Source: Streptomyces sp. NBC_01304
GTDB lineage: Bacteria; Actinomycetota; Actinomycetes; Streptomycetales; Streptomycetaceae
DNA length: 64,000 nt
Assembly: GCF_035975855.1 (NCBI RefSeq)
Contig: NZ_CP109055.1
Location: 3,968,001-4,032,000, forward strand
Direction of reading: 5' to 3'
The position numbers were made by a program, and so were the translations under genes. Under the pieces are notes generated by a model. The model did no database searches, was not told where the DNA came from, and saw only the letters and a program-made list of their open reading frames with translations. Positions 1 to 64,000 of this stretch are shown one piece after another (within the stretch, counting starts at the first letter, position 1; every line of letters starts with the position of its first letter).

Positions 1-243
1 GATCAGGACCTTGCCGGTGTGCAGGAGCGCCGCGTGGATGGCGTTGGTGCGGTACTCCTCGGGGATGTCGACCGTCTTCCAGGAGCCGTACTGCGCCTTG
101 TAGCCCGGCTGGGAGATCTTGTAGTCGTGGTACTTCTCCTCGGCGAAGGAGAACGCGGCGGGCGCGTTGAGGGCGGCGAGGATGCCCACCCCTCCGACGC
201 CGAGCACCGTCTTCTTCATCCGCTTCGTCGGCCGGTACGGCAT
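1..243 (-). CDS. glxA: GlxA-type radical copper oxidase, N-terminal part (runs off window)
   Basis: Only the first 81 codons lie in the window. The start ATG (243) is 2 bp after the cslA stop, with AGGAGG inside the cslA end, so the two genes are translationally linked. A basic N-terminus and one hydrophobic stretch (about residues 10-28) suggest a signal anchor. Downstream motifs such as QPGYKAQYGSWKTVDIPEEY and NAIHAALLHTGKVLI resemble the start of the GlxA kelch propeller. GlxA is a mono-copper radical oxidase (galactose/glyoxal oxidase type) that acts with CslA on the hyphal-tip glycan in Streptomyces. The copper ligands and Tyr-Cys cofactor lie outside the window, so activity cannot be judged. 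The identification rests on N-terminal resemblance and on the cslA neighbour. Confidence 0.85.
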   Translation of the reverse strand, partial: MPYRPTKRMKKTVLGVGGVGILAALNAPAAFSFAEEKYHDYKISQPGYKAQYGSWKTVDIPEEYRTNAIHAALLHTGKVLI

Positions 244-245
244 GC

Positions 246-1994
246 TCACTTACCTCCTGTGCTGCTCAGCGCGGGCGCGGGTTCGGCGTCCTGCTCTCGT
301 ACGCGGACGGCTTGCCTTGCCCGGCGCTCCCTGACGAGCGAGCCGCACCACACGGCCACCGGCGCCAGCGAGATGCCGAGGGCGAGCACCGCCCAGGTCC
401 GCATCGCCACATGGGTGTGGCCGAGCACGAACGACGCCACCAGGGACGTGGCGAGGAGCACCGCCCAGAAGAGGTGGATCCGGAACGTCAGCAGCCGGTC
501 GGGGCTCGCGTCGCCGCCCTTCGGCGTGACCACGAACCGGCTGGGCCTGCGCAGCACCGCCTCGCCGAGCGACTTGGCGTAGATCGGCGCGGAGAGCGCC
601 GACATCGCCATGCCCGCGAGCCCGCCGGAGCCCTCCGGCTCGTGCGGCGAGACGTTGTGGCGGCGGTTCCACAGGTAGAGCCCGATCTGCAGGGCCGCGG
701 CGTCGCTGTAGAGCATCAGCCAGATCGACGCGGCGACCTGCGTACCCGAGGCGCCGAACCACAGGAACAGCACACAACTGAGGATGCCGAGCAGCCAGTT
801 GACGGCCGTCATGGGGTAGTAGACGAGCATCAGCGTGTAGTTGAGCAGCCGGCCCGGCGGCATGCTGAACGGCGCCTTCCAGTACTGCTTGAAGAGGGTT
901 TCGTACGTTCCCCTCGACCAGCGCAGCTGCTGGGTGAAGAAGTCCGTCCAGGAGGCCGGGCCCTCGCCGACGGCGAGCACGTCCGGGGTGTAGACCGATC
1001 GCCAGTGCTTGCCCGTCTTCGGGTTCTTGCGGCGGTGCAGCTCGAAGCCGGTGGCCATGTCCTCGGTGATCGAGTCGTAGAGGCCGCCGACCTGGAGCAC
1101 CGCGGAGATGCGTACGGCGTTGTTGGTGCCGACGAACATCGGGGCCCGGTAGCGGTTGCCCGCGCGCTGGATCAGCGCGTGGAAGAGGAACTGCTGGGAC
1201 TCGGCGGCCTTGGTGACGGCGGTGTCGTAGTTGCCGTAGACCTGCGGTCCGACGACGAAGGCGACGTCCGGGTCGCGGAAATAGCCGAGCATCCGCTCCA
1301 GGAAGTTGGGCATCGGCACGTGGTCGGTGTCGACCGAGGCGAAGAACTCGTACTCACGGCCGTGCATGGCGAGCCAGGCGTTGTAGTTGCCGTGCTTGGT
1401 CTTCGCCTTGTGGACGCCCTTCTTGCGGTTCCACTCGGGGACCCCGCTGCGGGTGAAGTGGCGTACGCCGAGCTCGGCGCAGAGCGCCTTGGCGGCCGGG
1501 TCGTCGCCCTCGTCGAGGAGCCAGACGTCGAAGGAGCCGTCGTGGTGCATGGCGACCGCGCCTTCCAGCGTGGCCCGCACCATGGCTATGGGCTCCTTGC
1601 CGGGCACGTACGTCGTCAGGAAGGCGACCTTGGTGCCGGGCTGGGGGGTCACGGGGATCGGGTCCCGCGCGACCATCGTGGCGTGGGCGATCGAGATGAC
1701 GTTGACGAGCATGAACAGCTCGATGAGTCCGATCGCGACGAGCATCGTGATGTCGAGCCCGATGAGCCAGCGGTCGCCGCCCTCCCGCGTGGTCCAGTGC
1801 GTGGGCCAGACGAGATAGACGAGCAGCACCCCGGTGAGTATCGGGGCGAGCGTCATCAGCAGGACGGCGCGTATTCGGTGCGGCTCGCGCGAGAGGAGCT
1901 TGTGGTACTGCACCCGGTAGGCGCCGGCGCCCGGGTCCTGAAGCGGCCCGGCTATCCGGCTGTGGGTGTCGTAGTCGTAGCCCTCCGGCCGCAC
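246..1994 (-). CDS. cslA: Cellulose synthase-like glycosyltransferase (GT2)
   Basis: A 582-residue membrane glycosyltransferase family 2 protein. Two hydrophobic segments (about residues 43-62 and 78-102) precede the cytosolic catalytic domain, which carries the processive GT2 signature: WLLDEGDDP (first Asp), SVDTDHVP (DxD), SITEDMATG (TED) and QQLRW (QxxRW, product channel). Several further membrane helices follow (about 385-545). In Streptomyces, CslA makes a beta-glucan-like polymer at hyphal tips, works with GlxA, and is needed for aerial growth and pellet formation. The GTG start has AGGAGG upstream. It is the first gene of a cslA-glxA operon. Substrate specificity is inferred from the family, not seen. 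Confidence 0.92.
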   Translation of the reverse strand: MRPEGYDYDTHSRIAGPLQDPGAGAYRVQYHKLLSREPHRIRAVLLMTLAPILTGVLLVYLVWPTHWTTREGGDRWLIGLDITMLVAIGLIELFMLVNVISIAHATMVARDPIPVTPQPGTKVAFLTTYVPGKEPIAMVRATLEGAVAMHHDGSFDVWLLDEGDDPAAKALCAELGVRHFTRSGVPEWNRKKGVHKAKTKHGNYNAWLAMHGREYEFFASVDTDHVPMPNFLERMLGYFRDPDVAFVVGPQVYGNYDTAVTKAAESQQFLFHALIQRAGNRYRAPMFVGTNNAVRISAVLQVGGLYDSITEDMATGFELHRRKNPKTGKHWRSVYTPDVLAVGEGPASWTDFFTQQLRWSRGTYETLFKQYWKAPFSMPPGRLLNYTLMLVYYPMTAVNWLLGILSCVLFLWFGASGTQVAASIWLMLYSDAAALQIGLYLWNRRHNVSPHEPEGSGGLAGMAMSALSAPIYAKSLGEAVLRRPSRFVVTPKGGDASPDRLLTFRIHLFWAVLLATSLVASFVLGHTHVAMRTWAVLALGISLAPVAVWCGSLVRERRARQAVRVREQDAEPAPALSSTGGK

Positions 1995-2123
1995 AGCGCC
2001 CTCCTACTGATCGATCGTCACGGCTGATCGAACGAGCCGATACCCACACAAAAGTGGAGAAAGTCGGGCGTGTCGAACGGAGGGGGCCGAGCGAGGGCTT
2101 TTTTTCTGGAACGGGTTTGGCAA

Positions 2124-2156
2124 ACCCTCCGCAACTTGCGCTAAGTCGCGGAGGGT
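2124..2156 (-). terminator. Stem-loop after the thiamine-binding protein gene
   Basis: ACCCTCCGC (2124-2132) pairs with GCGGAGGGT (2148-2156), and ACTT/AAGT pairs inside. It begins about 40 bp beyond the stop of the minus-strand gene ending at 2195. No strong U-run follows, so termination may be weak or Rho-assisted. Confidence 0.5.
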
Positions 2157-2194
2157 GCGCAGAAGAAATCGACGTACTCGGTACGTCTCACGAG

Positions 2195-2488
2195 TCAGCC
2201 GGCGAGGTGCCGCTCCACCGTCTCCACCTTGGACGTCATCCCGTCCGTGACCCCCGGACGGATGTCCGCCTTGAGGACCAGGGACACCCGCGGCGCCCGT
2301 GCCTCCACCGCGGCGACGGCGCGCTTGACGACGTCCATGACCTCGTCCCACTCGCCCTCGATCGAGGTGAACATGGCGTCGGTCCGGTTGGGCAGCCCCG
2401 ATTCGCGTACGACACGGACCGCGTCGGCGACGTACTCCCCGACGTCCTCACCGACGCCGAGCGGACTGACCGAGAAGGCGACGATCAT
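2195..2488 (-). CDS. MTH1187-family thiamine-binding protein
   Basis: A 97-residue ferredoxin-fold protein of the MTH1187/YkoF (DUF77) family. The start [11 protein letters not shown] and the later blocks [12 protein letters not shown] and [17 protein letters not shown] fit the family pattern of two beta-alpha-beta halves. Members bind thiamine or its pyrimidine part; a cellular role is not established. Its ATG overlaps the stop of the upstream DUF3817 gene by 4 bp (ATGA), so the two are translationally coupled. Confidence 0.85.
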
Positions 2489-2835
2489 GCCTCGACGACC
2501 CCCTCGCGGCGGGCGCGCGCGGCGATGACGCCGTCGGACTCGTACCGCTTGAGGACCTTGTCGCCGTACAGACCGCCGAAGGGCAGCAGCGCGAGCAGGA
2601 AGAAGAAGGCGACCCGCTTGAGCGGCCACTTCGTCTTGTTCCACACGTCGAGCAGGAAGATCGCGTAGAGCACGAACAGCACACCGTGGATGATCCCGAG
2701 CGGCATCATCAGGAAATCGATGTCCGAGACCCGGCTCAGGACCGAGCCGAAGAGCAGGAGGGCCGGGAACGACAGCGCCTCGGGAATCGAGATGAGGCGC
2801 AGCCGGTGCAGGGCGGTGGCGGTCTTGATGTCCAC
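2485..2835 (-). CDS. DUF3817 integral membrane protein
   Basis: A 116-residue small membrane protein with about three hydrophobic helices: [40 protein letters not shown] and [20 protein letters not shown]. The patterns [11 protein letters not shown] and [21 protein letters not shown] are typical of DUF3817. The tail is charged ([15 protein letters not shown]). It is the first gene of a two-gene unit with the thiamine-binding protein. Function is unknown. Confidence 0.85.
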
Positions 2836-2963
2836 AGGTCACCTTCGGTGGGTCGAGCGAGATCGAGCGGGATCTACGGGATCAGGGATCGGGGTCCTTT
2901 CAGGGTACGGATCGTCCTTTCGGGCACTGTCGGCGGGCGTCGCGACACCGCTACCGTCACTGC

Positions 2964-3602
2964 GTGGCTACGTTCCGACTCCAAGGCAGCAAGGTGCTCG
3001 CCGTCGACATGACCGGCGACGCGGTGAAAGCGAAGAACGGCTCGATGGTCGCGTACGACGGCCAGGTCACCTTCAAGAAGCTGTCCGGCGGCGGCGAGGG
3101 CATCCGCGGCATGGTGACCCGGCGCCTGACCAACGAGCAGATGGTCGTGATGGAGGCGCGGGGGCACGGCACCTGCTACTTCGCCGATCGCGCGTCCGAG
3201 ATCAGCCTGGTGCACCTGCACGGCGACAAGCTGTTCGTCGAATCCAGCAATCTGCTGTGCACCGATGCGGGCCTGCGCACCGGCACCAGCTTCACCGGGA
3301 CCCGCGGCGCCGCGCAGGGCAACGGCCTGTTCACGACGACCGTCGAGGGCACCGGCCAGGCGGCGATCATGTCCGACGGCCCGGCGGTGGCGCTGCGGGT
3401 GAGCCCGCAGTACCCGCTCTCCGTGGACCCGGGGGCGTACGTCGCGCACCAGGGCAATGTCCGGCAGAGCTTCCAGTCCGGGGTGAACTTCCGGACCTTC
3501 ATCGGTGAGGGCTCCGGGGAGGCGTTCCAGATCCGTTTCGAGGGCGACGGGCTCGTCTACGTACAGCCCAGTGAGCGGAACACCATCGGAGGGGACGTCT
3601 GA
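2964..3602 (+). CDS. AIM24 family protein (first of three)
   Basis: A 212-residue member of the AIM24/TraT-like beta-sandwich family (Pfam AIM24, relatives of the mitochondrial biogenesis protein Aim24). The start is GTG at 2964 (MATFRLQGSKVL). Family features are the repeated Gly-rich strands, YDGQVTFKK, GHGTCYFAD, GNGLFTTTVEG and a C-terminal GSGEAFQIRFEGDGLVYVQ. There is no signal peptide or membrane helix. The next gene starts 1 bp after its stop. The three genes share the same domain plan and probably form a hetero-oligomer or a redundant set. The biochemical function is unknown. Confidence 0.85.
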   Translation: MATFRLQGSKVLAVDMTGDAVKAKNGSMVAYDGQVTFKKLSGGGEGIRGMVTRRLTNEQMVVMEARGHGTCYFADRASEISLVHLHGDKLFVESSNLLCTDAGLRTGTSFTGTRGAAQGNGLFTTTVEGTGQAAIMSDGPAVALRVSPQYPLSVDPGAYVAHQGNVRQSFQSGVNFRTFIGEGSGEAFQIRFEGDGLVYVQPSERNTIGGDV

Positions 3603-3603
3603 C

Positions 3604-4254
3604 ATGCCGTTCCGTGAGCTCAATTCGAAGATGGTCGAGGCGACCGTCGTGCCGGGCCAGAAGATGTACAGCCAGCGCGGCGCGATGCTCGCGTACAAGG
3701 GCGAGGTGTCCTTCACGCCGAACATCCAGGGCGGGCAGGGCGGCCTGATGTCCATGATCGGGCGGCGGGTCGCGAACGAGGCGACACCGCTGATGACGGT
3801 CGAGGGCAGCGGCACGGTGATGTTCGGGCACGGCGGCCACCACATCCAGGTGATCGACCTGACCGGCGACACCCTCTACGTGGAGGCGGACCGGCTGCTC
3901 GCGTTCGACGGGACGCTGCAGCAGGGAACGATGTTCCTGGGCGCGCAGGGCGGCGTGATGGGCATGGTGCGCGGCCAGGTGAGCGGGCAGGGCCTGTTCA
4001 CCACGACCCTCAAGGGGCACGGCGCGGTCGCCGTGATGGCGCACGGCGGGGTCATCGAGCTGCCGATCACGCCGCAGCGGGCGGTGCACGTGGATCCGCA
4101 GGCGTACGTGGCCCATCACGGCGACGTACGCAACAAGCTGTCCACGGCGCTGGGTTGGCGCGACATGGTGGGCCGCGGTTCCGGTGAGGCCTTCCAGCTG
4201 GAGCTGTCGGGGAACGGCGCGGTGTACGTACAGGCATCGGAGGAGAAGCTGTGA
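3604..4254 (+). CDS. AIM24 family protein (second of three)
   Basis: A 216-residue AIM24 protein. I place the start at ATG 3604 (MPFRELNSKMVEATVVPG), one base after the previous stop; a longer reading into the first gene has no support. It is closely related to the first paralog: AYKGEVSFTP, GHGGHHIQVIDLTGDTLYVE, GQGLFTTTLKGHGAVAV and GSGEAFQLELSGNGAVYVQ align block by block. It overlaps the third gene by GTGA (4251-4254), so translation is coupled. Function is unknown. Confidence 0.85.
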   Translation: MPFRELNSKMVEATVVPGQKMYSQRGAMLAYKGEVSFTPNIQGGQGGLMSMIGRRVANEATPLMTVEGSGTVMFGHGGHHIQVIDLTGDTLYVEADRLLAFDGTLQQGTMFLGAQGGVMGMVRGQVSGQGLFTTTLKGHGAVAVMAHGGVIELPITPQRAVHVDPQAYVAHHGDVRNKLSTALGWRDMVGRGSGEAFQLELSGNGAVYVQASEEKL

Positions 4255-4994
4255 GCACGCCTGTGGTCTTCGACCCGTTGACGCTGCCGTCCGACGACAA
4301 CGTCAACGCGTACACCTTCTGTGTGGAACTCAAGGGCAGCCGGTGGTTCCTGCAGAAGGGGAAGATGATCGCCTACTACGGGCAGATCGACTTCCAGGGC
4401 GTCGGGCACGGCCGTCTTGAGCGTCTGGTGCGCACGAGTTTCCATTCGCCTCTGCACGCAAGCGACTGGGTGGTGGGCGAGGGCAGCGGCAAGATGCTCC
4501 TCGCGGACCGGGCCTTCGACGTCAATTCCTATGACCTCGAAGACGGCAACCTGACCATTCGCTCCGGCAACCTGCTCGCATTTCAGCCAAGTCTCGCGCT
4601 CAAGCAATCGATCGTGCCGGGCTTTCTGACGCTGATCGGGACGGGCAAGTTCGTGGCGGCGTCGAACGGCCCGGTGGTGTTCGTGGAACCCCCGATCCGG
4701 GTCGATCCACAGGCCCTGGTGGGCTGGGCGGACTGCCCCTCGCCGTGCCATCACTACGACCACGGCTATATGCGGGGCGTCATGGGCGGGCTGCGGGCGC
4801 TGACGGGGATCGGCGGGGCCTCGGGCGAGGAGCACCAGTTCGAGTTCGTGGGCGCCGGCACGGTCCTGCTGCAGTCGACGGAGCTGGTGATGGCGGAGCA
4901 GCCGACGGGCGCGGTGCCCCAGCAGACGGGGGTACCGGGGGCACCGAGGCTTCCCGGCCAGCTCGGAGACCTCCAGCGGCGCTTCGGTTTGTGA
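4251..4994 (+). CDS. AIM24 family protein (third of three)
   Basis: A 247-residue, more divergent AIM24 paralog starting with GTG inside the end of the second gene. It keeps the strand pattern (FCVELKGSRWFLQKGKMIAY, YDLEDGNLTIRSGNLLAFQP, GEEHQFEFVGAGTVLLQSTE). It adds a loop with Cys and His residues (DCPSPCHHYDHGY, about residues 163-175) that the other two lack and that could bind a metal. The C-terminal 40 residues are Gln/Pro/Gly-rich. Confidence 0.8.
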   Translation: MSTPVVFDPLTLPSDDNVNAYTFCVELKGSRWFLQKGKMIAYYGQIDFQGVGHGRLERLVRTSFHSPLHASDWVVGEGSGKMLLADRAFDVNSYDLEDGNLTIRSGNLLAFQPSLALKQSIVPGFLTLIGTGKFVAASNGPVVFVEPPIRVDPQALVGWADCPSPCHHYDHGYMRGVMGGLRALTGIGGASGEEHQFEFVGAGTVLLQSTELVMAEQPTGAVPQQTGVPGAPRLPGQLGDLQRRFGL

Positions 4995-5072
4995 GCGGTA
5001 GTCTGCGGAGTGTGACGTCGAACGTGCGCGCACTCACACACCCGCCCCTAGTTCGTCATTCAACTTCTTAGG

Positions 5073-5078
5073 TAGAAT
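5073..5078 (+). promoter_or_regulatory. -10 element for a probably leaderless absC transcript
   Basis: TAGAAT at 5073-5078 ends 6 bp before the absC ATG (5085), the distance expected if transcription starts at the A of ATG. No Shine-Dalgarno sequence precedes the ATG. The adjoining GAATCCATTC is a small palindrome that might be an operator half. No good -35 is visible. Confidence 0.5.
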
Positions 5079-5084
5079 CCATTC

Positions 5085-5588
5085 ATGGAGACCGAGACGG
5101 CCACCCTCCCCCAGACTCCGTCCGGGGACACGCCCTGGCTGACCGACGCCGAGCAGTGCGCCTGGCGCACCCACCTCGACGTCAACAGGCTGCTCACGTA
5201 CCAGCTCGAGAAGGACCTGCAACCCTTCGGCCTGACCATGAACGACTACGAGATCCTGGTCAATCTCTCCGAGTCCAAGGATCTCCGGCTGCGGATGAGC
5301 GACCTGGCCACGGCCACGCTCCAGTCCAAGAGCCGCCTCTCGCACCAGATCACCCGCATGGAGAACGCCGGTCTGGTCCGCCGCGAGAACTGCGAGTCCG
5401 ACCGCCGCGGCCTGTACGCGGTGCTCACGGAGCACGGCATGGAGACGATGAAGAAGGTCGCCCCGCACCACGTGGCCTCCGTGCGCAAGCACTTCATCGA
5501 CCTGATGGACCCCGCCGCGCTGCAGGAGCTGCGGGACACCCTGACGCCGGTCGCGGAGCATCTGCGCGCCCAGCGGGGAAAGCCGTAA
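5085..5588 (+). CDS. absC: MarR-family regulator, AbsC-like
   Basis: A 167-residue winged-helix MarR protein. An N-terminal dimerisation helix (WRTHLDVNRLLTYQLEKDL) precedes the DNA-binding core: LRMSDLATATLQSKSRLSHQ (helix-turn-helix) and GLVRRENCESDRRGLYAVLT (wing with the conserved D-R-R). Sequence and position (beside the OmpR-type two-component genes and the AIM24 genes) fit AbsC (SCO5405 as I remember it), a MarR protein linked to zinc-dependent antibiotic production in S. coelicolor. Its stop abuts the stop of the convergent kinase gene with no gap. The symbol is assigned by resemblance; the MarR fold is certain. Confidence 0.8.
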   Translation: METETATLPQTPSGDTPWLTDAEQCAWRTHLDVNRLLTYQLEKDLQPFGLTMNDYEILVNLSESKDLRLRMSDLATATLQSKSRLSHQITRMENAGLVRRENCESDRRGLYAVLTEHGMETMKKVAPHHVASVRKHFIDLMDPAALQELRDTLTPVAEHLRAQRGKP

Positions 5589-7016
5589 CTACCCCGTAGG
5601 AAGCCTGAGTTGGAACAGCGCTCCACCGTCCGCTGACTCGCCGACCGTCAGCCGGCCGCCATGGCGCTCCGCCACATCACGACCGATCGCGAGACCGAGA
5701 CCGGCGCCCCCGTCGTCACGACTGCGGGCGTCGTCGAGCCGTACGAACCGCTCGAAGATCCGCTCCCGCTCCGCCCGCGGCACGCCGTCCCCGTCGTCAC
5801 CGACCTCCAGCACCGCCCACGCCCCCTCGGCGCGGACGGTCACGGTGATCCGGGAGCGCGCGTGCCGCTGTGCGTTGTCGATCAGATTGCCGAGCACCCG
5901 CGCCAACTGCCCACGCGACCCGGCGACTTCGAGACCTTCGCCTTCTAGGCCTTCATCCGTCCGTACGTCGACGGGGATGCGGTCGGCCGGGCGCTGCGAG
6001 GTCTCCTCGCGGGCCAGCGCCGCCAGGTCCAGGCGGGCCTGACCCGGCCGCTCCCCCGCGTCCAGACGGGCGAGCAGGAGCAGGTCGGCCGCCAACTGCT
6101 GCAGCCGCACGGTGTCCTCGACCGCGCCGTCCACATCCAGCAACTCCGGGTGGGCGGCGCCCACTTCGAGCTGGGTGCGCAGGGACGCGATGGGGCTGCG
6201 CAGCTCGTGCGAGGCGTCGGCGACGAAGCGGCGCTGGCGCTCGACGCTCGCTTCGAGTGCGGCGAGGGTTTCGTTGGTGGTCCGGGCCAGGCGGGCGATC
6301 TCGTCGTGCGAGTCCGGTTCGGGGACGCGTCGCGTCAGGTCCTCGGAGGCGGTGATCGCGGCCATCTCCGCGCGGATACCCTCGACGGGGCGCAGGGCTC
6401 GGCGGGTGACCAGCCAGGTGGTGCCGGAGACGACCACGAGGAGCAGCGGCAGGCCGATCAGCATGACCGTGGCCGCCGTGCGGACCGCGCTGTGCTGGGC
6501 CTCCAGCGGGGCGCCCGCGTAGACCAGGACCGTCTCGTCGCGCAGGTCGGTGACCTCGACCTCCGCGAAGCGGTACTCGGCCGTTTCCTCGTCCACGGTG
6601 GCCTTGCCCGAGCTGTGCCAGGTGATGTCGCCGATCTCGCCGACCTCGGGGTCGTCGTCGTCCGCCTCGTTGTCGCGCTCCTCGCCCGGGTTGTCGACCG
6701 GGGTGACGCCGGGCACGCCGGTGCCGCTGATCGCCTCCAGGTCGTCGCTCACCGCGAGGACGCGGCCGTCTCGGTCCACGACCTGGACCGGGTGGTCCTC
6801 GGAGTCGCCGAGGTCCAGATCCTTGTAGGGGGTGCGGCCCGCGATCTTCAGGGCGACACTGCGGGCGACCGAGTCGGCCTGCGCGTCGGCCTGGTCGGTG
6901 AGGTTGCTGCGCAGCGAGAGCAGCACGGCGATGCCCGCGGCGATCAGGGCCGCGGCGACGACCAGGGTCGCGCCGAGCGTGGCCTTCGCCCGTACCGAGC
7001 CGAGACGGCGTCTCAC
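5589..7016 (-). CDS. Sensor histidine kinase (OmpR-system partner)
   Basis: A 475-residue membrane sensor kinase. One N-terminal helix (about 10-32), an extracellular sensor of about 125 residues that is acidic (EERDNEADDDDPEVGEIGD), and a second helix (about 172-198) lead to a HAMP segment. The transmitter follows: DASHELRSPIASLRT (phospho-His), NLIDNAQRHA (N box), GDDGDGVP (G1) and GGAGLGLAIGRDV (G2). The GTG start overlaps the stop of the upstream response regulator by 4 bp. With that regulator it forms a two-gene operon that points away from the PepSY gene. The acidic loop suggests sensing of cations or cationic molecules; this is inference. Confidence 0.93.
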   Translation of the reverse strand: MRRRLGSVRAKATLGATLVVAAALIAAGIAVLLSLRSNLTDQADAQADSVARSVALKIAGRTPYKDLDLGDSEDHPVQVVDRDGRVLAVSDDLEAISGTGVPGVTPVDNPGEERDNEADDDDPEVGEIGDITWHSSGKATVDEETAEYRFAEVEVTDLRDETVLVYAGAPLEAQHSAVRTAATVMLIGLPLLLVVVSGTTWLVTRRALRPVEGIRAEMAAITASEDLTRRVPEPDSHDEIARLARTTNETLAALEASVERQRRFVADASHELRSPIASLRTQLEVGAAHPELLDVDGAVEDTVRLQQLAADLLLLARLDAGERPGQARLDLAALAREETSQRPADRIPVDVRTDEGLEGEGLEVAGSRGQLARVLGNLIDNAQRHARSRITVTVRAEGAWAVLEVGDDGDGVPRAERERIFERFVRLDDARSRDDGGAGLGLAIGRDVAERHGGRLTVGESADGGALFQLRLPTG

Positions 7017-7693
7017 CGGGCCTCCAGGCTGTAGCCGGCGCCGCGCATGGTGCGGATGAGCGGGGCGCCGAGCTTGCGGCGCAGGGCGCTGATGTAGACC
7101 TCGACGATGTTCGGGTCGCCGTCGTACGCGAAGTCCCAGACGTGCTCGAGGATCTCGGACTTGGAGACGACCTGGCCGGCCCGCGTCGCCAGGTACTCCA
7201 GGACCGCGAACTCCTTTGCGGCGAGGGTGACTTCGGCCCCGCCCCTGAAGACCCGGCGGGCCGCGGTGTCCACGCTCAGCTCGCCGAACTCGAGGACCGG
7301 CGCGGGCCGCCCCGTGCTCCGGCGTCGCAGCAGCGCCTTGACCCGGGCGACCAGGACGACGTACGAGAACGGCTTGGTCAGATAGTCGTCGGCGCCCGTG
7401 TCCAGACCCTCGGCCTCGTCGTACTCGCCGTCCTTGGCGGTCAGCATCAGGATCGGCACGTCGTGGCCGGCCGCGCGCAGCGTGGAGCAGACCCGGTAGC
7501 CGTTCATGCCGGGCAGCATGATGTCGAGGATGACCAGGTCGTACGTTCCCTCGGCGGCCCGGTGCAGCCCCTCGATGCCGTCGTGCACGACGTCCACGGC
7601 GTAGCCCTCGGCGGTCAGGCCCTTGGCCAGGGACAGGGCCAACCGCTTCTCGTCTTCGACGATCAACAAACGCATGCGTACAGGGTCGCTCAT
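7013..7693 (-). CDS. OmpR-family response regulator
   Basis: A 226-residue regulator. The receiver domain (1-120) has the acid pair EDE near residue 12, phospho-acceptor Asp in LVILDIMLPGMNGY, Thr in LMLTAKD and Lys in LTKPFSY. The C-terminal winged helix (about 130-226) carries VSKSEILEHVWDFAYDGDPN and VYISALRRKLG. It is the first gene of the pair with the kinase. The divergent intergenic region holds phased TTCAGG boxes that are its likely binding sites, giving autoregulation and control of the PepSY protein. Confidence 0.95.
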   Translation of the reverse strand: MSDPVRMRLLIVEDEKRLALSLAKGLTAEGYAVDVVHDGIEGLHRAAEGTYDLVILDIMLPGMNGYRVCSTLRAAGHDVPILMLTAKDGEYDEAEGLDTGADDYLTKPFSYVVLVARVKALLRRRSTGRPAPVLEFGELSVDTAARRVFRGGAEVTLAAKEFAVLEYLATRAGQVVSKSEILEHVWDFAYDGDPNIVEVYISALRRKLGAPLIRTMRGAGYSLEAR

Positions 7694-7697
7694 GGAA

Positions 7698-7746
7698 CCT
7701 GAAGGAACCTGAAGCGGGCTTCAGGCGGCTTCAGGCTGCGTTCAGC
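7698..7746. promoter_or_regulatory. Phased TTCAGG operator array
   Basis: Five copies of the same hexamer lie in 49 bp: CCTGAA at 7698 and 7708 (inverted orientation) and TTCAGG at 7720 and 7730, then TTCAGC at 7741. Spacing is 10-11 bp, one helical turn, as expected for side-by-side binding of an OmpR-family dimer. The array lies between the response regulator start (7693) and the PepSY gene start (7824). Confidence 0.7.
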
Positions 7747-7823
7747 TTCCACTCGGCAGATTGGTCCTCGTCGAACAGAGCACGGCGAACAGCCAGTCAC
7801 CGACCGACCGGGAGGTCCCTCTC

Positions 7824-8444
7824 ATGAAGCGCAACATCGTCATCGCCACCGTGGCCGCGGCAGCACTCGTCGCCGGCGGCTCGGCCTTCGCCTTCGCGGG
7901 TGACGACGAGACGCCGGCGAAGGCGCAGTCGAACGTGGCGCTGAAGGTGCAGGACGACGACCGGGACGACGTCGACGACCACAACGACCGCGACGACAAG
8001 CGCGACGACCGGGACGAGCGCCCCAGCGGCAAGGTGACCGCCGCCGACGCGATCGCCGCGGCCCTGAAGCACACCCCGGGCACGGCCGTCTCAGCCGACC
8101 TGGACGACGACGGCGTCTGGGACGTGGACGTGGCCAAGTCCGACGGCACGGAGTACGGCGTCGAGGTCGACCCGGCCACCGGCAAGGTGCTGCGGGCGGA
8201 CCGCGAGGACGACGACGACCGCGATGAGCTGGCCGCGTTGGGCGGGGCGAAGACCTCGGCCCGGGATGCGGCACTGGCCGCTGCCGCGCGGGGCGTGGTG
8301 ACTTCGGTCGACCTTGACGACGATCGCGGCGCCGCCGCGTGGGAGGTCGAGACGGTGAAGGGCGACTTCAAGGTCGACCTCAAGTCGGGCAAGGTCACGG
8401 CGGACCTGGACGACCAGGACGACCGTGATGGCGACGACGACTAA
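7824..8444 (+). CDS. Secreted PepSY-domain protein, Asp-rich
   Basis: A 206-residue exported protein. I choose ATG 7824 (MKRNIVIATVAAAALVAGGS) because it gives a normal signal peptide and has GGGAGG upstream. The mature protein opens with an Asp/Arg-rich linker (DDDRDDVDDHNDRDDKRDD), then a PepSY domain (GKVTAADAIAAALKHTPG to VDPATGKVLRADRED), a second weaker PepSY-like unit and an acidic tail ending DDQDDRDGDDD. The segment DLDDDGVWDVDV fits a DxDxDG calcium-loop pattern. PepSY proteins are often targets of adjacent OmpR systems. Cation binding at the cell surface is plausible but inferred. Confidence 0.88.
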   Translation: MKRNIVIATVAAAALVAGGSAFAFAGDDETPAKAQSNVALKVQDDDRDDVDDHNDRDDKRDDRDERPSGKVTAADAIAAALKHTPGTAVSADLDDDGVWDVDVAKSDGTEYGVEVDPATGKVLRADREDDDDRDELAALGGAKTSARDAALAAAARGVVTSVDLDDDRGAAAWEVETVKGDFKVDLKSGKVTADLDDQDDRDGDDD

Positions 8445-8452
8445 GACTTTTT

Positions 8453-8597
8453 CCCCACCCCGCCCCTTCCCGAAATCCTGCGGAGCTGTGTCCTCAAACG
8501 TCGGACGGGCTGATTCATCTCTGATGAATCAGCCCGTCCGACGTTTGAGGACATCTTTGAAGCCGGCGGCAGCCTTTCGGGAAGGGGCGGGGTGGGG
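8453..8597. repeat. Nested inverted-repeat element, copy A
   Basis: Outer arms 8453-8475 and 8575-8597 are 23 bp and perfectly complementary (CCCCACCCCGCCCC side). Inner arms 8489-8519 and 8523-8553 are 31 bp and perfect, with a 3-nt loop (TCT). Between the stems is an asymmetric spacer: TCCTGCGGAGCTG on one side and a 21-nt GCCGGCGGCAGCC-type segment on the other. The element fills the gap between convergent PepSY and meaB genes and would fold in transcripts from either strand, so it can act as a bidirectional terminator. Copies B and C lie at 36042-36221 and 47756-47910. Confidence 0.95.
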
Positions 8598-8603
8598 TGA
8601 AAA

Positions 8604-9563
8604 TCAGTGCTCCGTCAGCCCGGCAACCAGCTCATCCGCCGCGGCGTAGGGGTCGAGGGAACCCTCGACGATCCGCTCCGCCAGCGCCGACAGCCGTCGG
8701 TCCCCATGCAGATCCGCGATCCGCTCACGCAGCGCGGTGACCGCGATGGTCTCGACCTCGCGGGACGCCCGAGCCAGCCGGCGCTCAGCCAGCACGCCCC
8801 GCTCCTCCATCCAGGCCCGATGCTTCTCCAGCGCCTCGACGACCTCGTCAATACCCTCACCGCGCGCGGCAACGGTCTTCACGATCGGCGGCCGCCAAGC
8901 GCCAGGGCCCCGGGACTCCCCGAGCCCCAACATGTGGTTCAGCTCGCGAGCGGTCGCATCGGCCCCCTCACGGTCGGCCTTGTTCACGACATACACATCG
9001 CCGATCTCCAGAATCCCGGCCTTGGCCGCCTGAATCCCGTCGCCCATGCCAGGGGCGAGCAGCACCACCGACGTATCGGCCTGCGAGGCGATCTCCACCT
9101 CCGACTGCCCGACCCCGACGGTCTCGACGAGCACGACGTCGCACCCCGCCGCGTCAAGGACCCGGATCGCCTGGGGCGCGGACCACGCGAGGCCGCCCAG
9201 ATGCCCGCGCGTGGCCATGGACCGGATGTACACGCCCGGATCGGACGCGTGGTCGGACATCCGCACCCGGTCCCCGAGCAGCGCCCCGCCCGAGAAGGGC
9301 GAGGAGGGGTCCACGGCCAGCACCCCGACCCGCTTCCCGGCCCGCCGATACGCCGAGACCAGCGCGGAGGTGGACGTCGACTTGCCGACGCCCGGCGACC
9401 CGGTGAGCCCCACGACGTAGGCGTTGCCCGCCAGCGGAGCCAGCGCCGCCATCACCTCGCGCAACTGCGGGGACGCCCCCTCGACCAGTGAGATCAGCCG
9501 AGCGACGGCACGCGGCCGGCCCTCACGTGCCTGAGCCACCAGCGTGGGGACGTCCTGCATCAC
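8604..9563 (-). CDS. meaB: Methylmalonyl-CoA mutase-associated GTPase MeaB
   Basis: A 319-residue P-loop GTPase of the G3E/MeaB (ArgK) family. Walker A is GLTGSPGVGKST, followed by VGVLAVDPSSPFSGGALLGD, Walker B DVVLVETVGVGQSE and base motif VVNKADREGAD. The C-terminal dimerisation helix is AVTALRERIADLHGD. MeaB chaperones adenosylcobalamin-dependent methylmalonyl-CoA mutase, gating cofactor loading and protecting the enzyme. It lies just downstream of the thiolase gene and near mce, consistent with the propionyl-CoA to succinyl-CoA route. The mutase genes themselves are not in the window. Confidence 0.95.
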   Translation of the reverse strand: MMQDVPTLVAQAREGRPRAVARLISLVEGASPQLREVMAALAPLAGNAYVVGLTGSPGVGKSTSTSALVSAYRRAGKRVGVLAVDPSSPFSGGALLGDRVRMSDHASDPGVYIRSMATRGHLGGLAWSAPQAIRVLDAAGCDVVLVETVGVGQSEVEIASQADTSVVLLAPGMGDGIQAAKAGILEIGDVYVVNKADREGADATARELNHMLGLGESRGPGAWRPPIVKTVAARGEGIDEVVEALEKHRAWMEERGVLAERRLARASREVETIAVTALRERIADLHGDRRLSALAERIVEGSLDPYAAADELVAGLTEH

Positions 9564-9621
9564 AGCTCCACTTCGTTCGTACGCGTACGAGAAACGCCTG
9601 TGCCGAAGAGACCCCGGGGGC

Positions 9622-10824
9622 CTAGGCCTTCGGGACCCGCACGATCAGCGCATCACCCTGACCACCGCCGCCGCACAGCGCGGCCGCGCCGACGCCGCCG
9701 CCCCGCCGCTTCAGCTCGAGCGCGAGATGCAGCACGATACGGGCGCCGGACATGCCGATGGGGTGTCCGAGGGCAATCGCGCCGCCATTGACGTTCACCT
9801 TTTCCGGGGTAACGCCCAGGTCCTTCATTGACTGCACGGACACGGCGGCGAAGGCCTCGTTGATCTCGATCAGATCGAGGTCCTCGACGCTGATGCCTTC
9901 CTTCTTCACGGCGTGCGCGATGGCGTTGGACGGCTGCGACTGCAGCGAGTTGTCCGGTCCCGCCACGTTGCCGTGCGCCCCGATCTCGGCGATCCAGTCG
10001 AGGCCCAGTTCCTCGGCCTTGGCCTTGCTCATGACGACGACCGCGGCGGCGCCGTCGGAGATCTGCGAGGCGGTGCCCGCGGTGATCGTGCCGTCCTTGG
10101 CGAAGGCCGGGCGGAGCTTGCCGAGCGACTCGGTCGTGGTCTCGGCGCGGATGCCCTCGTCCTGCGAGAAGAGCACCGGGTCGCCCTTGCGCTGCGGGAT
10201 CTCGACGGGGGTGATCTCCGCCTCGAAGAGGCCGTTCTTCTGGGCGGCCGCGGCCCGCTGGTGACTGAGGGCCGCGACCTCGTCCTGCTCGGGACGGGCA
10301 ATGCCCAGACGGGTGTTGTGCTTCTCCGTGGACTCGCCCATGGCGACGCCCTCGAAGGAGTCGGTCAGGCCGTCGTGGGCCATCGAGTCGAGCATCTCGA
10401 TCGCGCCGTACTTGAAGCCCTCACGGGACTTCGGCAGCACGTGCGGGGCGTTGGTCATGGACTCCTGGCCGCCCGCGACCACGATGTCGAACTCGCCGGC
10501 CCGGATCAGCTGGTCGGCGAGCGCGATCGCGTCGAGGCCCGACAGACACACCTTGTTGATGGTCAGCGCGGGGACGCTCATGGGGATGCCGCCCTTGACC
10601 GCGGCCTGGCGTGCGGGGATCTGCCCTGCCCCCGCCTGGAGCACCTGGCCCATGATCACGTACTGCACCTGGTCGCCGCCGATACCGGCCCGGTCCAGTG
10701 CGGCCTTGATGGCGAAGCCGCCCAGATCCGCACCTGAGAACGACTTGAGGGATCCGAGGAGTCGTCCCATGGGCGTGCGGGCCCCGGCGACGATCACGGA
10801 GGTGGAGCTCTTCGTTCCTGACAT
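9622..10824 (-). CDS. Acetyl-CoA acetyltransferase (thiolase)
   Basis: A 400-residue thiolase of the biosynthetic/degradative acetoacetyl-CoA type. The nucleophilic Cys sits in [16 protein letters not shown] (about residue 92). The remaining catalytic motifs are [19 protein letters not shown] (His) and [15 protein letters not shown] (second Cys). It condenses two acetyl-CoA or cleaves acetoacetyl-CoA in the cytosol, feeding butyryl-CoA and ethylmalonyl-CoA pathways. It precedes meaB with a 58-bp gap and is divergent from mce, so the three likely serve C4/C3 acyl-CoA supply. Confidence 0.94.
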
Positions 10825-10960
10825 GAGGCAATGCCCCTTGGGATGAGGAGTGAACGAGGGTTTACCTCAATGTACTGAGCAGTACGGGCCCGGTCACCGG
10901 GCTGCGAGTGTGATCGCGCGCACGTTGCGTAATCACTGCTTCAGGCGCTGCACTGGACGG

Positions 10961-11401
10961 ATGCTGACACGCATCGACCACATCGGGATCGCCTGCTTCG
11001 ACCTCGACAAGACCGTCGAGTTCTATACGTCCACGTACGGCTTCGAGGTCTTCCACACGGAGGTCAACGAGGAGCAGGGCGTACGTGAGGCCATGCTCAA
11101 GATCAATGAGACGTCGGACGGCGGCGCCTCCTACCTCCAGCTCCTGGAGCCGACCAGGGACGACTCCGCGGTCGGCAAGTGGCTGGCCAAGAACGGCGAG
11201 GGCGTCCATCACATCGCCTTCGGCACCGCGGACGTCGACGCGGACGCGGCCGCCGTCAAGGACAAGGGCGTACGCGTCCTCTACGACGAGCCGCGCATCG
11301 GATCCATGGGGTCCCGCATCACGTTCCTGCACCCCAAGGACTGTCACGGGGTCCTCACGGAACTGGTCACTTCTGCATCTCAGGACTCCACGGAGCACTG
11401 A
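10961..11401 (+). CDS. mce: Methylmalonyl-CoA epimerase
   Basis: A 146-residue vicinal-oxygen-chelate protein. It interconverts (2R)- and (2S)-methylmalonyl-CoA. ATG 10961 begins MLTRIDHIGIACFDLD, with the first metal His in DHIGIA. Further ligands are in YLQLLEP (Gln/Glu region), GVHHIAFGTADV (His) and the C-terminal HGVLTELV (Glu). Length matches the family. It is divergent from the thiolase across a 136-bp promoter region and lies upstream of scy, as in S. coelicolor. Confidence 0.94.
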   Translation: MLTRIDHIGIACFDLDKTVEFYTSTYGFEVFHTEVNEEQGVREAMLKINETSDGGASYLQLLEPTRDDSAVGKWLAKNGEGVHHIAFGTADVDADAAAVKDKGVRVLYDEPRIGSMGSRITFLHPKDCHGVLTELVTSASQDSTEH

Positions 11402-11609
11402 CCTCCACATCCCTGGCCCGGTAGGGTGGGCACGGTCGCCCGCGTCTCTTCGGGCGGCCGTATTCCGGGGTCCGGGTTCAGGGGGACGAGCGGGGAGAAG
11501 CGTCGGGGCTGCGGCCCCTGCCCCGCCGTTGATCTGACACCATTCCCCGGGAGCCCCGTTCGGCGGATGGACAGGGCTCGTTCGGAGAGACTTGCGACCA
11601 GGGTTGGGG

Positions 11610-11645
11610 TCTCCCCTGCTCGAACAGAGTTGAGAGCTCGGGGAA
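11610..11645 (+). repeat. Imperfect stem-loop in the mce-scy gap
   Basis: TCTCCCCTGCTC and GAGCTCGGGGAAG form an interrupted hairpin about 20 bp before the scy start. The 259-bp gap between mce and scy is otherwise gene-free. It may end mce transcription or form part of the scy leader. Confidence 0.4.
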
Positions 11646-11660
11646 GGATGGGACCGCGGA

Positions 11661-14600
11661 GTGCGGGGCTACGAACGCCAGGAGAGCCAGAGGCCAGCTG
11701 AGGCCGACCATCTCTCGCGGTTCGAGGCCGAGATGGACCGGCTGAAGACCGAGCGGGAGAAGGCCGTCCAGCACGCCGAGGACCTCGGCTACCAGGTCGA
11801 GGTGTTGCGCGCCAAGCTGCACGAGGCGCGCCGCAACCTCGCGACCCGACCTGCCTATGACACCGCTGACATCGGCTACCAGGCCGAGCAGCTGCTCCGC
11901 AATGCCCAGATCCAGGCCGACCAGCTGCGCACCGACGCCGAGCGCGAGCTGCGAGAGGCCCGCGCCCAGACGCAGCGCATCCTCCAGGAGCACGCCGAGC
12001 AGCAGGCCCGGCTGCAGTCCGAGCTGCACACCGAGGCCGTCACCCGCCGCCAGCAGCTCGACCAGGAGCTCAACGAGCGCCGCCAGACCGTCGAGTCGCA
12101 CGTCAACGAGAACGTGGCGTGGGCCGAGCAGCTCCGCGGCCGCACCGAACAGCAGGCCCGCCGCCTCCTTGAGGAGTCCCGCGCCGAGGCCGACCAGGCA
12201 CTGGCCGCCGCCCGCGCGGAGGCCGAGCGCCTCACCACCGAGGCCAGCCGGCGGCTGACCAGCGCGGCCGAGTCGGGCCGCGCGGAAGCCGAAGCGATCC
12301 TGCGCCGGGCCCGCACCGACGCCGAGCGCCTCCTGAACGCCGCCTCGACGCAGGCCCAGGAGGCCACCGACCACGCCGAGCAGCTCCGCTCCTCCACCGC
12401 GACCGAGTCGGACCAGGCCCGCCGTCAGTCCACCGAGCTGAGCCGGGCCGCCGAGCAGCGCATGGCCGAGGCGGAGACGGCGCTGCGCGAGGCGCGTACG
12501 GCCGCGGACAAGGTTGTCGCCGAGGCCAAGGAGGCCGCGGCCAAGGCCCTGTCGAGCGCCGAGGCGTCGAACGAGACGCGGACGCGTACCGCCAAGGAGC
12601 AGGTCGCCCGCCTGGTCAGCGAGGCCACGAAGGAGGCCGAGGCCACCAAGGCGGAGGCCGAGCAGGCCCTCGCGGACGCCAAGGCCGAGGGCGAGAAGGT
12701 CGTCGCCGAGGCCGCCGAGAAGGCCAGGAACGTCACGGCCGAGGAGACCGCGTCCCAGCTGTCGTCGGCCGCGCGTACCGCCGAGGAAGTGCTCAACAAG
12801 GCGTCCGAGGACGCCAAGGCGACCACCAAGGCGGCCTCCGAGGAGGCCGAGCGGATCCGCCGCGAGGCCGAGACCGAGGCGGACCGGCTGCGCGGCCAGG
12901 CGCACGACATCGCCGAGGAGCTCAAGGGCGCGGCGAAGGACGACACCAAGGAGTACCGCGCCAAGACGGTCGAGCTGCAGGAGGAGGCCCGCCGGCTGCG
13001 CGGCGAGGCCGAGAACCTGCGCGCGGAGGCCGTCGCCGAGGGCGAGCGGATCCGCAGCGAGGCCCGCCGCGAGGCCGTCCAGAAGATCGAGGAGGCGGCC
13101 AGCTCCGCCGAGGAGCTGCTCGCCAAGGCGCGTACGGACGCCGAGGAGCTGAGCGCGACCGCCGCCGCCGAGGCCGAGCGCGTCCGCACCGAGGCCATCG
13201 AGCGCGCCACGACCCTGCGCAAGCAGGCCGAGGACACCCTGGAGCGCACCCGCACGGAGGCCGAGCGGCACCGCACGGAGGCCGCCGAGCAGGCCGAGGT
13301 CACCAAGGCGGAGGCCGAGGAGGCCGGGCGCAAGCTCCGCGAGGACACCGAGCTCGCGATCGGCCGGCGCCAGACCGAGGCCGCCGAGGAACTGACCCGG
13401 CTGCACACCGAGGCCGAGCAGCGCCTCACCGCCGCCGAGACCGCCCTGACCGAGGCCCGCACGGAGGCCGAGCGGCTGCGGCGCGAGGCGAACGAGGAGA
13501 CGGAGCGGCTCCGCAGCGAGGCCGCCGAGCGCATTCGTACGCTGCAGTCGCAGGCCGAGACCGAGGCCGAGCGGCTGCGCACCGAGGCCGCCGCGGACGC
13601 CTCGACGTCGCGCGCCGAGGGCGAGGCCGTCGCCGTACGGCTGCGCAGCGAGGCGACGAACGAAGCGGAGCGCATCAAGAACGAGGCGCAGGAGAGCGCC
13701 GACCGCCTGCGCGGCGAGGCGACGGCCGCCGCCGAGCGCGTCGGGGCCGAGGCCGCCGAGGCGCTCTCGGCCGCGCAGGAGGAGGCCGCCCGGCGTCGCC
13801 GCGAGGCCGAGGAGACCTTGAGTTCGGCCCGCACCGAGGCCGACCAGGAGCGTGAGCGCGCGCGCGAGCAGAGCGAGGAGCTGCTCGCCGCGGCCCGTAA
13901 GCGAGTCGACGAGGCGCAGGTCGAGGCGCAGCGCCTGGTCGAGGAGGCGGACCGGCGGGCGACCGACCTGGTGGCCGCGGCCGAGCTGACCGCGCAGCAG
14001 GTACGGGACTCCGTCGCCGGCCTGCAGGAGTCGGCCCAGGAGGAGATCTCCGGGCTGCGCTCGGCGGCCGAGCACGCGTCGGAACGTACCCGCAAGGAAG
14101 CCCAGGAAGAGGCCGACCGGGTCCGTGCGGACGCCTATGCGGAGCGGGAGCGCGCCTCGGAGGACGCGACGCGCCTGCGGACCGAGGCGCACGAGGAGAC
14201 CGAGGCCGCCAAGTCGCTTGCGGAGCGCACGGTTTCGGAGGCGATCGCCGAGTCCGAGCGGCTGCGCAGCGAGGTCAACGACCACGCCCAGCGGGTGCGT
14301 ACGGAAGCCTCCGAGCGCGTCGCCTCGTCCGAGCAGGACGCTGCGCGGACGCGTGCCGAGGCCCGCGAGGACGCCAACCGCATCCGTACGGACGCGGCCG
14401 GCCAGGCCGACCAGCTGATCGGCGAGGCCACGAGCGAGGCGGAGCGGCTGCGGGCCGAGGCCGCCGAGACGGTCGGCTCCGCGCAGCAGCACGCGGAGCG
14501 CACTCGCAGCGAGTCGGAGCGCATCAAGGCGGACGCGCACGCGGAGGCCGAGCGCCTGCGGAGCGAGGCCCGGACCGAGTCCGAGCGGACCCTGGACGAG

Positions 14601-15419
14601 GCCCGGCAGGCGGCCAACAAGCGCCGCAGCGAGGCCGCCGAGCAGGTCGACAAGCTCATCACCGAGGCCGCGTCGGAGGCCGAGAAGCTCACGTCTCAGG
14701 CGCAGGAGCAGGCGCTGAAGGCGGCCACGGACGCCGAGCAGCAGGCCGACACGATGGTCGGCGCCGCCCGTGTCGAGGCCGAGCGCCTGGTCGCCGAGGC
14801 GACCGTCGAGGGCAATTCCCTGGTGGAGCGGGCGCGTACGGACGCGGACGAACTGCTGATCGGCGCACGCCGGGACGCGACCGCCATAAGGGAACGGTCC
14901 GAGGAGCAGCGGGACCGGCTCACCGGCGAGATCGAGGAGCTGCACGAGCGGGCGCGGCGCGAGTCGGCCGAGCAGATGAAGACGGCGGGCGAGCGGTGCG
15001 ACGCGCTGGTCAAGGCCGCCGAGGAGCAGCTGGCCGAGTCGACGGCGAAGGCCAAGGAGCTGGTCTCGGAGGCCAGTTCCGAGGCCGGCAAGGTACGGAT
15101 CGCCGCGGTCAAGAAGGCCGAGCAGCTCCTCAAAGAGGCTGAACAGAAGAAAACGGACACGGTGCGCGAGGCCGACCGGGTCAAGGCCGAGGCCGAGGCG
15201 GAGGCGCAGCGGATCGTCGACGACGGCAAGCGCGAGCTCGATGTGCTCGTCCGGCGCCGCGAGGACATCAATGCCGAGATCTCCCGTGTCCAGGACGTTC
15301 TGGAGGCGTTGGAGTCTTTTGAGGCTCCGTCCACCGGCGGCTCCAAGGAGGGCGGCGGCGTCAAGGCGGGCGCAGCTGCCGGGGGTACCCGATCGGGTGG
15401 CAAGCCGTCCGAGGGCTAG
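11661..15419 (+). CDS. scy: Polar-growth coiled-coil scaffold Scy
   Basis: A 1252-residue cytoplasmic coiled-coil protein, one of the largest genes here. The N-terminus (MRGYERQESQRPAEADHLSR, then DRLKTEREKAVQHAEDLGYQ) contains a short DivIVA-like coiled coil. Nearly all the rest is a continuous Ala/Glu/Arg pattern such as EAERLRTEA and EADRLRGEA that reads as hendecad (11-residue) rather than heptad periodicity. The end is Gly/Ser-rich and non-helical. Scy of Streptomyces assembles at hyphal tips with DivIVA and FilP to set tip number and polarity. GTG 11661 is the start that fits the known N-terminus. There are no membrane segments. filP follows 183 bp downstream. Confidence 0.95.
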   Translation: MRGYERQESQRPAEADHLSRFEAEMDRLKTEREKAVQHAEDLGYQVEVLRAKLHEARRNLATRPAYDTADIGYQAEQLLRNAQIQADQLRTDAERELREARAQTQRILQEHAEQQARLQSELHTEAVTRRQQLDQELNERRQTVESHVNENVAWAEQLRGRTEQQARRLLEESRAEADQALAAARAEAERLTTEASRRLTSAAESGRAEAEAILRRARTDAERLLNAASTQAQEATDHAEQLRSSTATESDQARRQSTELSRAAEQRMAEAETALREARTAADKVVAEAKEAAAKALSSAEASNETRTRTAKEQVARLVSEATKEAEATKAEAEQALADAKAEGEKVVAEAAEKARNVTAEETASQLSSAARTAEEVLNKASEDAKATTKAASEEAERIRREAETEADRLRGQAHDIAEELKGAAKDDTKEYRAKTVELQEEARRLRGEAENLRAEAVAEGERIRSEARREAVQKIEEAASSAEELLAKARTDAEELSATAAAEAERVRTEAIERATTLRKQAEDTLERTRTEAERHRTEAAEQAEVTKAEAEEAGRKLREDTELAIGRRQTEAAEELTRLHTEAEQRLTAAETALTEARTEAERLRREANEETERLRSEAAERIRTLQSQAETEAERLRTEAAADASTSRAEGEAVAVRLRSEATNEAERIKNEAQESADRLRGEATAAAERVGAEAAEALSAAQEEAARRRREAEETLSSARTEADQERERAREQSEELLAAARKRVDEAQVEAQRLVEEADRRATDLVAAAELTAQQVRDSVAGLQESAQEEISGLRSAAEHASERTRKEAQEEADRVRADAYAERERASEDATRLRTEAHEETEAAKSLAERTVSEAIAESERLRSEVNDHAQRVRTEASERVASSEQDAARTRAEAREDANRIRTDAAGQADQLIGEATSEAERLRAEAAETVGSAQQHAERTRSESERIKADAHAEAERLRSEARTESERTLDEARQAANKRRSEAAEQVDKLITEAASEAEKLTSQAQEQALKAATDAEQQADTMVGAARVEAERLVAEATVEGNSLVERARTDADELLIGARRDATAIRERSEEQRDRLTGEIEELHERARRESAEQMKTAGERCDALVKAAEEQLAESTAKAKELVSEASSEAGKVRIAAVKKAEQLLKEAEQKKTDTVREADRVKAEAEAEAQRIVDDGKRELDVLVRRREDINAEISRVQDVLEALESFEAPSTGGSKEGGGVKAGAAAGGTRSGGKPSEG

Positions 15420-15602
15420 CCAGATCACCATCTCCCGTGCTTGCCAAGGACGTTCGGCCCTGGTGCTGGCAAGCGGTCCGCCGGTTAGCCACTCAAAAGG
15501 GGTGTCATTCTCCAGATCAAACGGGCAACTGCTCGATGACACGCCGCAAAGCCCCCTAGGATTCCCCCTATCACCTCACCGGTCTCATTCGACAGGAACC
15601 CC

Positions 15603-16538
15603 ATGAGCGACACTTCCCCCTACGGCTTCGAGCTTGTGCGGCGTGGGTACGACCGCGCTCAGGTGGACGAACGTATCTCCAAGCTCGTCTCCGACCGTGA
15701 CTCCGCTCTTGCCCGTATCACTGCTCTGGAAAAGCGCATCGAGGAACTGCACCTCGAGACGCAGAACGCTCAGGCCCAGGTAACCGACGCTGAGCCGTCG
15801 TACGCCGGCCTCGGCGCCCGCGTCGAGAAGATCCTCCGCCTCGCCGAGGAGGAGGCCAAGGACCTGCGCGAGGAGGCCCGTCGCGCGGCCGAGCAGCACC
15901 GCGAGCTCGCCGAGTCCGCCGCCCAGCAGGTGCGCAACGACGCGGAGTCGTTCGCGGCCGAGCGCAAGGCCAAGGCCGAGGACGAGGGCGTCCGGATCGT
16001 CGAGAAGGCCAAGGGCGAGGCGGGCGCGCTGCGCTCCGAGGCCCAGAAGGACGCGCAGCAGAAGCGCGAGGAGGCCGACGCCCTCTTCGAGGAGACCCGC
16101 GCCAAGGCCGCCCAGGCCGCGGCCGACTTCGAGACGAACCTCGCCAAGCGCCGTGAGCAGTCGGAGCGCGACCTCGCGTCCCGTCAGGCCAAGGCCGAGA
16201 AGCGCCTCGCGGAGATCGAGCACCGCGCGGAGCAGCTTCGCCTGGAGGCCGAGAAGCTGCGCACCGACGCCGAGCGTCGCGCCCGCCAGACGGTGGAGAC
16301 CGCGCAGCGCCAGGCCGAGGACATCGTGGCGGACGCGAACGCCAAGGCCGACCGGATCCGCAGCGAATCGGAGCGCGAGCTGGCGGCGCTCACCAACCGC
16401 CGCGACTCCATCAACGCCCAGCTGACCAACGTCCGCGAGATGCTGGCCACGCTGACCGGTGCGGCTGTCGCCGCCGCCGGTGCGCCGGGCGAGGACGAGC
16501 CGGTCACCCGCGGGGTTCCGGCCCAGCAGAGCCGGTAA
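15603..16538 (+). CDS. filP: Coiled-coil cytoskeletal protein FilP
   Basis: A 311-residue intermediate-filament-like protein. It starts MSDTSPYGFELVRRGYDRAQ, a DivIVA-type N-terminal motif, followed by a long coiled coil (about 20-290) of the same hendecad type as Scy (DAESFAAERKAKAEDEGVR, EAEKLRTDAERRARQT). The tail is Ala/Gly-rich. FilP forms filaments behind growing tips, stiffens hyphae and interacts with Scy and DivIVA. It was once named a cellulose-binding protein. It follows scy in the same direction with its own 183-bp upstream region, and a terminator lies after it. Confidence 0.95.
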   Translation: MSDTSPYGFELVRRGYDRAQVDERISKLVSDRDSALARITALEKRIEELHLETQNAQAQVTDAEPSYAGLGARVEKILRLAEEEAKDLREEARRAAEQHRELAESAAQQVRNDAESFAAERKAKAEDEGVRIVEKAKGEAGALRSEAQKDAQQKREEADALFEETRAKAAQAAADFETNLAKRREQSERDLASRQAKAEKRLAEIEHRAEQLRLEAEKLRTDAERRARQTVETAQRQAEDIVADANAKADRIRSESERELAALTNRRDSINAQLTNVREMLATLTGAAVAAAGAPGEDEPVTRGVPAQQSR

Positions 16539-16591
16539 GCACCGCCTGCGGATCCTCGTAAGGGATCCACAGCAGTACGTGTACGGGGCAG

Positions 16592-16622
16592 AGCCCCCTG
16601 TCACCCCAAGTGGCAGGGGGCT
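16592..16622 (+). terminator. Terminator after filP
   Basis: AGCCCCCTGTCAC pairs with GTGGCAGGGGGCT across a 5-nt loop (one G-U type pair), followed by TTTGT. It lies 54 bp past the filP stop and 25 bp before the ABC transporter start, so it separates the two units. Confidence 0.8.
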
Positions 16623-16646
16623 TTGTCCCGTTTTAGCGTGGTCCGC

Positions 16647-17651
16647 ATGATCGAGCTCGACGGCCTCACCAAGCGGTACGGCGAAAAGGTGGCAGTCAAC
16701 GACCTCACCTTCTCCGTCAGACCAGGCCTGGTCACGGGCTTCCTGGGGCCGAACGGCGCGGGCAAGTCGACCACGATGCGGATGATGCTCGGTCTCGACC
16801 GGCCCTCGGGCGGCGACGTCCTCATCGACGGTCGGCACTACGACCAGATCAAGCACCCGCTGAGGTACATCGGCGCACTGCTCGACGCCAAGGCGATGCA
16901 CGGCGGCCGCAGCGCCTTCAACCACCTGCTCTGCCTCGCCCAGTCCAACGGCATTCCGACCAGCCGGGTCCACGAGGTCCTGGAGACCGTGGGCCTGACC
17001 GCCGTCGCCAAGAAGAAGGCCAAGGGCTTCTCGCTCGGCATGGGCCAGCGGCTCGGCATCGCGGGCGCGCTGCTCGGCGATCCGCAGATCCTGATGTTCG
17101 ACGAGCCGGTCAACGGGCTCGACCCCGAGGGCATCCACTGGATCCGCAATCTGATGAAGGGCCTCGCCGCCCAGGGACGTACGGTCTTCGTCTCCTCGCA
17201 CCTGATGAGCGAGATGGCGCTGACGGCCGAGCACCTCGTCGTCATCGGCCAGGGCCGGCTGCTCGCCGACACCTCGATGGCCGACTTCATCAAGGACAAC
17301 TCACGCTCGTACGTGCGACTGCGCTCGCCCCAGCAGGAGCGGCTGCGCGACGTCCTGCACGAGGAGGGCGTGACGGTCGTCGAGGCCGGCAACGGAACCC
17401 TCGAAGTGGACGGCGCGGCCTCGGACCGGCTGGGCGAGATCGCCGCCGCGCACCAGCTCACCCTGCATGAGCTCAGCCCTCAGCAGGCCTCGCTCGAAGA
17501 CGCCTTCATGCAGCTCACCGCCGAGTCCGTGGAGTACCACGCACACGCGCAGACCGGGCCCCCGGACACCTCCGGCTGGGACTCGCCCCAGGGCGCACAG
17601 CCGGGGCAGCCCGGCTGGGGCGAGACGTGGTCGCAGAAGAAGGAGTCCTGA
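16647..17651 (+). CDS. ABC transporter ATP-binding protein (pair 1)
   Basis: A 334-residue ABC ATPase. I start it at ATG 16647 (MIELDGLTKRYGEKVAV), where the family begins. Walker A is GPNGAGKST, signature FSLGMGQRLGI, Walker B ILMFDEPVNGLDP, and H-loop VSSHLMSEM. Beyond the ATPase core (about 220) a C-terminal domain ends in a Pro/Gly/Gln-rich tail (GWDSPQGAQPGQPGWGETW). The permease starts 2 bp after its stop. Pair 1 and pair 2 (18602-20892) are clear tandem paralogs. The substrate is unknown; the family often exports peptides or drugs. Confidence 0.93.
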   Translation: MIELDGLTKRYGEKVAVNDLTFSVRPGLVTGFLGPNGAGKSTTMRMMLGLDRPSGGDVLIDGRHYDQIKHPLRYIGALLDAKAMHGGRSAFNHLLCLAQSNGIPTSRVHEVLETVGLTAVAKKKAKGFSLGMGQRLGIAGALLGDPQILMFDEPVNGLDPEGIHWIRNLMKGLAAQGRTVFVSSHLMSEMALTAEHLVVIGQGRLLADTSMADFIKDNSRSYVRLRSPQQERLRDVLHEEGVTVVEAGNGTLEVDGAASDRLGEIAAAHQLTLHELSPQQASLEDAFMQLTAESVEYHAHAQTGPPDTSGWDSPQGAQPGQPGWGETWSQKKES

Positions 17652-17653
17652 GC

Positions 17654-18424
17654 ATGTCCTCGACGCGGGTACTGAAGTCGGAGTGGACGAAGATCAAGTC
17701 GGTCAACTCGACCCTCTGGACGCTGAGCCTGGCCGCGATCGTGACGATCGGCCTCGGCATGCTGATCTCGCACTTCGCCAGCAGCGACTTCGACAATCTG
17801 GACGAGAAGGACCGGCTCGGCTTCGACGCGACCTCGATGAGCTTCGCCGGGATGGGTCTCGGTCAGCTCGCGATGATCGTGTTCGGGGTGCTGGTGGTCT
17901 CCAACGAGTACAGCACCGGGATGATCCGGACCTCGCTGGCCGCCGTTCCGCAGCGCGGGAAGTTCCTGTTCAGCAAGGTCGCGGTGGCGACCGCGCTGGC
18001 CTTCGTGGTCGCCATGATCACGGCGTTCATCTCGTTCTTCCTCGGCCAGTCCGTGATGGGCGTCCACAAGGTGTCGATCGGCGATCCGGGCGTGCTGCGC
18101 GCGGTGATCGGCGGCGGGCTCTACATGACGCTGATCGCGGTGTTCTCGATGGCGGTCGCCTCGCTGCTGCGCAGCCCCATGCTCTCGCTGGGCATCCTGA
18201 TGCCGCTGTTCTTCCTGGTGTCGCCGATCCTCGGCTCGGTCTCGGCCACCAAGAAGATCGCCCGCTATCTGCCCGACCAGGCCGGGCAGAAGGTGATGCA
18301 GGTGGTCGCGCCCATCGACGACAGCACGCCGTACGGGCCGTGGGGCGGGCTCGCCATCATGATCGCTTGGGTGGTCGTGGCGCTGGCCTGCGGTTATTGG
18401 CTGCTGAAGAAGCGGGACGCGTAG
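17654..18424 (+). CDS. ABC transporter permease (pair 1)
   Basis: A 256-residue ABC-2 type permease with about six membrane helices (for example LWTLSLAAIVTIGLGMLIS, MIVFGVLVVSNEYSTGM, ATALAFVVAMITAFISFFLG, MPLFFLVSPILGSV and IMIAWVVVALACGYWLL). ATG 17654, 2 bp after the ATPase stop, is preferred over an upstream in-frame codon inside the ATPase gene. The opening SEWTKIKSV is shared with the pair 2 permease, supporting duplication. EYSTGMIRTSL is a typical ABC-2 motif. Confidence 0.9.
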   Translation: MSSTRVLKSEWTKIKSVNSTLWTLSLAAIVTIGLGMLISHFASSDFDNLDEKDRLGFDATSMSFAGMGLGQLAMIVFGVLVVSNEYSTGMIRTSLAAVPQRGKFLFSKVAVATALAFVVAMITAFISFFLGQSVMGVHKVSIGDPGVLRAVIGGGLYMTLIAVFSMAVASLLRSPMLSLGILMPLFFLVSPILGSVSATKKIARYLPDQAGQKVMQVVAPIDDSTPYGPWGGLAIMIAWVVVALACGYWLLKKRDA

Positions 18425-18439
18425 CTCCTGAGCGCGCGG

Positions 18440-18484
18440 ATCCCGCTCGCCGTACGATCCGAATCCTGCTCGCCGTACGATCCG
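18440..18484. repeat. Tandem 22-bp direct repeat
   Basis: 18440-18461 and 18463-18484 are identical except for one base. Each copy contains CGCTCGCCGTACGATCCG or its one-base variant. The period is 23 bp. The repeat begins 16 bp after the pair 1 permease stop, in the 177-bp gap before the pair 2 ATPase. Function is unknown. Confidence 0.9.
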
Positions 18485-18601
18485 CCGAACCCGCACGGAA
18501 CCCTCACCGCACGGGAACCGTCAGCCTGTGGATATCCTCCTAACCCTTACGGGGGCGTTCGGAAGTGCCCCGACGTCCTGACCTGTCGATGGGTGCGGAG
18601 A

Positions 18602-19999
18602 ATGATCGAGGCAGTCGGCCTGACCAAGCGCTATGGCGCGAAGACGGCCGTGTACAACCTTTCCTTCCAGGTGCGGCCCGGTGCCGTCACCGGCTTCCTG
18701 GGCCCCAACGGCTCGGGCAAGTCGACGACGATGCGCATGATCCTCGGCCTGGACAACCCCACCTCGGGCCGTGTGACGATCGCGGGACACCCCTACCGTC
18801 AGCTGCCGAACGCGCCCCGGCACGTCGGCGCCCTCCTCGACGCCAAGGCGGTGCACGGCGGCCGGCACGCCCGCAACCACCTGCTGTGCCTCGCCCAGCT
18901 GTCCGGCATCCCGGCCCGCCGGGTCGACGAGGTGCTCGGCGTGGTCGGCCTGCAGGACGTCGCGAAGAAGCGCTCCAAGGGCTTCTCGCTCGGCATGGGC
19001 CAGCGCCTCGGCATCGCGGCCGCCCTGCTCGGCGACCCCCAGGTGCTGCTCTTCGACGAGCCGGTCAACGGCCTCGACCCCGAGGGCATCCTCTGGGTCC
19101 GCAATCTGATGAAGTCCCTGGCCGCGGAGGGACGTACCGTCTTCGTCTCCTCGCACCTGATGAGCGAAATGGCGCTCACCGCCGACCACTTGATCGTGAT
19201 CGGGCGCGGGCAGCTGCTCGCCGACATGAGCATCGGGAACTTCATCTCCGCCAACTCCGCGGACTTCGCGCGGGTACGCACCCCCGACACCGAGCCGCAG
19301 CAACGCGAGAAGCTGTCCGCCGCGCTCACCGAGGCCGGCGGCCATGTGCTGCCCGAGCAGGACGGGGGGCTGCGCGTCACCGGCCTCCCGCTGCCGCGCA
19401 TCAGCGACCTCGCGCACGAGGCGGACGTCCGGCTGTGGGAGCTCTCGCCGCACCAGGCCTCGCTCGAGGAGGCGTACATGCGGATGACGCAGGGCGCCGT
19501 GGACTACCGCTCCACCATCGACCAGAAGGCGGGCCTGCAGCAGCAGATGGCCATGCCTCCCGGCGGGATGCCGCCGCAGCTCGCCGCGCCCGGCCAGGGC
19601 CAGCCCGGGTGGTACGCGCCGCCGTCGCCGCAGCAGGGCGGGCAGCCGTTCGCCATGCCGCAGGAGGCGCCGTACGGTGCGCCGCAGGGCCAGCCGCCGG
19701 CTCAGCCGCAGCCGAACCCGTACGCGCAGGCGCCGGGGGTCCCTGAGGCGGGGGCCCCGCAGGCTCCGGGAACCCTGGCTCTGCAGCAGGTGCCGTCCGC
19801 CCCGCAGGCCCCGGCTTCCGCTCCGGGGACCCTGGCCCTGCAGCAGGTGCCCGCCGCTGCCGCACCGCAGGCCGCCCCGGCCCCGCCCGCGCCCGAGGCG
19901 CCGCCGCAGGCGCCCGTCGCATCGCCCGACCCGGCGCCCGCCGCCGACCTGACCAAGCCGGCCGCTGGGCCCACCGACAACGAGGACGCCGCCCGATGA
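18602..19999 (+). CDS. ABC transporter ATP-binding protein with long Pro/Gln-rich tail (pair 2)
   Basis: A 465-residue ABC ATPase from ATG 18602 (MIEAVGLTKRYGAKTAV). Its core matches pair 1: Walker A GPNGSGKST, FSLGMGQRLGI, LLFDEPVNGLDP and VSSHLMSEM. After about residue 305 it carries some 160 residues of Pro/Ala/Gln low complexity, including two near-identical GTLALQQVP units (about 390-420). Typical relatives end near residue 310. The ATG of the permease overlaps its stop (ATGA). The tail is likely disordered and cytosolic. Confidence 0.92.
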   Translation: MIEAVGLTKRYGAKTAVYNLSFQVRPGAVTGFLGPNGSGKSTTMRMILGLDNPTSGRVTIAGHPYRQLPNAPRHVGALLDAKAVHGGRHARNHLLCLAQLSGIPARRVDEVLGVVGLQDVAKKRSKGFSLGMGQRLGIAAALLGDPQVLLFDEPVNGLDPEGILWVRNLMKSLAAEGRTVFVSSHLMSEMALTADHLIVIGRGQLLADMSIGNFISANSADFARVRTPDTEPQQREKLSAALTEAGGHVLPEQDGGLRVTGLPLPRISDLAHEADVRLWELSPHQASLEEAYMRMTQGAVDYRSTIDQKAGLQQQMAMPPGGMPPQLAAPGQGQPGWYAPPSPQQGGQPFAMPQEAPYGAPQGQPPAQPQPNPYAQAPGVPEAGAPQAPGTLALQQVPSAPQAPASAPGTLALQQVPAAAAPQAAPAPPAPEAPPQAPVASPDPAPAADLTKPAAGPTDNEDAAR

Positions 20000-20892
20000 C
20001 CGCCCCCTCCTCCGCACCCCAGCCGCCGCAGCCGCAGGCCGCACCCGTCCCGCAGCAGGCGGCTCCGCAGGGCCCCTGGCAGGGCGCGCCCGGCGCGTAC
20101 ACCTCGCCGATCCCGGTCCGGCGTACGCATCTCGGGCATGCCCTCGCCTCCGAGTGGACGAAGATCAAGTCGGTCCGCTCGACGATGTGGACGCTCGGGG
20201 TCTTCCTGCTGCTCGTGGTCGGCATCGGCCTGCTCATCGCGGTGACCGTGTCCTCCGCCGACGGGTCCCTCGTGGGCACCCCGCTGCTGTCCCTGGGCTT
20301 CTTCGGCCTGCTCGTCGGCAGCATCTGCATCATCACGCTCGGCGTGCTGACCACGTCGTCCGAGTACGGCACCGGCATGATCCGGACGACCATGACCGCG
20401 TGCCCGTCCCGGGGCCGGGTGCTGATGGCGAAGGCGATCATCTTCTTCGCCGTGTCCTTCGTGATCACCCTGCTGTCCACCGGCCTCGTGGCCGTCGTAC
20501 AGCAGGCGGCCCTGTCGGACATGGGGGCGGCCGATCCCACCACCAGCGAGTGGCTGCGCGCGACCCTCGGTGTGAGCCTCTACATCGCGCTGCTCGGGCT
20601 GCTCGCCCTCTCCATCGGCGCGCTGCTGCGCCACTCCGCGGGCGGCATCACGATCATGATCGGCCTGCTGCTCGCCCCGCTGGTGCTCGCGCTCTTCATG
20701 TTCGCGGAGTCCATGAACGACTTCCGGGAGTTCCTGCTCGAGTACTCGATCCCCAACCAGCTCGGCGCCTTCTACGGCGGCACCCTGAGCGACTCGGGAC
20801 CGACCGGCTGGGACCCGCTGTGGATCATGCTGGGCCTCGCGGCCGCAGGCCTGGTCGGCGCCTTCGCCGTGCTGGAGTCGCGGGACGTGTGA
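19996..20892 (+). CDS. ABC transporter permease with Pro/Gln-rich N-terminus (pair 2)
   Basis: A 298-residue ABC-2 permease. The first 45 residues are Pro/Gln/Ala-rich (SSAPQPPQPQAAPVPQQAAP), echoing the tail of the partner ATPase. The membrane part begins with ASEWTKIKSVRSTMWTLGVF and has about six helices, ending in AAAGLVGAFAVLESRDV. It contains SSEYGTGMIRTTM, the ABC-2 motif seen in pair 1. It overlaps the ATPase gene by 4 bp. Substrate unknown. Confidence 0.9.
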   Translation: MTAPSSAPQPPQPQAAPVPQQAAPQGPWQGAPGAYTSPIPVRRTHLGHALASEWTKIKSVRSTMWTLGVFLLLVVGIGLLIAVTVSSADGSLVGTPLLSLGFFGLLVGSICIITLGVLTTSSEYGTGMIRTTMTACPSRGRVLMAKAIIFFAVSFVITLLSTGLVAVVQQAALSDMGAADPTTSEWLRATLGVSLYIALLGLLALSIGALLRHSAGGITIMIGLLLAPLVLALFMFAESMNDFREFLLEYSIPNQLGAFYGGTLSDSGPTGWDPLWIMLGLAAAGLVGAFAVLESRDV

Positions 20893-20896
20893 CCCC

Positions 20897-20974
20897 GACC
20901 GGGGTCAGAACCTCGGAACCTTGACCGGGGTCAGAACCCCGGCGCCTCGACCGGGGTCAGAACCTCGGCGCATT
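20897..20974. repeat. Three tandem 26-bp repeats over a gene 3' end
   Basis: 20897-20922, 20923-20948 and 20949-20974 are near-identical copies that each open with GACCGGGGTCAGAACC. The third copy contains the stop codon of the minus-strand gene ending at 20957. On the minus strand each copy reads as a short peptide end of the form P-R/G-F-stop. The period is not a multiple of three, so extra copies lie downstream of the stop. Confidence 0.92.
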
Positions 20975-21292
20975 ACGGGACCGCTGCACCCGCGAGGTGC
21001 GGCGGTCCCGTGCGTTCCAGCAGGCCTTGTGCCAGTGCCTGCGGTCGTCCACTCCCCCGCCGTGCTCCGGCCACGCCACGACATGCGCGACGCCGGACGG
21101 GATCTCCTGGTCGCAGCCGGGGCAACGGTACGTCTTGCCCGCCGCGCTCGCACCTGCGACATGGCGCACGCTGAAGTCCTCGCCCTGCCAGCTCTCCGAG
21201 CTCTGATGCCCGCCGTACCGGCCGCCGCCCTCCCCGTCCTCGCCACGGCCGGCCCCGCCGGGGCCCTTCGGACGGTTGCGACGCGGAGACAC
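20957..21292 (-). CDS. Small conserved zinc-ribbon-like protein (often labelled ATP/GTP-binding)
   Basis: A 111-residue protein. GTG 21292 (SPRRNRPKGPGG) is chosen because the Arg/Lys/Gly-rich start is typical of its Streptomyces relatives; a longer frame upstream shows no conserved look. After a disordered Gly-rich half comes YRCPGCDQEIPSGVAHVVAW and HWHKACWNARDR, giving Cys-x2-Cys, His and His-x3-Cys residues that could hold one zinc ion. I see no P-loop, so the database name ATP/GTP-binding looks unsupported. It is divergent from the LLM oxidoreductase gene. Confidence 0.8.
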   Translation of the reverse strand: MSPRRNRPKGPGGAGRGEDGEGGGRYGGHQSSESWQGEDFSVRHVAGASAAGKTYRCPGCDQEIPSGVAHVVAWPEHGGGVDDRRHWHKACWNARDRRTSRVQRSRNAPRF

Positions 21293-21578
21293 AGGACACC
21301 TCACGGGCTGTACGGGGACCAGGGGTACGTCCAGCCTACGCGGCCCGGACTGGGGTACACGCCTCCTACCAACCCCCACACACGCGCCGACGGCAACTGA
21401 TCGGACGCCGCCGCATACTTGCCGCGAAACAGCCGCGAACCTTGCGCATGCGGACGCCTTTCAGACTCCTGGTAGGACAATCGGCCAACCTTTATGCCAG
21501 CCGTGCCTTTGGCACGTGTCAGACGTTGTTGCCTGTAGGTGGGGAGCACCGCGTCGGCGCCAAGGAGGCAGGAGTGCG

Positions 21579-22607
21579 ATGCGCGTAGGGACGTTTGTAC
21601 TGGCCGCACAATTCCCGGGCCAGGGCCAGGGCGAGGCGCTGCACCGAGCGGTGCGCACCGCCGAGGTCGCCGAGGAGTCCGGGCTCGACTCGGTCTGGCT
21701 CGCCGAGCATCACTTCGTGCCGTACGGAGTCTGCCCGTCGGCGGTGACGCTCGCGGCCCTGCTGCTCGGGCGTACGCAGCGGATCCGGGTCGGCACCGCG
21801 GTGAGCGTGCTGCCGACCCAGCACCCGGTCGCCCTCGGCGAGCAGGCCGCGCTGCTCCATCTCACCAGCGGGGGACGCTTTTCCCTGGGTGTGGGGCGCG
21901 GTGGCCCCTGGGTCGACCTGGAGGTCTTCGGGCGCGGTCTCGAGGCGTACGAGAACGCCTTTCCCGAGTCGCTCGACCTGCTGCTCCGCTGGCTGAGCGA
22001 GCCGAGCGTCGCCGCAGAGGGGGAACGATTCAGCTTTCGCGAGGTCGCGGTCGTCCCCCGCCCCGCCGAGGACCTGTCCGGCGCCCCGGGCCCCGAGGTC
22101 GTCGTCGCCTGCACCTCCCCCGCGAGCGTGCGGCTCGCGGCCGAGCGCGGACTGCCGATGCTGCTCGGGATGCACGTCGGGGACCAGGAGAAGGCCGAGA
22201 TGGTCGCGCTGTGGCGGTCCAGTGCGCTGGCGGTGGGGCGTACGCCCGACGAAGTGGCCGCGGTGGCCCATGTGTCGGCCGGCGTCGTCCAGATCTCGGA
22301 CCGCCCGGCGGACGCTTGTGAGACGCTCCTGAAGGCGATGCCTGGTTGGCTGAAACAGGGCCTCGACGCCCATGTCACGGTCGACGGCCGGGCGCGGGCG
22401 ATGCGTGATCCGGTGACGTACACCGAACTCCTGACGAGGCTCCACCCGGTGGGGACACCGGAGTTGTGCGCCGACCGGCTCGCGGCGACCTCGGAGCGGA
22501 CGGGCATCACGCGGTTCGCGCTCCTGGTGGAGGGATCGGGGGATCTGGCGGCGACGGAGGAGAATGTGCGCCGGCTCGGCGCCGAAGTGCTGCCCCAACT
22601 GCGGTGA
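21579..22607 (+). CDS. LLM-class (luciferase-like) flavin oxidoreductase
   Basis: A 342-residue TIM-barrel protein of the bacterial luciferase/F420-dependent superfamily. ATG 21579 has AAGGAGG 11 bp upstream. Features are the opening MRVGTFVLAAQFPG, WLAEHHFVPYG (conserved Glu-His-His), RIRVGTAVSVLPTQHPVALG and GRFSLGVGRGGPW. Whether it uses FMNH2 or F420 cannot be told from the sequence. The 286-bp region before it is gene-free and shared with the divergent small protein. Confidence 0.87.
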   Translation: MRVGTFVLAAQFPGQGQGEALHRAVRTAEVAEESGLDSVWLAEHHFVPYGVCPSAVTLAALLLGRTQRIRVGTAVSVLPTQHPVALGEQAALLHLTSGGRFSLGVGRGGPWVDLEVFGRGLEAYENAFPESLDLLLRWLSEPSVAAEGERFSFREVAVVPRPAEDLSGAPGPEVVVACTSPASVRLAAERGLPMLLGMHVGDQEKAEMVALWRSSALAVGRTPDEVAAVAHVSAGVVQISDRPADACETLLKAMPGWLKQGLDAHVTVDGRARAMRDPVTYTELLTRLHPVGTPELCADRLAATSERTGITRFALLVEGSGDLAATEENVRRLGAEVLPQLR

Positions 22608-22683
22608 TCGCGGACTCATGACTGTCTACGGCGGGCTGCCGCCCCGAAAACACCTCCCGCGTACGGAGCGGCAGCAACAGGCC

Positions 22684-23076
22684 TCAGCAGTCCCTGAGTT
22701 CAGGCGACTGGTTCAGCAGCTGACCACGTATCGAAGTGAAACGGGACAGCCGCTCATCGGCCTCTGAGCCGAGCGGAAAGACCGCGACGCGGTGGCAGTT
22801 CTGGAATGCGAGGCGCACTCCGAAGTGCCGCTGCAGCGCACCGCGTATCGCGTCACTCGCAAGCGCACGCAGCAGCTGACCACGCGCCTGCTCGTTCGGC
22901 GGCGGCGTCTGGTTGTCGGCGAACTCGCCGCCGTCAACCTTCAGCTGGGCCACCAGAGAGCTGATCATCTCCCATGCGTAGGGCAGGGAGGTCCGGACGC
23001 AGTCGACGAAGGCAGCTTCGTCGACCTCGCCTCGCTCGGCCTGTTCCAACAGTGCCGGTGAGACGTCGAGCGACAT
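22684..23076 (-). CDS. SCO5389-family protein
   Basis: A 130-residue actinomycete-specific protein starting MSLDVSPALLEQAERGEVDE. It has no signal peptide or membrane segment. Conserved-looking blocks are FVDCVRTSLPYAWEMISSLV, RGQLLRALASDAIRGALQRH and GVRLAFQNCHRVAVFP. It is strictly next to nucS in Streptomyces, but I know no function. A 266-bp divergent promoter region separates it from nucS. Confidence 0.82.
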   Translation of the reverse strand: MSLDVSPALLEQAERGEVDEAAFVDCVRTSLPYAWEMISSLVAQLKVDGGEFADNQTPPPNEQARGQLLRALASDAIRGALQRHFGVRLAFQNCHRVAVFPLGSEADERLSRFTSIRGQLLNQSPELRDC

Positions 23077-23342
23077 GGGTTCTCCTCTCGCACCCCCGGG
23101 GAGCGGGGGTTGCCGGACGGGAAAGAGGTTCGCAACGCAGCGTGCACGCGCTGCGACCTCTTGCATCCACGGTAAGCAACGTGACCGGCCCGCACCAGGA
23201 GAATGCGCGCACAACCGGCCAATAACGAACGCACCTTTACAGGAACAAAGGGTGTGGCGCACAGGACCTCCGGCGTGGGGCGCGAGGGGCGCCGGGTGGG
23301 CGAATCGCGCCGAAGGGTGCGGGTCGAGTAGCGTTGCCGACC

Positions 23343-24014
23343 ATGCGTCTCGTCATTGCCCGTTGCTCCGTGGACTACGCGGGCCGGCTCACCGCCCATC
23401 TCCCGTCCGCCCCCCGCCTGATCTTGGTGAAGGCCGACGGCAGTGTGTCCATCCACGCGGACGACCGGGCCTACAAGCCCCTCAACTGGATGTCGCCGCC
23501 CTGCACGCTCAAGGAGGGCTCGGGCGACGAAGCCGACAAGTGGACCGTCGTGAACAAGGCGGGCGAGAAGCTCATCATCACGATGGAGGAGATCCTGCAC
23601 GACTCCTCGCACGAACTGGGCGTCGACCCGGGCCTCATCAAGGACGGCGTGGAAGCGCACCTCCAGGAGCTGCTCGCCGACCGGATCGAGACACTTGGCG
23701 AGGGCTACACCCTCATTCGCCGCGAGTACATGACGGCCATCGGCCCCGTCGACATCCTGTGCCGGGACGCGGACGGCGCGACCGTGGCCGTGGAGATCAA
23801 GCGGCGCGGCGAGATCGACGGCGTGGAGCAGCTCACCCGCTACCTCGAACTCCTCAACCGCGACCCGCACTTGGCACCCGTGAAGGGCATCTTCGCCGCC
23901 CAGGAAATCAAGCCCCAGGCACGCGTGCTCGCCACGGACCGGGGCATCGGCTGCGCGGTGCTCGACTATGACGCGCTGCGCGGCATCGAGGACGACAAGC
24001 TGCGGCTGTTCTGA
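23343..24014 (+). CDS. nucS: Mismatch-specific endonuclease NucS (EndoMS)
   Basis: A 223-residue nuclease. The N-terminal beta domain (1-110) binds DNA and dimerises ([36 protein letters not shown]). The C-terminal RecB-like domain carries the catalytic set: Glu-Arg region [16 protein letters not shown] (Asp) and [20 protein letters not shown] (Glu-x-Lys). NucS provides the non-canonical mismatch repair of actinobacteria that lack MutS/MutL, cutting both strands at G-T, G-G and T-T mismatches, usually with the beta clamp. ATG 23343 is preferred over one three codons upstream. Confidence 0.95.
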
Positions 24015-24060
24015 TCCCGGCCAACCGGTTCAGCTTCTGATCCGACCCGACCCCTTCAGT
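24009..24060. repeat. Imperfect 26-bp duplication at the nucS 3' end
   Basis: 24009-24034 and 24035-24060 both begin TTCTGATCC and match at 19 of 26 positions by eye. Each copy contains a TGA; the first is the nucS stop. This is weaker than the repeats at 20897 and 26877 but has the same layout. Confidence 0.5.
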
Positions 24061-24131
24061 CGTACGTACGACACGACAGCGCCGCCCGGAGTGATCCGGG
24101 CGGCGCTGCCGTATGCCGGTGCTCGGCCGGG

Positions 24132-26663
24132 TCAGATGATCCCGGTCGTGTCGCTGGGCGACGTCCCCGCGCTGGAGCCGGCCGGCGAACTGGCCGGTGA
24201 GCTCCCCGCCGAACTGCTCGCCGGGGCGCTGGCCGAGTTGGTGCCCGGCGCGGTCGTGGGATCGGTCGTGGGCGGCGTGGTGGGCGGGTCCGTCGGCGGG
24301 TCCGTCGGCGGACGGCTCGTGGTCGGCGGGCGAGTCGTGGTCGGCGGGCGCGTGGTCGTCGGCGGCCGGGTGGTCGTCGGCGGGCGCGTGGTCGTCGGAT
24401 CGTCCGAGGGCTCGCCGCTGGACGACGGGTCGTCCGGGTCGCCGCTGGTGGCGGGCGCGGTCGGGTCGTCCGAAGTGCCGGGCGTGCCGTCCTTGCCGGG
24501 GTCGGGCGACTCGTCGCCCTTGTCCGGCTGGTCCGCGGGCAGACCGCCGCCGTCACCCTGCTCGCTTGCCGTCTGGCCCGGCCGGACCTTGTTCGACGGG
24601 TTGTCGTCGTCGGAGGTCGCGCCGAGCGTCACGACGGTGCCGAGCACCGCCGCGAGGAGCGCACCGGCGGCCGCCGCGACGAGGTTGCGCCGGGTGCCGC
24701 TGAGCACGGCGCGGCCGGTGCCGACCGGCGGGGTCGCGTACGTGCTGCCGGAGCCGGAGCCTGCCGGGCTCTGGCGCCGGGTGACGACGGTCGATTCCTC
24801 GTCGGGCTCGGGAAGCAGCAGAGCGGCCGGTACGCCACCGGGCGGCGACGCCGACTCCTCGTACCGCGCGTCCGGCACCTCTTCGCCCGCCGGTGTCCGC
24901 CCGCCGGCCGGCGAGCCTCCCGAGCGGTCGGCGACGAGCGCGAGCGCCCTGCGGCCCGAGACGGTGCCCCGCTTGTCGGCGAGCGCCCCGCGCAGCCCGA
25001 TGGACGCCTCCAGCTCGGCGCGCGCCCGGTCGAGCTGGCCGCCGAGGAGCGCGAGGATGCCCAACTCGTGGTGGAAGTAGGCCTCTTCGGCCACCTCGCC
25101 GGCGAGCCGCGCCGCCTCCTGCCCGGCGCGGAGCGCACGCTCCCAGGCCCCCCAGCCGAGCCCCGCCGCGAAGGCGGGCGCTGCCGTGCGGGCCAGGAGC
25201 ACCGCTGCGCTGAGGTGTCCGGAGTCGGCCCCCGGCACCAGAGCGGTCAGCGCGGCGAGAACGGCGTCCGCCTCCGCGGCGGCCCGCTCCGGGGTGACCG
25301 AGGGGTGCCCCGCCCACCATGCGTAGTGCTGCGCGGCGGTGTGGGCCAGACCCGCGGCCTCTTCCGCGTACCCCGCCGACTCCAGCTGGGCCTGCACCCC
25401 CGCGGCAAGGCGGTAGCGCGCGCCGACCGGGGTGACCAGAGCCACGGCGACCAGCTCGCCGAGGGCGGCGTCCGCGTGGGTGTCGCCGACGAGGGCGGGC
25501 AGATGCGCCTGGTGGGGCAGCTCCCCGCCGAGCGCGACGGCGAACTTCAGTGTGGCGCGCGCGGATTCGCTGAGCCGGGATGCGAGCAGCGCCGCGGGTG
25601 CGGCACCTTCGGCGAGCGTGGGCAGCGGGACGTCGTGCCCGTCCTCCACCACGTCGAAGGGCGCGTCGACGGGGGCGCCCTCGTAAAAGCCGTACTCGTC
25701 AAAGGCGTTGGGGTCGGCGCGCAGCTGGTCGCGCTGGCGCAGCAGCGCCCCGGCCTGGACGAAGCGCAGCGGCAGGCCCTCGGACTCGAACCACAGGTCG
25801 CCGGCCCAGCCGGCCTCGTCGTCGGTCAGCGCCCGGCCGACGGCCCGCTCCAGCAGTTCGAGGCCGCCGCTGCGGCCGAGCCCGCCGAGGAAGACCTCTT
25901 CGAGGTGGGAGTCGGCGGAGGGTGCGGCGACGTCCGGCGTCGCGGCGACCAGGAAAGCGCACTCGGGCGTCGCCTCGAGGAGTTCTTCGAGGGCGGCGCC
26001 GCCGAATTCGAGGTCGTCCAGGACGACTACCGCGCCGATGTCGTGCACGAGTTCCAGGAGCTGGGTGCGGTCGGGCCGGTGGAGCGGCGACTTGTATACG
26101 GCCGCGTACAGATCGAAGAGCAGCTCGCCCGGCGTCCGGCGGAAACCGGAGAGGCGGATGACGCCGTCCGGAGCGAGGTCCGCGCAGTCCTCGGCGACGG
26201 CGTCGAGCAGGGCCGTACGGCCACAACCCGAGGGTCCGGTGAGCCGCACCGAGCGCCCCCGCGCGAGGAGCCGTACGAGGCGCTCACGGTCTTCCTGGCG
26301 CTCGAGGAGCGGCGGCCTGGGCAGGGACGGTCCGGGCGGCGTCGCGGGACGGGCCGCGCGGCGCAGTTCGAGGCGTTCGGCGGCGCTGTGCTTCTGCGGC
26401 CGGGCCGGCAGTTCGCCGGGCGGGCACGGTTCTATCTCGCTGCCGTCGACGGGATTGACGGTGAGCAGGAAGTCGCCCGAGACGAGCTGGACCGTGCGGG
26501 CGGGCACGGGGCTGCCGAAGTCCGGTGTGATGGCGTCCCGCGGCGGCCGCTGCGGGCCGGCCTGGCCCGAACTGTCGGCACGCTCACCGAATCCGCCGTT
26601 GCCGGCGCCGAATCCGTCGCTGTCGTGGCCGTACTCTTCCGGTCCCCGGTTCGTCGGGTCCAT
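24132..26663 (-). CDS. Large P-loop ATPase with membrane anchor and Thr/Pro-rich tail
   Basis: An 843-residue protein from ATG 26663 (MDPTNRGPEEYGHD). A disordered N-terminus (1-115) precedes an NTPase domain with Walker A LTGPSGCGRTALLDAV (about 143-150) and Walker B VVVLDDLEFGG (about 225), then an all-alpha, Ala-rich region to about 640 that resembles TPR repeats. One membrane helix (AAAAGALLAAVLGTVVTLG, about 680) is followed by an external tail of Pro/Thr/Ser with several TTTRPP units. The plan resembles STAND-type ATPases, fitting a signalling or surface role. Function unknown. It is followed by nucS on the opposite strand. Confidence 0.8.
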   Translation of the reverse strand: MDPTNRGPEEYGHDSDGFGAGNGGFGERADSSGQAGPQRPPRDAITPDFGSPVPARTVQLVSGDFLLTVNPVDGSEIEPCPPGELPARPQKHSAAERLELRRAARPATPPGPSLPRPPLLERQEDRERLVRLLARGRSVRLTGPSGCGRTALLDAVAEDCADLAPDGVIRLSGFRRTPGELLFDLYAAVYKSPLHRPDRTQLLELVHDIGAVVVLDDLEFGGAALEELLEATPECAFLVAATPDVAAPSADSHLEEVFLGGLGRSGGLELLERAVGRALTDDEAGWAGDLWFESEGLPLRFVQAGALLRQRDQLRADPNAFDEYGFYEGAPVDAPFDVVEDGHDVPLPTLAEGAAPAALLASRLSESARATLKFAVALGGELPHQAHLPALVGDTHADAALGELVAVALVTPVGARYRLAAGVQAQLESAGYAEEAAGLAHTAAQHYAWWAGHPSVTPERAAAEADAVLAALTALVPGADSGHLSAAVLLARTAAPAFAAGLGWGAWERALRAGQEAARLAGEVAEEAYFHHELGILALLGGQLDRARAELEASIGLRGALADKRGTVSGRRALALVADRSGGSPAGGRTPAGEEVPDARYEESASPPGGVPAALLLPEPDEESTVVTRRQSPAGSGSGSTYATPPVGTGRAVLSGTRRNLVAAAAGALLAAVLGTVVTLGATSDDDNPSNKVRPGQTASEQGDGGGLPADQPDKGDESPDPGKDGTPGTSDDPTAPATSGDPDDPSSSGEPSDDPTTTRPPTTTRPPTTTRPPTTTRPPTTSRPPTDPPTDPPTTPPTTDPTTAPGTNSASAPASSSAGSSPASSPAGSSAGTSPSDTTGII

Positions 26664-26876
26664 GGTCAAAGCCCCCCAAAAGCAGTCGTGTGCGTAGGCT
26701 TCCCCGGCCTTCGCACACGCCACTGTCGCTTCTGGTCCGGTGCCCATCCGACGGGGCCGTCAGACGTGGGCGACCGAACCTTAGACCTTCAACGAGTATC
26801 GCGGAACAGGCGGGGTACCGGACCGCCCTAGACGTCACAGTCTCGTGAGGATTGTGCGCCGGGGCGGCCTTCCGGG

Positions 26877-26933
26877 GTCTTACAAGGGGTGCGCGGAGAT
26901 TCCGGTCTTTACAAGGGGTGCGCGCCGATTCCG
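26877..26933. repeat. 29-bp tandem duplication over the STAS gene 3' end
   Basis: GTCTTACAAGGGGTGCGCG (from 26877) and GTCTTTACAAGGGGTGCGCG (from 26905) are tandem copies extending to GATTCCG. The gene-proximal copy encodes the last residues GIGAHPL and the TAA stop. The distal copy would encode GISAHPL-stop. The period is 28-29 bp. Confidence 0.88.
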
Positions 26934-27250
26934 CCTTCGATCGCCAGAATGCGGTGCAGCCTGGTGGCGACGAGGAGGCGCTGCATCTGCGGCGGCACGT
27001 TGCGCAGCACGAGGCGGCGGCCGCAGCGGCCGGCCTGACGGTGGGCACCCATGATGACGCCGAGACCGGTCGCGTCGAGCGCGGCGAGGTCACCCAGATC
27101 GAGGACGAGGTCGCCGTGCCCTTCATCGAGGGCGGAATGCAGGACAGTTCGGGCGTCCGCCGCGCTTCGGACGTCGAGGCTGCCCCCGACGGTCAGCTCG
27201 GCGTGGTCGCCCCTGATGTGCATATGCGCTCCCCGAGAGTGCTCGGTCAT
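26909..27250 (-). CDS. STAS-domain (anti-anti-sigma-like) protein
   Basis: A 113-residue STAS protein (SpoIIAA/BldG fold). Start MTEHSRGAHMHIRGDHAELT; an internal ATG nine codons in is also possible. The fold motifs are LTVGGSLDVRSAADAR and DLVLDLGDLAALDATGLGVI. At the place where anti-anti-sigma factors carry the phosphorylated Ser (D-S-S/T-G), this protein has D-A-T-G, so the canonical phospho-Ser is Ala with Thr next to it. It may be permanently active, phosphorylated on Thr, or a plain scaffold. No anti-sigma kinase gene is adjacent. Confidence 0.87.
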   Translation of the reverse strand: MTEHSRGAHMHIRGDHAELTVGGSLDVRSAADARTVLHSALDEGHGDLVLDLGDLAALDATGLGVIMGAHRQAGRCGRRLVLRNVPPQMQRLLVATRLHRILAIEGGIGAHPL

Positions 27251-27404
27251 GCCTCTGGTGTCACTGTCGTCTCAACTGAACCGTTCACTGAACTGACTGG
27301 CTAAGGCAGGCAGAAGTTGCCGTCCGTAAGCGAACCGATACCGAATTCACCCCTGCGGGGGAACGGTTGGGCCCCCGTGGGGCCCATTCACGGCTCAGTC
27401 GGGC

Positions 27405-28253
27405 TCAGTGCTTGTAGAACCCCTGCCCGCTCTTGCGGCCGATATCTCCGGCGTCGACCATGCGTCGCATGAGCTCCGGCGGGGCGAACTTCTCGTCCTG
27501 GGACTCGGTGTAGATGTTGCTGGTGGCGTGCAGCAGGATGTCGACGCCCGTGAGGTCGGCGGTGGCCAGCGGTCCCATGGCGTGGCCGAAGCCGAGCTTG
27601 CAGGCGATGTCGATGTCCTCGGCGGTGGCGACGCCCGACTCGTAGAGCTTGGCCGCCTCGACGACGAGCGCCGAGATCAGCCGGGTGGTGACGAAGCCGG
27701 CGACGTCGCGGTTGACGACGATGCAGGTCTTGCCGACGGACTCGGCGAACTCCCTTGTGGTGGCGAGGGTTTCGTCGCTGGTCTTGTAGCCGCGTACGAG
27801 CTCGCAGAGCTGCATCATCGGCACCGGCGAGAAGAAGTGCGCGCCGACGACCCGCTCGGGACGCTCGGTCACGGCCGCGATCTTGGTGATCGGGATGGCC
27901 GAGGTGTTGGAGGCGAGCACGGCGTCTTCGCGGACGATCTTGTCGAGCGCCCGGAAGATCTCGTGCTTGACCTCAAGCTTCTCGAAGACGGCCTCGACGA
28001 CGATGTCGGCGTCGGCGACCGCGTCCAGGTCGGTGGTCGTGGTGATGCGCGCGAGCGCGGCCTCGGCGTCCCCGGCCGCGAGCTTGCCCTTGCTCACGAA
28101 CTTCTCGTACGACGCCTTGATGCCGTCGGTGCCGCGGGTCAGGGCCTCGTCGGTGACATCGCGCAGGGTGACGTCCCAGCCCGCTTGCGCGGAGACCTGA
28201 GCGATGCCGGAGCCCATGAGTCCGGCTCCGATGACGGCGAGCTTCCTGGCCAC
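27405..28253 (-). CDS. 3-hydroxybutyryl-CoA dehydrogenase
   Basis: A 282-residue short-chain 3-hydroxyacyl-CoA dehydrogenase (Hbd/FadB-like). The N-terminal Rossmann fold reads KLAVIGAGLMGSGIAQVSAQ. Catalytic His is in VVGAHFFSPVPMMQLCELV, and the C-terminal dimer domain has LGFGHAMGPLATADLTGVD. It interconverts acetoacetyl-CoA and 3-hydroxybutyryl-CoA with NAD(P)H, next to the thiolase step encoded at 9622-10824, and supplies C4 units to the butyrate or ethylmalonyl-CoA route. It is monocistronic. Confidence 0.93.
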   Translation of the reverse strand: MARKLAVIGAGLMGSGIAQVSAQAGWDVTLRDVTDEALTRGTDGIKASYEKFVSKGKLAAGDAEAALARITTTTDLDAVADADIVVEAVFEKLEVKHEIFRALDKIVREDAVLASNTSAIPITKIAAVTERPERVVGAHFFSPVPMMQLCELVRGYKTSDETLATTREFAESVGKTCIVVNRDVAGFVTTRLISALVVEAAKLYESGVATAEDIDIACKLGFGHAMGPLATADLTGVDILLHATSNIYTESQDEKFAPPELMRRMVDAGDIGRKSGQGFYKH

Positions 28254-28413
28254 TGTGCGATCCCCTTACACGCTTGCATGTACGCGCTTACACGCTGTTT
28301 ACGAATGCTCTCCGGCGGACGATAGCGGCCGTGAGGCGCCCATGGGGGACATCGAGATGCGCGTCACGTCTCACCTGACGGACATCACACTCCGGGCCGC
28401 CACGCCAGGCCCA

Positions 28414-29085
28414 TCAGCCCGTCCGCACCGCGTAGTTGAGGACCTTTTCGCTCAGTAGGTCCTCGATTTCTTCGAGCATCGCCAGCGCGTCGCGCGAGAC
28501 CTCGACGGCCTTGCGCCCGGCCATCAGTTCACGGCCGATGTACGTGATCACGGTGCCCTGGACCCAGACCAGCTGCCCCCCGACCAGGACCGGCAGCGGG
28601 TCGTCCGCATCGGCGGCAACCTCCTCGCGCAGGGTGCGCACGGTGGTGTCGTGGATCTCCTGCTGGAGGTACCAGAGCCGGGCCTTGAGGGTGTGCGCGC
28701 CCTCGATGACCCGCATGAAGCGGTCGTAGCCGTCGATCAGGCCGAGCTTCGGCGAGACGGCCACGAGTTCGGAGCGCAGCTCGCGCAGCAGGGCCCGCGC
28801 CGCGGACTCCCCCACGTCCCGGCCGCGCACGATCCGCGCGAGCCCGCCGGACATGCCCTCCATGCGGTCGAAGAAGAGGTCCTCCTTGGCCGGGAAGTAG
28901 TTGTAGACGGTGTTCACGGAGACATCCGCCGCCTGTGCGATCTCCGCGATGGTCACCGCGTCGAAGCCGCGCTCCAGGAACAGACCGGTCGCGATGTCCG
29001 AGATCTGCTGTCTGGTCTGCCGCTTCTTGCGCTCCCTGAGCCCTTCGGGCTTCGCCGCCACCTGCTCCTCCGCCACCTCTGTCAT
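28414..29085 (-). CDS. TetR-family regulator
   Basis: A 223-residue TetR regulator. The helix-turn-helix near residues 30-70 reads GFDAVTIAEIAQAADVSVNT then VYNYFPAKEDLFFDR, the family signature. The ligand domain is Arg/Leu-rich with no clear clue to the effector. It is divergent from the drug-type ABC exporter across an 82-bp AT-rich gap, the normal layout for a repressor of the exporter. That role is inferred. Confidence 0.9.
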   Translation of the reverse strand: MTEVAEEQVAAKPEGLRERKKRQTRQQISDIATGLFLERGFDAVTIAEIAQAADVSVNTVYNYFPAKEDLFFDRMEGMSGGLARIVRGRDVGESAARALLRELRSELVAVSPKLGLIDGYDRFMRVIEGAHTLKARLWYLQQEIHDTTVRTLREEVAADADDPLPVLVGGQLVWVQGTVITYIGRELMAGRKAVEVSRDALAMLEEIEDLLSEKVLNYAVRTG

Positions 29086-29167
29086 GGACCCATCGTAGGC
29101 CCGTCACTGGCCTCACTGAAAACTTGGGGACATTGCAAAATTTAAGAGACTCTGTTTTTCTGGGGTC

Positions 29168-29950
29168 ATGGCAATCATCAGTACCGCCGGCCTGGCCAAG
29201 ACCTTCCGGACCAAGGCCGGCCCCGTCGAAGCCGTGCGCGGCATCGACCTGACCGTGGCCCCCGGCGAGATCCTCGGCTTCCTCGGCCCGAACGGCGCCG
29301 GCAAGACCACCACCCTGCGCATGCTGACCACGCTGCTCCCGCCCACCTCGGGCGCGGCCACCGTGGCCGGCTGCGATCTGGCCCGCGACCCCGACGGCGT
29401 ACGGCAGAAGATCGGTTACATCGCCCAGTCCGGCGGCGTCGACCTGTCCGTCTCCGTCCGCGAGGAGCTCGTCACCCAGGGCCGCCTCTACCGGCTCACC
29501 AAGGCCGAGGCGGCCGCGCGCGCCGACGAGTTGGCCCGCGACCTCGGCCTGACCGACCTCCTGGACCGGACCTGCGCGGCCCTGTCCGGCGGTCAGCGCC
29601 GCCGTCTCGACATCGCGATGGGCCTCACCCACCGCCCCGAGGTCCTCTTCCTCGACGAGCCGACCACCGGACTCGACCCGGGCAGCCGCGCCGACCTGTG
29701 GGACCTGGTGCGGCAGCTGCGCGACGAGCACGGCACGACCGTCTTCCTGACCACGCACTACCTGGACGAGGCCGACGCGCTCGCCGACCGCCTGGTCGTC
29801 GTCGACAAGGGCCGGGTCGCCGCCGAGGGCACCCCGAGCGCGCTCAAGCTGCGGTACGGCGGCTCGCTCGACGCCTCGCTGCAGGACACCTTCCTCGCCA
29901 TCACCGGGCGCAGCCTCGCGCCCAAGGACACGACGCCCGTCGCCGTCTAG
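29168..29950 (+). CDS. DrrA-type ABC transporter ATP-binding protein
   Basis: A 260-residue ABC ATPase of the daunorubicin-resistance type. Walker A GPNGAGKTTTLRML, signature LSGGQRRRLDIAMGL, Walker B VLFLDEPTTGLDP, H-loop TTHYLDEAD. The C-terminal region LKLRYGGSLDASLQDTFL is typical of DrrA. The permease follows 35 bp downstream. The 82-bp region before it is unusually AT-rich (GCAAAATTTAAGAG) and probably holds the TetR operator. Confidence 0.93.
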   Translation: MAIISTAGLAKTFRTKAGPVEAVRGIDLTVAPGEILGFLGPNGAGKTTTLRMLTTLLPPTSGAATVAGCDLARDPDGVRQKIGYIAQSGGVDLSVSVREELVTQGRLYRLTKAEAAARADELARDLGLTDLLDRTCAALSGGQRRRLDIAMGLTHRPEVLFLDEPTTGLDPGSRADLWDLVRQLRDEHGTTVFLTTHYLDEADALADRLVVVDKGRVAAEGTPSALKLRYGGSLDASLQDTFLAITGRSLAPKDTTPVAV

Positions 29951-29985
29951 CCCCCGGCCCCCATCGCCGCTTAGGACGCTTCCTC

Positions 29986-30735
29986 ATGCTGTTGCACGAC
30001 ACCGCACTGATCTTCGGGCGCTACGCCCGCCAGACCCTGCGCTCCAAGTTCCAGATGCTCTTCGGCGTGCTGATGCCGCTGCTCTACCTGCTCTTCTTCG
30101 GTCCGCTCCTGACCGATCTGCCACTCGGCGCCCGGGGCGACTCCTGGCAGGTCCTGGTGCCCGGCCTGCTCCTCCAACTCGGCCTGTTCGGCGCCTCGTT
30201 CGCCGGTTTCGCGATCATCATCGAGAATCAGATGGGGGTCGTGGAGCGGATGCGCGTCACTCCGGTCAGCCGCCTCGCGCTGCTGCTCGGGCGGGTGCTC
30301 CGGGACTCGGTCCTGTTCACCTTCCAGGCCGTCCTGCTGGTCATCGCGGCCGTCGCGATGGGTCTGCGGGCGCCGCTCGCCGGGATCCTCATCGGCTTCC
30401 TGTTCGTGGGCGTACTGACGCTGTCCCTCGCCGCGCTGTCGTACGCGCTCGCCATGAAGGTCGGCAAGCCGCACGAGTTCGGGCCTGTCATCAACGCGGT
30501 GACCATGCCGTCGATGCTGCTCTCCGGCCTGATGCTGCCGATGGCGCTCGCCCCGGGCTGGCTGGACGTGCTCTCGCACTTCATGCCGTTCCGCTATCTC
30601 GTGGACGCGGTGCGGGCGGCGTACGTCGGTGACTACGCGAGTACGTCGATGCTGTACGGCACGCTGATGGCCGCGGCCTTCGCCCTCCTCGCCGTGACAG
30701 TGGGCACACGCGTCTTCAGGACGGCCGGGGCTTAA
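29986..30735 (+). CDS. DrrB-type ABC transporter permease
   Basis: A 249-residue ABC-2 permease. ATG 29986 (MLLHDTALIFGRYARQT) is the first start after the ATPase stop. It has six predicted helices, including FGVLMPLLYLLFFGPLL, LLLQLGLFGASFAGFAIII, LLVIAAVAMGLRAPLAGILI and TVGTRVFRTAGA at the end. The motif ENQMGVVERMRVTPVSR is the cytosolic loop typical of DrrB proteins. It exports a drug or lipid with the upstream ATPase. Confidence 0.92.
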   Translation: MLLHDTALIFGRYARQTLRSKFQMLFGVLMPLLYLLFFGPLLTDLPLGARGDSWQVLVPGLLLQLGLFGASFAGFAIIIENQMGVVERMRVTPVSRLALLLGRVLRDSVLFTFQAVLLVIAAVAMGLRAPLAGILIGFLFVGVLTLSLAALSYALAMKVGKPHEFGPVINAVTMPSMLLSGLMLPMALAPGWLDVLSHFMPFRYLVDAVRAAYVGDYASTSMLYGTLMAAAFALLAVTVGTRVFRTAGA

Positions 30736-30748
30736 CTACGCTGGCCGC

Positions 30749-31321
30749 ATGGTCAATCTGACGCGCATCTACACCCGCACCGGCGACAAGGGCAGTACGG
30801 CACTCGGCGACATGAGCCGTACCGCCAAGACCGATCTGCGGATCTCCGCGTACGCCGACACCAATGAGGCCAACGCCGTCATCGGCACGGCCGTCGCGCT
30901 CGGCTCCCTCGCCGAGGAGGTCGTCCAGGTCCTCGTCCGCGTACAGAACGATCTCTTCGACGTGGGCGCGGACCTGTCCACGCCGGTGGTCGAGGACCCG
31001 AAGTACCCGCCGCTGCGCGTCGAGCAGTTCTACGTCGACAAGCTGGAGGCGGACTGCGACCGCTTCAACGACGAGTTGGAGAAGCTGCGTTCGTTCATCC
31101 TGCCCGGCGGCACGGCGGGCGCGGCGCTGCTGCACCAGGCCTGCACGGTGGTGCGGCGGGCCGAGCGGTCCACGTGGGCCGCGCTCGAAGTGCACGGCGA
31201 GACGATGAACCCGCTGACGGCGACGTATCTGAACCGCCTCTCCGACCTCCTGTTCATCCTGGCCCGTACGGCCAACAAGGAGGTCGGAGACGTGCTGTGG
31301 GTGCCGGGCGGCGAGCGCTAG
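30749..31321 (+). CDS. pduO: Cob(I)alamin adenosyltransferase, PduO type
   Basis: A 190-residue corrinoid adenosyltransferase. The start VNLTRIYTRTGDKGSTALGD contains the ATP-binding TRTGDxGxT motif. Further motifs are RISAYADTNEANAVIG, FILPGGTAGAALLHQACTVV (Arg/Cys region) and LNRLSDLLFILAR. It makes adenosylcobalamin, the cofactor of methylmalonyl-CoA mutase and of class II ribonucleotide reductase, so it fits functionally with meaB and mce 20 kb away. Its stop overlaps the stop of the convergent membrane gene by 3 bp. Confidence 0.93.
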   Translation: MVNLTRIYTRTGDKGSTALGDMSRTAKTDLRISAYADTNEANAVIGTAVALGSLAEEVVQVLVRVQNDLFDVGADLSTPVVEDPKYPPLRVEQFYVDKLEADCDRFNDELEKLRSFILPGGTAGAALLHQACTVVRRAERSTWAALEVHGETMNPLTATYLNRLSDLLFILARTANKEVGDVLWVPGGER

Positions 31322-31896
31322 ATCTTCGTCAGGGGCCGCTCGTCCTGCTCCGGGGCGACGGCCCCCGCCGGGGCCTTCTTCGGGAACAGCGTGTAGCTGC
31401 CCGCGATGATCACGTTGATCGCGATCAGGAAGACCATCCGCTGCTGCCACTGCTCCAGGGAAGCAGTCTGTCCGTCCCCGCCGACGTACCAGATCGCGCC
31501 CTGCAGCAGCCCCATCGCGATCACCGCGGCGAGGATCCAGCGGGCCGCGAGCTTCCACTCGTGGATCGCCCGCGGCATGCCGTACTTCGGGGTGACCGGC
31601 TTCGGCCCGCCCGCGAAACGATGGGCGACGCGGACGTCGACCCACTTGATCGTGTAGTGGCCCAGCGCGATGGAGTAGCCGATGTACACGGCCGCCAGCC
31701 CGTGCTTCCAGTCCGGCTCGGCCCCATTTCGCAGATCGATCGCGGTGACCACGAACAGGACGACCTCGAGCAGCGGCTCGCACAGCAGCACGGCGACGCT
31801 CGCACGCGGCATCTTCGCCCAGTACCGCAGCGCCAGACCCGCCGCGAGCAGCACCCAGAAGCCGACCTCGCAGATGATGATGAGCGTGACGATCAC
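31318..31896 (-). CDS. Conserved actinobacterial membrane protein
   Basis: A 192-residue protein with about five hydrophobic helices: VTLIIICEVGFWVLLAAGL, ASVAVLLCEPLLEVVLFVVT, GLAAVYIGYSIALGHYTIKW, AARWILAAVIAMGLLQGAIW and MVFLIAINVIIAGSYTLF. Conserved polar residues in the helices (His in LGHYTIKWVD, Asp in WVDVRVAHRF) suggest a functional pocket. No family with known function recognised. Convergent and 3-bp overlapping with pduO. Confidence 0.8.
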   Translation of the reverse strand: MIVTLIIICEVGFWVLLAAGLALRYWAKMPRASVAVLLCEPLLEVVLFVVTAIDLRNGAEPDWKHGLAAVYIGYSIALGHYTIKWVDVRVAHRFAGGPKPVTPKYGMPRAIHEWKLAARWILAAVIAMGLLQGAIWYVGGDGQTASLEQWQQRMVFLIAINVIIAGSYTLFPKKAPAGAVAPEQDERPLTKI

Positions 31897-32057
31897 GGGA
31901 CTTCCCCTTTCGAACCCCTCGGAACACTTCCAGCGTCCCGCCCCCGACCGGCCGGATCGTCGTCGCCAGTGACGAAGTGCGACTGCATCCTTCGATGTAC
32001 GCGGACCTCGGCCCGCGCGCGGAGGTCAGGGCCCCGTCCAGCGTGTTGGATGGAGGC

Positions 32058-33311
32058 ATGACCTTCCCGCGCCCGCACCGCGACGACGCCCTCATCGCGG
32101 GCATCGGGCTGCTCGGCGGGCTGCTCCTGTGGGGGCTCGGCCTGCACACCCTGCAGGGCGGGGACCGTCCGATCGGCCCCGGCTGGGTGCTCGTGCCGCT
32201 CTTCGTGATGGCCGGTACCGAGCTGCTGCGCCGCACGAAGCCGCACATCGCGCTGCCCGTCGCCACGCTCGCGCTGGTCGCGGACCAGTTCACGCTGGGC
32301 AATCTGGTCACCATCCTGATGTTCACGGACGTCATCTACGCGGCTGTCGTGTACGGCACCCCGGCCGCGGCCAAGCGGATCCCGGTGACCAGCGGCCTGA
32401 TCACGGTGGCCATGACCGTCGGCTTCCTGGCCTGGTTCCACAAGCCCCAGGCGCTGCTCGTCGGTGTCGTCACCGGCCTGGTCTCGTTCGCGCCCGCCGT
32501 CACCGGCGCTCTCGTTCGCACCCACCGCCAGGCCGCCGAGACGGCGACGCTGCGAGCCGAACAGACCGCGCTGCTCGCCGAGATGGACCGCACCCAGGCC
32601 ATCACGGCCGAGCGCGCGCGGATGGCCCGCGAGCTGCACGACATGGTCGCCAACCACCTCTCGGCGATCGCCATCCACTCCACGGCGGCGCTCTCCCTGG
32701 ACGATGCGAGGACCAGCCGGGACGCCCTCGGTGTCATCCGCGAGAACAGCGTGGAGGGCCTGGCCGAGATGCGCCGCCTGATCGGCCTGCTGCGGGATTC
32801 GAGCGGCGACCAGGAGCCCGCCGCCGCCCCGACCCTGGACGGTCTGGCCGCCCTGGTCGAGCAGGCCCGCACCAACGGCCTCGACGTCACCCTGGACGAC
32901 GCCCGGCCCGCCGACGCCGACCGCCTCGCGGCGCCGGTCGAGCTGGCCGCGTACCGCATCGTGCAGGAGTCCCTGACGAACGCGCTCAAGCACGCCGGCC
33001 CCGGCGAGGTCACCGTCCGCCTCGCCCAGGACGCGGACGCCCTGACCGTCGAGGTGCGCAGTCCGGGCGGCGGCGAGCGCTCGGGCCCGCGCGCTCCCGG
33101 TTCGGGGGCCGGCCTGGTCGGGATGCGCGAGCGGGCGGCGCTGCTCGACGGGTCCTTCGAGGCGGGACTCATCGACAGAACTTCCGGGACTTCGGGCAAG
33201 GTCTGGCGCGTGCACGCCCAACTCCCCCTGGACACCGACCGATCCGAGCGATCCGAGCGATCCGGCAGGCCCGACCGACCCGACCGACCCGATCAAGGAG
33301 CCACCGAATGA
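32058..33311 (+). CDS. chiS: NarL-type sensor histidine kinase, ChiS-like
   Basis: A 417-residue sensor kinase. ATG 32058 (MTFPRPHRDDALIAGIG) has GGAGG upstream. About five N-terminal helices (residues 12-150) form a membrane sensor with short loops. The HisKA_3 dimerisation helix RARMARELHDMVANHLSAI holds the phospho-His; the ATPase has SLTNALKHAGPGEVT and GAGLVGMRERAALLDG. The C-terminus is a charged repeat (DRSERSERSGRPDRPDRPD). It overlaps the regulator by ATGA and lies directly upstream of a chitinase gene, the arrangement of ChiS/ChiR in Streptomyces, which activate chitinase expression. Confidence 0.88.
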   Translation: MTFPRPHRDDALIAGIGLLGGLLLWGLGLHTLQGGDRPIGPGWVLVPLFVMAGTELLRRTKPHIALPVATLALVADQFTLGNLVTILMFTDVIYAAVVYGTPAAAKRIPVTSGLITVAMTVGFLAWFHKPQALLVGVVTGLVSFAPAVTGALVRTHRQAAETATLRAEQTALLAEMDRTQAITAERARMARELHDMVANHLSAIAIHSTAALSLDDARTSRDALGVIRENSVEGLAEMRRLIGLLRDSSGDQEPAAAPTLDGLAALVEQARTNGLDVTLDDARPADADRLAAPVELAAYRIVQESLTNALKHAGPGEVTVRLAQDADALTVEVRSPGGGERSGPRAPGSGAGLVGMRERAALLDGSFEAGLIDRTSGTSGKVWRVHAQLPLDTDRSERSERSGRPDRPDRPDQGATE

Positions 33312-33952
33312 TCCGCGTCCTCGTCGCCGAGGACCAGTCCGCCGTGCGCGCCGGGCTCGTCCTGATCCTGCGCAGCGCCCCGGACATTGAGGTGGTCGGC
33401 GAGGCCGAGGACGGCGAGCAGGCCGTCGCGCTCGCACGGGAACTGCGCCCCGACCTGATCCTGATGGACATCCAGATGCCGCGCCTGGACGGGGTGGCCG
33501 CGACCAAGCAGGTCGTCGCGGAACAGCTCGCGGACGTCCTGGTCCTGACGACCTTCGACCTCGACGAGTACGTCTTCGGGGCGCTGCGCGCGGGAGCGTC
33601 CGGGTTCCTCCTGAAGAACACCGAGGCCAAGGATCTGCTCTCGGCCGTACGCACCGTCGCTAGCGGCGAGGGGCTCATCTCTCCCGCCGTCACCCGCCGG
33701 CTCATCGCCGAGTTCGCCGCGAAACCGGTGCGGGCGCGATCCGGAGCCGATCCAGCCATCCTCGACACACTGACCCGGCGCGAGCGGGAGGTCCTCTCCT
33801 GCCTCGGTCAGGGCCTGTCCAACGCCGAGGTCGCGGTCCGCCTCGACATGGCCGAGGCCACCGTGAAGACGCACGTCAGCAGGCTCCTCGGCAAGCTGGA
33901 GCTGCGCAGCCGGGTCCAAGCTGCCGTCCTCGCACAGGAGTTGGGGATCTAG
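33308..33952 (+). CDS. chiR: NarL/FixJ response regulator, ChiR-like
   Basis: A 214-residue regulator. Receiver: VLVAEDQSAVRAGL (acid pocket), LILMDIQMPRLDGV (phospho-Asp), VLVLTTFDLDEYVFG and SGFLLKNTEAKDLL (Lys). LuxR-type DNA-binding domain: LTRREREVLSCLGQGLSNAE and AEATVKTHVSRLLGKLELRS. It is coupled to the kinase gene and followed after 181 bp by the chitinase gene. The pair probably senses chitin-derived sugars or the resulting state and activates chiC; this is by analogy to ChiS/ChiR. Confidence 0.9.
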   Translation: MIRVLVAEDQSAVRAGLVLILRSAPDIEVVGEAEDGEQAVALARELRPDLILMDIQMPRLDGVAATKQVVAEQLADVLVLTTFDLDEYVFGALRAGASGFLLKNTEAKDLLSAVRTVASGEGLISPAVTRRLIAEFAAKPVRARSGADPAILDTLTRREREVLSCLGQGLSNAEVAVRLDMAEATVKTHVSRLLGKLELRSRVQAAVLAQELGI

Positions 33953-33989
33953 TCCGGAGCGCGGGCGACGACGGGGACAGGAATCAGAC

Positions 33990-34033
33990 ACTGGTCTGGA
34001 CCTATTGACGTAAGGTCCAGACCTTTCTACTCT
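33990..34033 (+). promoter_or_regulatory. chiC promoter with two DasR-type boxes
   Basis: -35 TTGACG (34005-34010) and -10 TACTCT (34028-34033) are separated by exactly 17 bp. ACTGGTCTGGACCT (33990-34003) lies just upstream of the -35, and AGGTCCAGACCT (34013-34024) fills the spacer. The boxes are 21 bp apart, both near-palindromic, and match the Streptomyces chitinase direct repeat / DasR responsive element (ACTGGTCTAGACCA type). DasR bound there would block RNA polymerase until glucosamine-phosphate accumulates. Confidence 0.85.
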
Positions 34034-34133
34034 CGCGGCACACTGCGGTGAGCACTCCATGTGTCCTGGTGCTCACGGGCGGCGCAGGGTTCCACCCCCA
34101 TTACGTCCGAACCTTCATCGGAGGAGGCGCGCC

Positions 34134-35978
34134 ATGCGCTTCAGGCCCACCCCCAGAACCAGGCACAGACTCACGGCAGGGCTCACCACCCTGCTCCTCC
34201 CCCTCGCCGCACTCGTCGGCCTCGCCTCCCCCGCCCCCGCGGCAGCGGCCGCGGAGGCAACCGCCACCTACGCCAAGACCCAGGACTGGGGCAGCGGCTT
34301 CGAGGGCAAGTGGACCGTCAAGAACACCGGAACCGCCTCGATCAGCGCGTGGACCGTCGAATGGGACTTCCCCTCCGGTACGTCGGTGACCTCGGCCTGG
34401 GACGCGGACGTCACCAACTCCGGCACCCACTGGACCGCCAAGAACAAGTCCTGGAACGGCACCCTCACCCCCGGCGCCTCCGTCTCCTTCGGCTTCAACG
34501 GCGCGGGCCCCGGCTCCCCCTCCAACTGCAAGCTGAACGGGGGCAGTTGTGACGGCGGGAGCGTCCCCGGCGACAACCCGCCCTCCGCGCCCGGCACCCC
34601 GACCGCGTCCGACATCACCAACACCTCGGTGAAGCTGAGCTGGACCGCGGCCACGGACGACAAGGGCATCAAGAACTACGACGTGCTGCGCGACGGCGCC
34701 AAGGTCGCGACCGTCACCGGGACGACGTACACGAACACCGGCCTGACCGCCGGCACCGACTACTCGTACACGGTCCAGGCCCGCGACACCGCCGACCAGA
34801 CCGGCCCGGTGAGCGGCGCCCGCGCGGTGCGCACCACCGGCGGCGGCACCGACCCCGGCCCCGGCGGCAAGGTCAAGATGGGCTACTTCACCAACTGGGG
34901 CGTCTACGGCCGCAATTACCACGTGAAGAACATCGCGACCTCGGGCTCCGCTTCGAAGATCACGCACATCAACTACGCCTTCGGCAACGTCCAGGGCGGC
35001 AAGTGCACCATCGGTGACGCCTACGCCGACTACGACAAGGCCTACACCGCCGACCAGTCGGTGGACGGCGTGGCCGACACCTGGGACCAGCCGCTGCGCG
35101 GCAACTTCAACCAGCTGCGCAAGCTCAAGGCCAAGTACCCGAACATCAAGGTCATCTGGTCGTTCGGCGGCTGGACCTGGTCCGGCGGCTTCACCGAGGC
35201 GATGAAGAACCCGGCGGCCTTCGCCAAGTCCTGCTACGACCTGGTCGAGGACCCGCGCTGGGCCGACGTCTTCGACGGCATCGACCTGGACTGGGAGTAC
35301 CCCAACGCCTGCGGTCTGTCTTGCGACACCAGCGGACCGGCGATCTTCAAGACGATGATGCAGGCCTTCCGCACCCAGTTCGGCTCCAACAACCTGGTCA
35401 CAGCCGCGATCACGGCTGACGCCTCGTCCGGGGGCAAGATCGACGCGGCCGACTACGGTGGCGCGGCCCAGTACGCGAACTGGTTCAACGTCATGACGTA
35501 CGACTTCTTCGGCGCCTGGGCCAAGACCGGCCCCACCGCCCCGCACTCCCCGCTGACCGCGTACGCGGGCATCCCGCAGGCCGGCTTCAACTCTGCGGAG
35601 GCCATCGCGAAGCTGAAGGCCAAGGGAGTCCCGTCGGCCAAGCTGCTGCTCGGCATCGGCTTCTACGGGCGGGGCTGGACCGGAGTGACCCAGAAGGAGC
35701 CGGGCGGCACGGCAACGGGTCCTGCCTCCGGCACCTATGAGGCGGGCATCGAGGACTACAAGGTCCTCAAGACCAAGTGCCCCGCGAACGGCACGATCGC
35801 CGGCACGGCATACGCCCACTGCGGCAGCGACTGGTGGTCGTACGACACCCCGGCGACGGTCGGCACGAAGATGACCTGGGCCAAGAACCAGGCTCTGGGC
35901 GGTGCGTTCTTCTGGGAGTTCAGCGGCGACACGACCAATGGCGAGCTGGTGAGCGCCATCAACAGCGGCCTGGGCTAA
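34134..35978 (+). CDS. chiC: Secreted GH18 chitinase with CBM2 and FnIII modules
   Basis: A 614-residue extracellular chitinase. ATG 34134 has GGAGGAGG upstream and starts a signal peptide (RFRPTPRTRHRLTAGLTTLL, cleavage after PAPAAAAA, about 40). A family 2 carbohydrate-binding module (about 42-140, WGSGFEGKWTVKNTG) is followed by a fibronectin III domain (about 155-250, PGTPTASDITNTSVKLSWTA) and a GH18 barrel (about 260-614). The catalytic motif is FDGIDLDWEYP (proton donor Glu). It hydrolyses chitin in soil material. Modular order matches ChiC/Chi63-type enzymes. It is under the DasR-type promoter and beside chiS-chiR. Confidence 0.94.
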   Translation: MRFRPTPRTRHRLTAGLTTLLLPLAALVGLASPAPAAAAAEATATYAKTQDWGSGFEGKWTVKNTGTASISAWTVEWDFPSGTSVTSAWDADVTNSGTHWTAKNKSWNGTLTPGASVSFGFNGAGPGSPSNCKLNGGSCDGGSVPGDNPPSAPGTPTASDITNTSVKLSWTAATDDKGIKNYDVLRDGAKVATVTGTTYTNTGLTAGTDYSYTVQARDTADQTGPVSGARAVRTTGGGTDPGPGGKVKMGYFTNWGVYGRNYHVKNIATSGSASKITHINYAFGNVQGGKCTIGDAYADYDKAYTADQSVDGVADTWDQPLRGNFNQLRKLKAKYPNIKVIWSFGGWTWSGGFTEAMKNPAAFAKSCYDLVEDPRWADVFDGIDLDWEYPNACGLSCDTSGPAIFKTMMQAFRTQFGSNNLVTAAITADASSGGKIDAADYGGAAQYANWFNVMTYDFFGAWAKTGPTAPHSPLTAYAGIPQAGFNSAEAIAKLKAKGVPSAKLLLGIGFYGRGWTGVTQKEPGGTATGPASGTYEAGIEDYKVLKTKCPANGTIAGTAYAHCGSDWWSYDTPATVGTKMTWAKNQALGGAFFWEFSGDTTNGELVSAINSGLG

Positions 35979-36041
35979 CCCTTCGGGGCCCCAGCTGAAC
36001 GAAGCCGGATCGACGGGTACGCCCCCTGTCGGTCCGGCTTC

Positions 36042-36221
36042 TTTTCTTCCCCGCCCCGCCCCTTCCCGTAAGGCTGGCGCCGGCTGAAAAGACTGTCCTC
36101 AAACGCCGGACGGGCTGATTCATCAAGCTCTGATGAATCAGCCCGTCCGGCGTTTGAGGACACCGCCCGAAGGGCGGAAAGCTCCGCAGGATTTCGGGAA
36201 GGGGCGGGGTGGGGAAGAAAA
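36042..36221. repeat. Nested inverted-repeat element, copy B
   Basis: Outer arms 36042-36068 and 36195-36221 are 27 bp with a single G-T type pair. Inner arms 36094-36125 and 36131-36162 are perfect over 32 bp with a 5-nt loop (AGCTC). The asymmetric spacer is reversed relative to copy A and carries an extra small hairpin (CCGCCCGAAGGGCGG). It fills the gap between the convergent chitinase and DUF2550 genes. In both inner arms the base pair at the CGCCGGACG position is C-G, where copy A has T-A. Confidence 0.95.
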
Positions 36222-36225
36222 AGAC

Positions 36226-36672
36226 CTAAGCCACATTCACACGTTGCCCGGGAGGCGCAGCCTCGAGCCAGGCAAGGAAACCCGTGAGCGCATCCTCGCT
36301 CATCGCAAGCTCAAGGCGCGTGCCTTTGTGCCGGCACCCCAGAATGATCGCGTCGGACAGGAGCGCAAGCTCCTCCTCGCCCTCGGGCGCACGCCGGTCC
36401 ACGACCTCGATCGCCGCCCGCTCAAGCACCCGCCGCGGCCTCATCGCGTAGGAAAAAACACGGAACCATGCGATCCGGTCCCCGCTGTAGCGAGCGACGC
36501 CATAACTCCAGCCCTTGCCGGAGGTGTCCCCGGCCGCAGGGGCGTCCCAGCGCAGGCTGCAGTCGAACGTCCCGCCCGAGCGCTGGATCAAGCGCCGCCG
36601 CAGGCCGAAGACGAAGAGCCCCAGCAACACCAGCGCGACCACGATTCCGCACACAAACAAAGCGAGGATCAT
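36226..36672 (-). CDS. DUF2550 membrane-anchored protein
   Basis: A 148-residue protein with one N-terminal helix (LALFVCGIVVALVLLGLFVF) followed by RRRLIQRSGGTFDCSLRW and a soluble beta-rich domain (GVARYSGDRIAWFRVFSYAM, SEDALTGFLAWLEAAPPGQR). DUF2550 genes sit right after atpC in many actinobacteria, as here (148-bp gap). The fold resembles PH-like domains. The role is unknown; the conserved position suggests a membrane or cell-wall function linked to energised growth. Confidence 0.85.
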   Translation of the reverse strand: MILALFVCGIVVALVLLGLFVFGLRRRLIQRSGGTFDCSLRWDAPAAGDTSGKGWSYGVARYSGDRIAWFRVFSYAMRPRRVLERAAIEVVDRRAPEGEEELALLSDAIILGCRHKGTRLELAMSEDALTGFLAWLEAAPPGQRVNVA

Positions 36673-36741
36673 CTACGCCGACCTCCTCGCATCGTCCGCG
36701 TCCCGGAAGGCTTTCCGGAACTGGCAGGGCATCTGCATCGC

Positions 36742-36788
36742 CTCAGCCGCGACCCGGTCTGGAAAATTCCAGCCTGGCCGCGGCTGAG
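36742..36788 (-). terminator. Two-tier stem-loop after atpC
   Basis: CTCAGCCGCG (36742-36751) pairs with CGCGGCTGAG (36779-36788); an inner stem CTGGAA/TTCCAG (36759-36764/36767-36772) sits in the loop. It begins 33 bp past the atpC stop, so it is a candidate terminator for the atp operon. No U-run. Confidence 0.6.
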
Positions 36789-36820
36789 TCATATGTCCGA
36801 TCTCTCGGCGCAAGCGCGGA

Positions 36821-37195
36821 CTAACGCGCCGACACCGCACGCAGCCGTACGTCGGCGCGCCGCTCGGCTGCCGCATCGGCATCCGACTTGGCACGCTCGA
36901 GCGCCCGCTCCGCGCGCTGGACATCGATCTCGTCGGCAAGTTCCACGGTCTCGGCAAGAAGCGAAAGCTTGTTGTCCGCGAACGAGATGAAACCGCCGTG
37001 CACAGCGGCGACGATGGGATCGCCGTCACTTGTACGGATGGTCACCGGGCCCGACGCCAGCACACCGAGCAGCGGCTGGTGACCGGGCATGACGCCGATG
37101 TCGCCGGACGTGGTGCGCGCGACGACCATCGTGGCCTCGCCGGACCAGACACTGCGGTCCGCGGCGACCAGCTCGACATGCAGCTCAGCAGCCAA
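36821..37195 (-). CDS. atpC: ATP synthase epsilon subunit
   Basis: A 124-residue epsilon subunit. The N-terminal beta-sandwich includes VVARTTSGDIGVMPGHQPLL and AAVHGGFISFADNKLSLLAE. The C-terminal two-helix hairpin is Arg/Glu-rich (VQRAERALERAKSDADAAAE) and can inhibit ATP hydrolysis. The start is TTG at 37195 with AGGAG at the right distance. It is separated from atpD by 129 bp containing two hairpins, unlike the tight spacing elsewhere in the operon. Confidence 0.96.
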   Translation of the reverse strand: MAAELHVELVAADRSVWSGEATMVVARTTSGDIGVMPGHQPLLGVLASGPVTIRTSDGDPIVAAVHGGFISFADNKLSLLAETVELADEIDVQRAERALERAKSDADAAAERRADVRLRAVSAR

Positions 37196-37214
37196 GGGTG
37201 GCTCCTCGGGTCAC

Positions 37215-37293
37215 CACCCGGCGGTTCAGCCGGGTGTTGGGTCAAATTCTAGTGGGCGTTCCGCAGGGGGTGGGACGGGCCCACCCCCTGCGG
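37215..37293 (-). promoter_or_regulatory. Two hairpins between atpD and atpC
   Basis: CCGCAGGGGGTGGG (37261-37274) pairs perfectly with CCCACCCCCTGCGG (37280-37293), a 14-bp GC stem. CACCCGGC (37215-37222) pairs with GCCGGGTG (37229-37236), next to the atpC ribosome-binding site. They could attenuate, stabilise or process the mRNA before atpC. Confidence 0.7.
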
Positions 37294-37324
37294 CGAGTGC
37301 GGCGCTCGAAACGAGCGCCCCGAC

Positions 37325-39684
<2,360 letters not shown>

Positions 39685-39704
39685 GAGTCAGGTCCCTTCC
39701 GTCG

Positions 39705-41303
39705 TCACTTGGAGACGTCGACGGCTGCCGGAGCGTCCTCGCCGATCAGCTTGCCGTCCGAGGTCTCGAACTGCTTCTTGAACTCGGCGATGGCGTCCGA
39801 AACGGCCGTGAGGGTGTCGTCCGACAGCTTGCCGCCCTCCTTGATGGAGGTCATCAGGCCCTGCTCCTTGCGGTGCAGGTAGTCGAGCAGCTCGCGCTCG
39901 AAGCGGCGGATGTCCACGACCGGTACGTCGTCCAGTCGGCCGGTGGTGCCGGCCCACACGGAGACGACCTGGTCCTCGGTGGCCATCGGCTGGTACTGAG
40001 CCTGCTTGAGCAGCTCGACCATGCGCTGACCACGCTCGAGGGAGGCCTTCGACGCGGCGTCCAGGTCGGAACCGAAGGCGGCGAACGCCTCGAGCTCACG
40101 GAACTGGGCGAGGTCCACGCGGAGACGACCGGAAACCTGCTTCATCGCCTTGTGCTGCGCGGAACCACCGACTCGGGAGACGGAGATACCGACGTTCAGC
40201 GCGGGGCGCTGACCGGCGTTGAAGAGGTCCGACTCCAGGAAGCACTGGCCGTCGGTGATGGAGATGACGTTGGTCGGGATGAACGCCGACACGTCGTTCG
40301 CCTTGGTCTCGACGATCGGCAGACCCGTCATCGAGCCCTTGCCCATGGCGTCGGAGAGCTTGGCGCAGCGCTCGAGGAGACGCGAGTGCAGGTAGAAGAC
40401 GTCACCCGGGTAGGCCTCACGGCCCGGCGGACGACGGAGCAGCAGGGACACGGCGCGGTAGGCGTCGGCCTGCTTGGAGAGGTCGTCGAAGATGATGAGG
40501 ACGTGCTTGCCCTCGTACATCCACTGCTGACCGATGGCCGAACCGGTGTAGGGGGCCAGGTACTTGAAGCCCGCCGGGTCGGACGCCGGGGCGGCGACGA
40601 TGGTCGTGTACTCCAGGGCGCCGGCCTCTTCGAGCGCACCACGCACGGAGGCGATGGTGGAGCCCTTCTGACCGATGGCGACGTAGATGCAGCGCACCTG
40701 CTTGTTCACGTCGCCGGTGCGCCAGTTGTCGCGCTGGTTGATGATCGTGTCGACGGCCAGGGCGGTCTTGCCGGTCTGGCGGTCACCAATGATCAGCTGA
40801 CGCTGGCCACGGCCGATCGGGGTCATCGCGTCGACGGCCTTGTAGCCGGTCTCCATCGGCTCGTGCACCGACTTGCGGTCCATGACCGTGGGGGCCTGCA
40901 GCTCGAGGGCGCGACGTCCGCTGGTCTCGATCTCGCCGAGGCCGTCGATCGGGGCGCCGAGCGGGTCGACGACGCGGCCGAGGTAGCCCTCGCCGACCGC
41001 GACGGAGAGGACCTCTCCGGTGCGCTGCACCGGCTGCCCCTCCTCGATACCGCTGAACTCACCGAGGACGATGGCACCGATCTCGCGCTCTTCGAGGTTC
41101 AGCGCAAGACCGAGGGTCCCGTCCTCGAACTTCAGCAGCTCGTTCGCCATGGCCGAGGGCAGACCCTCGACCTTCGCGACGCCGTCACCGGCGGCGCTGA
41201 CCGTGCCGACCTCCTCGCGCGAGGCCGCGTCCGGCTTGTACGCCTGGACAAAGTTCTCCAGCGCGTCCCGGATCTCCTCCGGCCGGATCGTGAGCTCCGC
41301 CAT
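39705..41303 (-). CDS. atpA: ATP synthase alpha subunit
   Basis: A 532-residue non-catalytic nucleotide-binding subunit. Walker [38 protein letters not shown] and the Arg-finger region [20 protein letters not shown] and [14 protein letters not shown]. The N-terminus [20 protein letters not shown] contacts the delta subunit. atpH ends 126 bp upstream. Confidence 0.99.
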
Positions 41304-41429
41304 CTGGGTTCCCTGCTCTCCTTGTTGGGCCCGAAGTTTCTAAGGGGGTCTGGGGTCGACCCCCAGGAATCCTCTGCACGGCCCAACTAGGGCCGCTAGC
41401 AATGCTTGTTGAGTTGGTTGACCTTGCGG

Positions 41430-42251
41430 TCAGCCGGCCATCTTGCGGCTTGCGTCATCGACGCGGTCCGCGATGGAGCCGTTGATGACCTCGTCGCCGA
41501 CCTGCACCCGGATCCCGCCGAGGACCGCGGGGTCCACGTCGAGGTTGAGGTGCATCTGCCGGCCGTACAGCTTGGCCAGCGAACCGGCCAGGCGCTGCTT
41601 CTGTCCGTCGGACAGCGGCACGGCCGAGGTGACTACCGCGACCATCCGTTCCCGACGGTCCGCGGCGAGCTTGGACAGGGACTCGAGTCCCGCTTCCAGG
41701 CTACGTCCACGGGGGTGGGTCACCAGGCGCGTCACCAGACGCTCCGTCGCCGACTCGGCACGGCCACCGAGCAGGCTGCGCAGCAGCTCGCTCTTGGCCG
41801 CCGAGGTGGCGGTGCGGTCGGTCAGTGCGGCACGCAGCTCGGTGTTCGAGGAGACGATCCGGCCGAACCGGAAGAGCTCGTCCTCCACGTTGTCGAGCTT
41901 GCCCGCCTGCTGCGCCGCGGTGAGGTCGGCAAGGTTCGCCAGCTCCTCGAGCGCGTCCACCAGGTCACGGGGCTGCGACCAGCGGGACCGGACGAGTCCG
42001 GCCACCAGGTCGGCGCTCTCACCGCTGACCTGGCCGCCCAGAAGGCGGCCCGCCAGCTCGGCCTTGGCCTCACCGGACTGGGCCGGGTCGGACAGGACGC
42101 GGCGCAGCGAGACCTCGCGGCCGAGCAGTGCGGTGACACCGGCCAGCTCGTCCGCCAGCTTCACCGCGTCGACGGCCGTGTTATCCGTCAGCGCGTCGAG
42201 ACGCTCACGTGCGGCAGCAAGCGCCTCACGGCTCGCTCCGTGCGCTGTCAT
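41430..42251 (-). CDS. atpH: ATP synthase delta subunit
   Basis: A 273-residue delta (OSCP-like) subunit, longer than the E. coli protein (177) because of the actinobacterial N-terminal extension (ASREALAAARERLDALTDNT). The conserved C-terminal part has RRERMVAVVTSAVPLSDGQK and LNLDVDPAVLGGIRVQVGDE. It links F1 to the b-subunit stator. The ATG overlaps the atpF stop by 4 bp. Confidence 0.97.
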   Translation of the reverse strand: MTAHGASREALAAARERLDALTDNTAVDAVKLADELAGVTALLGREVSLRRVLSDPAQSGEAKAELAGRLLGGQVSGESADLVAGLVRSRWSQPRDLVDALEELANLADLTAAQQAGKLDNVEDELFRFGRIVSSNTELRAALTDRTATSAAKSELLRSLLGGRAESATERLVTRLVTHPRGRSLEAGLESLSKLAADRRERMVAVVTSAVPLSDGQKQRLAGSLAKLYGRQMHLNLDVDPAVLGGIRVQVGDEVINGSIADRVDDASRKMAG

Positions 42252-42796
42252 CGAGCCGCCTCGGCCTTCTCCTCGATCTCGTCGAGGAAGCGGTCGATCG
42301 TGCGGCTCTGCCGGGCGTGGTCCTCGAGGGACTCGCCGACGAGCTTGCCGGCCAGGTCGGTGGCGAGCTTGCCCACGTCCTGACGCAGCGACTGCGAGGC
42401 AGCCTTCTTGTCGGCCTCGATCTGCGAGTGGCCGGCAGCGAGGATCTCGTCCCGCTGACGCTGGCCCTCGGCACGCATCTCGGCGATGAGCTGAGCACCC
42501 TGCTCCTGCGCCTCCTGGCGCAGACGCGCGGCCTCGTGCCGAGCCTCGGCGAGCTGAGCCTTGTACTGCTCGAGAACGCTCTGAGCCTCGGTCTGCGCGG
42601 CCTCGGCCTTCTCGATTCCGCCTTCGATCGCCTCGCGGCGCTCTTCCAGGACCTTGTTGATGGTCGGGAGGAGCTTCTTCCAGAAGAAGAAGAAAACGAT
42701 GGCGAAGGCGATGGTGCCGACGAGCAGCTCAGGGCCGGGCGGGATCAGCGGGTTCTGCTTCTCCTCGGCCGCCAGCTGCACCAAGTTGGCGATCAC
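42248..42796 (-). CDS. atpF: ATP synthase b subunit
   Basis: A 182-residue stator subunit with one N-terminal membrane helix (LLVGTIAFAIVFFFFWKKLL, about 25-45) and a long Ala/Glu/Arg coiled coil (EAAQTEAQSVLEQYKAQLAE, RLRQEAQEQGAQLIAEMRAE). The start is GTG at 42796. It follows atpE by 47 bp and overlaps atpH. Confidence 0.97.
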   Translation of the reverse strand: MIANLVQLAAEEKQNPLIPPGPELLVGTIAFAIVFFFFWKKLLPTINKVLEERREAIEGGIEKAEAAQTEAQSVLEQYKAQLAEARHEAARLRQEAQEQGAQLIAEMRAEGQRQRDEILAAGHSQIEADKKAASQSLRQDVGKLATDLAGKLVGESLEDHARQSRTIDRFLDEIEEKAEAAR

Positions 42797-42843
42797 ATCA
42801 GTGCCTTTCGTCGAAGAGTATCCAGTGAGTGGAAAACTCTTGA

Positions 42844-43966
<1,123 letters not shown>

Positions 43967-44191
43967 CGCGGGCTCCTTCGGCGTGACGCATAGGTACGGC
44001 AACCTCGTTGTCTCGGCGCGGCGCGCAGCCGCGGGTCGGCACCGGACTGGTGTTTCGGATGTGGGGGCGGCAATCAGGCAGTGAGCCTCGCGATGGAACA
44101 GGCGTCAGCTCAGATGCCCGCGCCCGCAGTGCCGCAGTTGGCACCGGACGATAGCAGGACTTCCAACGGCTCTTTATCCCGGCCCTACCGT

Positions 44192-44629
44192 TCACGGCGA
44201 CGACCCCGACTTCTCGTCCTTCCGGGCGTCCGAAGAGCCCGGATCGACATAGAAAATCTTGGCCTTCTTGTGAGCGACCGCCATCGAAACGACCCAGGTG
44301 ATGGTCGCGACGACGAGGCCGGCGGCGAAGGTCCTCGGATTGAAGAGCGTGGTGTTCTTGAAGATGGCGACGAAGATGAACAGCACGAGCAATTGCGTCG
44401 TGTAGAGCATCAACCCCATGGCCTGGAACAGCTGCGGCCACTTCTTGGCCGTGTACTGCAGGCCGAGAATCCCGCCCCCCATGAAGACGATGACCACCAA
44501 CGTGCCGACGACAGCACCGATCGCTCCCTCGCCACCGGCGACCACGGCACTGACGGCGGCGCTGATGGCACCGACGGCGGCTGTGGGGACGGCGATTGGG
44601 AGGAGAATCCGGGCGTCGAGAGACGGCAT
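44192..44629 (-). CDS. atpI: ATP synthase accessory protein AtpI-like
   Basis: A 145-residue membrane protein, first gene of the atp operon. It has about four helices: LLPIAVPTAAVGAISAAVSA, IGAVVGTLVVIVFMGGGIL, MGLMLYTTQLLVLFIFVAIF and TFAAGLVVATITWVVSMAVA, and a polar tail (DPGSSDARKDEKSGSSP). Position and topology fit AtpI, which helps c-ring assembly or Mg2+ supply. atpB follows after 225 bp. Confidence 0.85.
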   Translation of the reverse strand: MPSLDARILLPIAVPTAAVGAISAAVSAVVAGGEGAIGAVVGTLVVIVFMGGGILGLQYTAKKWPQLFQAMGLMLYTTQLLVLFIFVAIFKNTTLFNPRTFAAGLVVATITWVVSMAVAHKKAKIFYVDPGSSDARKDEKSGSSP

Positions 44630-44755
44630 GGCGGCAGCTCCGCTTGTTGCTAACGGGGACGAGTTGTCGTCATGGACGAGCGTAAGCCCGGGTAGAAGAG
44701 CGATCTCCTGCCAACAGACCGTCGCACTACGGTCTTTCGGCCCTACCCCGGGATC

Positions 44756-44773
44756 TCGTGAACCGTATCACAA
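44756..44773 (-). promoter_or_regulatory. Rex operator (ROP) upstream of atpI
   Basis: On the minus strand the 18-mer reads TTGTGATACGGTTCACGA, matching the Rex consensus TTGTGAANNNNTTCACAA at 12 of 14 defined positions. It lies 127 bp before the atpI start in a 263-bp gene-free gap. Rex releases DNA when NADH/NAD+ rises, and atp genes are reported Rex targets in Streptomyces. The inner GTGA-N6-TCAC also fits Crp, so that alternative is open. Confidence 0.75.
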
Positions 44774-44892
44774 ACTATTTGATGAGGTCTTTACCTGCTC
44801 GGTGTGCTGGCCGTCACACATGAGAGTTAACGCGCGCGTCTGTGCATCGAGGCCAGCAACTTGTGTGCTATTGGGGCGATTTCAGCCCCACC

Positions 44893-46242
44893 TCAGCGAC
44901 GACTGCCCGCGCGGCGGCGGTCCGTGAAGCGTGAACGGGCGCCGATCGCGGTCGCTCCGTTGACGGTGCCGACTCCCGCCGCGACAGGCGTACGCGGCTC
45001 GTCACCGGCCTCCTGTGCCGACTCTTGCGAGGCGGCCGCGGTCTCCGCCCGGGCCGCCTCGGCCGCGGCCGCCCGCCGACGCCGGTAGCGCGGCGGCACG
45101 AACGCCTCCGCCCAGCGCGGAGTCCGCGGCGTGAACCGGGGAAGCAGCAACAGCACGAGCCCGACCGCGCTCAGCGCGACCACCACGAGCACGATCCACA
45201 TCGAAGCGGAATGCACCGAATAGGCAAGCGTGCCAAAGGCGATGACGCCTGACCAGAAGTACATAATCAGCACCGCCCGGCTGTGGGAATGCCCAATTTC
45301 CAGCAGTCGGTGGTGAAGATGGCCACGGTCGGCGGCGAATGGGGATTGTCCGCGCCAGGTTCGCCGGACCACCGCGAGAACCAAGTCCGCGGTCGGCACC
45401 GCAATGATGGTGAGCGGGAGCAGCAGCGGAATGTAGACCGGCACCGTCTGGTGCACCGCGGCCTTCTCCGAACCGACGTACAGATTCATCGCGTCCGGGT
45501 CGACCTGACCGGTAATGGAGATGGCTCCGGCGGCGAGCACCAGGCCAATCAGCATCGAGCCCGAGTCGCCCATGAAGATGCGCGCGGGATGCATGTTGTG
45601 CGGCAGGAAGCCGAGGCACATGCCCATCAGGATCGCCGAGAAGAGGGTGGCAGGGGCGGCGGCCTCGATGCCGTACGAGTACCAGATGCGGTACGCGTAC
45701 AGGAAGAACGCCGCGGCCGCGATGCACACCATGCCCGCGGCGAGGCCGTCCAGGCCGTCCACGAAGTTGACCGCGTTGATCGTGATCAGCACCAGCGCGA
45801 CGGTGAGCAGCGTGCCCTGCCACTGGGTCAGCGCGACCGAGCCGAAGCCGGGGATGGGCAGCCACAGGATCGTCAGACCCTGCATGACCATGACGCCCGC
45901 GGCGATCATCTGGCCGCCCAGCTTGATCAGGGCGTCGATCTCGAACTTGTCGTCCAGGACGCCGATGAGCCAGATCAGGGCGGCGCCGGAGAGCAGCGCC
46001 CGTGGCTCGTTGGAGTTCTCGAAGACCTCGTTGAGGTTGTCCAGGTGGTCGGCCACCAGCAGACCCGCGCACAGGCCGAAGAACATGGCGATGCCGCCGA
46101 GCCGCGGAGTCGGTTCACGGTGCACGTCTCGCGCACGGATCTCCGGCATCGCCCCGGCCACGATCGCGAACTTCCGCACCGGCCCGGTCAGCAGATAGGT
46201 GACCGCAGCCGTGACGCAGAGCGTCAGCAGGTATTCACGCAC
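44893..46242 (-). CDS. Undecaprenyl-phosphate GlcNAc-1-phosphate transferase (WecA/TagO family)
   Basis: A 449-residue polytopic enzyme of the MraY/WecA family with about eleven helices. Motifs are EPTPRLGGIAMFFGLCAG (cytosolic loop), NAVNFVDGLDGLAAGMVC (Asp-Asp substrate site), FMGDSGSMLIGLVLAAGA (metal/nucleophile) and the HLHHRLLEIGHSHS loop. It starts lipid-linked glycan assembly, for teichoic acid or other wall polymers. The C-terminal 60 residues are Arg/Ala-rich and probably cytosolic. GTG start. MraY proper sits in the dcw cluster, so WecA/TagO is favoured. Confidence 0.88.
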   Translation of the reverse strand: MREYLLTLCVTAAVTYLLTGPVRKFAIVAGAMPEIRARDVHREPTPRLGGIAMFFGLCAGLLVADHLDNLNEVFENSNEPRALLSGAALIWLIGVLDDKFEIDALIKLGGQMIAAGVMVMQGLTILWLPIPGFGSVALTQWQGTLLTVALVLITINAVNFVDGLDGLAAGMVCIAAAAFFLYAYRIWYSYGIEAAAPATLFSAILMGMCLGFLPHNMHPARIFMGDSGSMLIGLVLAAGAISITGQVDPDAMNLYVGSEKAAVHQTVPVYIPLLLPLTIIAVPTADLVLAVVRRTWRGQSPFAADRGHLHHRLLEIGHSHSRAVLIMYFWSGVIAFGTLAYSVHSASMWIVLVVVALSAVGLVLLLLPRFTPRTPRWAEAFVPPRYRRRRAAAAEAARAETAAASQESAQEAGDEPRTPVAAGVGTVNGATAIGARSRFTDRRRAGSRR

Positions 46243-46413
46243 GGGCTACCCCACAGGTATCGCTGGCCATCTCAGCCCCACACCCTAGCTTTGCGCGCAT
46301 ATGGTTGGGGACTTTCGGGTAGCGACGATGGTTGCACGTCGGCCCGATCCGTTCCGCCCACCCCCGCTCCGACTACCCCCGTACGGGCCGGATACGTCGG
46401 GATCTTTCGGGAT

Positions 46414-47712
46414 CTACCGGTCCGGATACGGCGGAAACCGCCGTGCGAGGTCGCGCACTTCCTCGCGCACCCGCACCGCCCGCTCCCCGCCATCCTCCCG
46501 CAACGCGGCTGAGAACAGCCCCGCGATACGCGCCATCTCCGCCTCCCGCATCCCCTGTGTGGTCAGCGCCGCCGTGCCCAGGCGCAGGCCCCGCGCGTCC
46601 CCGACGCCGACATATACGGCTCCGCCGTATGGCAGCGCGCAGGTGTCGAGGACGATGCCCGCGCCGGCCAGCAGGCCCCTGGCCGTACGGGCGTCGGCGT
46701 CCAGCGGGGCCGGGTCGGCGGCGATCAGGTGGGTGTCGGTGCCGCCGGTGGTGAGGTGGAAGCCCTCACCCGCGAGGCAGTCGGCGAGCACCTTCGCATT
46801 GGCCACCACCTGATGGGCGTACGCCGTGTATCCCGGTGTTGCCGCCTCGCCGAACGCGACCGCCTTCGCGGCGATCGTGTGCATCTGGGCGCCGCCCTGG
46901 GTGAAGGGGAAGACGGCCCGGTCGATCCGTTCGGCGAGGTCCTCGCCGCACAGGATCAGGCCTCCCCTGGGCCCCCGCAGCACCTTGTGTGTCGTTGCGC
47001 ACACCACGTCCGCGTACGGCACCGGGTTGGGCGCCGCTCCCCCGGCGACCAGGCCGATCGGGTGCGCGGCGTCGGCGATCAGATAGGCGCCCACGTCGTC
47101 GGCGATCGCGCGGAAGGCCGCGTAGTCGATGTGGCGCGGGTAGGAGATCGAGCCGCAGACGATCGCCTTGGGTTTGTGCGTACGCGCCAGCGCACGCACC
47201 TGCTCGTGGTCGATGAGCCCCGAGTCGGCGTCGACGCCGTACCCGACGAAGTCGAACCAACGCCCGGAGAAGTTCGCCGGGGAGCCGTGGGTGAGGTGGC
47301 CGCCGTGCGGGAGGCCCATCGCGAGGACGGTGTCGCCGGGGCGGAGCAGGGCGGCGTACGCGGCAAGCACGGCCGACGACCCGGAGTGCGGCTGTACGTT
47401 GGCGTGCTCGGCGCCGAAGAGGGCCTTGGCCCGGTCGACGGCGATGCGCTCGGCGACGTCCACGAGCTCGCAGCCGCCGTGGTGGCGGGCGCCGGGATAG
47501 CCCTCGGCGTACTTGTTGGCGAGGGCCGATCCGAGGGCCGCGAGGACGGCGGGCGAGGTGAAGTTCTCGGCGGCGATCAGCTGCAGGCTGTCGGACTGGC
47601 GGTTCAGCTCGCCGCTGAGGATCTCGGCCAGCTCGGGGTCCTGTCTGCGCAGGGCTTCGAAGTCCGCGAGGGCCGCTGCGGCGGCGGCGCTTGGTTCGGT
47701 GCTGACCGGCAT
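46414..47712 (-). CDS. Divergent serine hydroxymethyltransferase paralog
   Basis: A 432-residue PLP enzyme of the SHMT family. ATG 47712 (MPVSTEPSAAAAAALADF) is the first start outside the repeat element. The PLP Lys is in CATTHKVLRGPRGGLIL, and IAAENFTSPAVLAALGSAL, GGHLTHGSPANFSG and LRLGTAALTTQGM (substrate Arg) are present. The block usually read EGYPGKRYYGG is EGYPGARHHGG, so the catalytic Tyr (E. coli Tyr65) is His. DMAHIAGL is DAAHPIGL. It may be a specialised SHMT/aldolase, not the housekeeping GlyA. Upstream spacer has only a weak ribosome site. Confidence 0.82.
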   Translation of the reverse strand: MPVSTEPSAAAAAALADFEALRRQDPELAEILSGELNRQSDSLQLIAAENFTSPAVLAALGSALANKYAEGYPGARHHGGCELVDVAERIAVDRAKALFGAEHANVQPHSGSSAVLAAYAALLRPGDTVLAMGLPHGGHLTHGSPANFSGRWFDFVGYGVDADSGLIDHEQVRALARTHKPKAIVCGSISYPRHIDYAAFRAIADDVGAYLIADAAHPIGLVAGGAAPNPVPYADVVCATTHKVLRGPRGGLILCGEDLAERIDRAVFPFTQGGAQMHTIAAKAVAFGEAATPGYTAYAHQVVANAKVLADCLAGEGFHLTTGGTDTHLIAADPAPLDADARTARGLLAGAGIVLDTCALPYGGAVYVGVGDARGLRLGTAALTTQGMREAEMARIAGLFSAALREDGGERAVRVREEVRDLARRFPPYPDR

Positions 47713-47755
47713 CTTCTTAATGTAGGCCGGGGGTGGGTGGCGCGCCTTTTGTTCT

Positions 47756-47910
47756 CCCCACCCCGCCCCTTCCCGTAAGGCTGCCGCCGGCTTCAAAGAC
47801 TGTCCTCAAACGCCGGACGGGCTGATTCATCGAGGCCGGCCTCGATGAATCAGCCCGTCCGGCGTTTGAGGACACAGCTCCGCAGGATTTCGGGAAGGGG
47901 CGGGGTGGGG
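47756..47910. repeat. Nested inverted-repeat element, copy C
   Basis: Outer arms 47756-47775 and 47891-47910 are 20 bp and perfect. The inner palindrome is perfect over 37 bp per arm (47801-47837 with 47838-47874) with no loop; the centre reads CGAGGCCGGCCTCG. The spacer orientation is the same as copy B and opposite to copy A. It lies between two minus-strand genes: after the phosphatase stop (47922) and before the SHMT start (47712), so it may end the phosphatase operon. Confidence 0.95.
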
Positions 47911-47921
47911 GGGGAAAGTCC

Positions 47922-48569
47922 CTACCTACGCGCGGCAGGAAACCCGGTCAGTGCCGTCACCACCGGGTCCAGCGCCTGCTGGATCTCGTCGCCGATCGAG
48001 CGGAAGAACGGAAGCGGCGCCCCGTACGGGTCGTACACCTCGTCCGCCTCGGCGGAAGGCGCGAGCAGCCAGCCCCGAAGCGCCGCAGCCGCACGCACCA
48101 GCGCACGCGCGCGCTCGACCACACCCTCGCCCAGCGGATCCGGCAGCGTGGCCGGATCTATGGCCCGTACAAGACGGGTGAACTCCTTCAAGGTGAAAGT
48201 GCGGAGCCCCGCCGAGTGCCCCATGGAGATGACCTGCGCCCGGTGATCGCGCGTAGCGGTCAGCACCAGGTCGGCCCGGATGACGTGCTCGTCGAGCAAC
48301 TCCCGCCCCATGAACCCGGACGAGTCCGCCCCGAAGTCCGCGAGGACCGCCGCCGCATTGGTCTCCATCGCGGCGCCCTCATGGCCCCACGTACCCGCGC
48401 TCTCCACGATGAGGCCGTTCAAGTCACCCATGCGATGGGTCAGGGCATGCCTGGTCAGCCGCTCGGTGATGGGCGAGCGGCAGACGTTGCCGGTGCTGAC
48501 GTGGAGGATGCGGAAGTGCTCCGAAGGGCTCCAGGAGCCCGTTATGCCACGCCCCTCTGGGGCCGTCAA
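47922..48569 (-). CDS. Low-molecular-weight protein-tyrosine phosphatase-like protein
   Basis: A 215-residue protein. The start is probably TTG 48569 (TAPEGRGITGSWSPSEHF), overlapping the upstream stop by 4 bp. The LMW-PTP core has HVSTGNVCRSPITERL, where the C-x5-R loop is Cys-Arg-Ser-Pro without the usual second Cys and with a shortened loop (GNVCRSP), the form seen in arsenate-reductase-like and Wzb-like proteins. The general-acid Asp may be in IDPATLPDPLGEG. A C-terminal extension is helical. It is co-transcribed with the tRNA-modifying gene upstream. Confidence 0.85.
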   Translation of the reverse strand: MTAPEGRGITGSWSPSEHFRILHVSTGNVCRSPITERLTRHALTHRMGDLNGLIVESAGTWGHEGAAMETNAAAVLADFGADSSGFMGRELLDEHVIRADLVLTATRDHRAQVISMGHSAGLRTFTLKEFTRLVRAIDPATLPDPLGEGVVERARALVRAAAALRGWLLAPSAEADEVYDPYGAPLPFFRSIGDEIQQALDPVVTALTGFPAARR

Positions 48570-49213
48570 TTGGCCACCTCGAGGTCGGGTACCACCTTGC
48601 GCAGTTCGTCCGCGTCGAGCGCACCCGCGCGCAGGAGCACCGGAACCTTCCCGGTCACGTCGACGATCGAGGAGGGCACGATGCCGGGCGTGGGCCCGCC
48701 GTCCAGGTAGACGGAGACGGAGTCGCCGAGCATCTCCTGGGCGGCGTCGCAGTCCTCGGGAGCCGGGTGGCCGGTGAGGTTGGCGGAGGACACGGCCATC
48801 GGGCCGACCTCGGTGAGCAGCTCGATCGCGACGGGGTGCAGCGGCATCCGGATCGCGACCGTGCCACGGGTGTCGCCCAGGTCCCACTGCAGGGACGGCT
48901 GGTGCTTGGCGACGAGGGTCAGCGCGCCGGGCCAGAAGGCGTCGACGAGCTCCCAGGCCTGCTCGGTGAAGTCGGTGACCAGGCCGTGCAGGGTGTTCGG
49001 GGAGCCGATCAGGACAGGGGTCGGCATGTTGCGGCCGCGGCCCTTGGCGTCCAGCAGGTCGGCGACCGCCTCCGAGCTGAAGGCGTCCGCCCCGATCCCG
49101 TACACGGTGTCGGTGGGCAGCACGACCAGCTCGCCGCGGCGGACGGCGGACGCGGCCTCGCGCAGACCGGTGGCGCGGTCGGTGGCGTCGTTCGTGTCGT
49201 ATCGCCGTGCCAT
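48566..49213 (-). CDS. L-threonylcarbamoyladenylate synthase (TsaC/Sua5 family)
   Basis: A 215-residue YrdC-domain protein. It makes threonylcarbamoyl-AMP from Thr, bicarbonate and ATP for t6A37 in tRNA. Motifs are LVVLPTDTVYGIGADAFSSE, TLVAKHQPSL, GTVAIRMPLHPVAIELL and GPMAVSSANLTGHPAPEDCD. The ATG shares a base with the stop of a 20-codon frame upstream (TAATG), with GGGGAG just before. It is downstream of prmC and upstream of the phosphatase gene. Confidence 0.95.
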   Translation of the reverse strand: MARRYDTNDATDRATGLREAASAVRRGELVVLPTDTVYGIGADAFSSEAVADLLDAKGRGRNMPTPVLIGSPNTLHGLVTDFTEQAWELVDAFWPGALTLVAKHQPSLQWDLGDTRGTVAIRMPLHPVAIELLTEVGPMAVSSANLTGHPAPEDCDAAQEMLGDSVSVYLDGGPTPGIVPSSIVDVTGKVPVLLRAGALDADELRKVVPDLEVAN

Positions 49214-49275
49214 TACTCCCCAGCCCCTTCGAACGCGTACTGCGGCATGTTGATGACGGTCATTGCGGAAGCCAT
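49213..49275 (-). CDS. Candidate 20-residue linker ORF between prmC and sua5
   Basis: A 63-bp frame reading MASAMTVINMPQYAFEGAGE. Its ATG shares a base with the prmC stop (TAATG) and its TAA shares a base with the sua5 ATG (TAATG). This exact bridging would carry a terminating ribosome from prmC to sua5. There is no recognisable domain. It could be a translational-coupling leader peptide or chance. Confidence 0.4.
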   Translation of the reverse strand: MASAMTVINMPQYAFEGAGE

Positions 49276-50120
49276 TACGGCAGCGCCTTGCGCGCGGTGG
49301 CGAAGCGCGGCCGGTTGTTCAGGTCGGGGTGGTCGGCTGCATCCGCCCAGCCCCGCTCCTCGGTGAAGATCCACGGGACCTGCCCGCCCTGGGTGTCGGC
49401 GTGCTCGATGACGACGACTCCGCCGGGGCGCAGCAGCCGGTGCGCGGTGCGCTCGATGCCGCGGATCAGGTCGAGGCCGTCCTCGCCGGAGAAGAGCGCG
49501 AGGTCCGGGTCGTAGTCGCGGGCCTCCGGGGCGACGTACTCCCACTCGGTGAGCGGGATGTACGGCGGGTTGGAGATGACCAGGTCGACCTGGCCGTCGA
49601 GGTCCGTGAAGGCGTCCCTGGCGTCGCCCTGGCGCAGGTCGACCCTGGACCCCTCGACGTTCTTCCGCGTCCACTCCAGGGCGTCCTCGGACAGCTCCAC
49701 GGCGTGCACGCGCGAGCGCGGGACCTCCTGCGCCATGGCGAGCGCGATGGCGCCCGAGCCGGTGCACAGGTCCACGATGAGCGGCTCGACCACGTCCATG
49801 GCGCGCACGGCGTCTATGGCCCAGCCGACCACGGACTCGGTCTCCGGCCGGGGCACGAAGACGCCCGGCCCGACCTGGAGCTCCAGATAGCGGAAGAAGG
49901 CACGGCCGGTGATGTGCTGCAGCGGCTCACGAGCCTCGCGACGGGAGATGGCCTCCCAGTAGCGGGCGTCGAAGTCGCCGTCCTTGACGTTGTGCAGTTC
50001 CCCGCGCTTGACGCCATGGATGTGCGCGGCGAGCTCCTCCGCGTCGAAACGCGGTGAGGGCACGCCGGCGTCGGCCAGCCGCTGGGTGGCCTGGGCCACC
50101 TCGGCGAGCAGAAGGTTCAC
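49275..50120 (-). CDS. prmC: Release factor glutamine methyltransferase PrmC (HemK)
   Basis: A 281-residue SAM-dependent methyltransferase that methylates the Gln of the GGQ motif in release factors. An N-terminal helical domain (NLLLAEVAQATQRLADAGVP) recognises the factor. The catalytic half has LIVDLCTGSGAIALAMAQEV (SAM motif) and DLVISNPPYIPLTEWEYVAP (NPPY binding the Gln side chain). It lies 26 bp downstream of prfA, its substrate gene, the standard arrangement. Confidence 0.96.
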   Translation of the reverse strand: MNLLLAEVAQATQRLADAGVPSPRFDAEELAAHIHGVKRGELHNVKDGDFDARYWEAISRREAREPLQHITGRAFFRYLELQVGPGVFVPRPETESVVGWAIDAVRAMDVVEPLIVDLCTGSGAIALAMAQEVPRSRVHAVELSEDALEWTRKNVEGSRVDLRQGDARDAFTDLDGQVDLVISNPPYIPLTEWEYVAPEARDYDPDLALFSGEDGLDLIRGIERTAHRLLRPGGVVVIEHADTQGGQVPWIFTEERGWADAADHPDLNNRPRFATARKALP

Positions 50121-50146
50121 GCTGTTCCCTCCAGCAAGTGCGGGCC

Positions 50147-51226
50147 TTACTGCGCGGCCGCGAGCTTCGCCGCGGAGTCCGCGTCGACGCAGGCCTGGAT
50201 CACCGCGTCCAGATCGCCGTCGAGCACCTGGTCCAAGTTGTACGCCTTGAAGCCGACGCGGTGGTCGGAGATCCGGTTTTCCGGGAAGTTGTACGTACGG
50301 ATCTTCTCGGAGCGGTCGACCGTGCGGACCTGGCTGCGGCGGGCGTCCGCGGCCTCCTGCTCGGCCGCCTCCTGCGCGGCGGCGAGCAGCCTGGAGCGCA
50401 GGATACGCATGGCCTGCTCCTTGTTCTGGAGCTGGCTCTTCTCGTTCTGGCAGGACGCCACGACGCCGGTCGGCAGGTGCGTGATGCGCACGGCGGAGTC
50501 GGTGGTGTTGACGGACTGGCCGCCGGGGCCCGAGGAGCGGTACACGTCGATGCGCAGGTCGTTCGCGTGGATCTCGACGTCGACCTCCTCGGCCTCGGGC
50601 GTGACGAGCACACCGGCCGCGGAGGTGTGGATGCGGCCCTGCGACTCGGTCGACGGCACGCGCTGTACGCGGTGCACGCCGCCCTCGTACTTCAGGCGGG
50701 CCCAGACGCCCTGGCCGGGCTCGGTCGCGCCGTTCCCGCCCTTGGTCTTCACGGCGACCTGGACGTCCTTGTAGCCGCCCAGCTCGGACTCGGTGGCGTC
50801 GATGATCTCGGTCTTCCAGCCCACGCGCTCCGCGTACCGCAGATACATCCGCAGCAGGTCGCCCGCGAACAGGGCGGACTCGTCGCCGCCCGCGCCCGCC
50901 TTGACCTCCAGGAGCACGTCCTTGTCGTCGCTGGGGTCGCGCGGGACCAGGAGGAGCCGCAGCTTCTCGGTGATCTCCTCGCGTGCCTTCTCCAGCTCCT
51001 TGACCTCGGCCGCGAAGTCCGGGTCGTCGGCCACGAACTCGCGCGCGGTCTCGATGTCGTCGCCGTTCTGCTTCCAGGACCGGTACGTGGCGACGATCGG
51101 GGTCAGCTCGGCGTACCGCTTGTTCAGCTTGCGCGCGTTCGCCTGGTCCGCGTGGACCGACGGGTCGGCGAGCTTCTGCTCCAAATCGGCGTGCTCGCCG
51201 ATGAGGTCCTCGACCGCCTCGAACAT
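50147..51226 (-). CDS. prfA: Peptide chain release factor 1
   Basis: A 359-residue class I release factor for UAA/UAG. The peptidyl-hydrolysis motif is [19 protein letters not shown]; the stop-recognition PxT-type motif is in [21 protein letters not shown]-terminal domain [20 protein letters not shown]. prmC follows at 26 bp, rpmE precedes at 108 bp. Confidence 0.98.
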
Positions 51227-51334
51227 TCCCGGCTCCTGGGGTGCGTAAAGAAAGACTGATGTGAGCGAACGACTAAAAACGCCGGTCCTGATCGCCCCTG
51301 GGCGGGGGCGACCGAGGACCGGCGCAGTGACTCG

Positions 51335-51562
51335 CTACTTGGCGGAGTCGGCAGCAGCCTTCTTGCCGAAGCGGGCCTCGAAGCGGGCCACGCGGCCGCC
51401 GGTGTCGAGGATCTTCTGCTTGCCCGTGTAGAACGGGTGGCACTCGGAGCAGACCTCGGCACGGACGGAACCGGCCTCGATCGTGCTGCGGGTGGTGAAC
51501 GACGCACCGCAGGTGCAGCTGACCTGGGTCTCGACGTACTCGGGGTGGATGTCGCGCTTCAA
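51335..51562 (-). CDS. rpmE: Ribosomal protein bL31 (zinc form)
   Basis: A 75-residue bL31. The start is TTG with GGAG six bases before it. Cys residues in [13 protein letters not shown] and [14 protein letters not shown] form the zinc site that marks the C+ paralog, which is replaced by the zinc-free form under zinc starvation in Streptomyces. A sigma-R type promoter lies 105-131 bp upstream. prfA follows 108 bp downstream. Confidence 0.98.
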
Positions 51563-51666
51563 GGGGTTCTCCTAGTTTCGGGAGGGCTCCGGGTCGCCTT
51601 CGCGGATTGCGGGGGCGTGAACCGGGGCCGACGTACCAGTCTGCCAGGACCGGCCGTATCTCCCAA

Positions 51667-51693
51667 AACCGGGGTCGGTCCGGAACTATTCCC
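51667..51693 (-). promoter_or_regulatory. Sigma-R promoter of rpmE
   Basis: On the minus strand GGGAAT (51693-51688) and GTT (51669-51667) are separated by 18 bp, the SigR consensus. SigR is released from RsrA by thiol oxidation; rpmE is a known SigR target in S. coelicolor. Confidence 0.8.
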
Positions 51694-51722
51694 CGGACGG
51701 TTTCCCTCCGGTGCGCCGCCGG

Positions 51723-52850
51723 CTATTTGTCTTCGACGTACGAGCCCGCATCGCCCTTGTCACCGGCGGAGTCCTTGGTGGCGTCGGCGGGGATGGGCTT
51801 GTCGGCCTTCAGCGCGTCCCACACCAGCTGGGTCTCCTTCTTCAGGGGAACCACGCGGTTGGGGTCGATGGTGTCGTACGTCACCGGGAGCGTGACCATG
51901 TGCATGTCGTTGGACTCGATGCCCTTGAGGCCGTTCGCGAAGCTCATCAGGTCGTTCAGCGAGTCGAGCTCGGAGTCCGTGGTGATCGTGCTGGTGGCGG
52001 TGTCCGCGAGGCTGTAGAGCTTCTTCGGGCTGGTGAAGACGCCGACGTCCTTGACCTGGTTGATCAGCGCCTTCATGAAGGCCTGCTGCAGCTGTATTCG
52101 ACCGAGGTCCCCGCCGTCGCCCACAGCGTGCCGGGTCCGTACGAGGCCGAGGGACTGCTCACCGTTGAGGGTGTGCGTGCCCGGCTTGAGGTTGAGGTGG
52201 CTGTCCGGGTCCTTGATCGCCTTGGTGGTGGTGATGTCCACGCCGCCGAGCTCGTCGATGAGCTTCTTGAAGCCCGTGAAGTCGACCTCGAGGTAGTGGT
52301 CCATGCGGATGCCGGACATCTGCTCGACGGTCTTCACGGCGCAGGCGGGGCCGCCCACCGAGTAGGACTCGTTGAACATCTTGCGCTCGCCGCCGGGGTC
52401 GGTGCCGCCCTTGGTGGTCGCGCACTCGGGGCGGGTGACCAGGGTGTCCCTCGGTATGGAGACGACGCTGGCCTTCTTGTGGCCCTCGTAGACGTGCAGG
52501 ATCATCGCCGTGTCCGAGCGGGCGGACTCGCCGTCGCCGCCGCCGTACTTGGAGTTGGAGCCGGCGCGCGAGTCGGAGCCGAGGACCAGGATGTCCATCG
52601 AGCCGTTGTCGACGTTCTCCGGACGGTCGGTGCCCAGGGCGGAGTTGATGTCGACGCCGTGGATGTTGCCGTTGAGCTTGAAGTACAGATACCCGAGGCC
52701 TGCGCCACCGAGCAGGACGACGGACGCTGCCGACCAGGCCGTGATGACGAGGGCTTTGCGGCGCGCGCTCTGCGGCTTGCGTCGGCGGCCATTGCCGCCG
52801 CGTCGCCGCCGTTGCGGGCTGTTCGCGGGCTCGTCGGTCTCGTCGGGCAT
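51723..52850 (-). CDS. LytR-CpsA-Psr (LCP) family glycopolymer ligase
   Basis: A 375-residue membrane-anchored protein. ATG 52850 has GAGGAG five bases upstream. A basic N-terminus (RRRRGGNGRRRKPQSARRKA) precedes one helix (LVITAWSAASVVLLGGAGLG, about 35-55). The LCP domain has MDILVLGSDSRAGSN, ARSDTAMILH, KASVVSIPRDTLVTRPECA and LVRTRHAVGDGGDLGRIQLQ, holding the Asp and Arg residues that bind the polyprenyl pyrophosphate. It attaches teichoic acid-like polymers to peptidoglycan outside the membrane, which links it to the WecA/TagO gene 6 kb away. Confidence 0.93.
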   Translation of the reverse strand: MPDETDEPANSPQRRRRGGNGRRRKPQSARRKALVITAWSAASVVLLGGAGLGYLYFKLNGNIHGVDINSALGTDRPENVDNGSMDILVLGSDSRAGSNSKYGGGDGESARSDTAMILHVYEGHKKASVVSIPRDTLVTRPECATTKGGTDPGGERKMFNESYSVGGPACAVKTVEQMSGIRMDHYLEVDFTGFKKLIDELGGVDITTTKAIKDPDSHLNLKPGTHTLNGEQSLGLVRTRHAVGDGGDLGRIQLQQAFMKALINQVKDVGVFTSPKKLYSLADTATSTITTDSELDSLNDLMSFANGLKGIESNDMHMVTLPVTYDTIDPNRVVPLKKETQLVWDALKADKPIPADATKDSAGDKGDAGSYVEDK

Positions 52851-53136
52851 GTGCTCCTCAGTCCTCGGTGGGTTCGGGTACCCCCTGCTCAAGCGTCGTC
52901 ACTTGTCAGACGTTGAATCCGAAAAAAGGGTTGCACAGGACATTAAGAGCTCCGTAAGAACGGGCTGTGCCCGCCGTGTGTGCCACGGCCGCCCGCAGCT
53001 GGGGCATTGAGGGGTCTACGTCCCCTCCTCACCTGCGACTTCGACGCGGGAGGCGGCCGGGCCGAGCACCGCTACCCAGCAGTTTACCTGTGGTCAAGGT
53101 CACTGGCTTGTCCGTTCCGTAACCGCCGAAAAGGCA

Positions 53137-53181
53137 CAAAGTCCCGCTCCCGTCACGAGGTGTGACGGGAGCGGGACTTTG
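53137..53181 (-). terminator. Strong terminator after rho
   Basis: CAAAGTCCCGCTCCCGTCAC (53137-53156) pairs perfectly with 53162-53181 over 20 bp across a 5-nt loop. It begins 20 bp after the rho stop; TGCCTTTTCG follows on the minus strand. The rest of the 350-bp LCP-rho gap (52851-53200) shows only promoter-like sequence for the LCP gene. Confidence 0.88.
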
Positions 53182-53200
53182 AGTGAAACGGATCCGGCGA

Positions 53201-55231
53201 CTAGTCGTTGCCGTTGCCCGGCGCAGGGGTCGTCTTGGCGATCTGCATCAGGAACTCGGCGTTCGACTTGGTCTGCTTCATCTTGTCGAGAAGCAGCTCG
53301 ATCGCCTGCTGCGAGTCGAGCGCGTGCAGCACCCGGCGGAGCTTCCAAACAATGGCCAGCTCTTCGGGGTTGAGGAGGATCTCCTCCTTACGGGTGCCGG
53401 ACGGGTCGACGTCCACGGCCGGGAAGATGCGCTTGTCGGCGAGCTTCCGGTCGAGCTTGAGCTCCATGTTGCCGGTGCCCTTGAACTCCTCGAAGATCAC
53501 CTCGTCCATGCGCGAGCCGGTCTCCACGAGCGCGGTGGCGAGGATGGTCAGCGAGCCGCCGTCCTCGATGTTGCGCGCGGCACCGAAGAAGCGCTTCGGC
53601 GGGTAGAGCGCGGTCGAGTCGACACCACCGGACAGGATGCGGCCGGAGGCCGGGGCGGCGAGGTTGTACGCGCGGCCCAGGCGGGTGATCGAGTCGAGCA
53701 GCACGACCACGTCGTGACCCAGCTCCACGAGACGCTTGGCGCGCTCGATGGCCAGCTCGGCGACCGTGGTGTGGTCCTCGGCGGGACGGTCGAAGGTCGA
53801 GGAGATGACCTCGCCCTTCACCGACCGCTGCATGTCGGTGACTTCCTCGGGACGCTCGTCCACGAGGACGACCATGAGGTGGCACTCGGGGTTGTTGACC
53901 GTGATCGCGTTGGCGATCGCCTGCAGGATCATGGTCTTACCGGTCTTCGGCGGGGCCACGATCAGACCGCGCTGGCCCTTACCGATCGGCGACACGAGGT
54001 CGATGATCCGGGTCGAGAGCACACTCGGGTCGGTCTCCAGGCGGAGCCGGTCCTGCGGGTACAGCGGCGTGAGCTTGCTGAACTCCGGGCGCCCGCGGCC
54101 GGAGTCGGCCGCCATGCCGTTCGAAGAGTCAAGGCGCACAAGGGCGTTGAACTTCTCGCGGCGCTCGCCGTCCTTGGGCTGGCGCACGGCACCGGTGACG
54201 TGGTCACCCTTGCGCAGGCCGTTCTTGCGGACCTGGGCCAGGGAGACGTACACGTCGTTCGGGCCGGGCAGGTAGCCCGACGTACGAATGAACGCGTAGT
54301 TGTCGAGGATGTCGAGGATGCCCGCGACGGGGATCAGGACGTCGTCGTCGGAGACCTGCGGCTCGTTGATCTCGTCACGGCCGCGCCGGCCACGACGGTC
54401 CCGGTAACGGCCCCGGCGGCCGCGACGGCCACCCTCGTCGTCGAAGTCGTCCTGCGGGCCGTTGTTGCGGTCCTGCCGGTCCTGACGGTCCTGTCGGTCC
54501 GGCCGGCCACCCTGCTGCTGGCGGTCCTGCCGGTCCTGGCGGCCGCCCTGCTGCTGGTTGCCCTGCTCGTCGCCCTTGTTGCCACGACGGTCACCGCGCT
54601 CGCGGTCACGGCCGCGCTCACGGCGGTTGCCGCGCTCGCCGCGGTCGCGGTTGCCGCGGCCCTCGGCGTTGTCCGCGGCGTTCTCCGCCTTGTCGTCGGC
54701 CTTGGCCTCGACGGCCTGCTTGGCCTCGGTGTCGGCGGCGGCCGTCTCGGGGCTGCCGGCGTCGGCGGTGGCGCGGCGCCTGCGGCGCTCACCGGCCGGG
54801 GCGTCGTCACTCGCGGGCTGGCCGGGAATGTCGATCTGCTGCTGGGCCGTGGCCTTCTCGGCCTTGGTCGCCTTGGCGGGCTTCTCGGCCGGGGCCTCAG
54901 CGGTCTCGGCGTCAGCGGTGCGGGCCTTGGAGGTGGCGCGGCGCTTCGGCTTGGCCGGCGCCTCCGCGGTGTCCCCCGAAGCCTTCGCGCCGGCGCCGCC
55001 GCCGGCCTGCGCCTCCTTGATGACCTCGATCAGCTGGCTCTTGCGCATACGCGCGGTGCCCCTGATCCCGAGGCCGGAGGCGACCTGCTGAAGCTCTGCC
55101 AGCACCATGCCCTCGAGGCCGGTGCCGCGGCGCCGGCGCGTAGGCGCGGCAGCAGCGTCCGTGGTGGGCGCGGCAGCGGTCTCAACCGTGCTGTCGGCAG
55201 TCACGCCCATCAGATCGGTGGTGTCGCTCAC
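53201..55231 (-). CDS. rho: Transcription termination factor Rho
   Basis: A 676-residue Rho with the large actinobacterial insertion. Residues 36-75 form the N-terminal helical domain ([20 protein letters not shown]). About 80-290 is a low-complexity insert, Ala/Glu-rich then Arg/Asp/Gln-rich ([20 protein letters not shown]), of the kind that binds structured RNA. The RNA-binding cold-shock domain follows ([20 protein letters not shown]). The ATPase has Walker [18 protein letters not shown], Walker [18 protein letters not shown] and Q-loop [23 protein letters not shown] start. A 407-bp leader with a sigma-R type promoter precedes it. Confidence 0.98.
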
Positions 55232-55638
55232 GAAGGGTCCTTCCCTGGAGCGGACGTCGGCCTGTCTGGCTCGGCGACCGGTTGTGCTGTCCGGCGGTGG
55301 TTCTTGCGGTTCACGAACCGTGCCGGGGCGGTGGTCCCGCCAAGGCGGCGGAAAAGTTCATTGATAACGACGAGTCCCGGAGCTGTGCCACCAGAAGTGC
55401 TGTGTCACTGGGCTCGGTCACGTCAATTCCGGAGCGTGCTCGACACCGCTCAGTGCAAGGCACGAAGCAGATTGGGGGGCTCCCGGAAGAGGGGTTTTGT
55501 CCCACGCCATTCACGGCTGCGCTCAATATGGTGGCGGGGACACGAAGCACCACGCCATGTAGGCGTCGGGTGCAGACTTGAGATTAACACTACCGGATCC
55601 AACAAACATTCCCCCTCTCCTACTCCGGCATCCGTGTG
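55232..55638 (-). promoter_or_regulatory. Long rho leader region without a gene
   Basis: 407 bp between the thrB stop and the rho start. The predicted transcript from the promoter at 55586-55613 has a leader of about 350 nt, long enough for Rho-dependent autoregulation. I see no convincing ORF in it on either strand. Confidence 0.6.
55586..55613 (-). promoter_or_regulatory. Sigma-R type promoter of rho
   Basis: On the minus strand GGGAAT (55613-55608) and GTT (55588-55586) are separated by 19 bp. Consensus SigR spacing is 18-19. It points toward rho and lies 26 bp past the thrB stop. An overlapping vegetative -10 (TTAATC) is also possible. Confidence 0.65.
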
Positions 55639-56556
55639 TCACTGCGCAAGCGGCAGCACACTCGCTCCCACGGAATCAAGGGCCAGGCGATTGGCCGCCC
55701 ACCCTTCTCCCGCAAGCTGTGCGACCTTGTCGGCCGTACTGTCGTCGACCAGCGCGAGGACCGTGGGGCCCGCGCCGGAGATGACCGCGGGGACACCGTC
55801 CGCGCGCAGGCGCTCCACCAGGGCGGCGCTCTCCGGCATGGCGGGCGCGCGGTACTCCTGGTGCAGCTTGTCCTCGGTGGCGGGCAGCAGCAGCTCGGGG
55901 CGCCTGGTCAGGGCCTCGACGAGCAGGGCCGCCCGGCCGGCGTTGGCCGCGGCGTCAACGTGCGGGACGTGGCGCGGCAGCAGGCCGCGGGCCGTCTCGG
56001 TCAGGACCGGCTTACCCGGTACGAAGACCACCGGAACGATGGAATCCGCGGGCTGCAGCGTGATGGCCCGCGCCGCTCCCCCGTCCATCCAGGCGAGCGT
56101 GAAGCCGCCGAGCAGACAGGGCGCGACATTGTCGGGGTGCCCCTCGATCTCGGTGGCGAGTTCGAGCAGCGCCTCGTCGTCGAGCTTGGCGTCGCCGCCT
56201 ATCGTCACCGCGCGCGCGGCCACAATTCCCGCGCAGATGGCGGCAGATGAGGAGCCGAGGCCGCGGCCGTGCGGAATGCGGTTGGCGCAGACGATCTCGA
56301 GGCCGCGCGGCTGTCCGCCGAGCAGGTCGAAGGCCGTGCGCAGGGAACGTACGAGCAGATGCTTCTCGTCGCGCGGGAGGGTCTCGGAGCCCTCTCCCGC
56401 GATGTCGATGTGCAGCCCGGAGTCTGCGACCCGGACGACGACGTCGTCGTACAGCCCCAACGACAGGCCCAGGGCGTCGAAGCCCGGGCCGAGGTTGGCG
56501 CTGGTGGCGGGGACGCGCACCCTGACGGCGGCGGCGCGGAAGGCGGGACCGGCCAT
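55639..56556 (-). CDS. thrB: Homoserine kinase
   Basis: A 305-residue GHMP kinase. ATG 56556 begins MAGPAFRAAAVRVRVPATSA; a longer frame upstream is not conserved. Motifs are VPATSANLGPGFDALGLSLG, the ATP loop IPHGRGLGSSSAAICAGIVA and AVISGAGPTVLALV. It phosphorylates homoserine for threonine synthesis. It follows thrC with a 269-bp gap that shows no gene, so it may have its own promoter. Confidence 0.96.
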   Translation of the reverse strand: MAGPAFRAAAVRVRVPATSANLGPGFDALGLSLGLYDDVVVRVADSGLHIDIAGEGSETLPRDEKHLLVRSLRTAFDLLGGQPRGLEIVCANRIPHGRGLGSSSAAICAGIVAARAVTIGGDAKLDDEALLELATEIEGHPDNVAPCLLGGFTLAWMDGGAARAITLQPADSIVPVVFVPGKPVLTETARGLLPRHVPHVDAAANAGRAALLVEALTRRPELLLPATEDKLHQEYRAPAMPESAALVERLRADGVPAVISGAGPTVLALVDDSTADKVAQLAGEGWAANRLALDSVGASVLPLAQ

Positions 56557-56825
56557 CGCTCGATGACTCTCCTTGTTGAGCTGCGAATGTGTAGAGGTTT
56601 CGCAAGAGGTACGGCTAGACGTGCGAACACCCGAAGGCCGCTGCGGGCGGCGCTGGCCGCCGACGAATGGCATATGCGGCGGGCGGGTTCGGTACAGCCT
56701 ATCGAAGGAAGGTTCTGTGGCGACATAGGGCGCACAGGAGGCGCACGATGCGTGTCGCAAGCCCCCTGTGCACCCCTGCACAGGCTTGGGGGGATTTACC
56801 CCGCTAAGGAATGGCGGTATTCGGC

Positions 56826-57902
56826 CTAGGCGAGGCCGAGACGCTCCGCCGCGGCGGCCGCGTCGACCGGGACCGTGACGGGCTGCGGGGCTCCCGCGAC
56901 CGCCCAGTCGGGGTCCTTGAGGCCGTTTCCGGTCACCGTGCAGACGATCCGCTGGCCCTTGGCGAGCCTGCCGTCCTCGGTCGCCTTGAGGAGACCGGCG
57001 ACCGACGCGGCCGAGGCGGGCTCCACGAAGACGCCCTCGCGGGACGCCAACAGCTTGTAGGCGCGAAGGATTTGACGGTCCGTCACCTCGTCGATGAAGC
57101 CGCCCGACTCGTCCCGCGCGGCCTCGGCGAAGGCCCAGGAGGCCGGGTTGCCGATGCGGATCGCGGTGGCGATGGTCGAGGGGTCCTTGACGATCTCGCC
57201 GCGCACGATCGGGGCCGAGCCGGAGGCCTGGAAGCCCCACATCTTCGGGGTGTGCGTGGCCAGACCGTCGGCCGCGTACTCCTTGTAGCCCTTCCAGTAC
57301 GCGGTGATGTTGCCCGCGTTGCCGACCGGCAGGACGTGGATGTCCGGGGCGTCGCCCAGGCGGTCCACGATCTCGAACGCGGCGGTCTTCTGGCCCTCGA
57401 TGCGCACCGGGTTGACCGAGTTGACGAGCGCCACCGGGTAGTTCTCGGACAAGTTTCGCGCCAAAACCAGGCAGTCGTCGAAGTTGCCGTCGACCTGCAG
57501 GATCTTCGCGCCGTGCACCAGGGCCTGGCCCAGCTTGCCCATCGCGATCTTGCCCGAGGGCACCAGGACGGCGCTGACCATGCCGGCCTTGCCGCCGTAC
57601 GCGGCCGCGGAGGCCGAGGTGTTGCCGGTGGAGGCGCAGATGACGGCCTGCGCGCCGGCCTCCTTGGCCTTCGAGATCGCCATGGTCATGCCCCGGTCCT
57701 TGAAGGAACCGGTCGGGTTGGCGCCCTCGACCTTCAGGTGGACCTCACAGCCGGTGAGCTCCGAGAGGACCTCTGCGCGTACGAGCGGAGTGCCGCCCTC
57801 GCCGAGCGTGACCACGGGCGTCGTCTCGCTCACGGGCAGACGGTCGCGGTACTCCTCGATGATCCCGCGCCACTGATGGGCGCCGGTCCGGGTGGCGGTC
57901 AT
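56826..57902 (-). CDS. thrC: Threonine synthase
   Basis: A 358-residue class II PLP enzyme that converts phosphohomoserine to threonine. PLP Lys is in [20 protein letters not shown]. Other motifs: [20 protein letters not shown] and [21 protein letters not shown] 57902 is 3 bp after the hom stop, so the two are in one operon. It belongs to the short actinobacterial type without the long N-terminal domain. Confidence 0.97.
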
Positions 57903-57905
57903 TGG

Positions 57906-59198
57906 TTACTCCCCTTCAACACGCATGATGCTGGCGACACCCCGCACGGTGTCGAGCTTGCGCAGCGCCTCCACGACCCCGGACAGGGACGCGTCGGACG
58001 CGCGGTGGGTGACGACGACGAGGGAGGCCTCGCCGTCCTTCCCCGACTGACGGACCGTATCGATCGATACGCCGTGCTCGGCGAAGACCGTCGCCACCTG
58101 GGCGAGCACGCCCGGCTTGTCGGCCACGTCGAGGCTGATGTGGTAGCGCGTGACGACCTCGCCCATGGGGCTCACGGGGAGGCGGGTGTACGCCGATTCG
58201 CCGGGTCCGGTGGACCCGTCGAGCTTGTTGCGGCAGACGGCCACCAGGTCGCCGAGGACGGCGGACGCGGTGGGGGCGCCGCCCGCGCCGGGACCGTAGA
58301 ACATCAGCTGTCCGGCGGCCTCCGACTCCACGAACACCGCGTTGTACGCCTCGCGCACGGAGGCCAGCGGGTGGCTGAGCGGGATCATCGCCGGGTGCAC
58401 GCGCGCGGTGACGGACTCGCCGTCGCTGGCGCGCTCGCAGATGGCGAGCAGCTTGATGGTGCAGCCCATCCGGCGCGCGGAGGCGAAGTCGGCGGCGGTC
58501 ACCTCGGTCATGCCCTCGCGGTACACGTCGTCGAGGCGTACGCGCGTGTGGAAGGCGATGCCGGCGAGGATCGCGGCCTTCGCGGCTGCGTCGAAGCCCT
58601 CGACGTCGGCGGTCGGGTCGGCCTCGGCGTACCCCAGGGCGGTGGCCTCGTCGAGGGCCTCCTGGTAGCCGGCGCCCGACGAGTCCATCTTGTCGAGGAT
58701 GAAGTTCGTGGTGCCGTTCACGATGCCGAGCACCCGGTTGACCTTGTCGCCGGCGAGGGACTCGCGCAGCGGGCGGATCAGCGGGATGGCGCCGGCGACG
58801 GCGGCCTCGTAGTACAGGTCCTCGCCGTGGTCCTCGGCCGCCTTGTGCAGGGCCGCGCCGTCCTGGGCGAGCAGCGCCTTGTTCGCGGAGACGACCGAGG
58901 CGCCGTGCTCGAAGGCGGTGGTGATGAGGGTGCGGGCGGGCTCGATGCCGCCGATGACCTCGATGATCACGTCGATGTCGCCCCGTTTGACCAGGGCGGT
59001 CGCGTCAGTGGTGATCAGCGCGGGGTCGATGCCCTCGCGGACCTTCGAGGGGCGGCGCACGGCGACCCCGGCCAGTTCGACCGGGGCACCGATGCGCGCC
59101 GTGAGGTCGTCGGCGTGCGTCGTCATGATGCGGGCCACCTCAGAGCCGACGACTCCACAGCCCAGCAGCGCCACCTTCAGCGGACGCGTACGCATCAT
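57906..59198 (-). CDS. hom: Homoserine dehydrogenase
   Basis: A 430-residue enzyme that reduces aspartate semialdehyde to homoserine. Rossmann start LKVALLGCGVVGSEVARIM, catalytic region LYYEAAVAGAIPLIRPLRES and GIVNGTTNFILDKMDSSG. A C-terminal ACT domain (about 355-430, YHISLDVADKPGVLAQVATV) gives threonine feedback control. The first start codon pair is MM. It is coupled to thrC and follows lysA by 95 bp. Confidence 0.97.
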   Translation of the reverse strand: MMRTRPLKVALLGCGVVGSEVARIMTTHADDLTARIGAPVELAGVAVRRPSKVREGIDPALITTDATALVKRGDIDVIIEVIGGIEPARTLITTAFEHGASVVSANKALLAQDGAALHKAAEDHGEDLYYEAAVAGAIPLIRPLRESLAGDKVNRVLGIVNGTTNFILDKMDSSGAGYQEALDEATALGYAEADPTADVEGFDAAAKAAILAGIAFHTRVRLDDVYREGMTEVTAADFASARRMGCTIKLLAICERASDGESVTARVHPAMIPLSHPLASVREAYNAVFVESEAAGQLMFYGPGAGGAPTASAVLGDLVAVCRNKLDGSTGPGESAYTRLPVSPMGEVVTRYHISLDVADKPGVLAQVATVFAEHGVSIDTVRQSGKDGEASLVVVTHRASDASLSGVVEALRKLDTVRGVASIMRVEGE

Positions 59199-59293
59199 CC
59201 GACCTCACTTCTCGGTACTTCTACGGTTGGTCCAGTCTCACCCACCGGAACGGGGTTTCTATCCCTCGTCCGGATTCTGAGACGTGAATTTCA

Positions 59294-60685
59294 TTACCCG
59301 ACATCGAGACGCAGGAGATCTTCCTCCGTCTCGCGCCGGACGATCACCCGGGCCGCACCGTCGTTGACGGCTACGACGGGCGGGCGAAGAGCATGGTTGT
59401 AGTTGCTGGCCATGGAGCGGCAGTACGCACCCGTCGCGGGCACCGCGATCAGGTCGCCCGGCGCCAGGTCGCTCGGCAGGAAGGCGTCCTTGACCACGAT
59501 GTCGCCGCTCTCGCAGTGCTTGCCGACGACGCGGACGAGCATCGGCTCGGCGTCCGAGGTGCGCGAGACGAGGGCGACCGAGTACTCGGCGTCGTAGAGC
59601 GCGGTACGGATGTTGTCGGACATGCCGCCGTCGACGGAGACGTACGTCCGCAGTCCTTCGAGCGGCTTGACCGTACCGACGCGGTAGAGCGTGAAGGCGG
59701 TCGGGCCGACGATGGCGCGGCCCGGCTCGACCGAGATGCGCGGGGTGCTGAGCCCCGCCGACTCGCACTCCCTCGTCACGATCTCGCCGAGCGCCTTGGC
59801 GATCTCGTGCGGCTCGCGCGGGTCGTCGTCGCTGGTGTACGCGATGCCGAGGCCGCCGCCGAGGTCGATCTCGGGCAGCTCGACGCCGTGCTCGTCGCGG
59901 ACCTCGGCGAGGAGCTGGACGACGCGGCGGGCGGAGACCTCGAAGCCGGCCATGTCGAAGATCTGGGAGCCGATGTGGCTGTGGATGCCGATGAGTTCGA
60001 GGCCGTCGAGCTTGAGGGCGCGGCGTACGGCCTCCGCGGCCTGGCCGCCCGCGAGCGCGATGCCGAACTTCTGGTCCTCGTGCGCGGTCGCGATGAACTC
60101 GTGGGTGTGCGCCTCGACGCCGACCGTCACGCGGATCTGCACGGGCTGGCGCTTGCCGAGCCGGTCGGCGATGTGGGCGACGCGGACGATCTCCTGGAAG
60201 GAGTCGAGGACGATCCGCCCGACGCCGACGCTCACGGCGCGCTCGATCTCTTCCTCGGACTTGTTGTTGCCGTGGAAGGCGATGCGCTCGGCGGGCATGC
60301 CGGCGCTGAGCGCGGTGGCGAGCTCTCCGCCGGAGCAGACGTCGAGGTTCAGGCCCTCCTCGTACAGCCACTTCACGATGGCGCGGGAGAGGAACGCCTT
60401 GCCCGCGTAGAAGACGTCCGCGTCGGTACCGAACGCGTCGCGCCAGGCCTTGCAGCGGGCGCGGAAGTCGGCCTCGTCCATGAAGTACGCGGGGGTGCCG
60501 AACTCCTCGGCGAGGCGCGTCACTTCGATGCCGCCGACGGTGGCGATGCCTTCGGCGCTGCGGCTGACGGTGCGCGACCAGACCTTCTCGTCGAGGGTGT
60601 TGAGGTCGGCGGGCGGCGCGGAGTAGTGCCCCTCGGGCAGGACATCGGCGTGCCGGGGCCCGGCGGGGTGTGCGGAACGGCTCAT
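59294..60685 (-). CDS. lysA: Diaminopimelate decarboxylase
   Basis: A 463-residue fold type III PLP enzyme making lysine from meso-diaminopimelate. PLP Lys is in DADVFYAGKAFLSRAIVKWL; further motifs LDVCSGGELATALSAGMPAE, AFHGNNKSEEEIE, LIGIHSHIGSQIFD and YVSVDGGMSDNIRTALYDAE. The catalytic Cys lies near GKHCESGDIVV. ATG 60685 is 13 bp after the nrtL stop. It controls the branch toward lysine beside the hom-thrC genes for threonine. Confidence 0.97.
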   Translation of the reverse strand: MSRSAHPAGPRHADVLPEGHYSAPPADLNTLDEKVWSRTVSRSAEGIATVGGIEVTRLAEEFGTPAYFMDEADFRARCKAWRDAFGTDADVFYAGKAFLSRAIVKWLYEEGLNLDVCSGGELATALSAGMPAERIAFHGNNKSEEEIERAVSVGVGRIVLDSFQEIVRVAHIADRLGKRQPVQIRVTVGVEAHTHEFIATAHEDQKFGIALAGGQAAEAVRRALKLDGLELIGIHSHIGSQIFDMAGFEVSARRVVQLLAEVRDEHGVELPEIDLGGGLGIAYTSDDDPREPHEIAKALGEIVTRECESAGLSTPRISVEPGRAIVGPTAFTLYRVGTVKPLEGLRTYVSVDGGMSDNIRTALYDAEYSVALVSRTSDAEPMLVRVVGKHCESGDIVVKDAFLPSDLAPGDLIAVPATGAYCRSMASNYNHALRPPVVAVNDGAARVIVRRETEEDLLRLDVG

Positions 60686-60698
60686 GTTTCTCTCGCGA

Positions 60699-61670
60699 TC
60701 ACAGGTAGTCAGGGGCGGTGATGCCGAGCAGGGACAGGCCGCCTGCGAGCACCGTCCCGGCGGCTTCGGCGAGCGCGAGCCGGGCGCGGTGGGCGGCCTC
60801 GGGTTTCTCGTCGCCGAGCGGGAGGACGGCGCCCTGGAAGGCGAGGAAGGCGTCGGCGGTGGCGACCAGGTGGCGGGCGAGGCGGTCGGGAGCGCGGTGG
60901 CGGGCGGCGGCCTCTAGGACGCGGGGGTGGTCGGCGAGTGCGGCCAGCAGGTTCGCTGCTTCTTGTACGTCTCCTACGTCGCCGGGGGTGGCGGCGAAGC
61001 CCAGGTCGGCGGCGTTGCGGCCGAGGGCCCGGGTGCGGGCGTGGGCGTAGCGGACGCGGAAGAGGGGGTTGGTCTCGCGCTGGACCAGGTGGTCCTTGGT
61101 GAGGCGGGGGTGGTCGTGGGGTGCGGGGTGGAGCAGGGCCCAGCGGGTGGCGTCCGGGCCGAGGCCCTCGATGTCCGCGGGGACCGGGCGGAGATTCGCC
61201 GGCTCGGCGTGGGTGATCTCCGTGGTGGCACCCTGAGTGGCGGCGATGCGGGCGACGGCCTCGGCGACGAGCCGGGCCCGGGTCTCGTCCGGGATGCGCA
61301 GCTCGATGCGCTCAGAGGCAAGGGACTCGGTGTGGCCGTACGACTCGCCCCGGCTCAGTACGTCGCGTACGAGCGAGACCTGCTGGTCGCCTTCCAACGT
61401 GATGCTGAGGAAACCGGGGCCGGTGATCTCGACTGCTGCGATGCCCGGCTCGCGTACGAGTGCGGCGGTGAGCAGCCGGGCGACCTCGCGGGGTGTGCTT
61501 CCGGCCGGACCGGCCAGCTGCAGGGCCACATTCGTGGCGTAGTCGCCGGAACCGCCCGGGCGGGGGCGTTCGACCACGATCCGTTCCGGGACCGGCACGC
61601 TCAGCTCGCCCTCCGCGACAGCGTGGCGCACGGCGCGCAGCACGGTACGGGAGAGATCGGCGGGGGTCAC
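60699..61670 (-). CDS. nrtL: ArgS-related anticodon-binding protein NrtL
   Basis: A 323-residue protein with an arginyl-tRNA synthetase N-terminal additional domain (about 1-95, TVLRAVRHAVAEGELSVPVP, GSGDYATNVALQLAGPAGST) and a C-terminal DALR anticodon-binding domain (FRVRYAHARTRALGRNAADL onward). The class I catalytic core with HIGH and KMSKS is missing, so it cannot be a synthetase. GTG 61670 is the likely start. Steady co-location with lysA and hom in Streptomyces suggests a tRNA- or aminoacyl-linked role; unproven. Confidence 0.9.
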   Translation of the reverse strand: MTPADLSRTVLRAVRHAVAEGELSVPVPERIVVERPRPGGSGDYATNVALQLAGPAGSTPREVARLLTAALVREPGIAAVEITGPGFLSITLEGDQQVSLVRDVLSRGESYGHTESLASERIELRIPDETRARLVAEAVARIAATQGATTEITHAEPANLRPVPADIEGLGPDATRWALLHPAPHDHPRLTKDHLVQRETNPLFRVRYAHARTRALGRNAADLGFAATPGDVGDVQEAANLLAALADHPRVLEAAARHRAPDRLARHLVATADAFLAFQGAVLPLGDEKPEAAHRARLALAEAAGTVLAGGLSLLGITAPDYL

Positions 61671-61759
61671 GGGACAAGCGTAGGCGAGGAGGGGGGTGGG
61701 TAGGCGAACCGGTTTCGGGGACTTCTCGCGATGCGGACAGGGCGGGGCGGGCCCCCGCA

Positions 61760-62203
61760 CTAGCCTCCGGTGCGGCCCGCTCGCTCGGTGTGGCCCGTCG
61801 GCTGCTCGCCGCCGAGGCCCGGGGTGCGGCCGCGCTCCCTCAACTGGGCGACGATCCGGACCAGTTCGGCCGGCTCGAAGGGCTTGGCGAGGAAGGCGTC
61901 CACGCCGACGTCCAGGCCGCTCTCCACCTCGTACTGCGTACAGGCACTGACGATCACCAGCGGCAGGTGCCGGGTGCGCGGGTCGGAGCGCAGGCGCGCG
62001 GCGGTGCGCAGGCCGTCGAGGCGGGGCATGACCACGTCGAGGGTGACGACATCGGGGCTGACCTGATGGATGACTTCCAGACACTCGACACCATCAGCCG
62101 CGGTCACGACCTCGAAGCCCTCCAGCTCGAGGTTGACCCTGATCAGCTGCCGGATGACCTTGTTGTCGTCCACAACAAGCACCCGGCCGGACGCCCCTGG
62201 CAC
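61760..62203 (-). CDS. Stand-alone response regulator receiver protein
   Basis: A 147-residue single-domain receiver. GTG 62203 (PGASGRVLVVDDNKVIRQL) starts it. Acid pocket VDDNK, phospho-Asp in VVTLDVVMPRLDGLRTA, Ser in LVIVSACTQYE and Lys in DAFLAKPFEPAELV. There is no output domain, and no histidine kinase is nearby, so it may relay phosphate or bind a partner. It lies 89 bp upstream of nrtL. Confidence 0.9.
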   Translation of the reverse strand: MPGASGRVLVVDDNKVIRQLIRVNLELEGFEVVTAADGVECLEVIHQVSPDVVTLDVVMPRLDGLRTAARLRSDPRTRHLPLVIVSACTQYEVESGLDVGVDAFLAKPFEPAELVRIVAQLRERGRTPGLGGEQPTGHTERAGRTGG

Positions 62204-62311
62204 AACTCGAGAGTAGGTCCGCGCACACCGTCGCGTCCGGGTTTTCCCCACTTCCGCCCCCCGCGGGGTACGCGATCCGGCCGGGCCCGGGCTCATGCAC
62301 GCATCGCACGC

Positions 62312-62566
62312 ATGAGTGCGCGCAGCCGGCCGGCATCGAGTTCGTTGTCTTCCCTCAGGGCCGCGAGGACCTGGCGGAGCCTGGCCGGTGGGGGGTGGTG
62401 CCGAGGAAGTCGCGGGTCGCTGCAACTGCAGTCGATACGCCGCGAGATCACGGGCCCCGAGGCGGGCGAGCAGATGGCGGCCCTGATCCTGCGCATGCGC
62501 GGACTGCCGCCCGAAGAGGCTCGGGAGGTGGCTGGGCGGGCGCCGCCGGTGGGGAGTTCGGGGTGA
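62312..62566 (+). CDS. Uncertain small ORF or gene remnant
   Basis: An 84-residue frame. The second half (REITGPEAGEQMAALILRMR, GLPPEEAREVAGRA) has strong G/C third positions and helix-like character, but the first half does not. On the opposite strand 62293-62390 encodes a protein-like C-terminus (LRQVLAALREDNELDAGRLR ending LMRAMRA). The 406-bp stretch 62204-62609 may therefore hold a degraded or rearranged small gene. No function known. Confidence 0.3.
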   Translation: MSARSRPASSSLSSLRAARTWRSLAGGGWCRGSRGSLQLQSIRREITGPEAGEQMAALILRMRGLPPEEAREVAGRAPPVGSSG

Positions 62567-62609
62567 GCCGGCGGGCCTGCCGGCCCGCCTGCCAGGGACG
62601 CAGCGAGCC

Positions 62610-62819
62610 TCAGCGGCCGAAGAGTTGAGGGTACGAGCAGACCTCCAGCGGCTCACCCGGCCGGTCGGCCCACTGCCACCAGGCATGCCGCCCAGGACAC
62701 CTCCAGATGCCGCGGCAGGTGCGCTTGCCGTCTTCCTCGCGCACGCAGAGCACCAAACCGCCGGACCGCATGGGCCGAGCGCACTCAGGGCACGCGGGCG
62801 GGGACTCGGACGGAGGCAT
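62610..62819 (-). CDS. Small zinc-ribbon protein
   Basis: A 69-residue protein from ATG 62819 (MPPSESPPACPECARPMRSG). Four Cys (CPEC near residue 10, then C-x8-C in VLCVREEDGKRTC) plus CPGRH could hold zinc. It ends RPGEPLEVCSYPQLFGR. An upstream extension would read through the tRNA and is rejected. Unknown function; small Trp/Cys-rich proteins of this kind recur in Streptomyces. Confidence 0.65.
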   Translation of the reverse strand: MPPSESPPACPECARPMRSGGLVLCVREEDGKRTCRGIWRCPGRHAWWQWADRPGEPLEVCSYPQLFGR

Positions 62820-62868
62820 GAGCGCACCGTACTTTGCCGCCAGAGTCGGCCCGCACCGCGCATACACG

Positions 62869-62908
62869 AAGACCCCGCACTCAGCGTCTTCGCTGTTTAC
62901 GGGGTCTT
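62869..62908 (-). terminator. Hairpin downstream of tRNA-Arg
   Basis: AAGACCCCG (62869-62877) pairs with CGGGGTCTT (62900-62908), with a nested AGCG-TCTT-CGCT stem. It starts 18 bp past the tRNA 3' end. No U-run is present. Confidence 0.6.
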
Positions 62909-62925
62909 GGGCACTTGCTGCGAAG

Positions 62926-62997
62926 TGCCCCCGGCAGGATTCGAACCTGCGCACACGGCTCCGGAGGCCGTTGCTCTATCCCCTGAGCTACGGGGGC
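62926..62997 (-). tRNA. tRNA-Arg (anticodon CCG)
   Basis: A 72-nt cloverleaf: acceptor GCCCCCG/CGGGGGC, D stem GCTC/GAGC, anticodon stem ACGGC/GCCGT with loop CTCCGGA (anticodon CCG), T stem GCAGG/CCTGC with TTCGAAT loop, discriminator A. CCA is not encoded. It reads CGG, a common Arg codon here. Such tRNA-Arg genes are used as attachment sites by actinobacterial integrative elements; no integrase is present here. Confidence 0.97.
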
Positions 62998-63079
62998 GTG
63001 TTCGTCGCGAATGAGTGGCGACGGGTAGAACCCTACCAGCTCGGAGGGGGTGCCCAGGAACAGGTATTTGGTGGGCGGA

Positions 63080-63451
63080 TCAGGGGGTGCGGACGTCCAT
63101 TCGGCGCACCTTGCCGTCGTCGCCGAAGGTGTAGACGTGTTCGACGGGCGACTCGGACCAGTGGTCGCCCGACTCGTCTCGCAGGCCCGGGAGGACCGTG
63201 GCGATGATGCGGTGCCCGTCGGGGTCGGGGCGCAGGGCTTCCAGGCGTACGAGGGGGTGCGTGACGGCGAACTGGCGGGCCCAGTAGGCCCGGACCTCCT
63301 CGTGGCCGTGGGCGCGGGTGTGGTCGAGGAGGTTGGGCCAGTTCACGTCGGGGGCGAGGGCGGCGGGGATCAGGGCGTCCAGGTCCTGGGCGTTGAAGGC
63401 CTCGTACATCTGCCGCAACAGGGCGGTCCGGGACGCCGGCAGGTTCGTCAT
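63080..63451 (-). CDS. SnoaL-like (NTF2-fold) protein
   Basis: A 123-residue protein from ATG 63451 (MTNLPASRTALLRQMYEAFN). It has the NTF2/SnoaL alpha+beta cone pattern: LRQMYEAFNAQDLDALIPAA, ALAPDVNWPNLLD, HEEVRAYWARQF and VEHVYTFGDDGKVRRMDVR. Family members are cyclases, isomerases or binding proteins. Without the substrate the role is open. No operon partner. Confidence 0.83.
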   Translation of the reverse strand: MTNLPASRTALLRQMYEAFNAQDLDALIPAALAPDVNWPNLLDHTRAHGHEEVRAYWARQFAVTHPLVRLEALRPDPDGHRIIATVLPGLRDESGDHWSESPVEHVYTFGDDGKVRRMDVRTP

Positions 63452-63518
63452 GTGCACAGCCCAGCACGCGCGCGTGCCGGGCATCGTGCGTTGCGTCGGG
63501 AGCGAACAGGCCGCTCGG

Positions 63519-63740
63519 TCAGAGTTTGTCCATGCCCGTGTACGGGCTGGCGATGCGGGCCTGGCGGGAGCCGAAGTCGACGAGGGTGGCGATGCCCTCT
63601 TCGATGCCGATGATCCTGCCCAGGCCGTACTGGTCGTGCGAGACGCGGTCGCCGAGGGCGAACTGCTTCACCGGCGGGACTACCGGTGCTTTGAAGGGGC
63701 TGGTGGCCAGGTGGCGCCGGGGCGCGGGTGACTTCGTCAT
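63519..63740 (-). CDS. Small CarD-like/SH3-like conserved protein
   Basis: A 73-residue protein from ATG 63740 (MTKSPAPRRHLATSPFKAPV). The C-terminal half (KQFALGDRVSHDQYGLGRII, GIEEGIATLVDFGSRQARIA) has the Tudor/SH3-like pattern of CarD and UvrD C-termini, where GDRVxHxxYGxG is the signature. It may bind RNA polymerase or nucleic acid. Unknown function. Confidence 0.75.
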   Translation of the reverse strand: MTKSPAPRRHLATSPFKAPVVPPVKQFALGDRVSHDQYGLGRIIGIEEGIATLVDFGSRQARIASPYTGMDKL

Positions 63741-63952
63741 TGACCTCAGTATGCGCCTCATCCGGGGTGTTCGGTCAGGGGCCGGAGCGGTGACGGGAGT
63801 GGATCTGTGTACGGGCAAGCATCTGTTCGTAAGGATTGGGGCGGAAATGTGGTGGTTTGCATGGGGGTGTTTTGGGCGTAAGGTTCCCGGGCGTCACCGA
63901 ACCGTGTCCATCCGGTCCGGCTGACGAGGCATGGCGGGAGGGGTGGCTCGGG

Positions 63953-64000
63953 TCAGGCCGACGCCCTCTTTTTGGCGGGAGTCTTCTTCGCCGACGCCTT
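63953..64000 (-). CDS. C-terminal end of a Lys/Ala-rich protein (partial)
   Basis: The last 15 codons of a minus-strand frame read KASAKKTPAKKRASA then stop. Such tails are typical of Streptomyces HU-type (HupS) or histone-like DNA-binding proteins. Only the tail is visible, so identity is open. Confidence 0.45.
   Translation of the reverse strand, partial: KASAKKTPAKKRASA

What the first reader, a model, noticed from the sequence alone, without database searches (positions are those of the whole stretch)
8453..8597. Dispersed nested inverted-repeat element with a compensated base change
Three copies (A 8453-8597, B 36042-36221, C 47756-47910) share the same plan: 20-27 bp outer arms, an asymmetric spacer, and a perfect 31-37 bp inner palindrome. 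In the inner arms copy A has T-A where B and C have C-G (CGTCGG versus CGCCGG), changed on both arms, so pairing is conserved while sequence is not. Loops differ freely (3, 5 and 0 nt). This argues that the hairpin or cruciform itself is under selection or is maintained by a copying process. I recall similar sequences being common in Streptomyces but know no assigned function.
Basis: partly seen in the sequence, partly recalled or inferred. Interest (0 to 1): 0.75.

Follow-up and report, generated by a model that had tools for sequence, protein, structure and literature searches.

The report
Streptomyces nested-hairpin repeat at gene ends
A nested DNA hairpin has multiplied through the core of this Streptomyces chromosome and mostly sits directly after the stop codons of genes, where it may act as a two-way gene-end signal whose matching arms are kept identical by a copying slip during DNA replication.

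Summary
A, B and C belong to a dispersed, modular element family. The core arm occurs 502 times in this genome (279+223, up to 3 mismatches; control 0), is patchy in the genus (111 of 150 genomes, 0-493 copies) and was not found in 110 genomes of other genera of the class.

In 2.36 Mb sampled there are 82 elements, 44 of them inverted pairs. None lies in the sampled chromosome arms; convergent gaps are enriched. Of 70 outer arms facing a gene 3' end, 53 begin 0-15 nt after the stop codon. Of 14 lying 23-110 nt away, 6 directly follow an intrinsic terminator.

Paired changes exceed shuffles (25 cells v 8.2), but copy A's T-A change is unique among 64 palindromes, and unpaired changes are as many as paired (13 v 13). 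Apex loops occur in both orientations behind the same flanks: arm matching plus spacer inversion is the published signature of template switching, so selection on the hairpin is not required. The two spacer modules of an element are never alike (0 of 55).

Most likely a REP/BIME-like bidirectional 3'-end hairpin; its function is inferred, not shown.

The parts
8453..8472 (+). Copy A, left outer arm CCCCACCCCGCCCCTTCCCG, with 8 nt (T-rich) between it and the stop codon (8442-8444) of a PepSY-domain gene
8473..8488 (+). Copy A, left spacer module (AAATCCTGCGGAGCTG type)
8489..8553 (.). Copy A, inner perfect palindrome, 31-bp arms, 3-nt loop; T-A at 8501/8541 where other copies have C-G
8554..8577 (-). 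Copy A, right spacer module (AAAGGCTGCCGCCGGCTTCAAAGA type when read on the - strand)
8578..8597 (-). Copy A, right outer arm, with 6 nt between it and the 3' end (8604) of the convergent meaB gene
36001..36041 (+). Intrinsic-terminator-like hairpin downstream of a GH18 (chitinase-like) gene; its T-run (36042-36048) directly abuts the outer arm of copy B
36049..36068 (+). Copy B, left outer arm
36094..36162 (.). Copy B, inner perfect palindrome, 32-bp arms, 5-nt loop
36195..36214 (-). Copy B, right outer arm, followed by an A-rich 11 nt and the 3' end (36226) of the convergent DUF2550 gene
47756..47775 (+). Copy C, left outer arm, facing the start of the SHMT (glyA) gene on the - strand
47801..47874 (.). 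Copy C, inner perfect palindrome, 37-bp arms, no loop
47891..47910 (-). Copy C, right outer arm, 11 nt from the 3' end (47922) of a low-molecular-weight phosphatase gene on the - strand; C lies between tandem, not convergent, genes

Best explanation
A, B and C belong to a lineage-amplified family of modular bidirectional 3'-end elements. Plan of one element: stop codon or intrinsic terminator - T-rich linker - C-rich outer arm - spacer module X - core arm - apex - core arm' - spacer module Y' - outer arm' - A-rich linker, with X and Y unlike. SHOWN in the sample: the family, its modular plan, docking at gene 3' ends, absence from the sampled chromosome arms, lineage-specific copy number, paired changes above shuffles, apex orientation independent of the flanks. 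INFERRED: (1) The perfect arms and the paired base changes are produced and repaired by template switching during replication, one arm being copied from the other while the apex is flipped. (2) Unlike spacers are what survives, because two identical halves would make a very long perfect palindrome, which is unstable (recalled). (3) In RNA the element forms a very stable stem just after the stop codon on both strands and most likely works as a U-less two-way terminator or 3'-to-5' exonuclease barrier for the gene(s) it abuts, like REP/BIME hairpins. (4) New copies arise by an unidentified copy-and-replace process that leaves no target duplication.
For: Copies and control. Modular plan. Docking: of 70 outer arms facing a gene 3' end, 53 begin 0-15 nt after the stop codon (distances counted to the first C). 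In convergent gaps the sequence left outside the element has a median of 18 nt (n=14; 11 of 14 are 22 nt or less) versus 81.5 nt for 202 element-free convergent gaps, p=6e-4; in tandem gaps (n=19) stop-to-element is 8 nt versus 74 nt from element to the next start, p=1.5e-4. Where the arm motif lies 23-110 nt from the stop (14 sides), 6 have, by my reading of the folds, a clear intrinsic terminator whose T-run abuts the arm. Convergent enrichment: 29 of 187 gaps versus 44 of 915 others, p=2e-6; 0 of 82 elements in 0.54 Mb of arm sequence, P=6e-10. Pairing. Apex in both orientations in 5 of 10 classes with two or more members; arm homogenisation plus spacer inversion is the reported outcome of template switching (PMC8604942 and PMC8794818, abstracts read). 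Unlike spacers: 0 of 55 similar above 0.7 versus 7.5 expected; 0 of 36 versus 4.9 in the tile-only subset. Fold energies -129 to -146 kcal/mol for the three copies on either strand. Gain in this lineage: B gap 247 nt versus 83, 74 and 9 in three relatives, C gap 209 versus 71 and 71 in two; element-free orthologous gaps differ by a median of 0 nt (197 comparisons pooled over four relatives). Structured U-lacking 3' ends are reported for S. clavuligerus (353 of 1,427 transcript 3' ends; PMC8269248, sections 6 and 11 read). Perfect inverted repeats are reported to peak 50-80 bp after stop codons in Bacteria generally (PMC13155455, passages).
Against: No transcript data for this strain. Polarity is wrong for a classical intrinsic terminator: T-run before and A-run after the hairpin on each strand. 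At 6 of 14 far sides the gene already has its own terminator, so the element is not always needed as one. 22 of 44 pairs lie in tandem gaps and 1 in a divergent gap, copy C among the tandem ones. Compensated changes are few and concentrated (11 of 13 at one column) and equal in number to uncompensated ones. By shuffles, 'further pair types' is not raised (10 versus 11.1, 471 of 500), the outermost pair forms in only 18 of 40 rows, and shuffles do not correct for relatedness. Looser spacer classes put 3 of 44 or 2 of 55 elements as like-spaced; alignment scores found none above 0.3. Exchange of modules between copies could also give both apex orientations. Avoidance of promoters by a selfish element would also give few divergent sites. 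17 of 70 outer arms facing a 3' end are not docked.
Confidence: 0.5

Rival explanations
1. A purely selfish non-autonomous mobile element (MITE or REPIN-like) moved in trans by an unknown transposase; its place at gene ends reflects only where insertion does no harm.
For: Copy number from 0 to 493 among 150 genomes of the genus, own included; absent at B and C in the relatives compared; inverted doublets plus singlets as in REPINs (abstract of PMC3116915).
Against: No target duplication (longest shared word in 20-nt flanks 3.50 versus 3.61 expected, 36 elements). No Y1 transposase match in element-rich G002, G051, G109 and G074; the single one in this genome lies at 362.6 kb with no core arm in its 3.4-kb locus. 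None in the sampled chromosome arms, where insertions are usually tolerated (recalled). No copy found in the plasmid, phage or viral collections. Harmless insertion does not predict docking 0-15 nt after stop codons with little else left in the gap.
Confidence: 0.27
2. A DNA-topology element: cruciform or gyrase-binding site that absorbs supercoils where transcription converges, as proposed for some E. coli BIMEs (recalled).
For: Convergent enrichment; perfect palindromes that could extrude; symmetric plan.
Against: 22 of 44 pairs are between tandem genes; tight docking to the stop codon on one side only in tandem gaps points to a transcript feature.
Confidence: 0.1
3. A 3'-UTR double-stranded RNA element processed by RNase III, regulating mRNA decay of one or both neighbours.
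For: Perfect 31-37 bp hairpins that would be present in RNA of either strand.
Against: No transcript or cleavage data; the asymmetric spacers have no role in such processing that I know of.
Confidence: 0.08
4. Chance or compositional artefact of a GC-rich genome (70% GC in the sample).
For: GC-rich palindromes are common in such genomes (recalled).
Against: 502 near-exact copies against 0 control matches; in the class-wide sample matches only in the window's genus.
Confidence: 0.01

Closest known systems
REP / BIME / REPIN elements (Pseudomonas, Enterobacteria)
   Same: Short dispersed extragenic palindromes, singlets and inverted doublets, lineage-specific amplification, hairpin potential in RNA and ssDNA.
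   Different: No associated RAYT found; two nested stems separated by unlike spacer modules; ends docked to stop codons instead of spread randomly in extragenic space (as the REPIN abstract describes); none in the sampled chromosome arms.
MITEs (miniature inverted-repeat transposable elements)
   Same: Non-coding, terminal inverted repeats, about 150-180 bp, many copies.
   Different: No target duplication, no parental IS found in the part sampled, modular interior, none in the sampled chromosome arms.
U-lacking ('I-shaped') or bidirectional terminators of GC-rich bacteria (HS-U-lack 3' ends of S. clavuligerus, PMC8269248)
   Same: Strong GC-rich stem just after the stop codon, could work on both strands, no U-run after the stem.
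   Different: Much longer (about 160-180 nt, nested) and a sequence family of many copies; termination not demonstrated here.
Template-switch-maintained inverted repeats (PMC8794818, PMC8604942)
   Same: Arms homogenised with apparent compensatory changes; spacer found in both orientations.
   Different: Here a multiplied bacterial repeat family, not single RNA or protein genes; no switch event was observed on a known ancestor.

Membership tests
REPIN | Inverted doublets of a short palindromic unit, singlets also present | tested here: met
   44 inverted pairs and 38 single arms in 2.36 Mb
REPIN | Associated RAYT (Y1/HUH transposase) in the genome, near elements | tested here: not met
   One PF01797 match in this genome, at 362.6 kb; no core arm (up to 5 mismatches) in its locus, one 2-mismatch resemblance to the outer arm. 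No match in element-rich G002, G051, G109, G074; 7 of 16 genomes tested have one, e.g. 7 matches in element-rich G085 but 2 in element-free G025
REPIN | Random spread in extragenic space | tested here: not met
   Docked to stop codons, convergent-enriched, sampled arms empty
MITE | Terminal inverted repeats | tested here: met
   Outer arms on both sides in 36 of 44 pairs
MITE | Target-site duplication | tested here: not met
   36 elements, own 3.50 versus shuffled 3.61; 412 of 500 shuffles at least as high
MITE | Parental IS or transposase with the same ends | tested here: inconclusive
   Only about 22% of the genome was sampled; there 106 of 116 outer-arm hits (up to 1 mismatch) have a core arm within 130 nt, and none of the other 10 was followed up for a transposase
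Intrinsic terminator (canonical) | Stem followed by U-run | tested here: not met
   T-rich 8 nt before each outer arm (59% T), hence A-rich after the element, on each strand
Intrinsic terminator (U-lacking) or 3'-end barrier | Transcript 3' ends at the stem | not testable with these tools
   No RNA data for this strain
Rfam RNA family | Match at gathering score | tested here: not met
   Only a tRNA and an L31 leader in the window; microRNA hits to the three hairpins lie below their gathering scores
Template-switch product | Arm homogenisation with spacer inversion | tested here: met
   met as a pattern only, no event on a known ancestor could be seen

The most novel reading that the evidence does not exclude
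Streptomyces gene ends are colonised by self-repairing terminator cassettes: each lineage assembles its own nested palindrome from a genus-wide module set, copies it into many 3' ends by replacing the native end (no transposase, no target duplication), and keeps its arms perfect by template switching, while the unlike spacers act as a built-in limit on palindrome length. Compensatory base changes, normally read as proof of selected RNA structure, would here be mutational.
Probability: 0.25. Interest if true: 0.78.

Novelty: new variant of a known kind. Interest (0 to 1): 0.58.

Why it matters
It offers many natural replicas in one genome for asking whether compensatory changes come from selection or from template switching. 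It suggests that 3'-end signals of Streptomyces turn over by repeat replacement; at the site of copy A two relatives hold other repeats in the same gap. It gives candidate bidirectional insulators for high-GC hosts. It also warns that covariation alone does not prove a functional RNA.

Tried and rejected
RAYT link: tested and not supported. Target duplications: none. Carriage by phage, plasmid or virus: no match (by blastn with copy C; by an exact 23-mer). Known RNA family: none. G-quadruplex reading of the outer arm (four C-runs): C-run arrays after stop codons occur in 3 of 1133 element-free flanks against 7 of 1133 for G-runs in this genome, and in 8 versus 1 of 369 in other species; too few to claim. 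Ordinary explanation of docking, namely that any Streptomyces hairpin starts there: in element-free gaps the first perfect stem of 8 bp or more starts at a median of 35 nt and 21% start within 17 nt (184 of 891 gaps have one). Errors mended: the first spacer typing was loose and was replaced by alignment scores; an outer-arm index read the wrong column and was recomputed; searches counted the outer arm from its second base and were recomputed, whose figures are used here. The set of 64 palindromes includes 20 beyond the 44 from the tiles, taken from loci chosen by similarity to copy C; the tile-only figures are free of that bias. Gene calls are from my own codon-usage caller, not from an annotation. 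The arm/core border (1.2 and 9.0 Mb) was set after seeing the density table, and the sample over-represents the block around the window. Literature: nine answered library searches listed no paper on this repeat; some lists were capped (20 of 36, 12 of 44, 8 of 26 shown), judged by titles and abstract starts; two were exact sequence strings with no hit. Subscription papers and supplements are not covered.

Full report
What is there. The three copies are at the stated coordinates with perfect inner palindromes of 31, 32 and 37 bp and loops of 3, 5 and 0 nt. The window is G000:C1:3968001-4032000 of a 10.66 Mb contig; named Streptomyces carry meaB proteins up to 97% identical. The 22-nt core arm TCCTCAAACGCCGGACGGGCTG occurs 279 + 223 times in the genome (up to 3 mismatches; reversed-pattern control 0 + 0). 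I sampled 2.36 Mb, about 22% of the genome (115 stretches of 20 kb plus the window: a block around the window and an even grid over the chromosome), and found 82 elements: 44 inverted pairs and 38 single arms; 36 of the 44 pairs have both outer arms.

Anatomy. Read from either end, an element is: T-rich linker (59% T in the 8 nt outside the arm, 19% T at 10-20 nt outside); outer arm CCCC[A/T/G]CCCCGCCCCTTCCCG; a spacer module of 4 to 67 nt; core arm; apex; and the inverse. Outer arms are rarely found without a core: 106 of 116 hits at up to 1 mismatch have one within 130 nt; of the other 10, 7 are one-mismatch matches away from docked 3' ends and 3 are exact and docked. The two spacer modules of one element are never alike: 0 of 55 pairs score above 0.7, expected 7.5; tile-only 0 of 36, expected 4.9, with 2 of 1000 shuffles giving 0. 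Looser classes of 44 or 2 of 55 alike.

Position. Of 70 outer arms that face a gene 3' end, 53 begin 0-15 nt after the stop codon. In 11 of 14 convergent gaps holding an element with both outer arms, at most 22 nt of other sequence remains; the median of 18 nt compares with 81.5 nt for 202 element-free convergent gaps (p=6e-4). In tandem gaps (n=19) the element is 8 nt (median) from the upstream stop and 74 nt from the downstream start (p=1.5e-4). At 14 sides where the arm motif is 23-110 nt from the stop, 6 show a clear intrinsic terminator whose T-run abuts the arm; copy B is one of them (judged from the folds). In the core chromosome 29 of 187 convergent gaps hold a core arm versus 44 of 915 others (p=2e-6), with 5 of 237 divergent ones; 0 of 82 elements lie in 0.54 Mb of arm sequence (P=6e-10). 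Window copies: A lies between a PepSY-domain gene and meaB, B between a GH18 gene and DUF2550 (both convergent), C between a phosphatase gene and glyA (tandem).

Paired changes. On 44 core palindromes from the tiles (40 distinct rows), 96.6% of 1040 cells pair, 25 cells are changed on both sides (shuffles 8.2 +/- 2.1), and covariation is 0.076 (0.041); sliding the partner by 1-3 columns destroys this. Shuffles do not correct for relatedness, one measure (further pair types) is not raised, and the outermost pair forms in only 18 of 40 rows. Outer-arm position 5 takes mostly A, T or G and agrees between arms in 36 of 55 (expected 20.5), tile-only 23 of 36 (expected 12.8; 9 of 20000 shuffles as high). 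In 64 palindromes there are 13 compensated and 13 uncompensated cells of 1408; 11 of the 13 compensated are at one column, and copy A's T-A is seen once.

Why pairing persists. Apex loops that are not self-complementary occur in both orientations behind the same pair of spacer classes in 5 of 10 classes with two or more members (36 classes in all). Arm homogenisation with spacer inversion is what template switching between inverted repeats is reported to do (abstract of PMC8604942), and it has been proposed to create and repair RNA hairpins with apparent compensatory mutations (abstract and opening text of PMC8794818). The unlike spacers fit the known instability of very long perfect palindromes (recalled).

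Spread. Among 150 genomes of the genus, own included, 111 have at least one core arm (up to 2 mismatches), from 0 to 493, with this genome highest. In a class-wide sample of 118 genomes all 6 with matches are of the window's genus (6 of 8 congeners, 0 of 110 others). The exact outer-spacer-core composite occurs 243 times here, 13 times in G085 and not at all in the core-rich G051, G079 and G109 (16 genomes), whose listed apexes differ from those here: lineages have their own combinations. Orthologous gaps compared in relatives lack the core arm (10 comparisons at 5 sites): B 247 nt here versus 83, 74 and 9; C 209 versus 71 and 71; two further sites 106 versus 97 and 143 versus 19. At A the relatives have gaps of 511, 489 and 148 nt; the G124 and G122 sequences, which I read, hold other repeats, the G009 one was not read. 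No target duplication, no RAYT association, no plasmid, phage or viral copy found. A covariance model of the core searched on 80 named meaB loci (998,020 bases) gave 9 strand-wise matches in 5 loci, all within about 300 nt downstream of meaB; the gap 3' of meaB holds a core arm in 9 of 76 species loci versus 2 of 443 other gaps, probably partly by shared descent.

Function. Folding gives -129 to -146 kcal/mol for the three copies on either strand. The place directly after stop codons, the symmetry and the rarity in divergent gaps suit a bidirectional 3'-end element. S. clavuligerus Term-seq describes a class of structured, U-lacking 3' ends (353 of 1,427; PMC8269248, sections 6 and 11 read), and inverted repeats are generally enriched 50-80 bp after bacterial stop codons (PMC13155455, passages). 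Against it, the T-run stands before the stem, not after, and some genes have their own terminator in front. I put 3'-end function at about one half; it is not shown.

Verdict. Real, abundant, lineage-amplified. A new variant of the dispersed-palindrome kind (REP/BIME-like) that fails tested membership criteria of REPINs and MITEs. No paper on it appeared in nine searches of the open library.

Noticed in passing
window 8445-8603 and loci L145-L224 (meaB 3' gap): The gap downstream of meaB holds a core arm in 9 of 76 other-species loci versus 2 of 443 other gaps. In G124 and G122 the same gap holds other repeats, which resemble sequences seen in L205/L216 and in L156.
   Followed up: partly
L148, L154, L171, L192, L194, L205, L209, L216: Other species have long nested inverted repeats in gene 3' gaps (types GCGCAGTTCCCCGCGCCCC, CGCCCCCGCCGCCCC..CCCGTCCC, GGGGTGTCCG and others): 12 of 316 gap sides, being 9 gaps, 7 of them convergent.
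   Followed up: partly
window 51585-51631 (-) and 62926-62997 (-): Rfam L31-Actinobacteria ribosomal protein leader and a tRNA.
   Followed up: no
L035 19171, L042 1705, L045 11200, L047 14076, L079 14593, L110 7072: A second single-arm series close to TCCTCAAACGCCGGAGGGGCTGA, mostly preceded by a G-rich/C-rich hairpin and without the C-rich outer arm; an older or separate relative of the core arm.
   Followed up: no
L040 2024, L104 14327, L066 11761: Single arms followed by a truncated second arm, two of them (L040, L104) ending within about 20 nt of the neighbouring stop codon: possible partial fold-back products.
   Followed up: no
outer arms of the sampled copies: The outer arm carries four C-runs with 1-2 nt gaps, so the opposite strand has G-quadruplex potential; the main varying column is a gap position.
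   Followed up: partly
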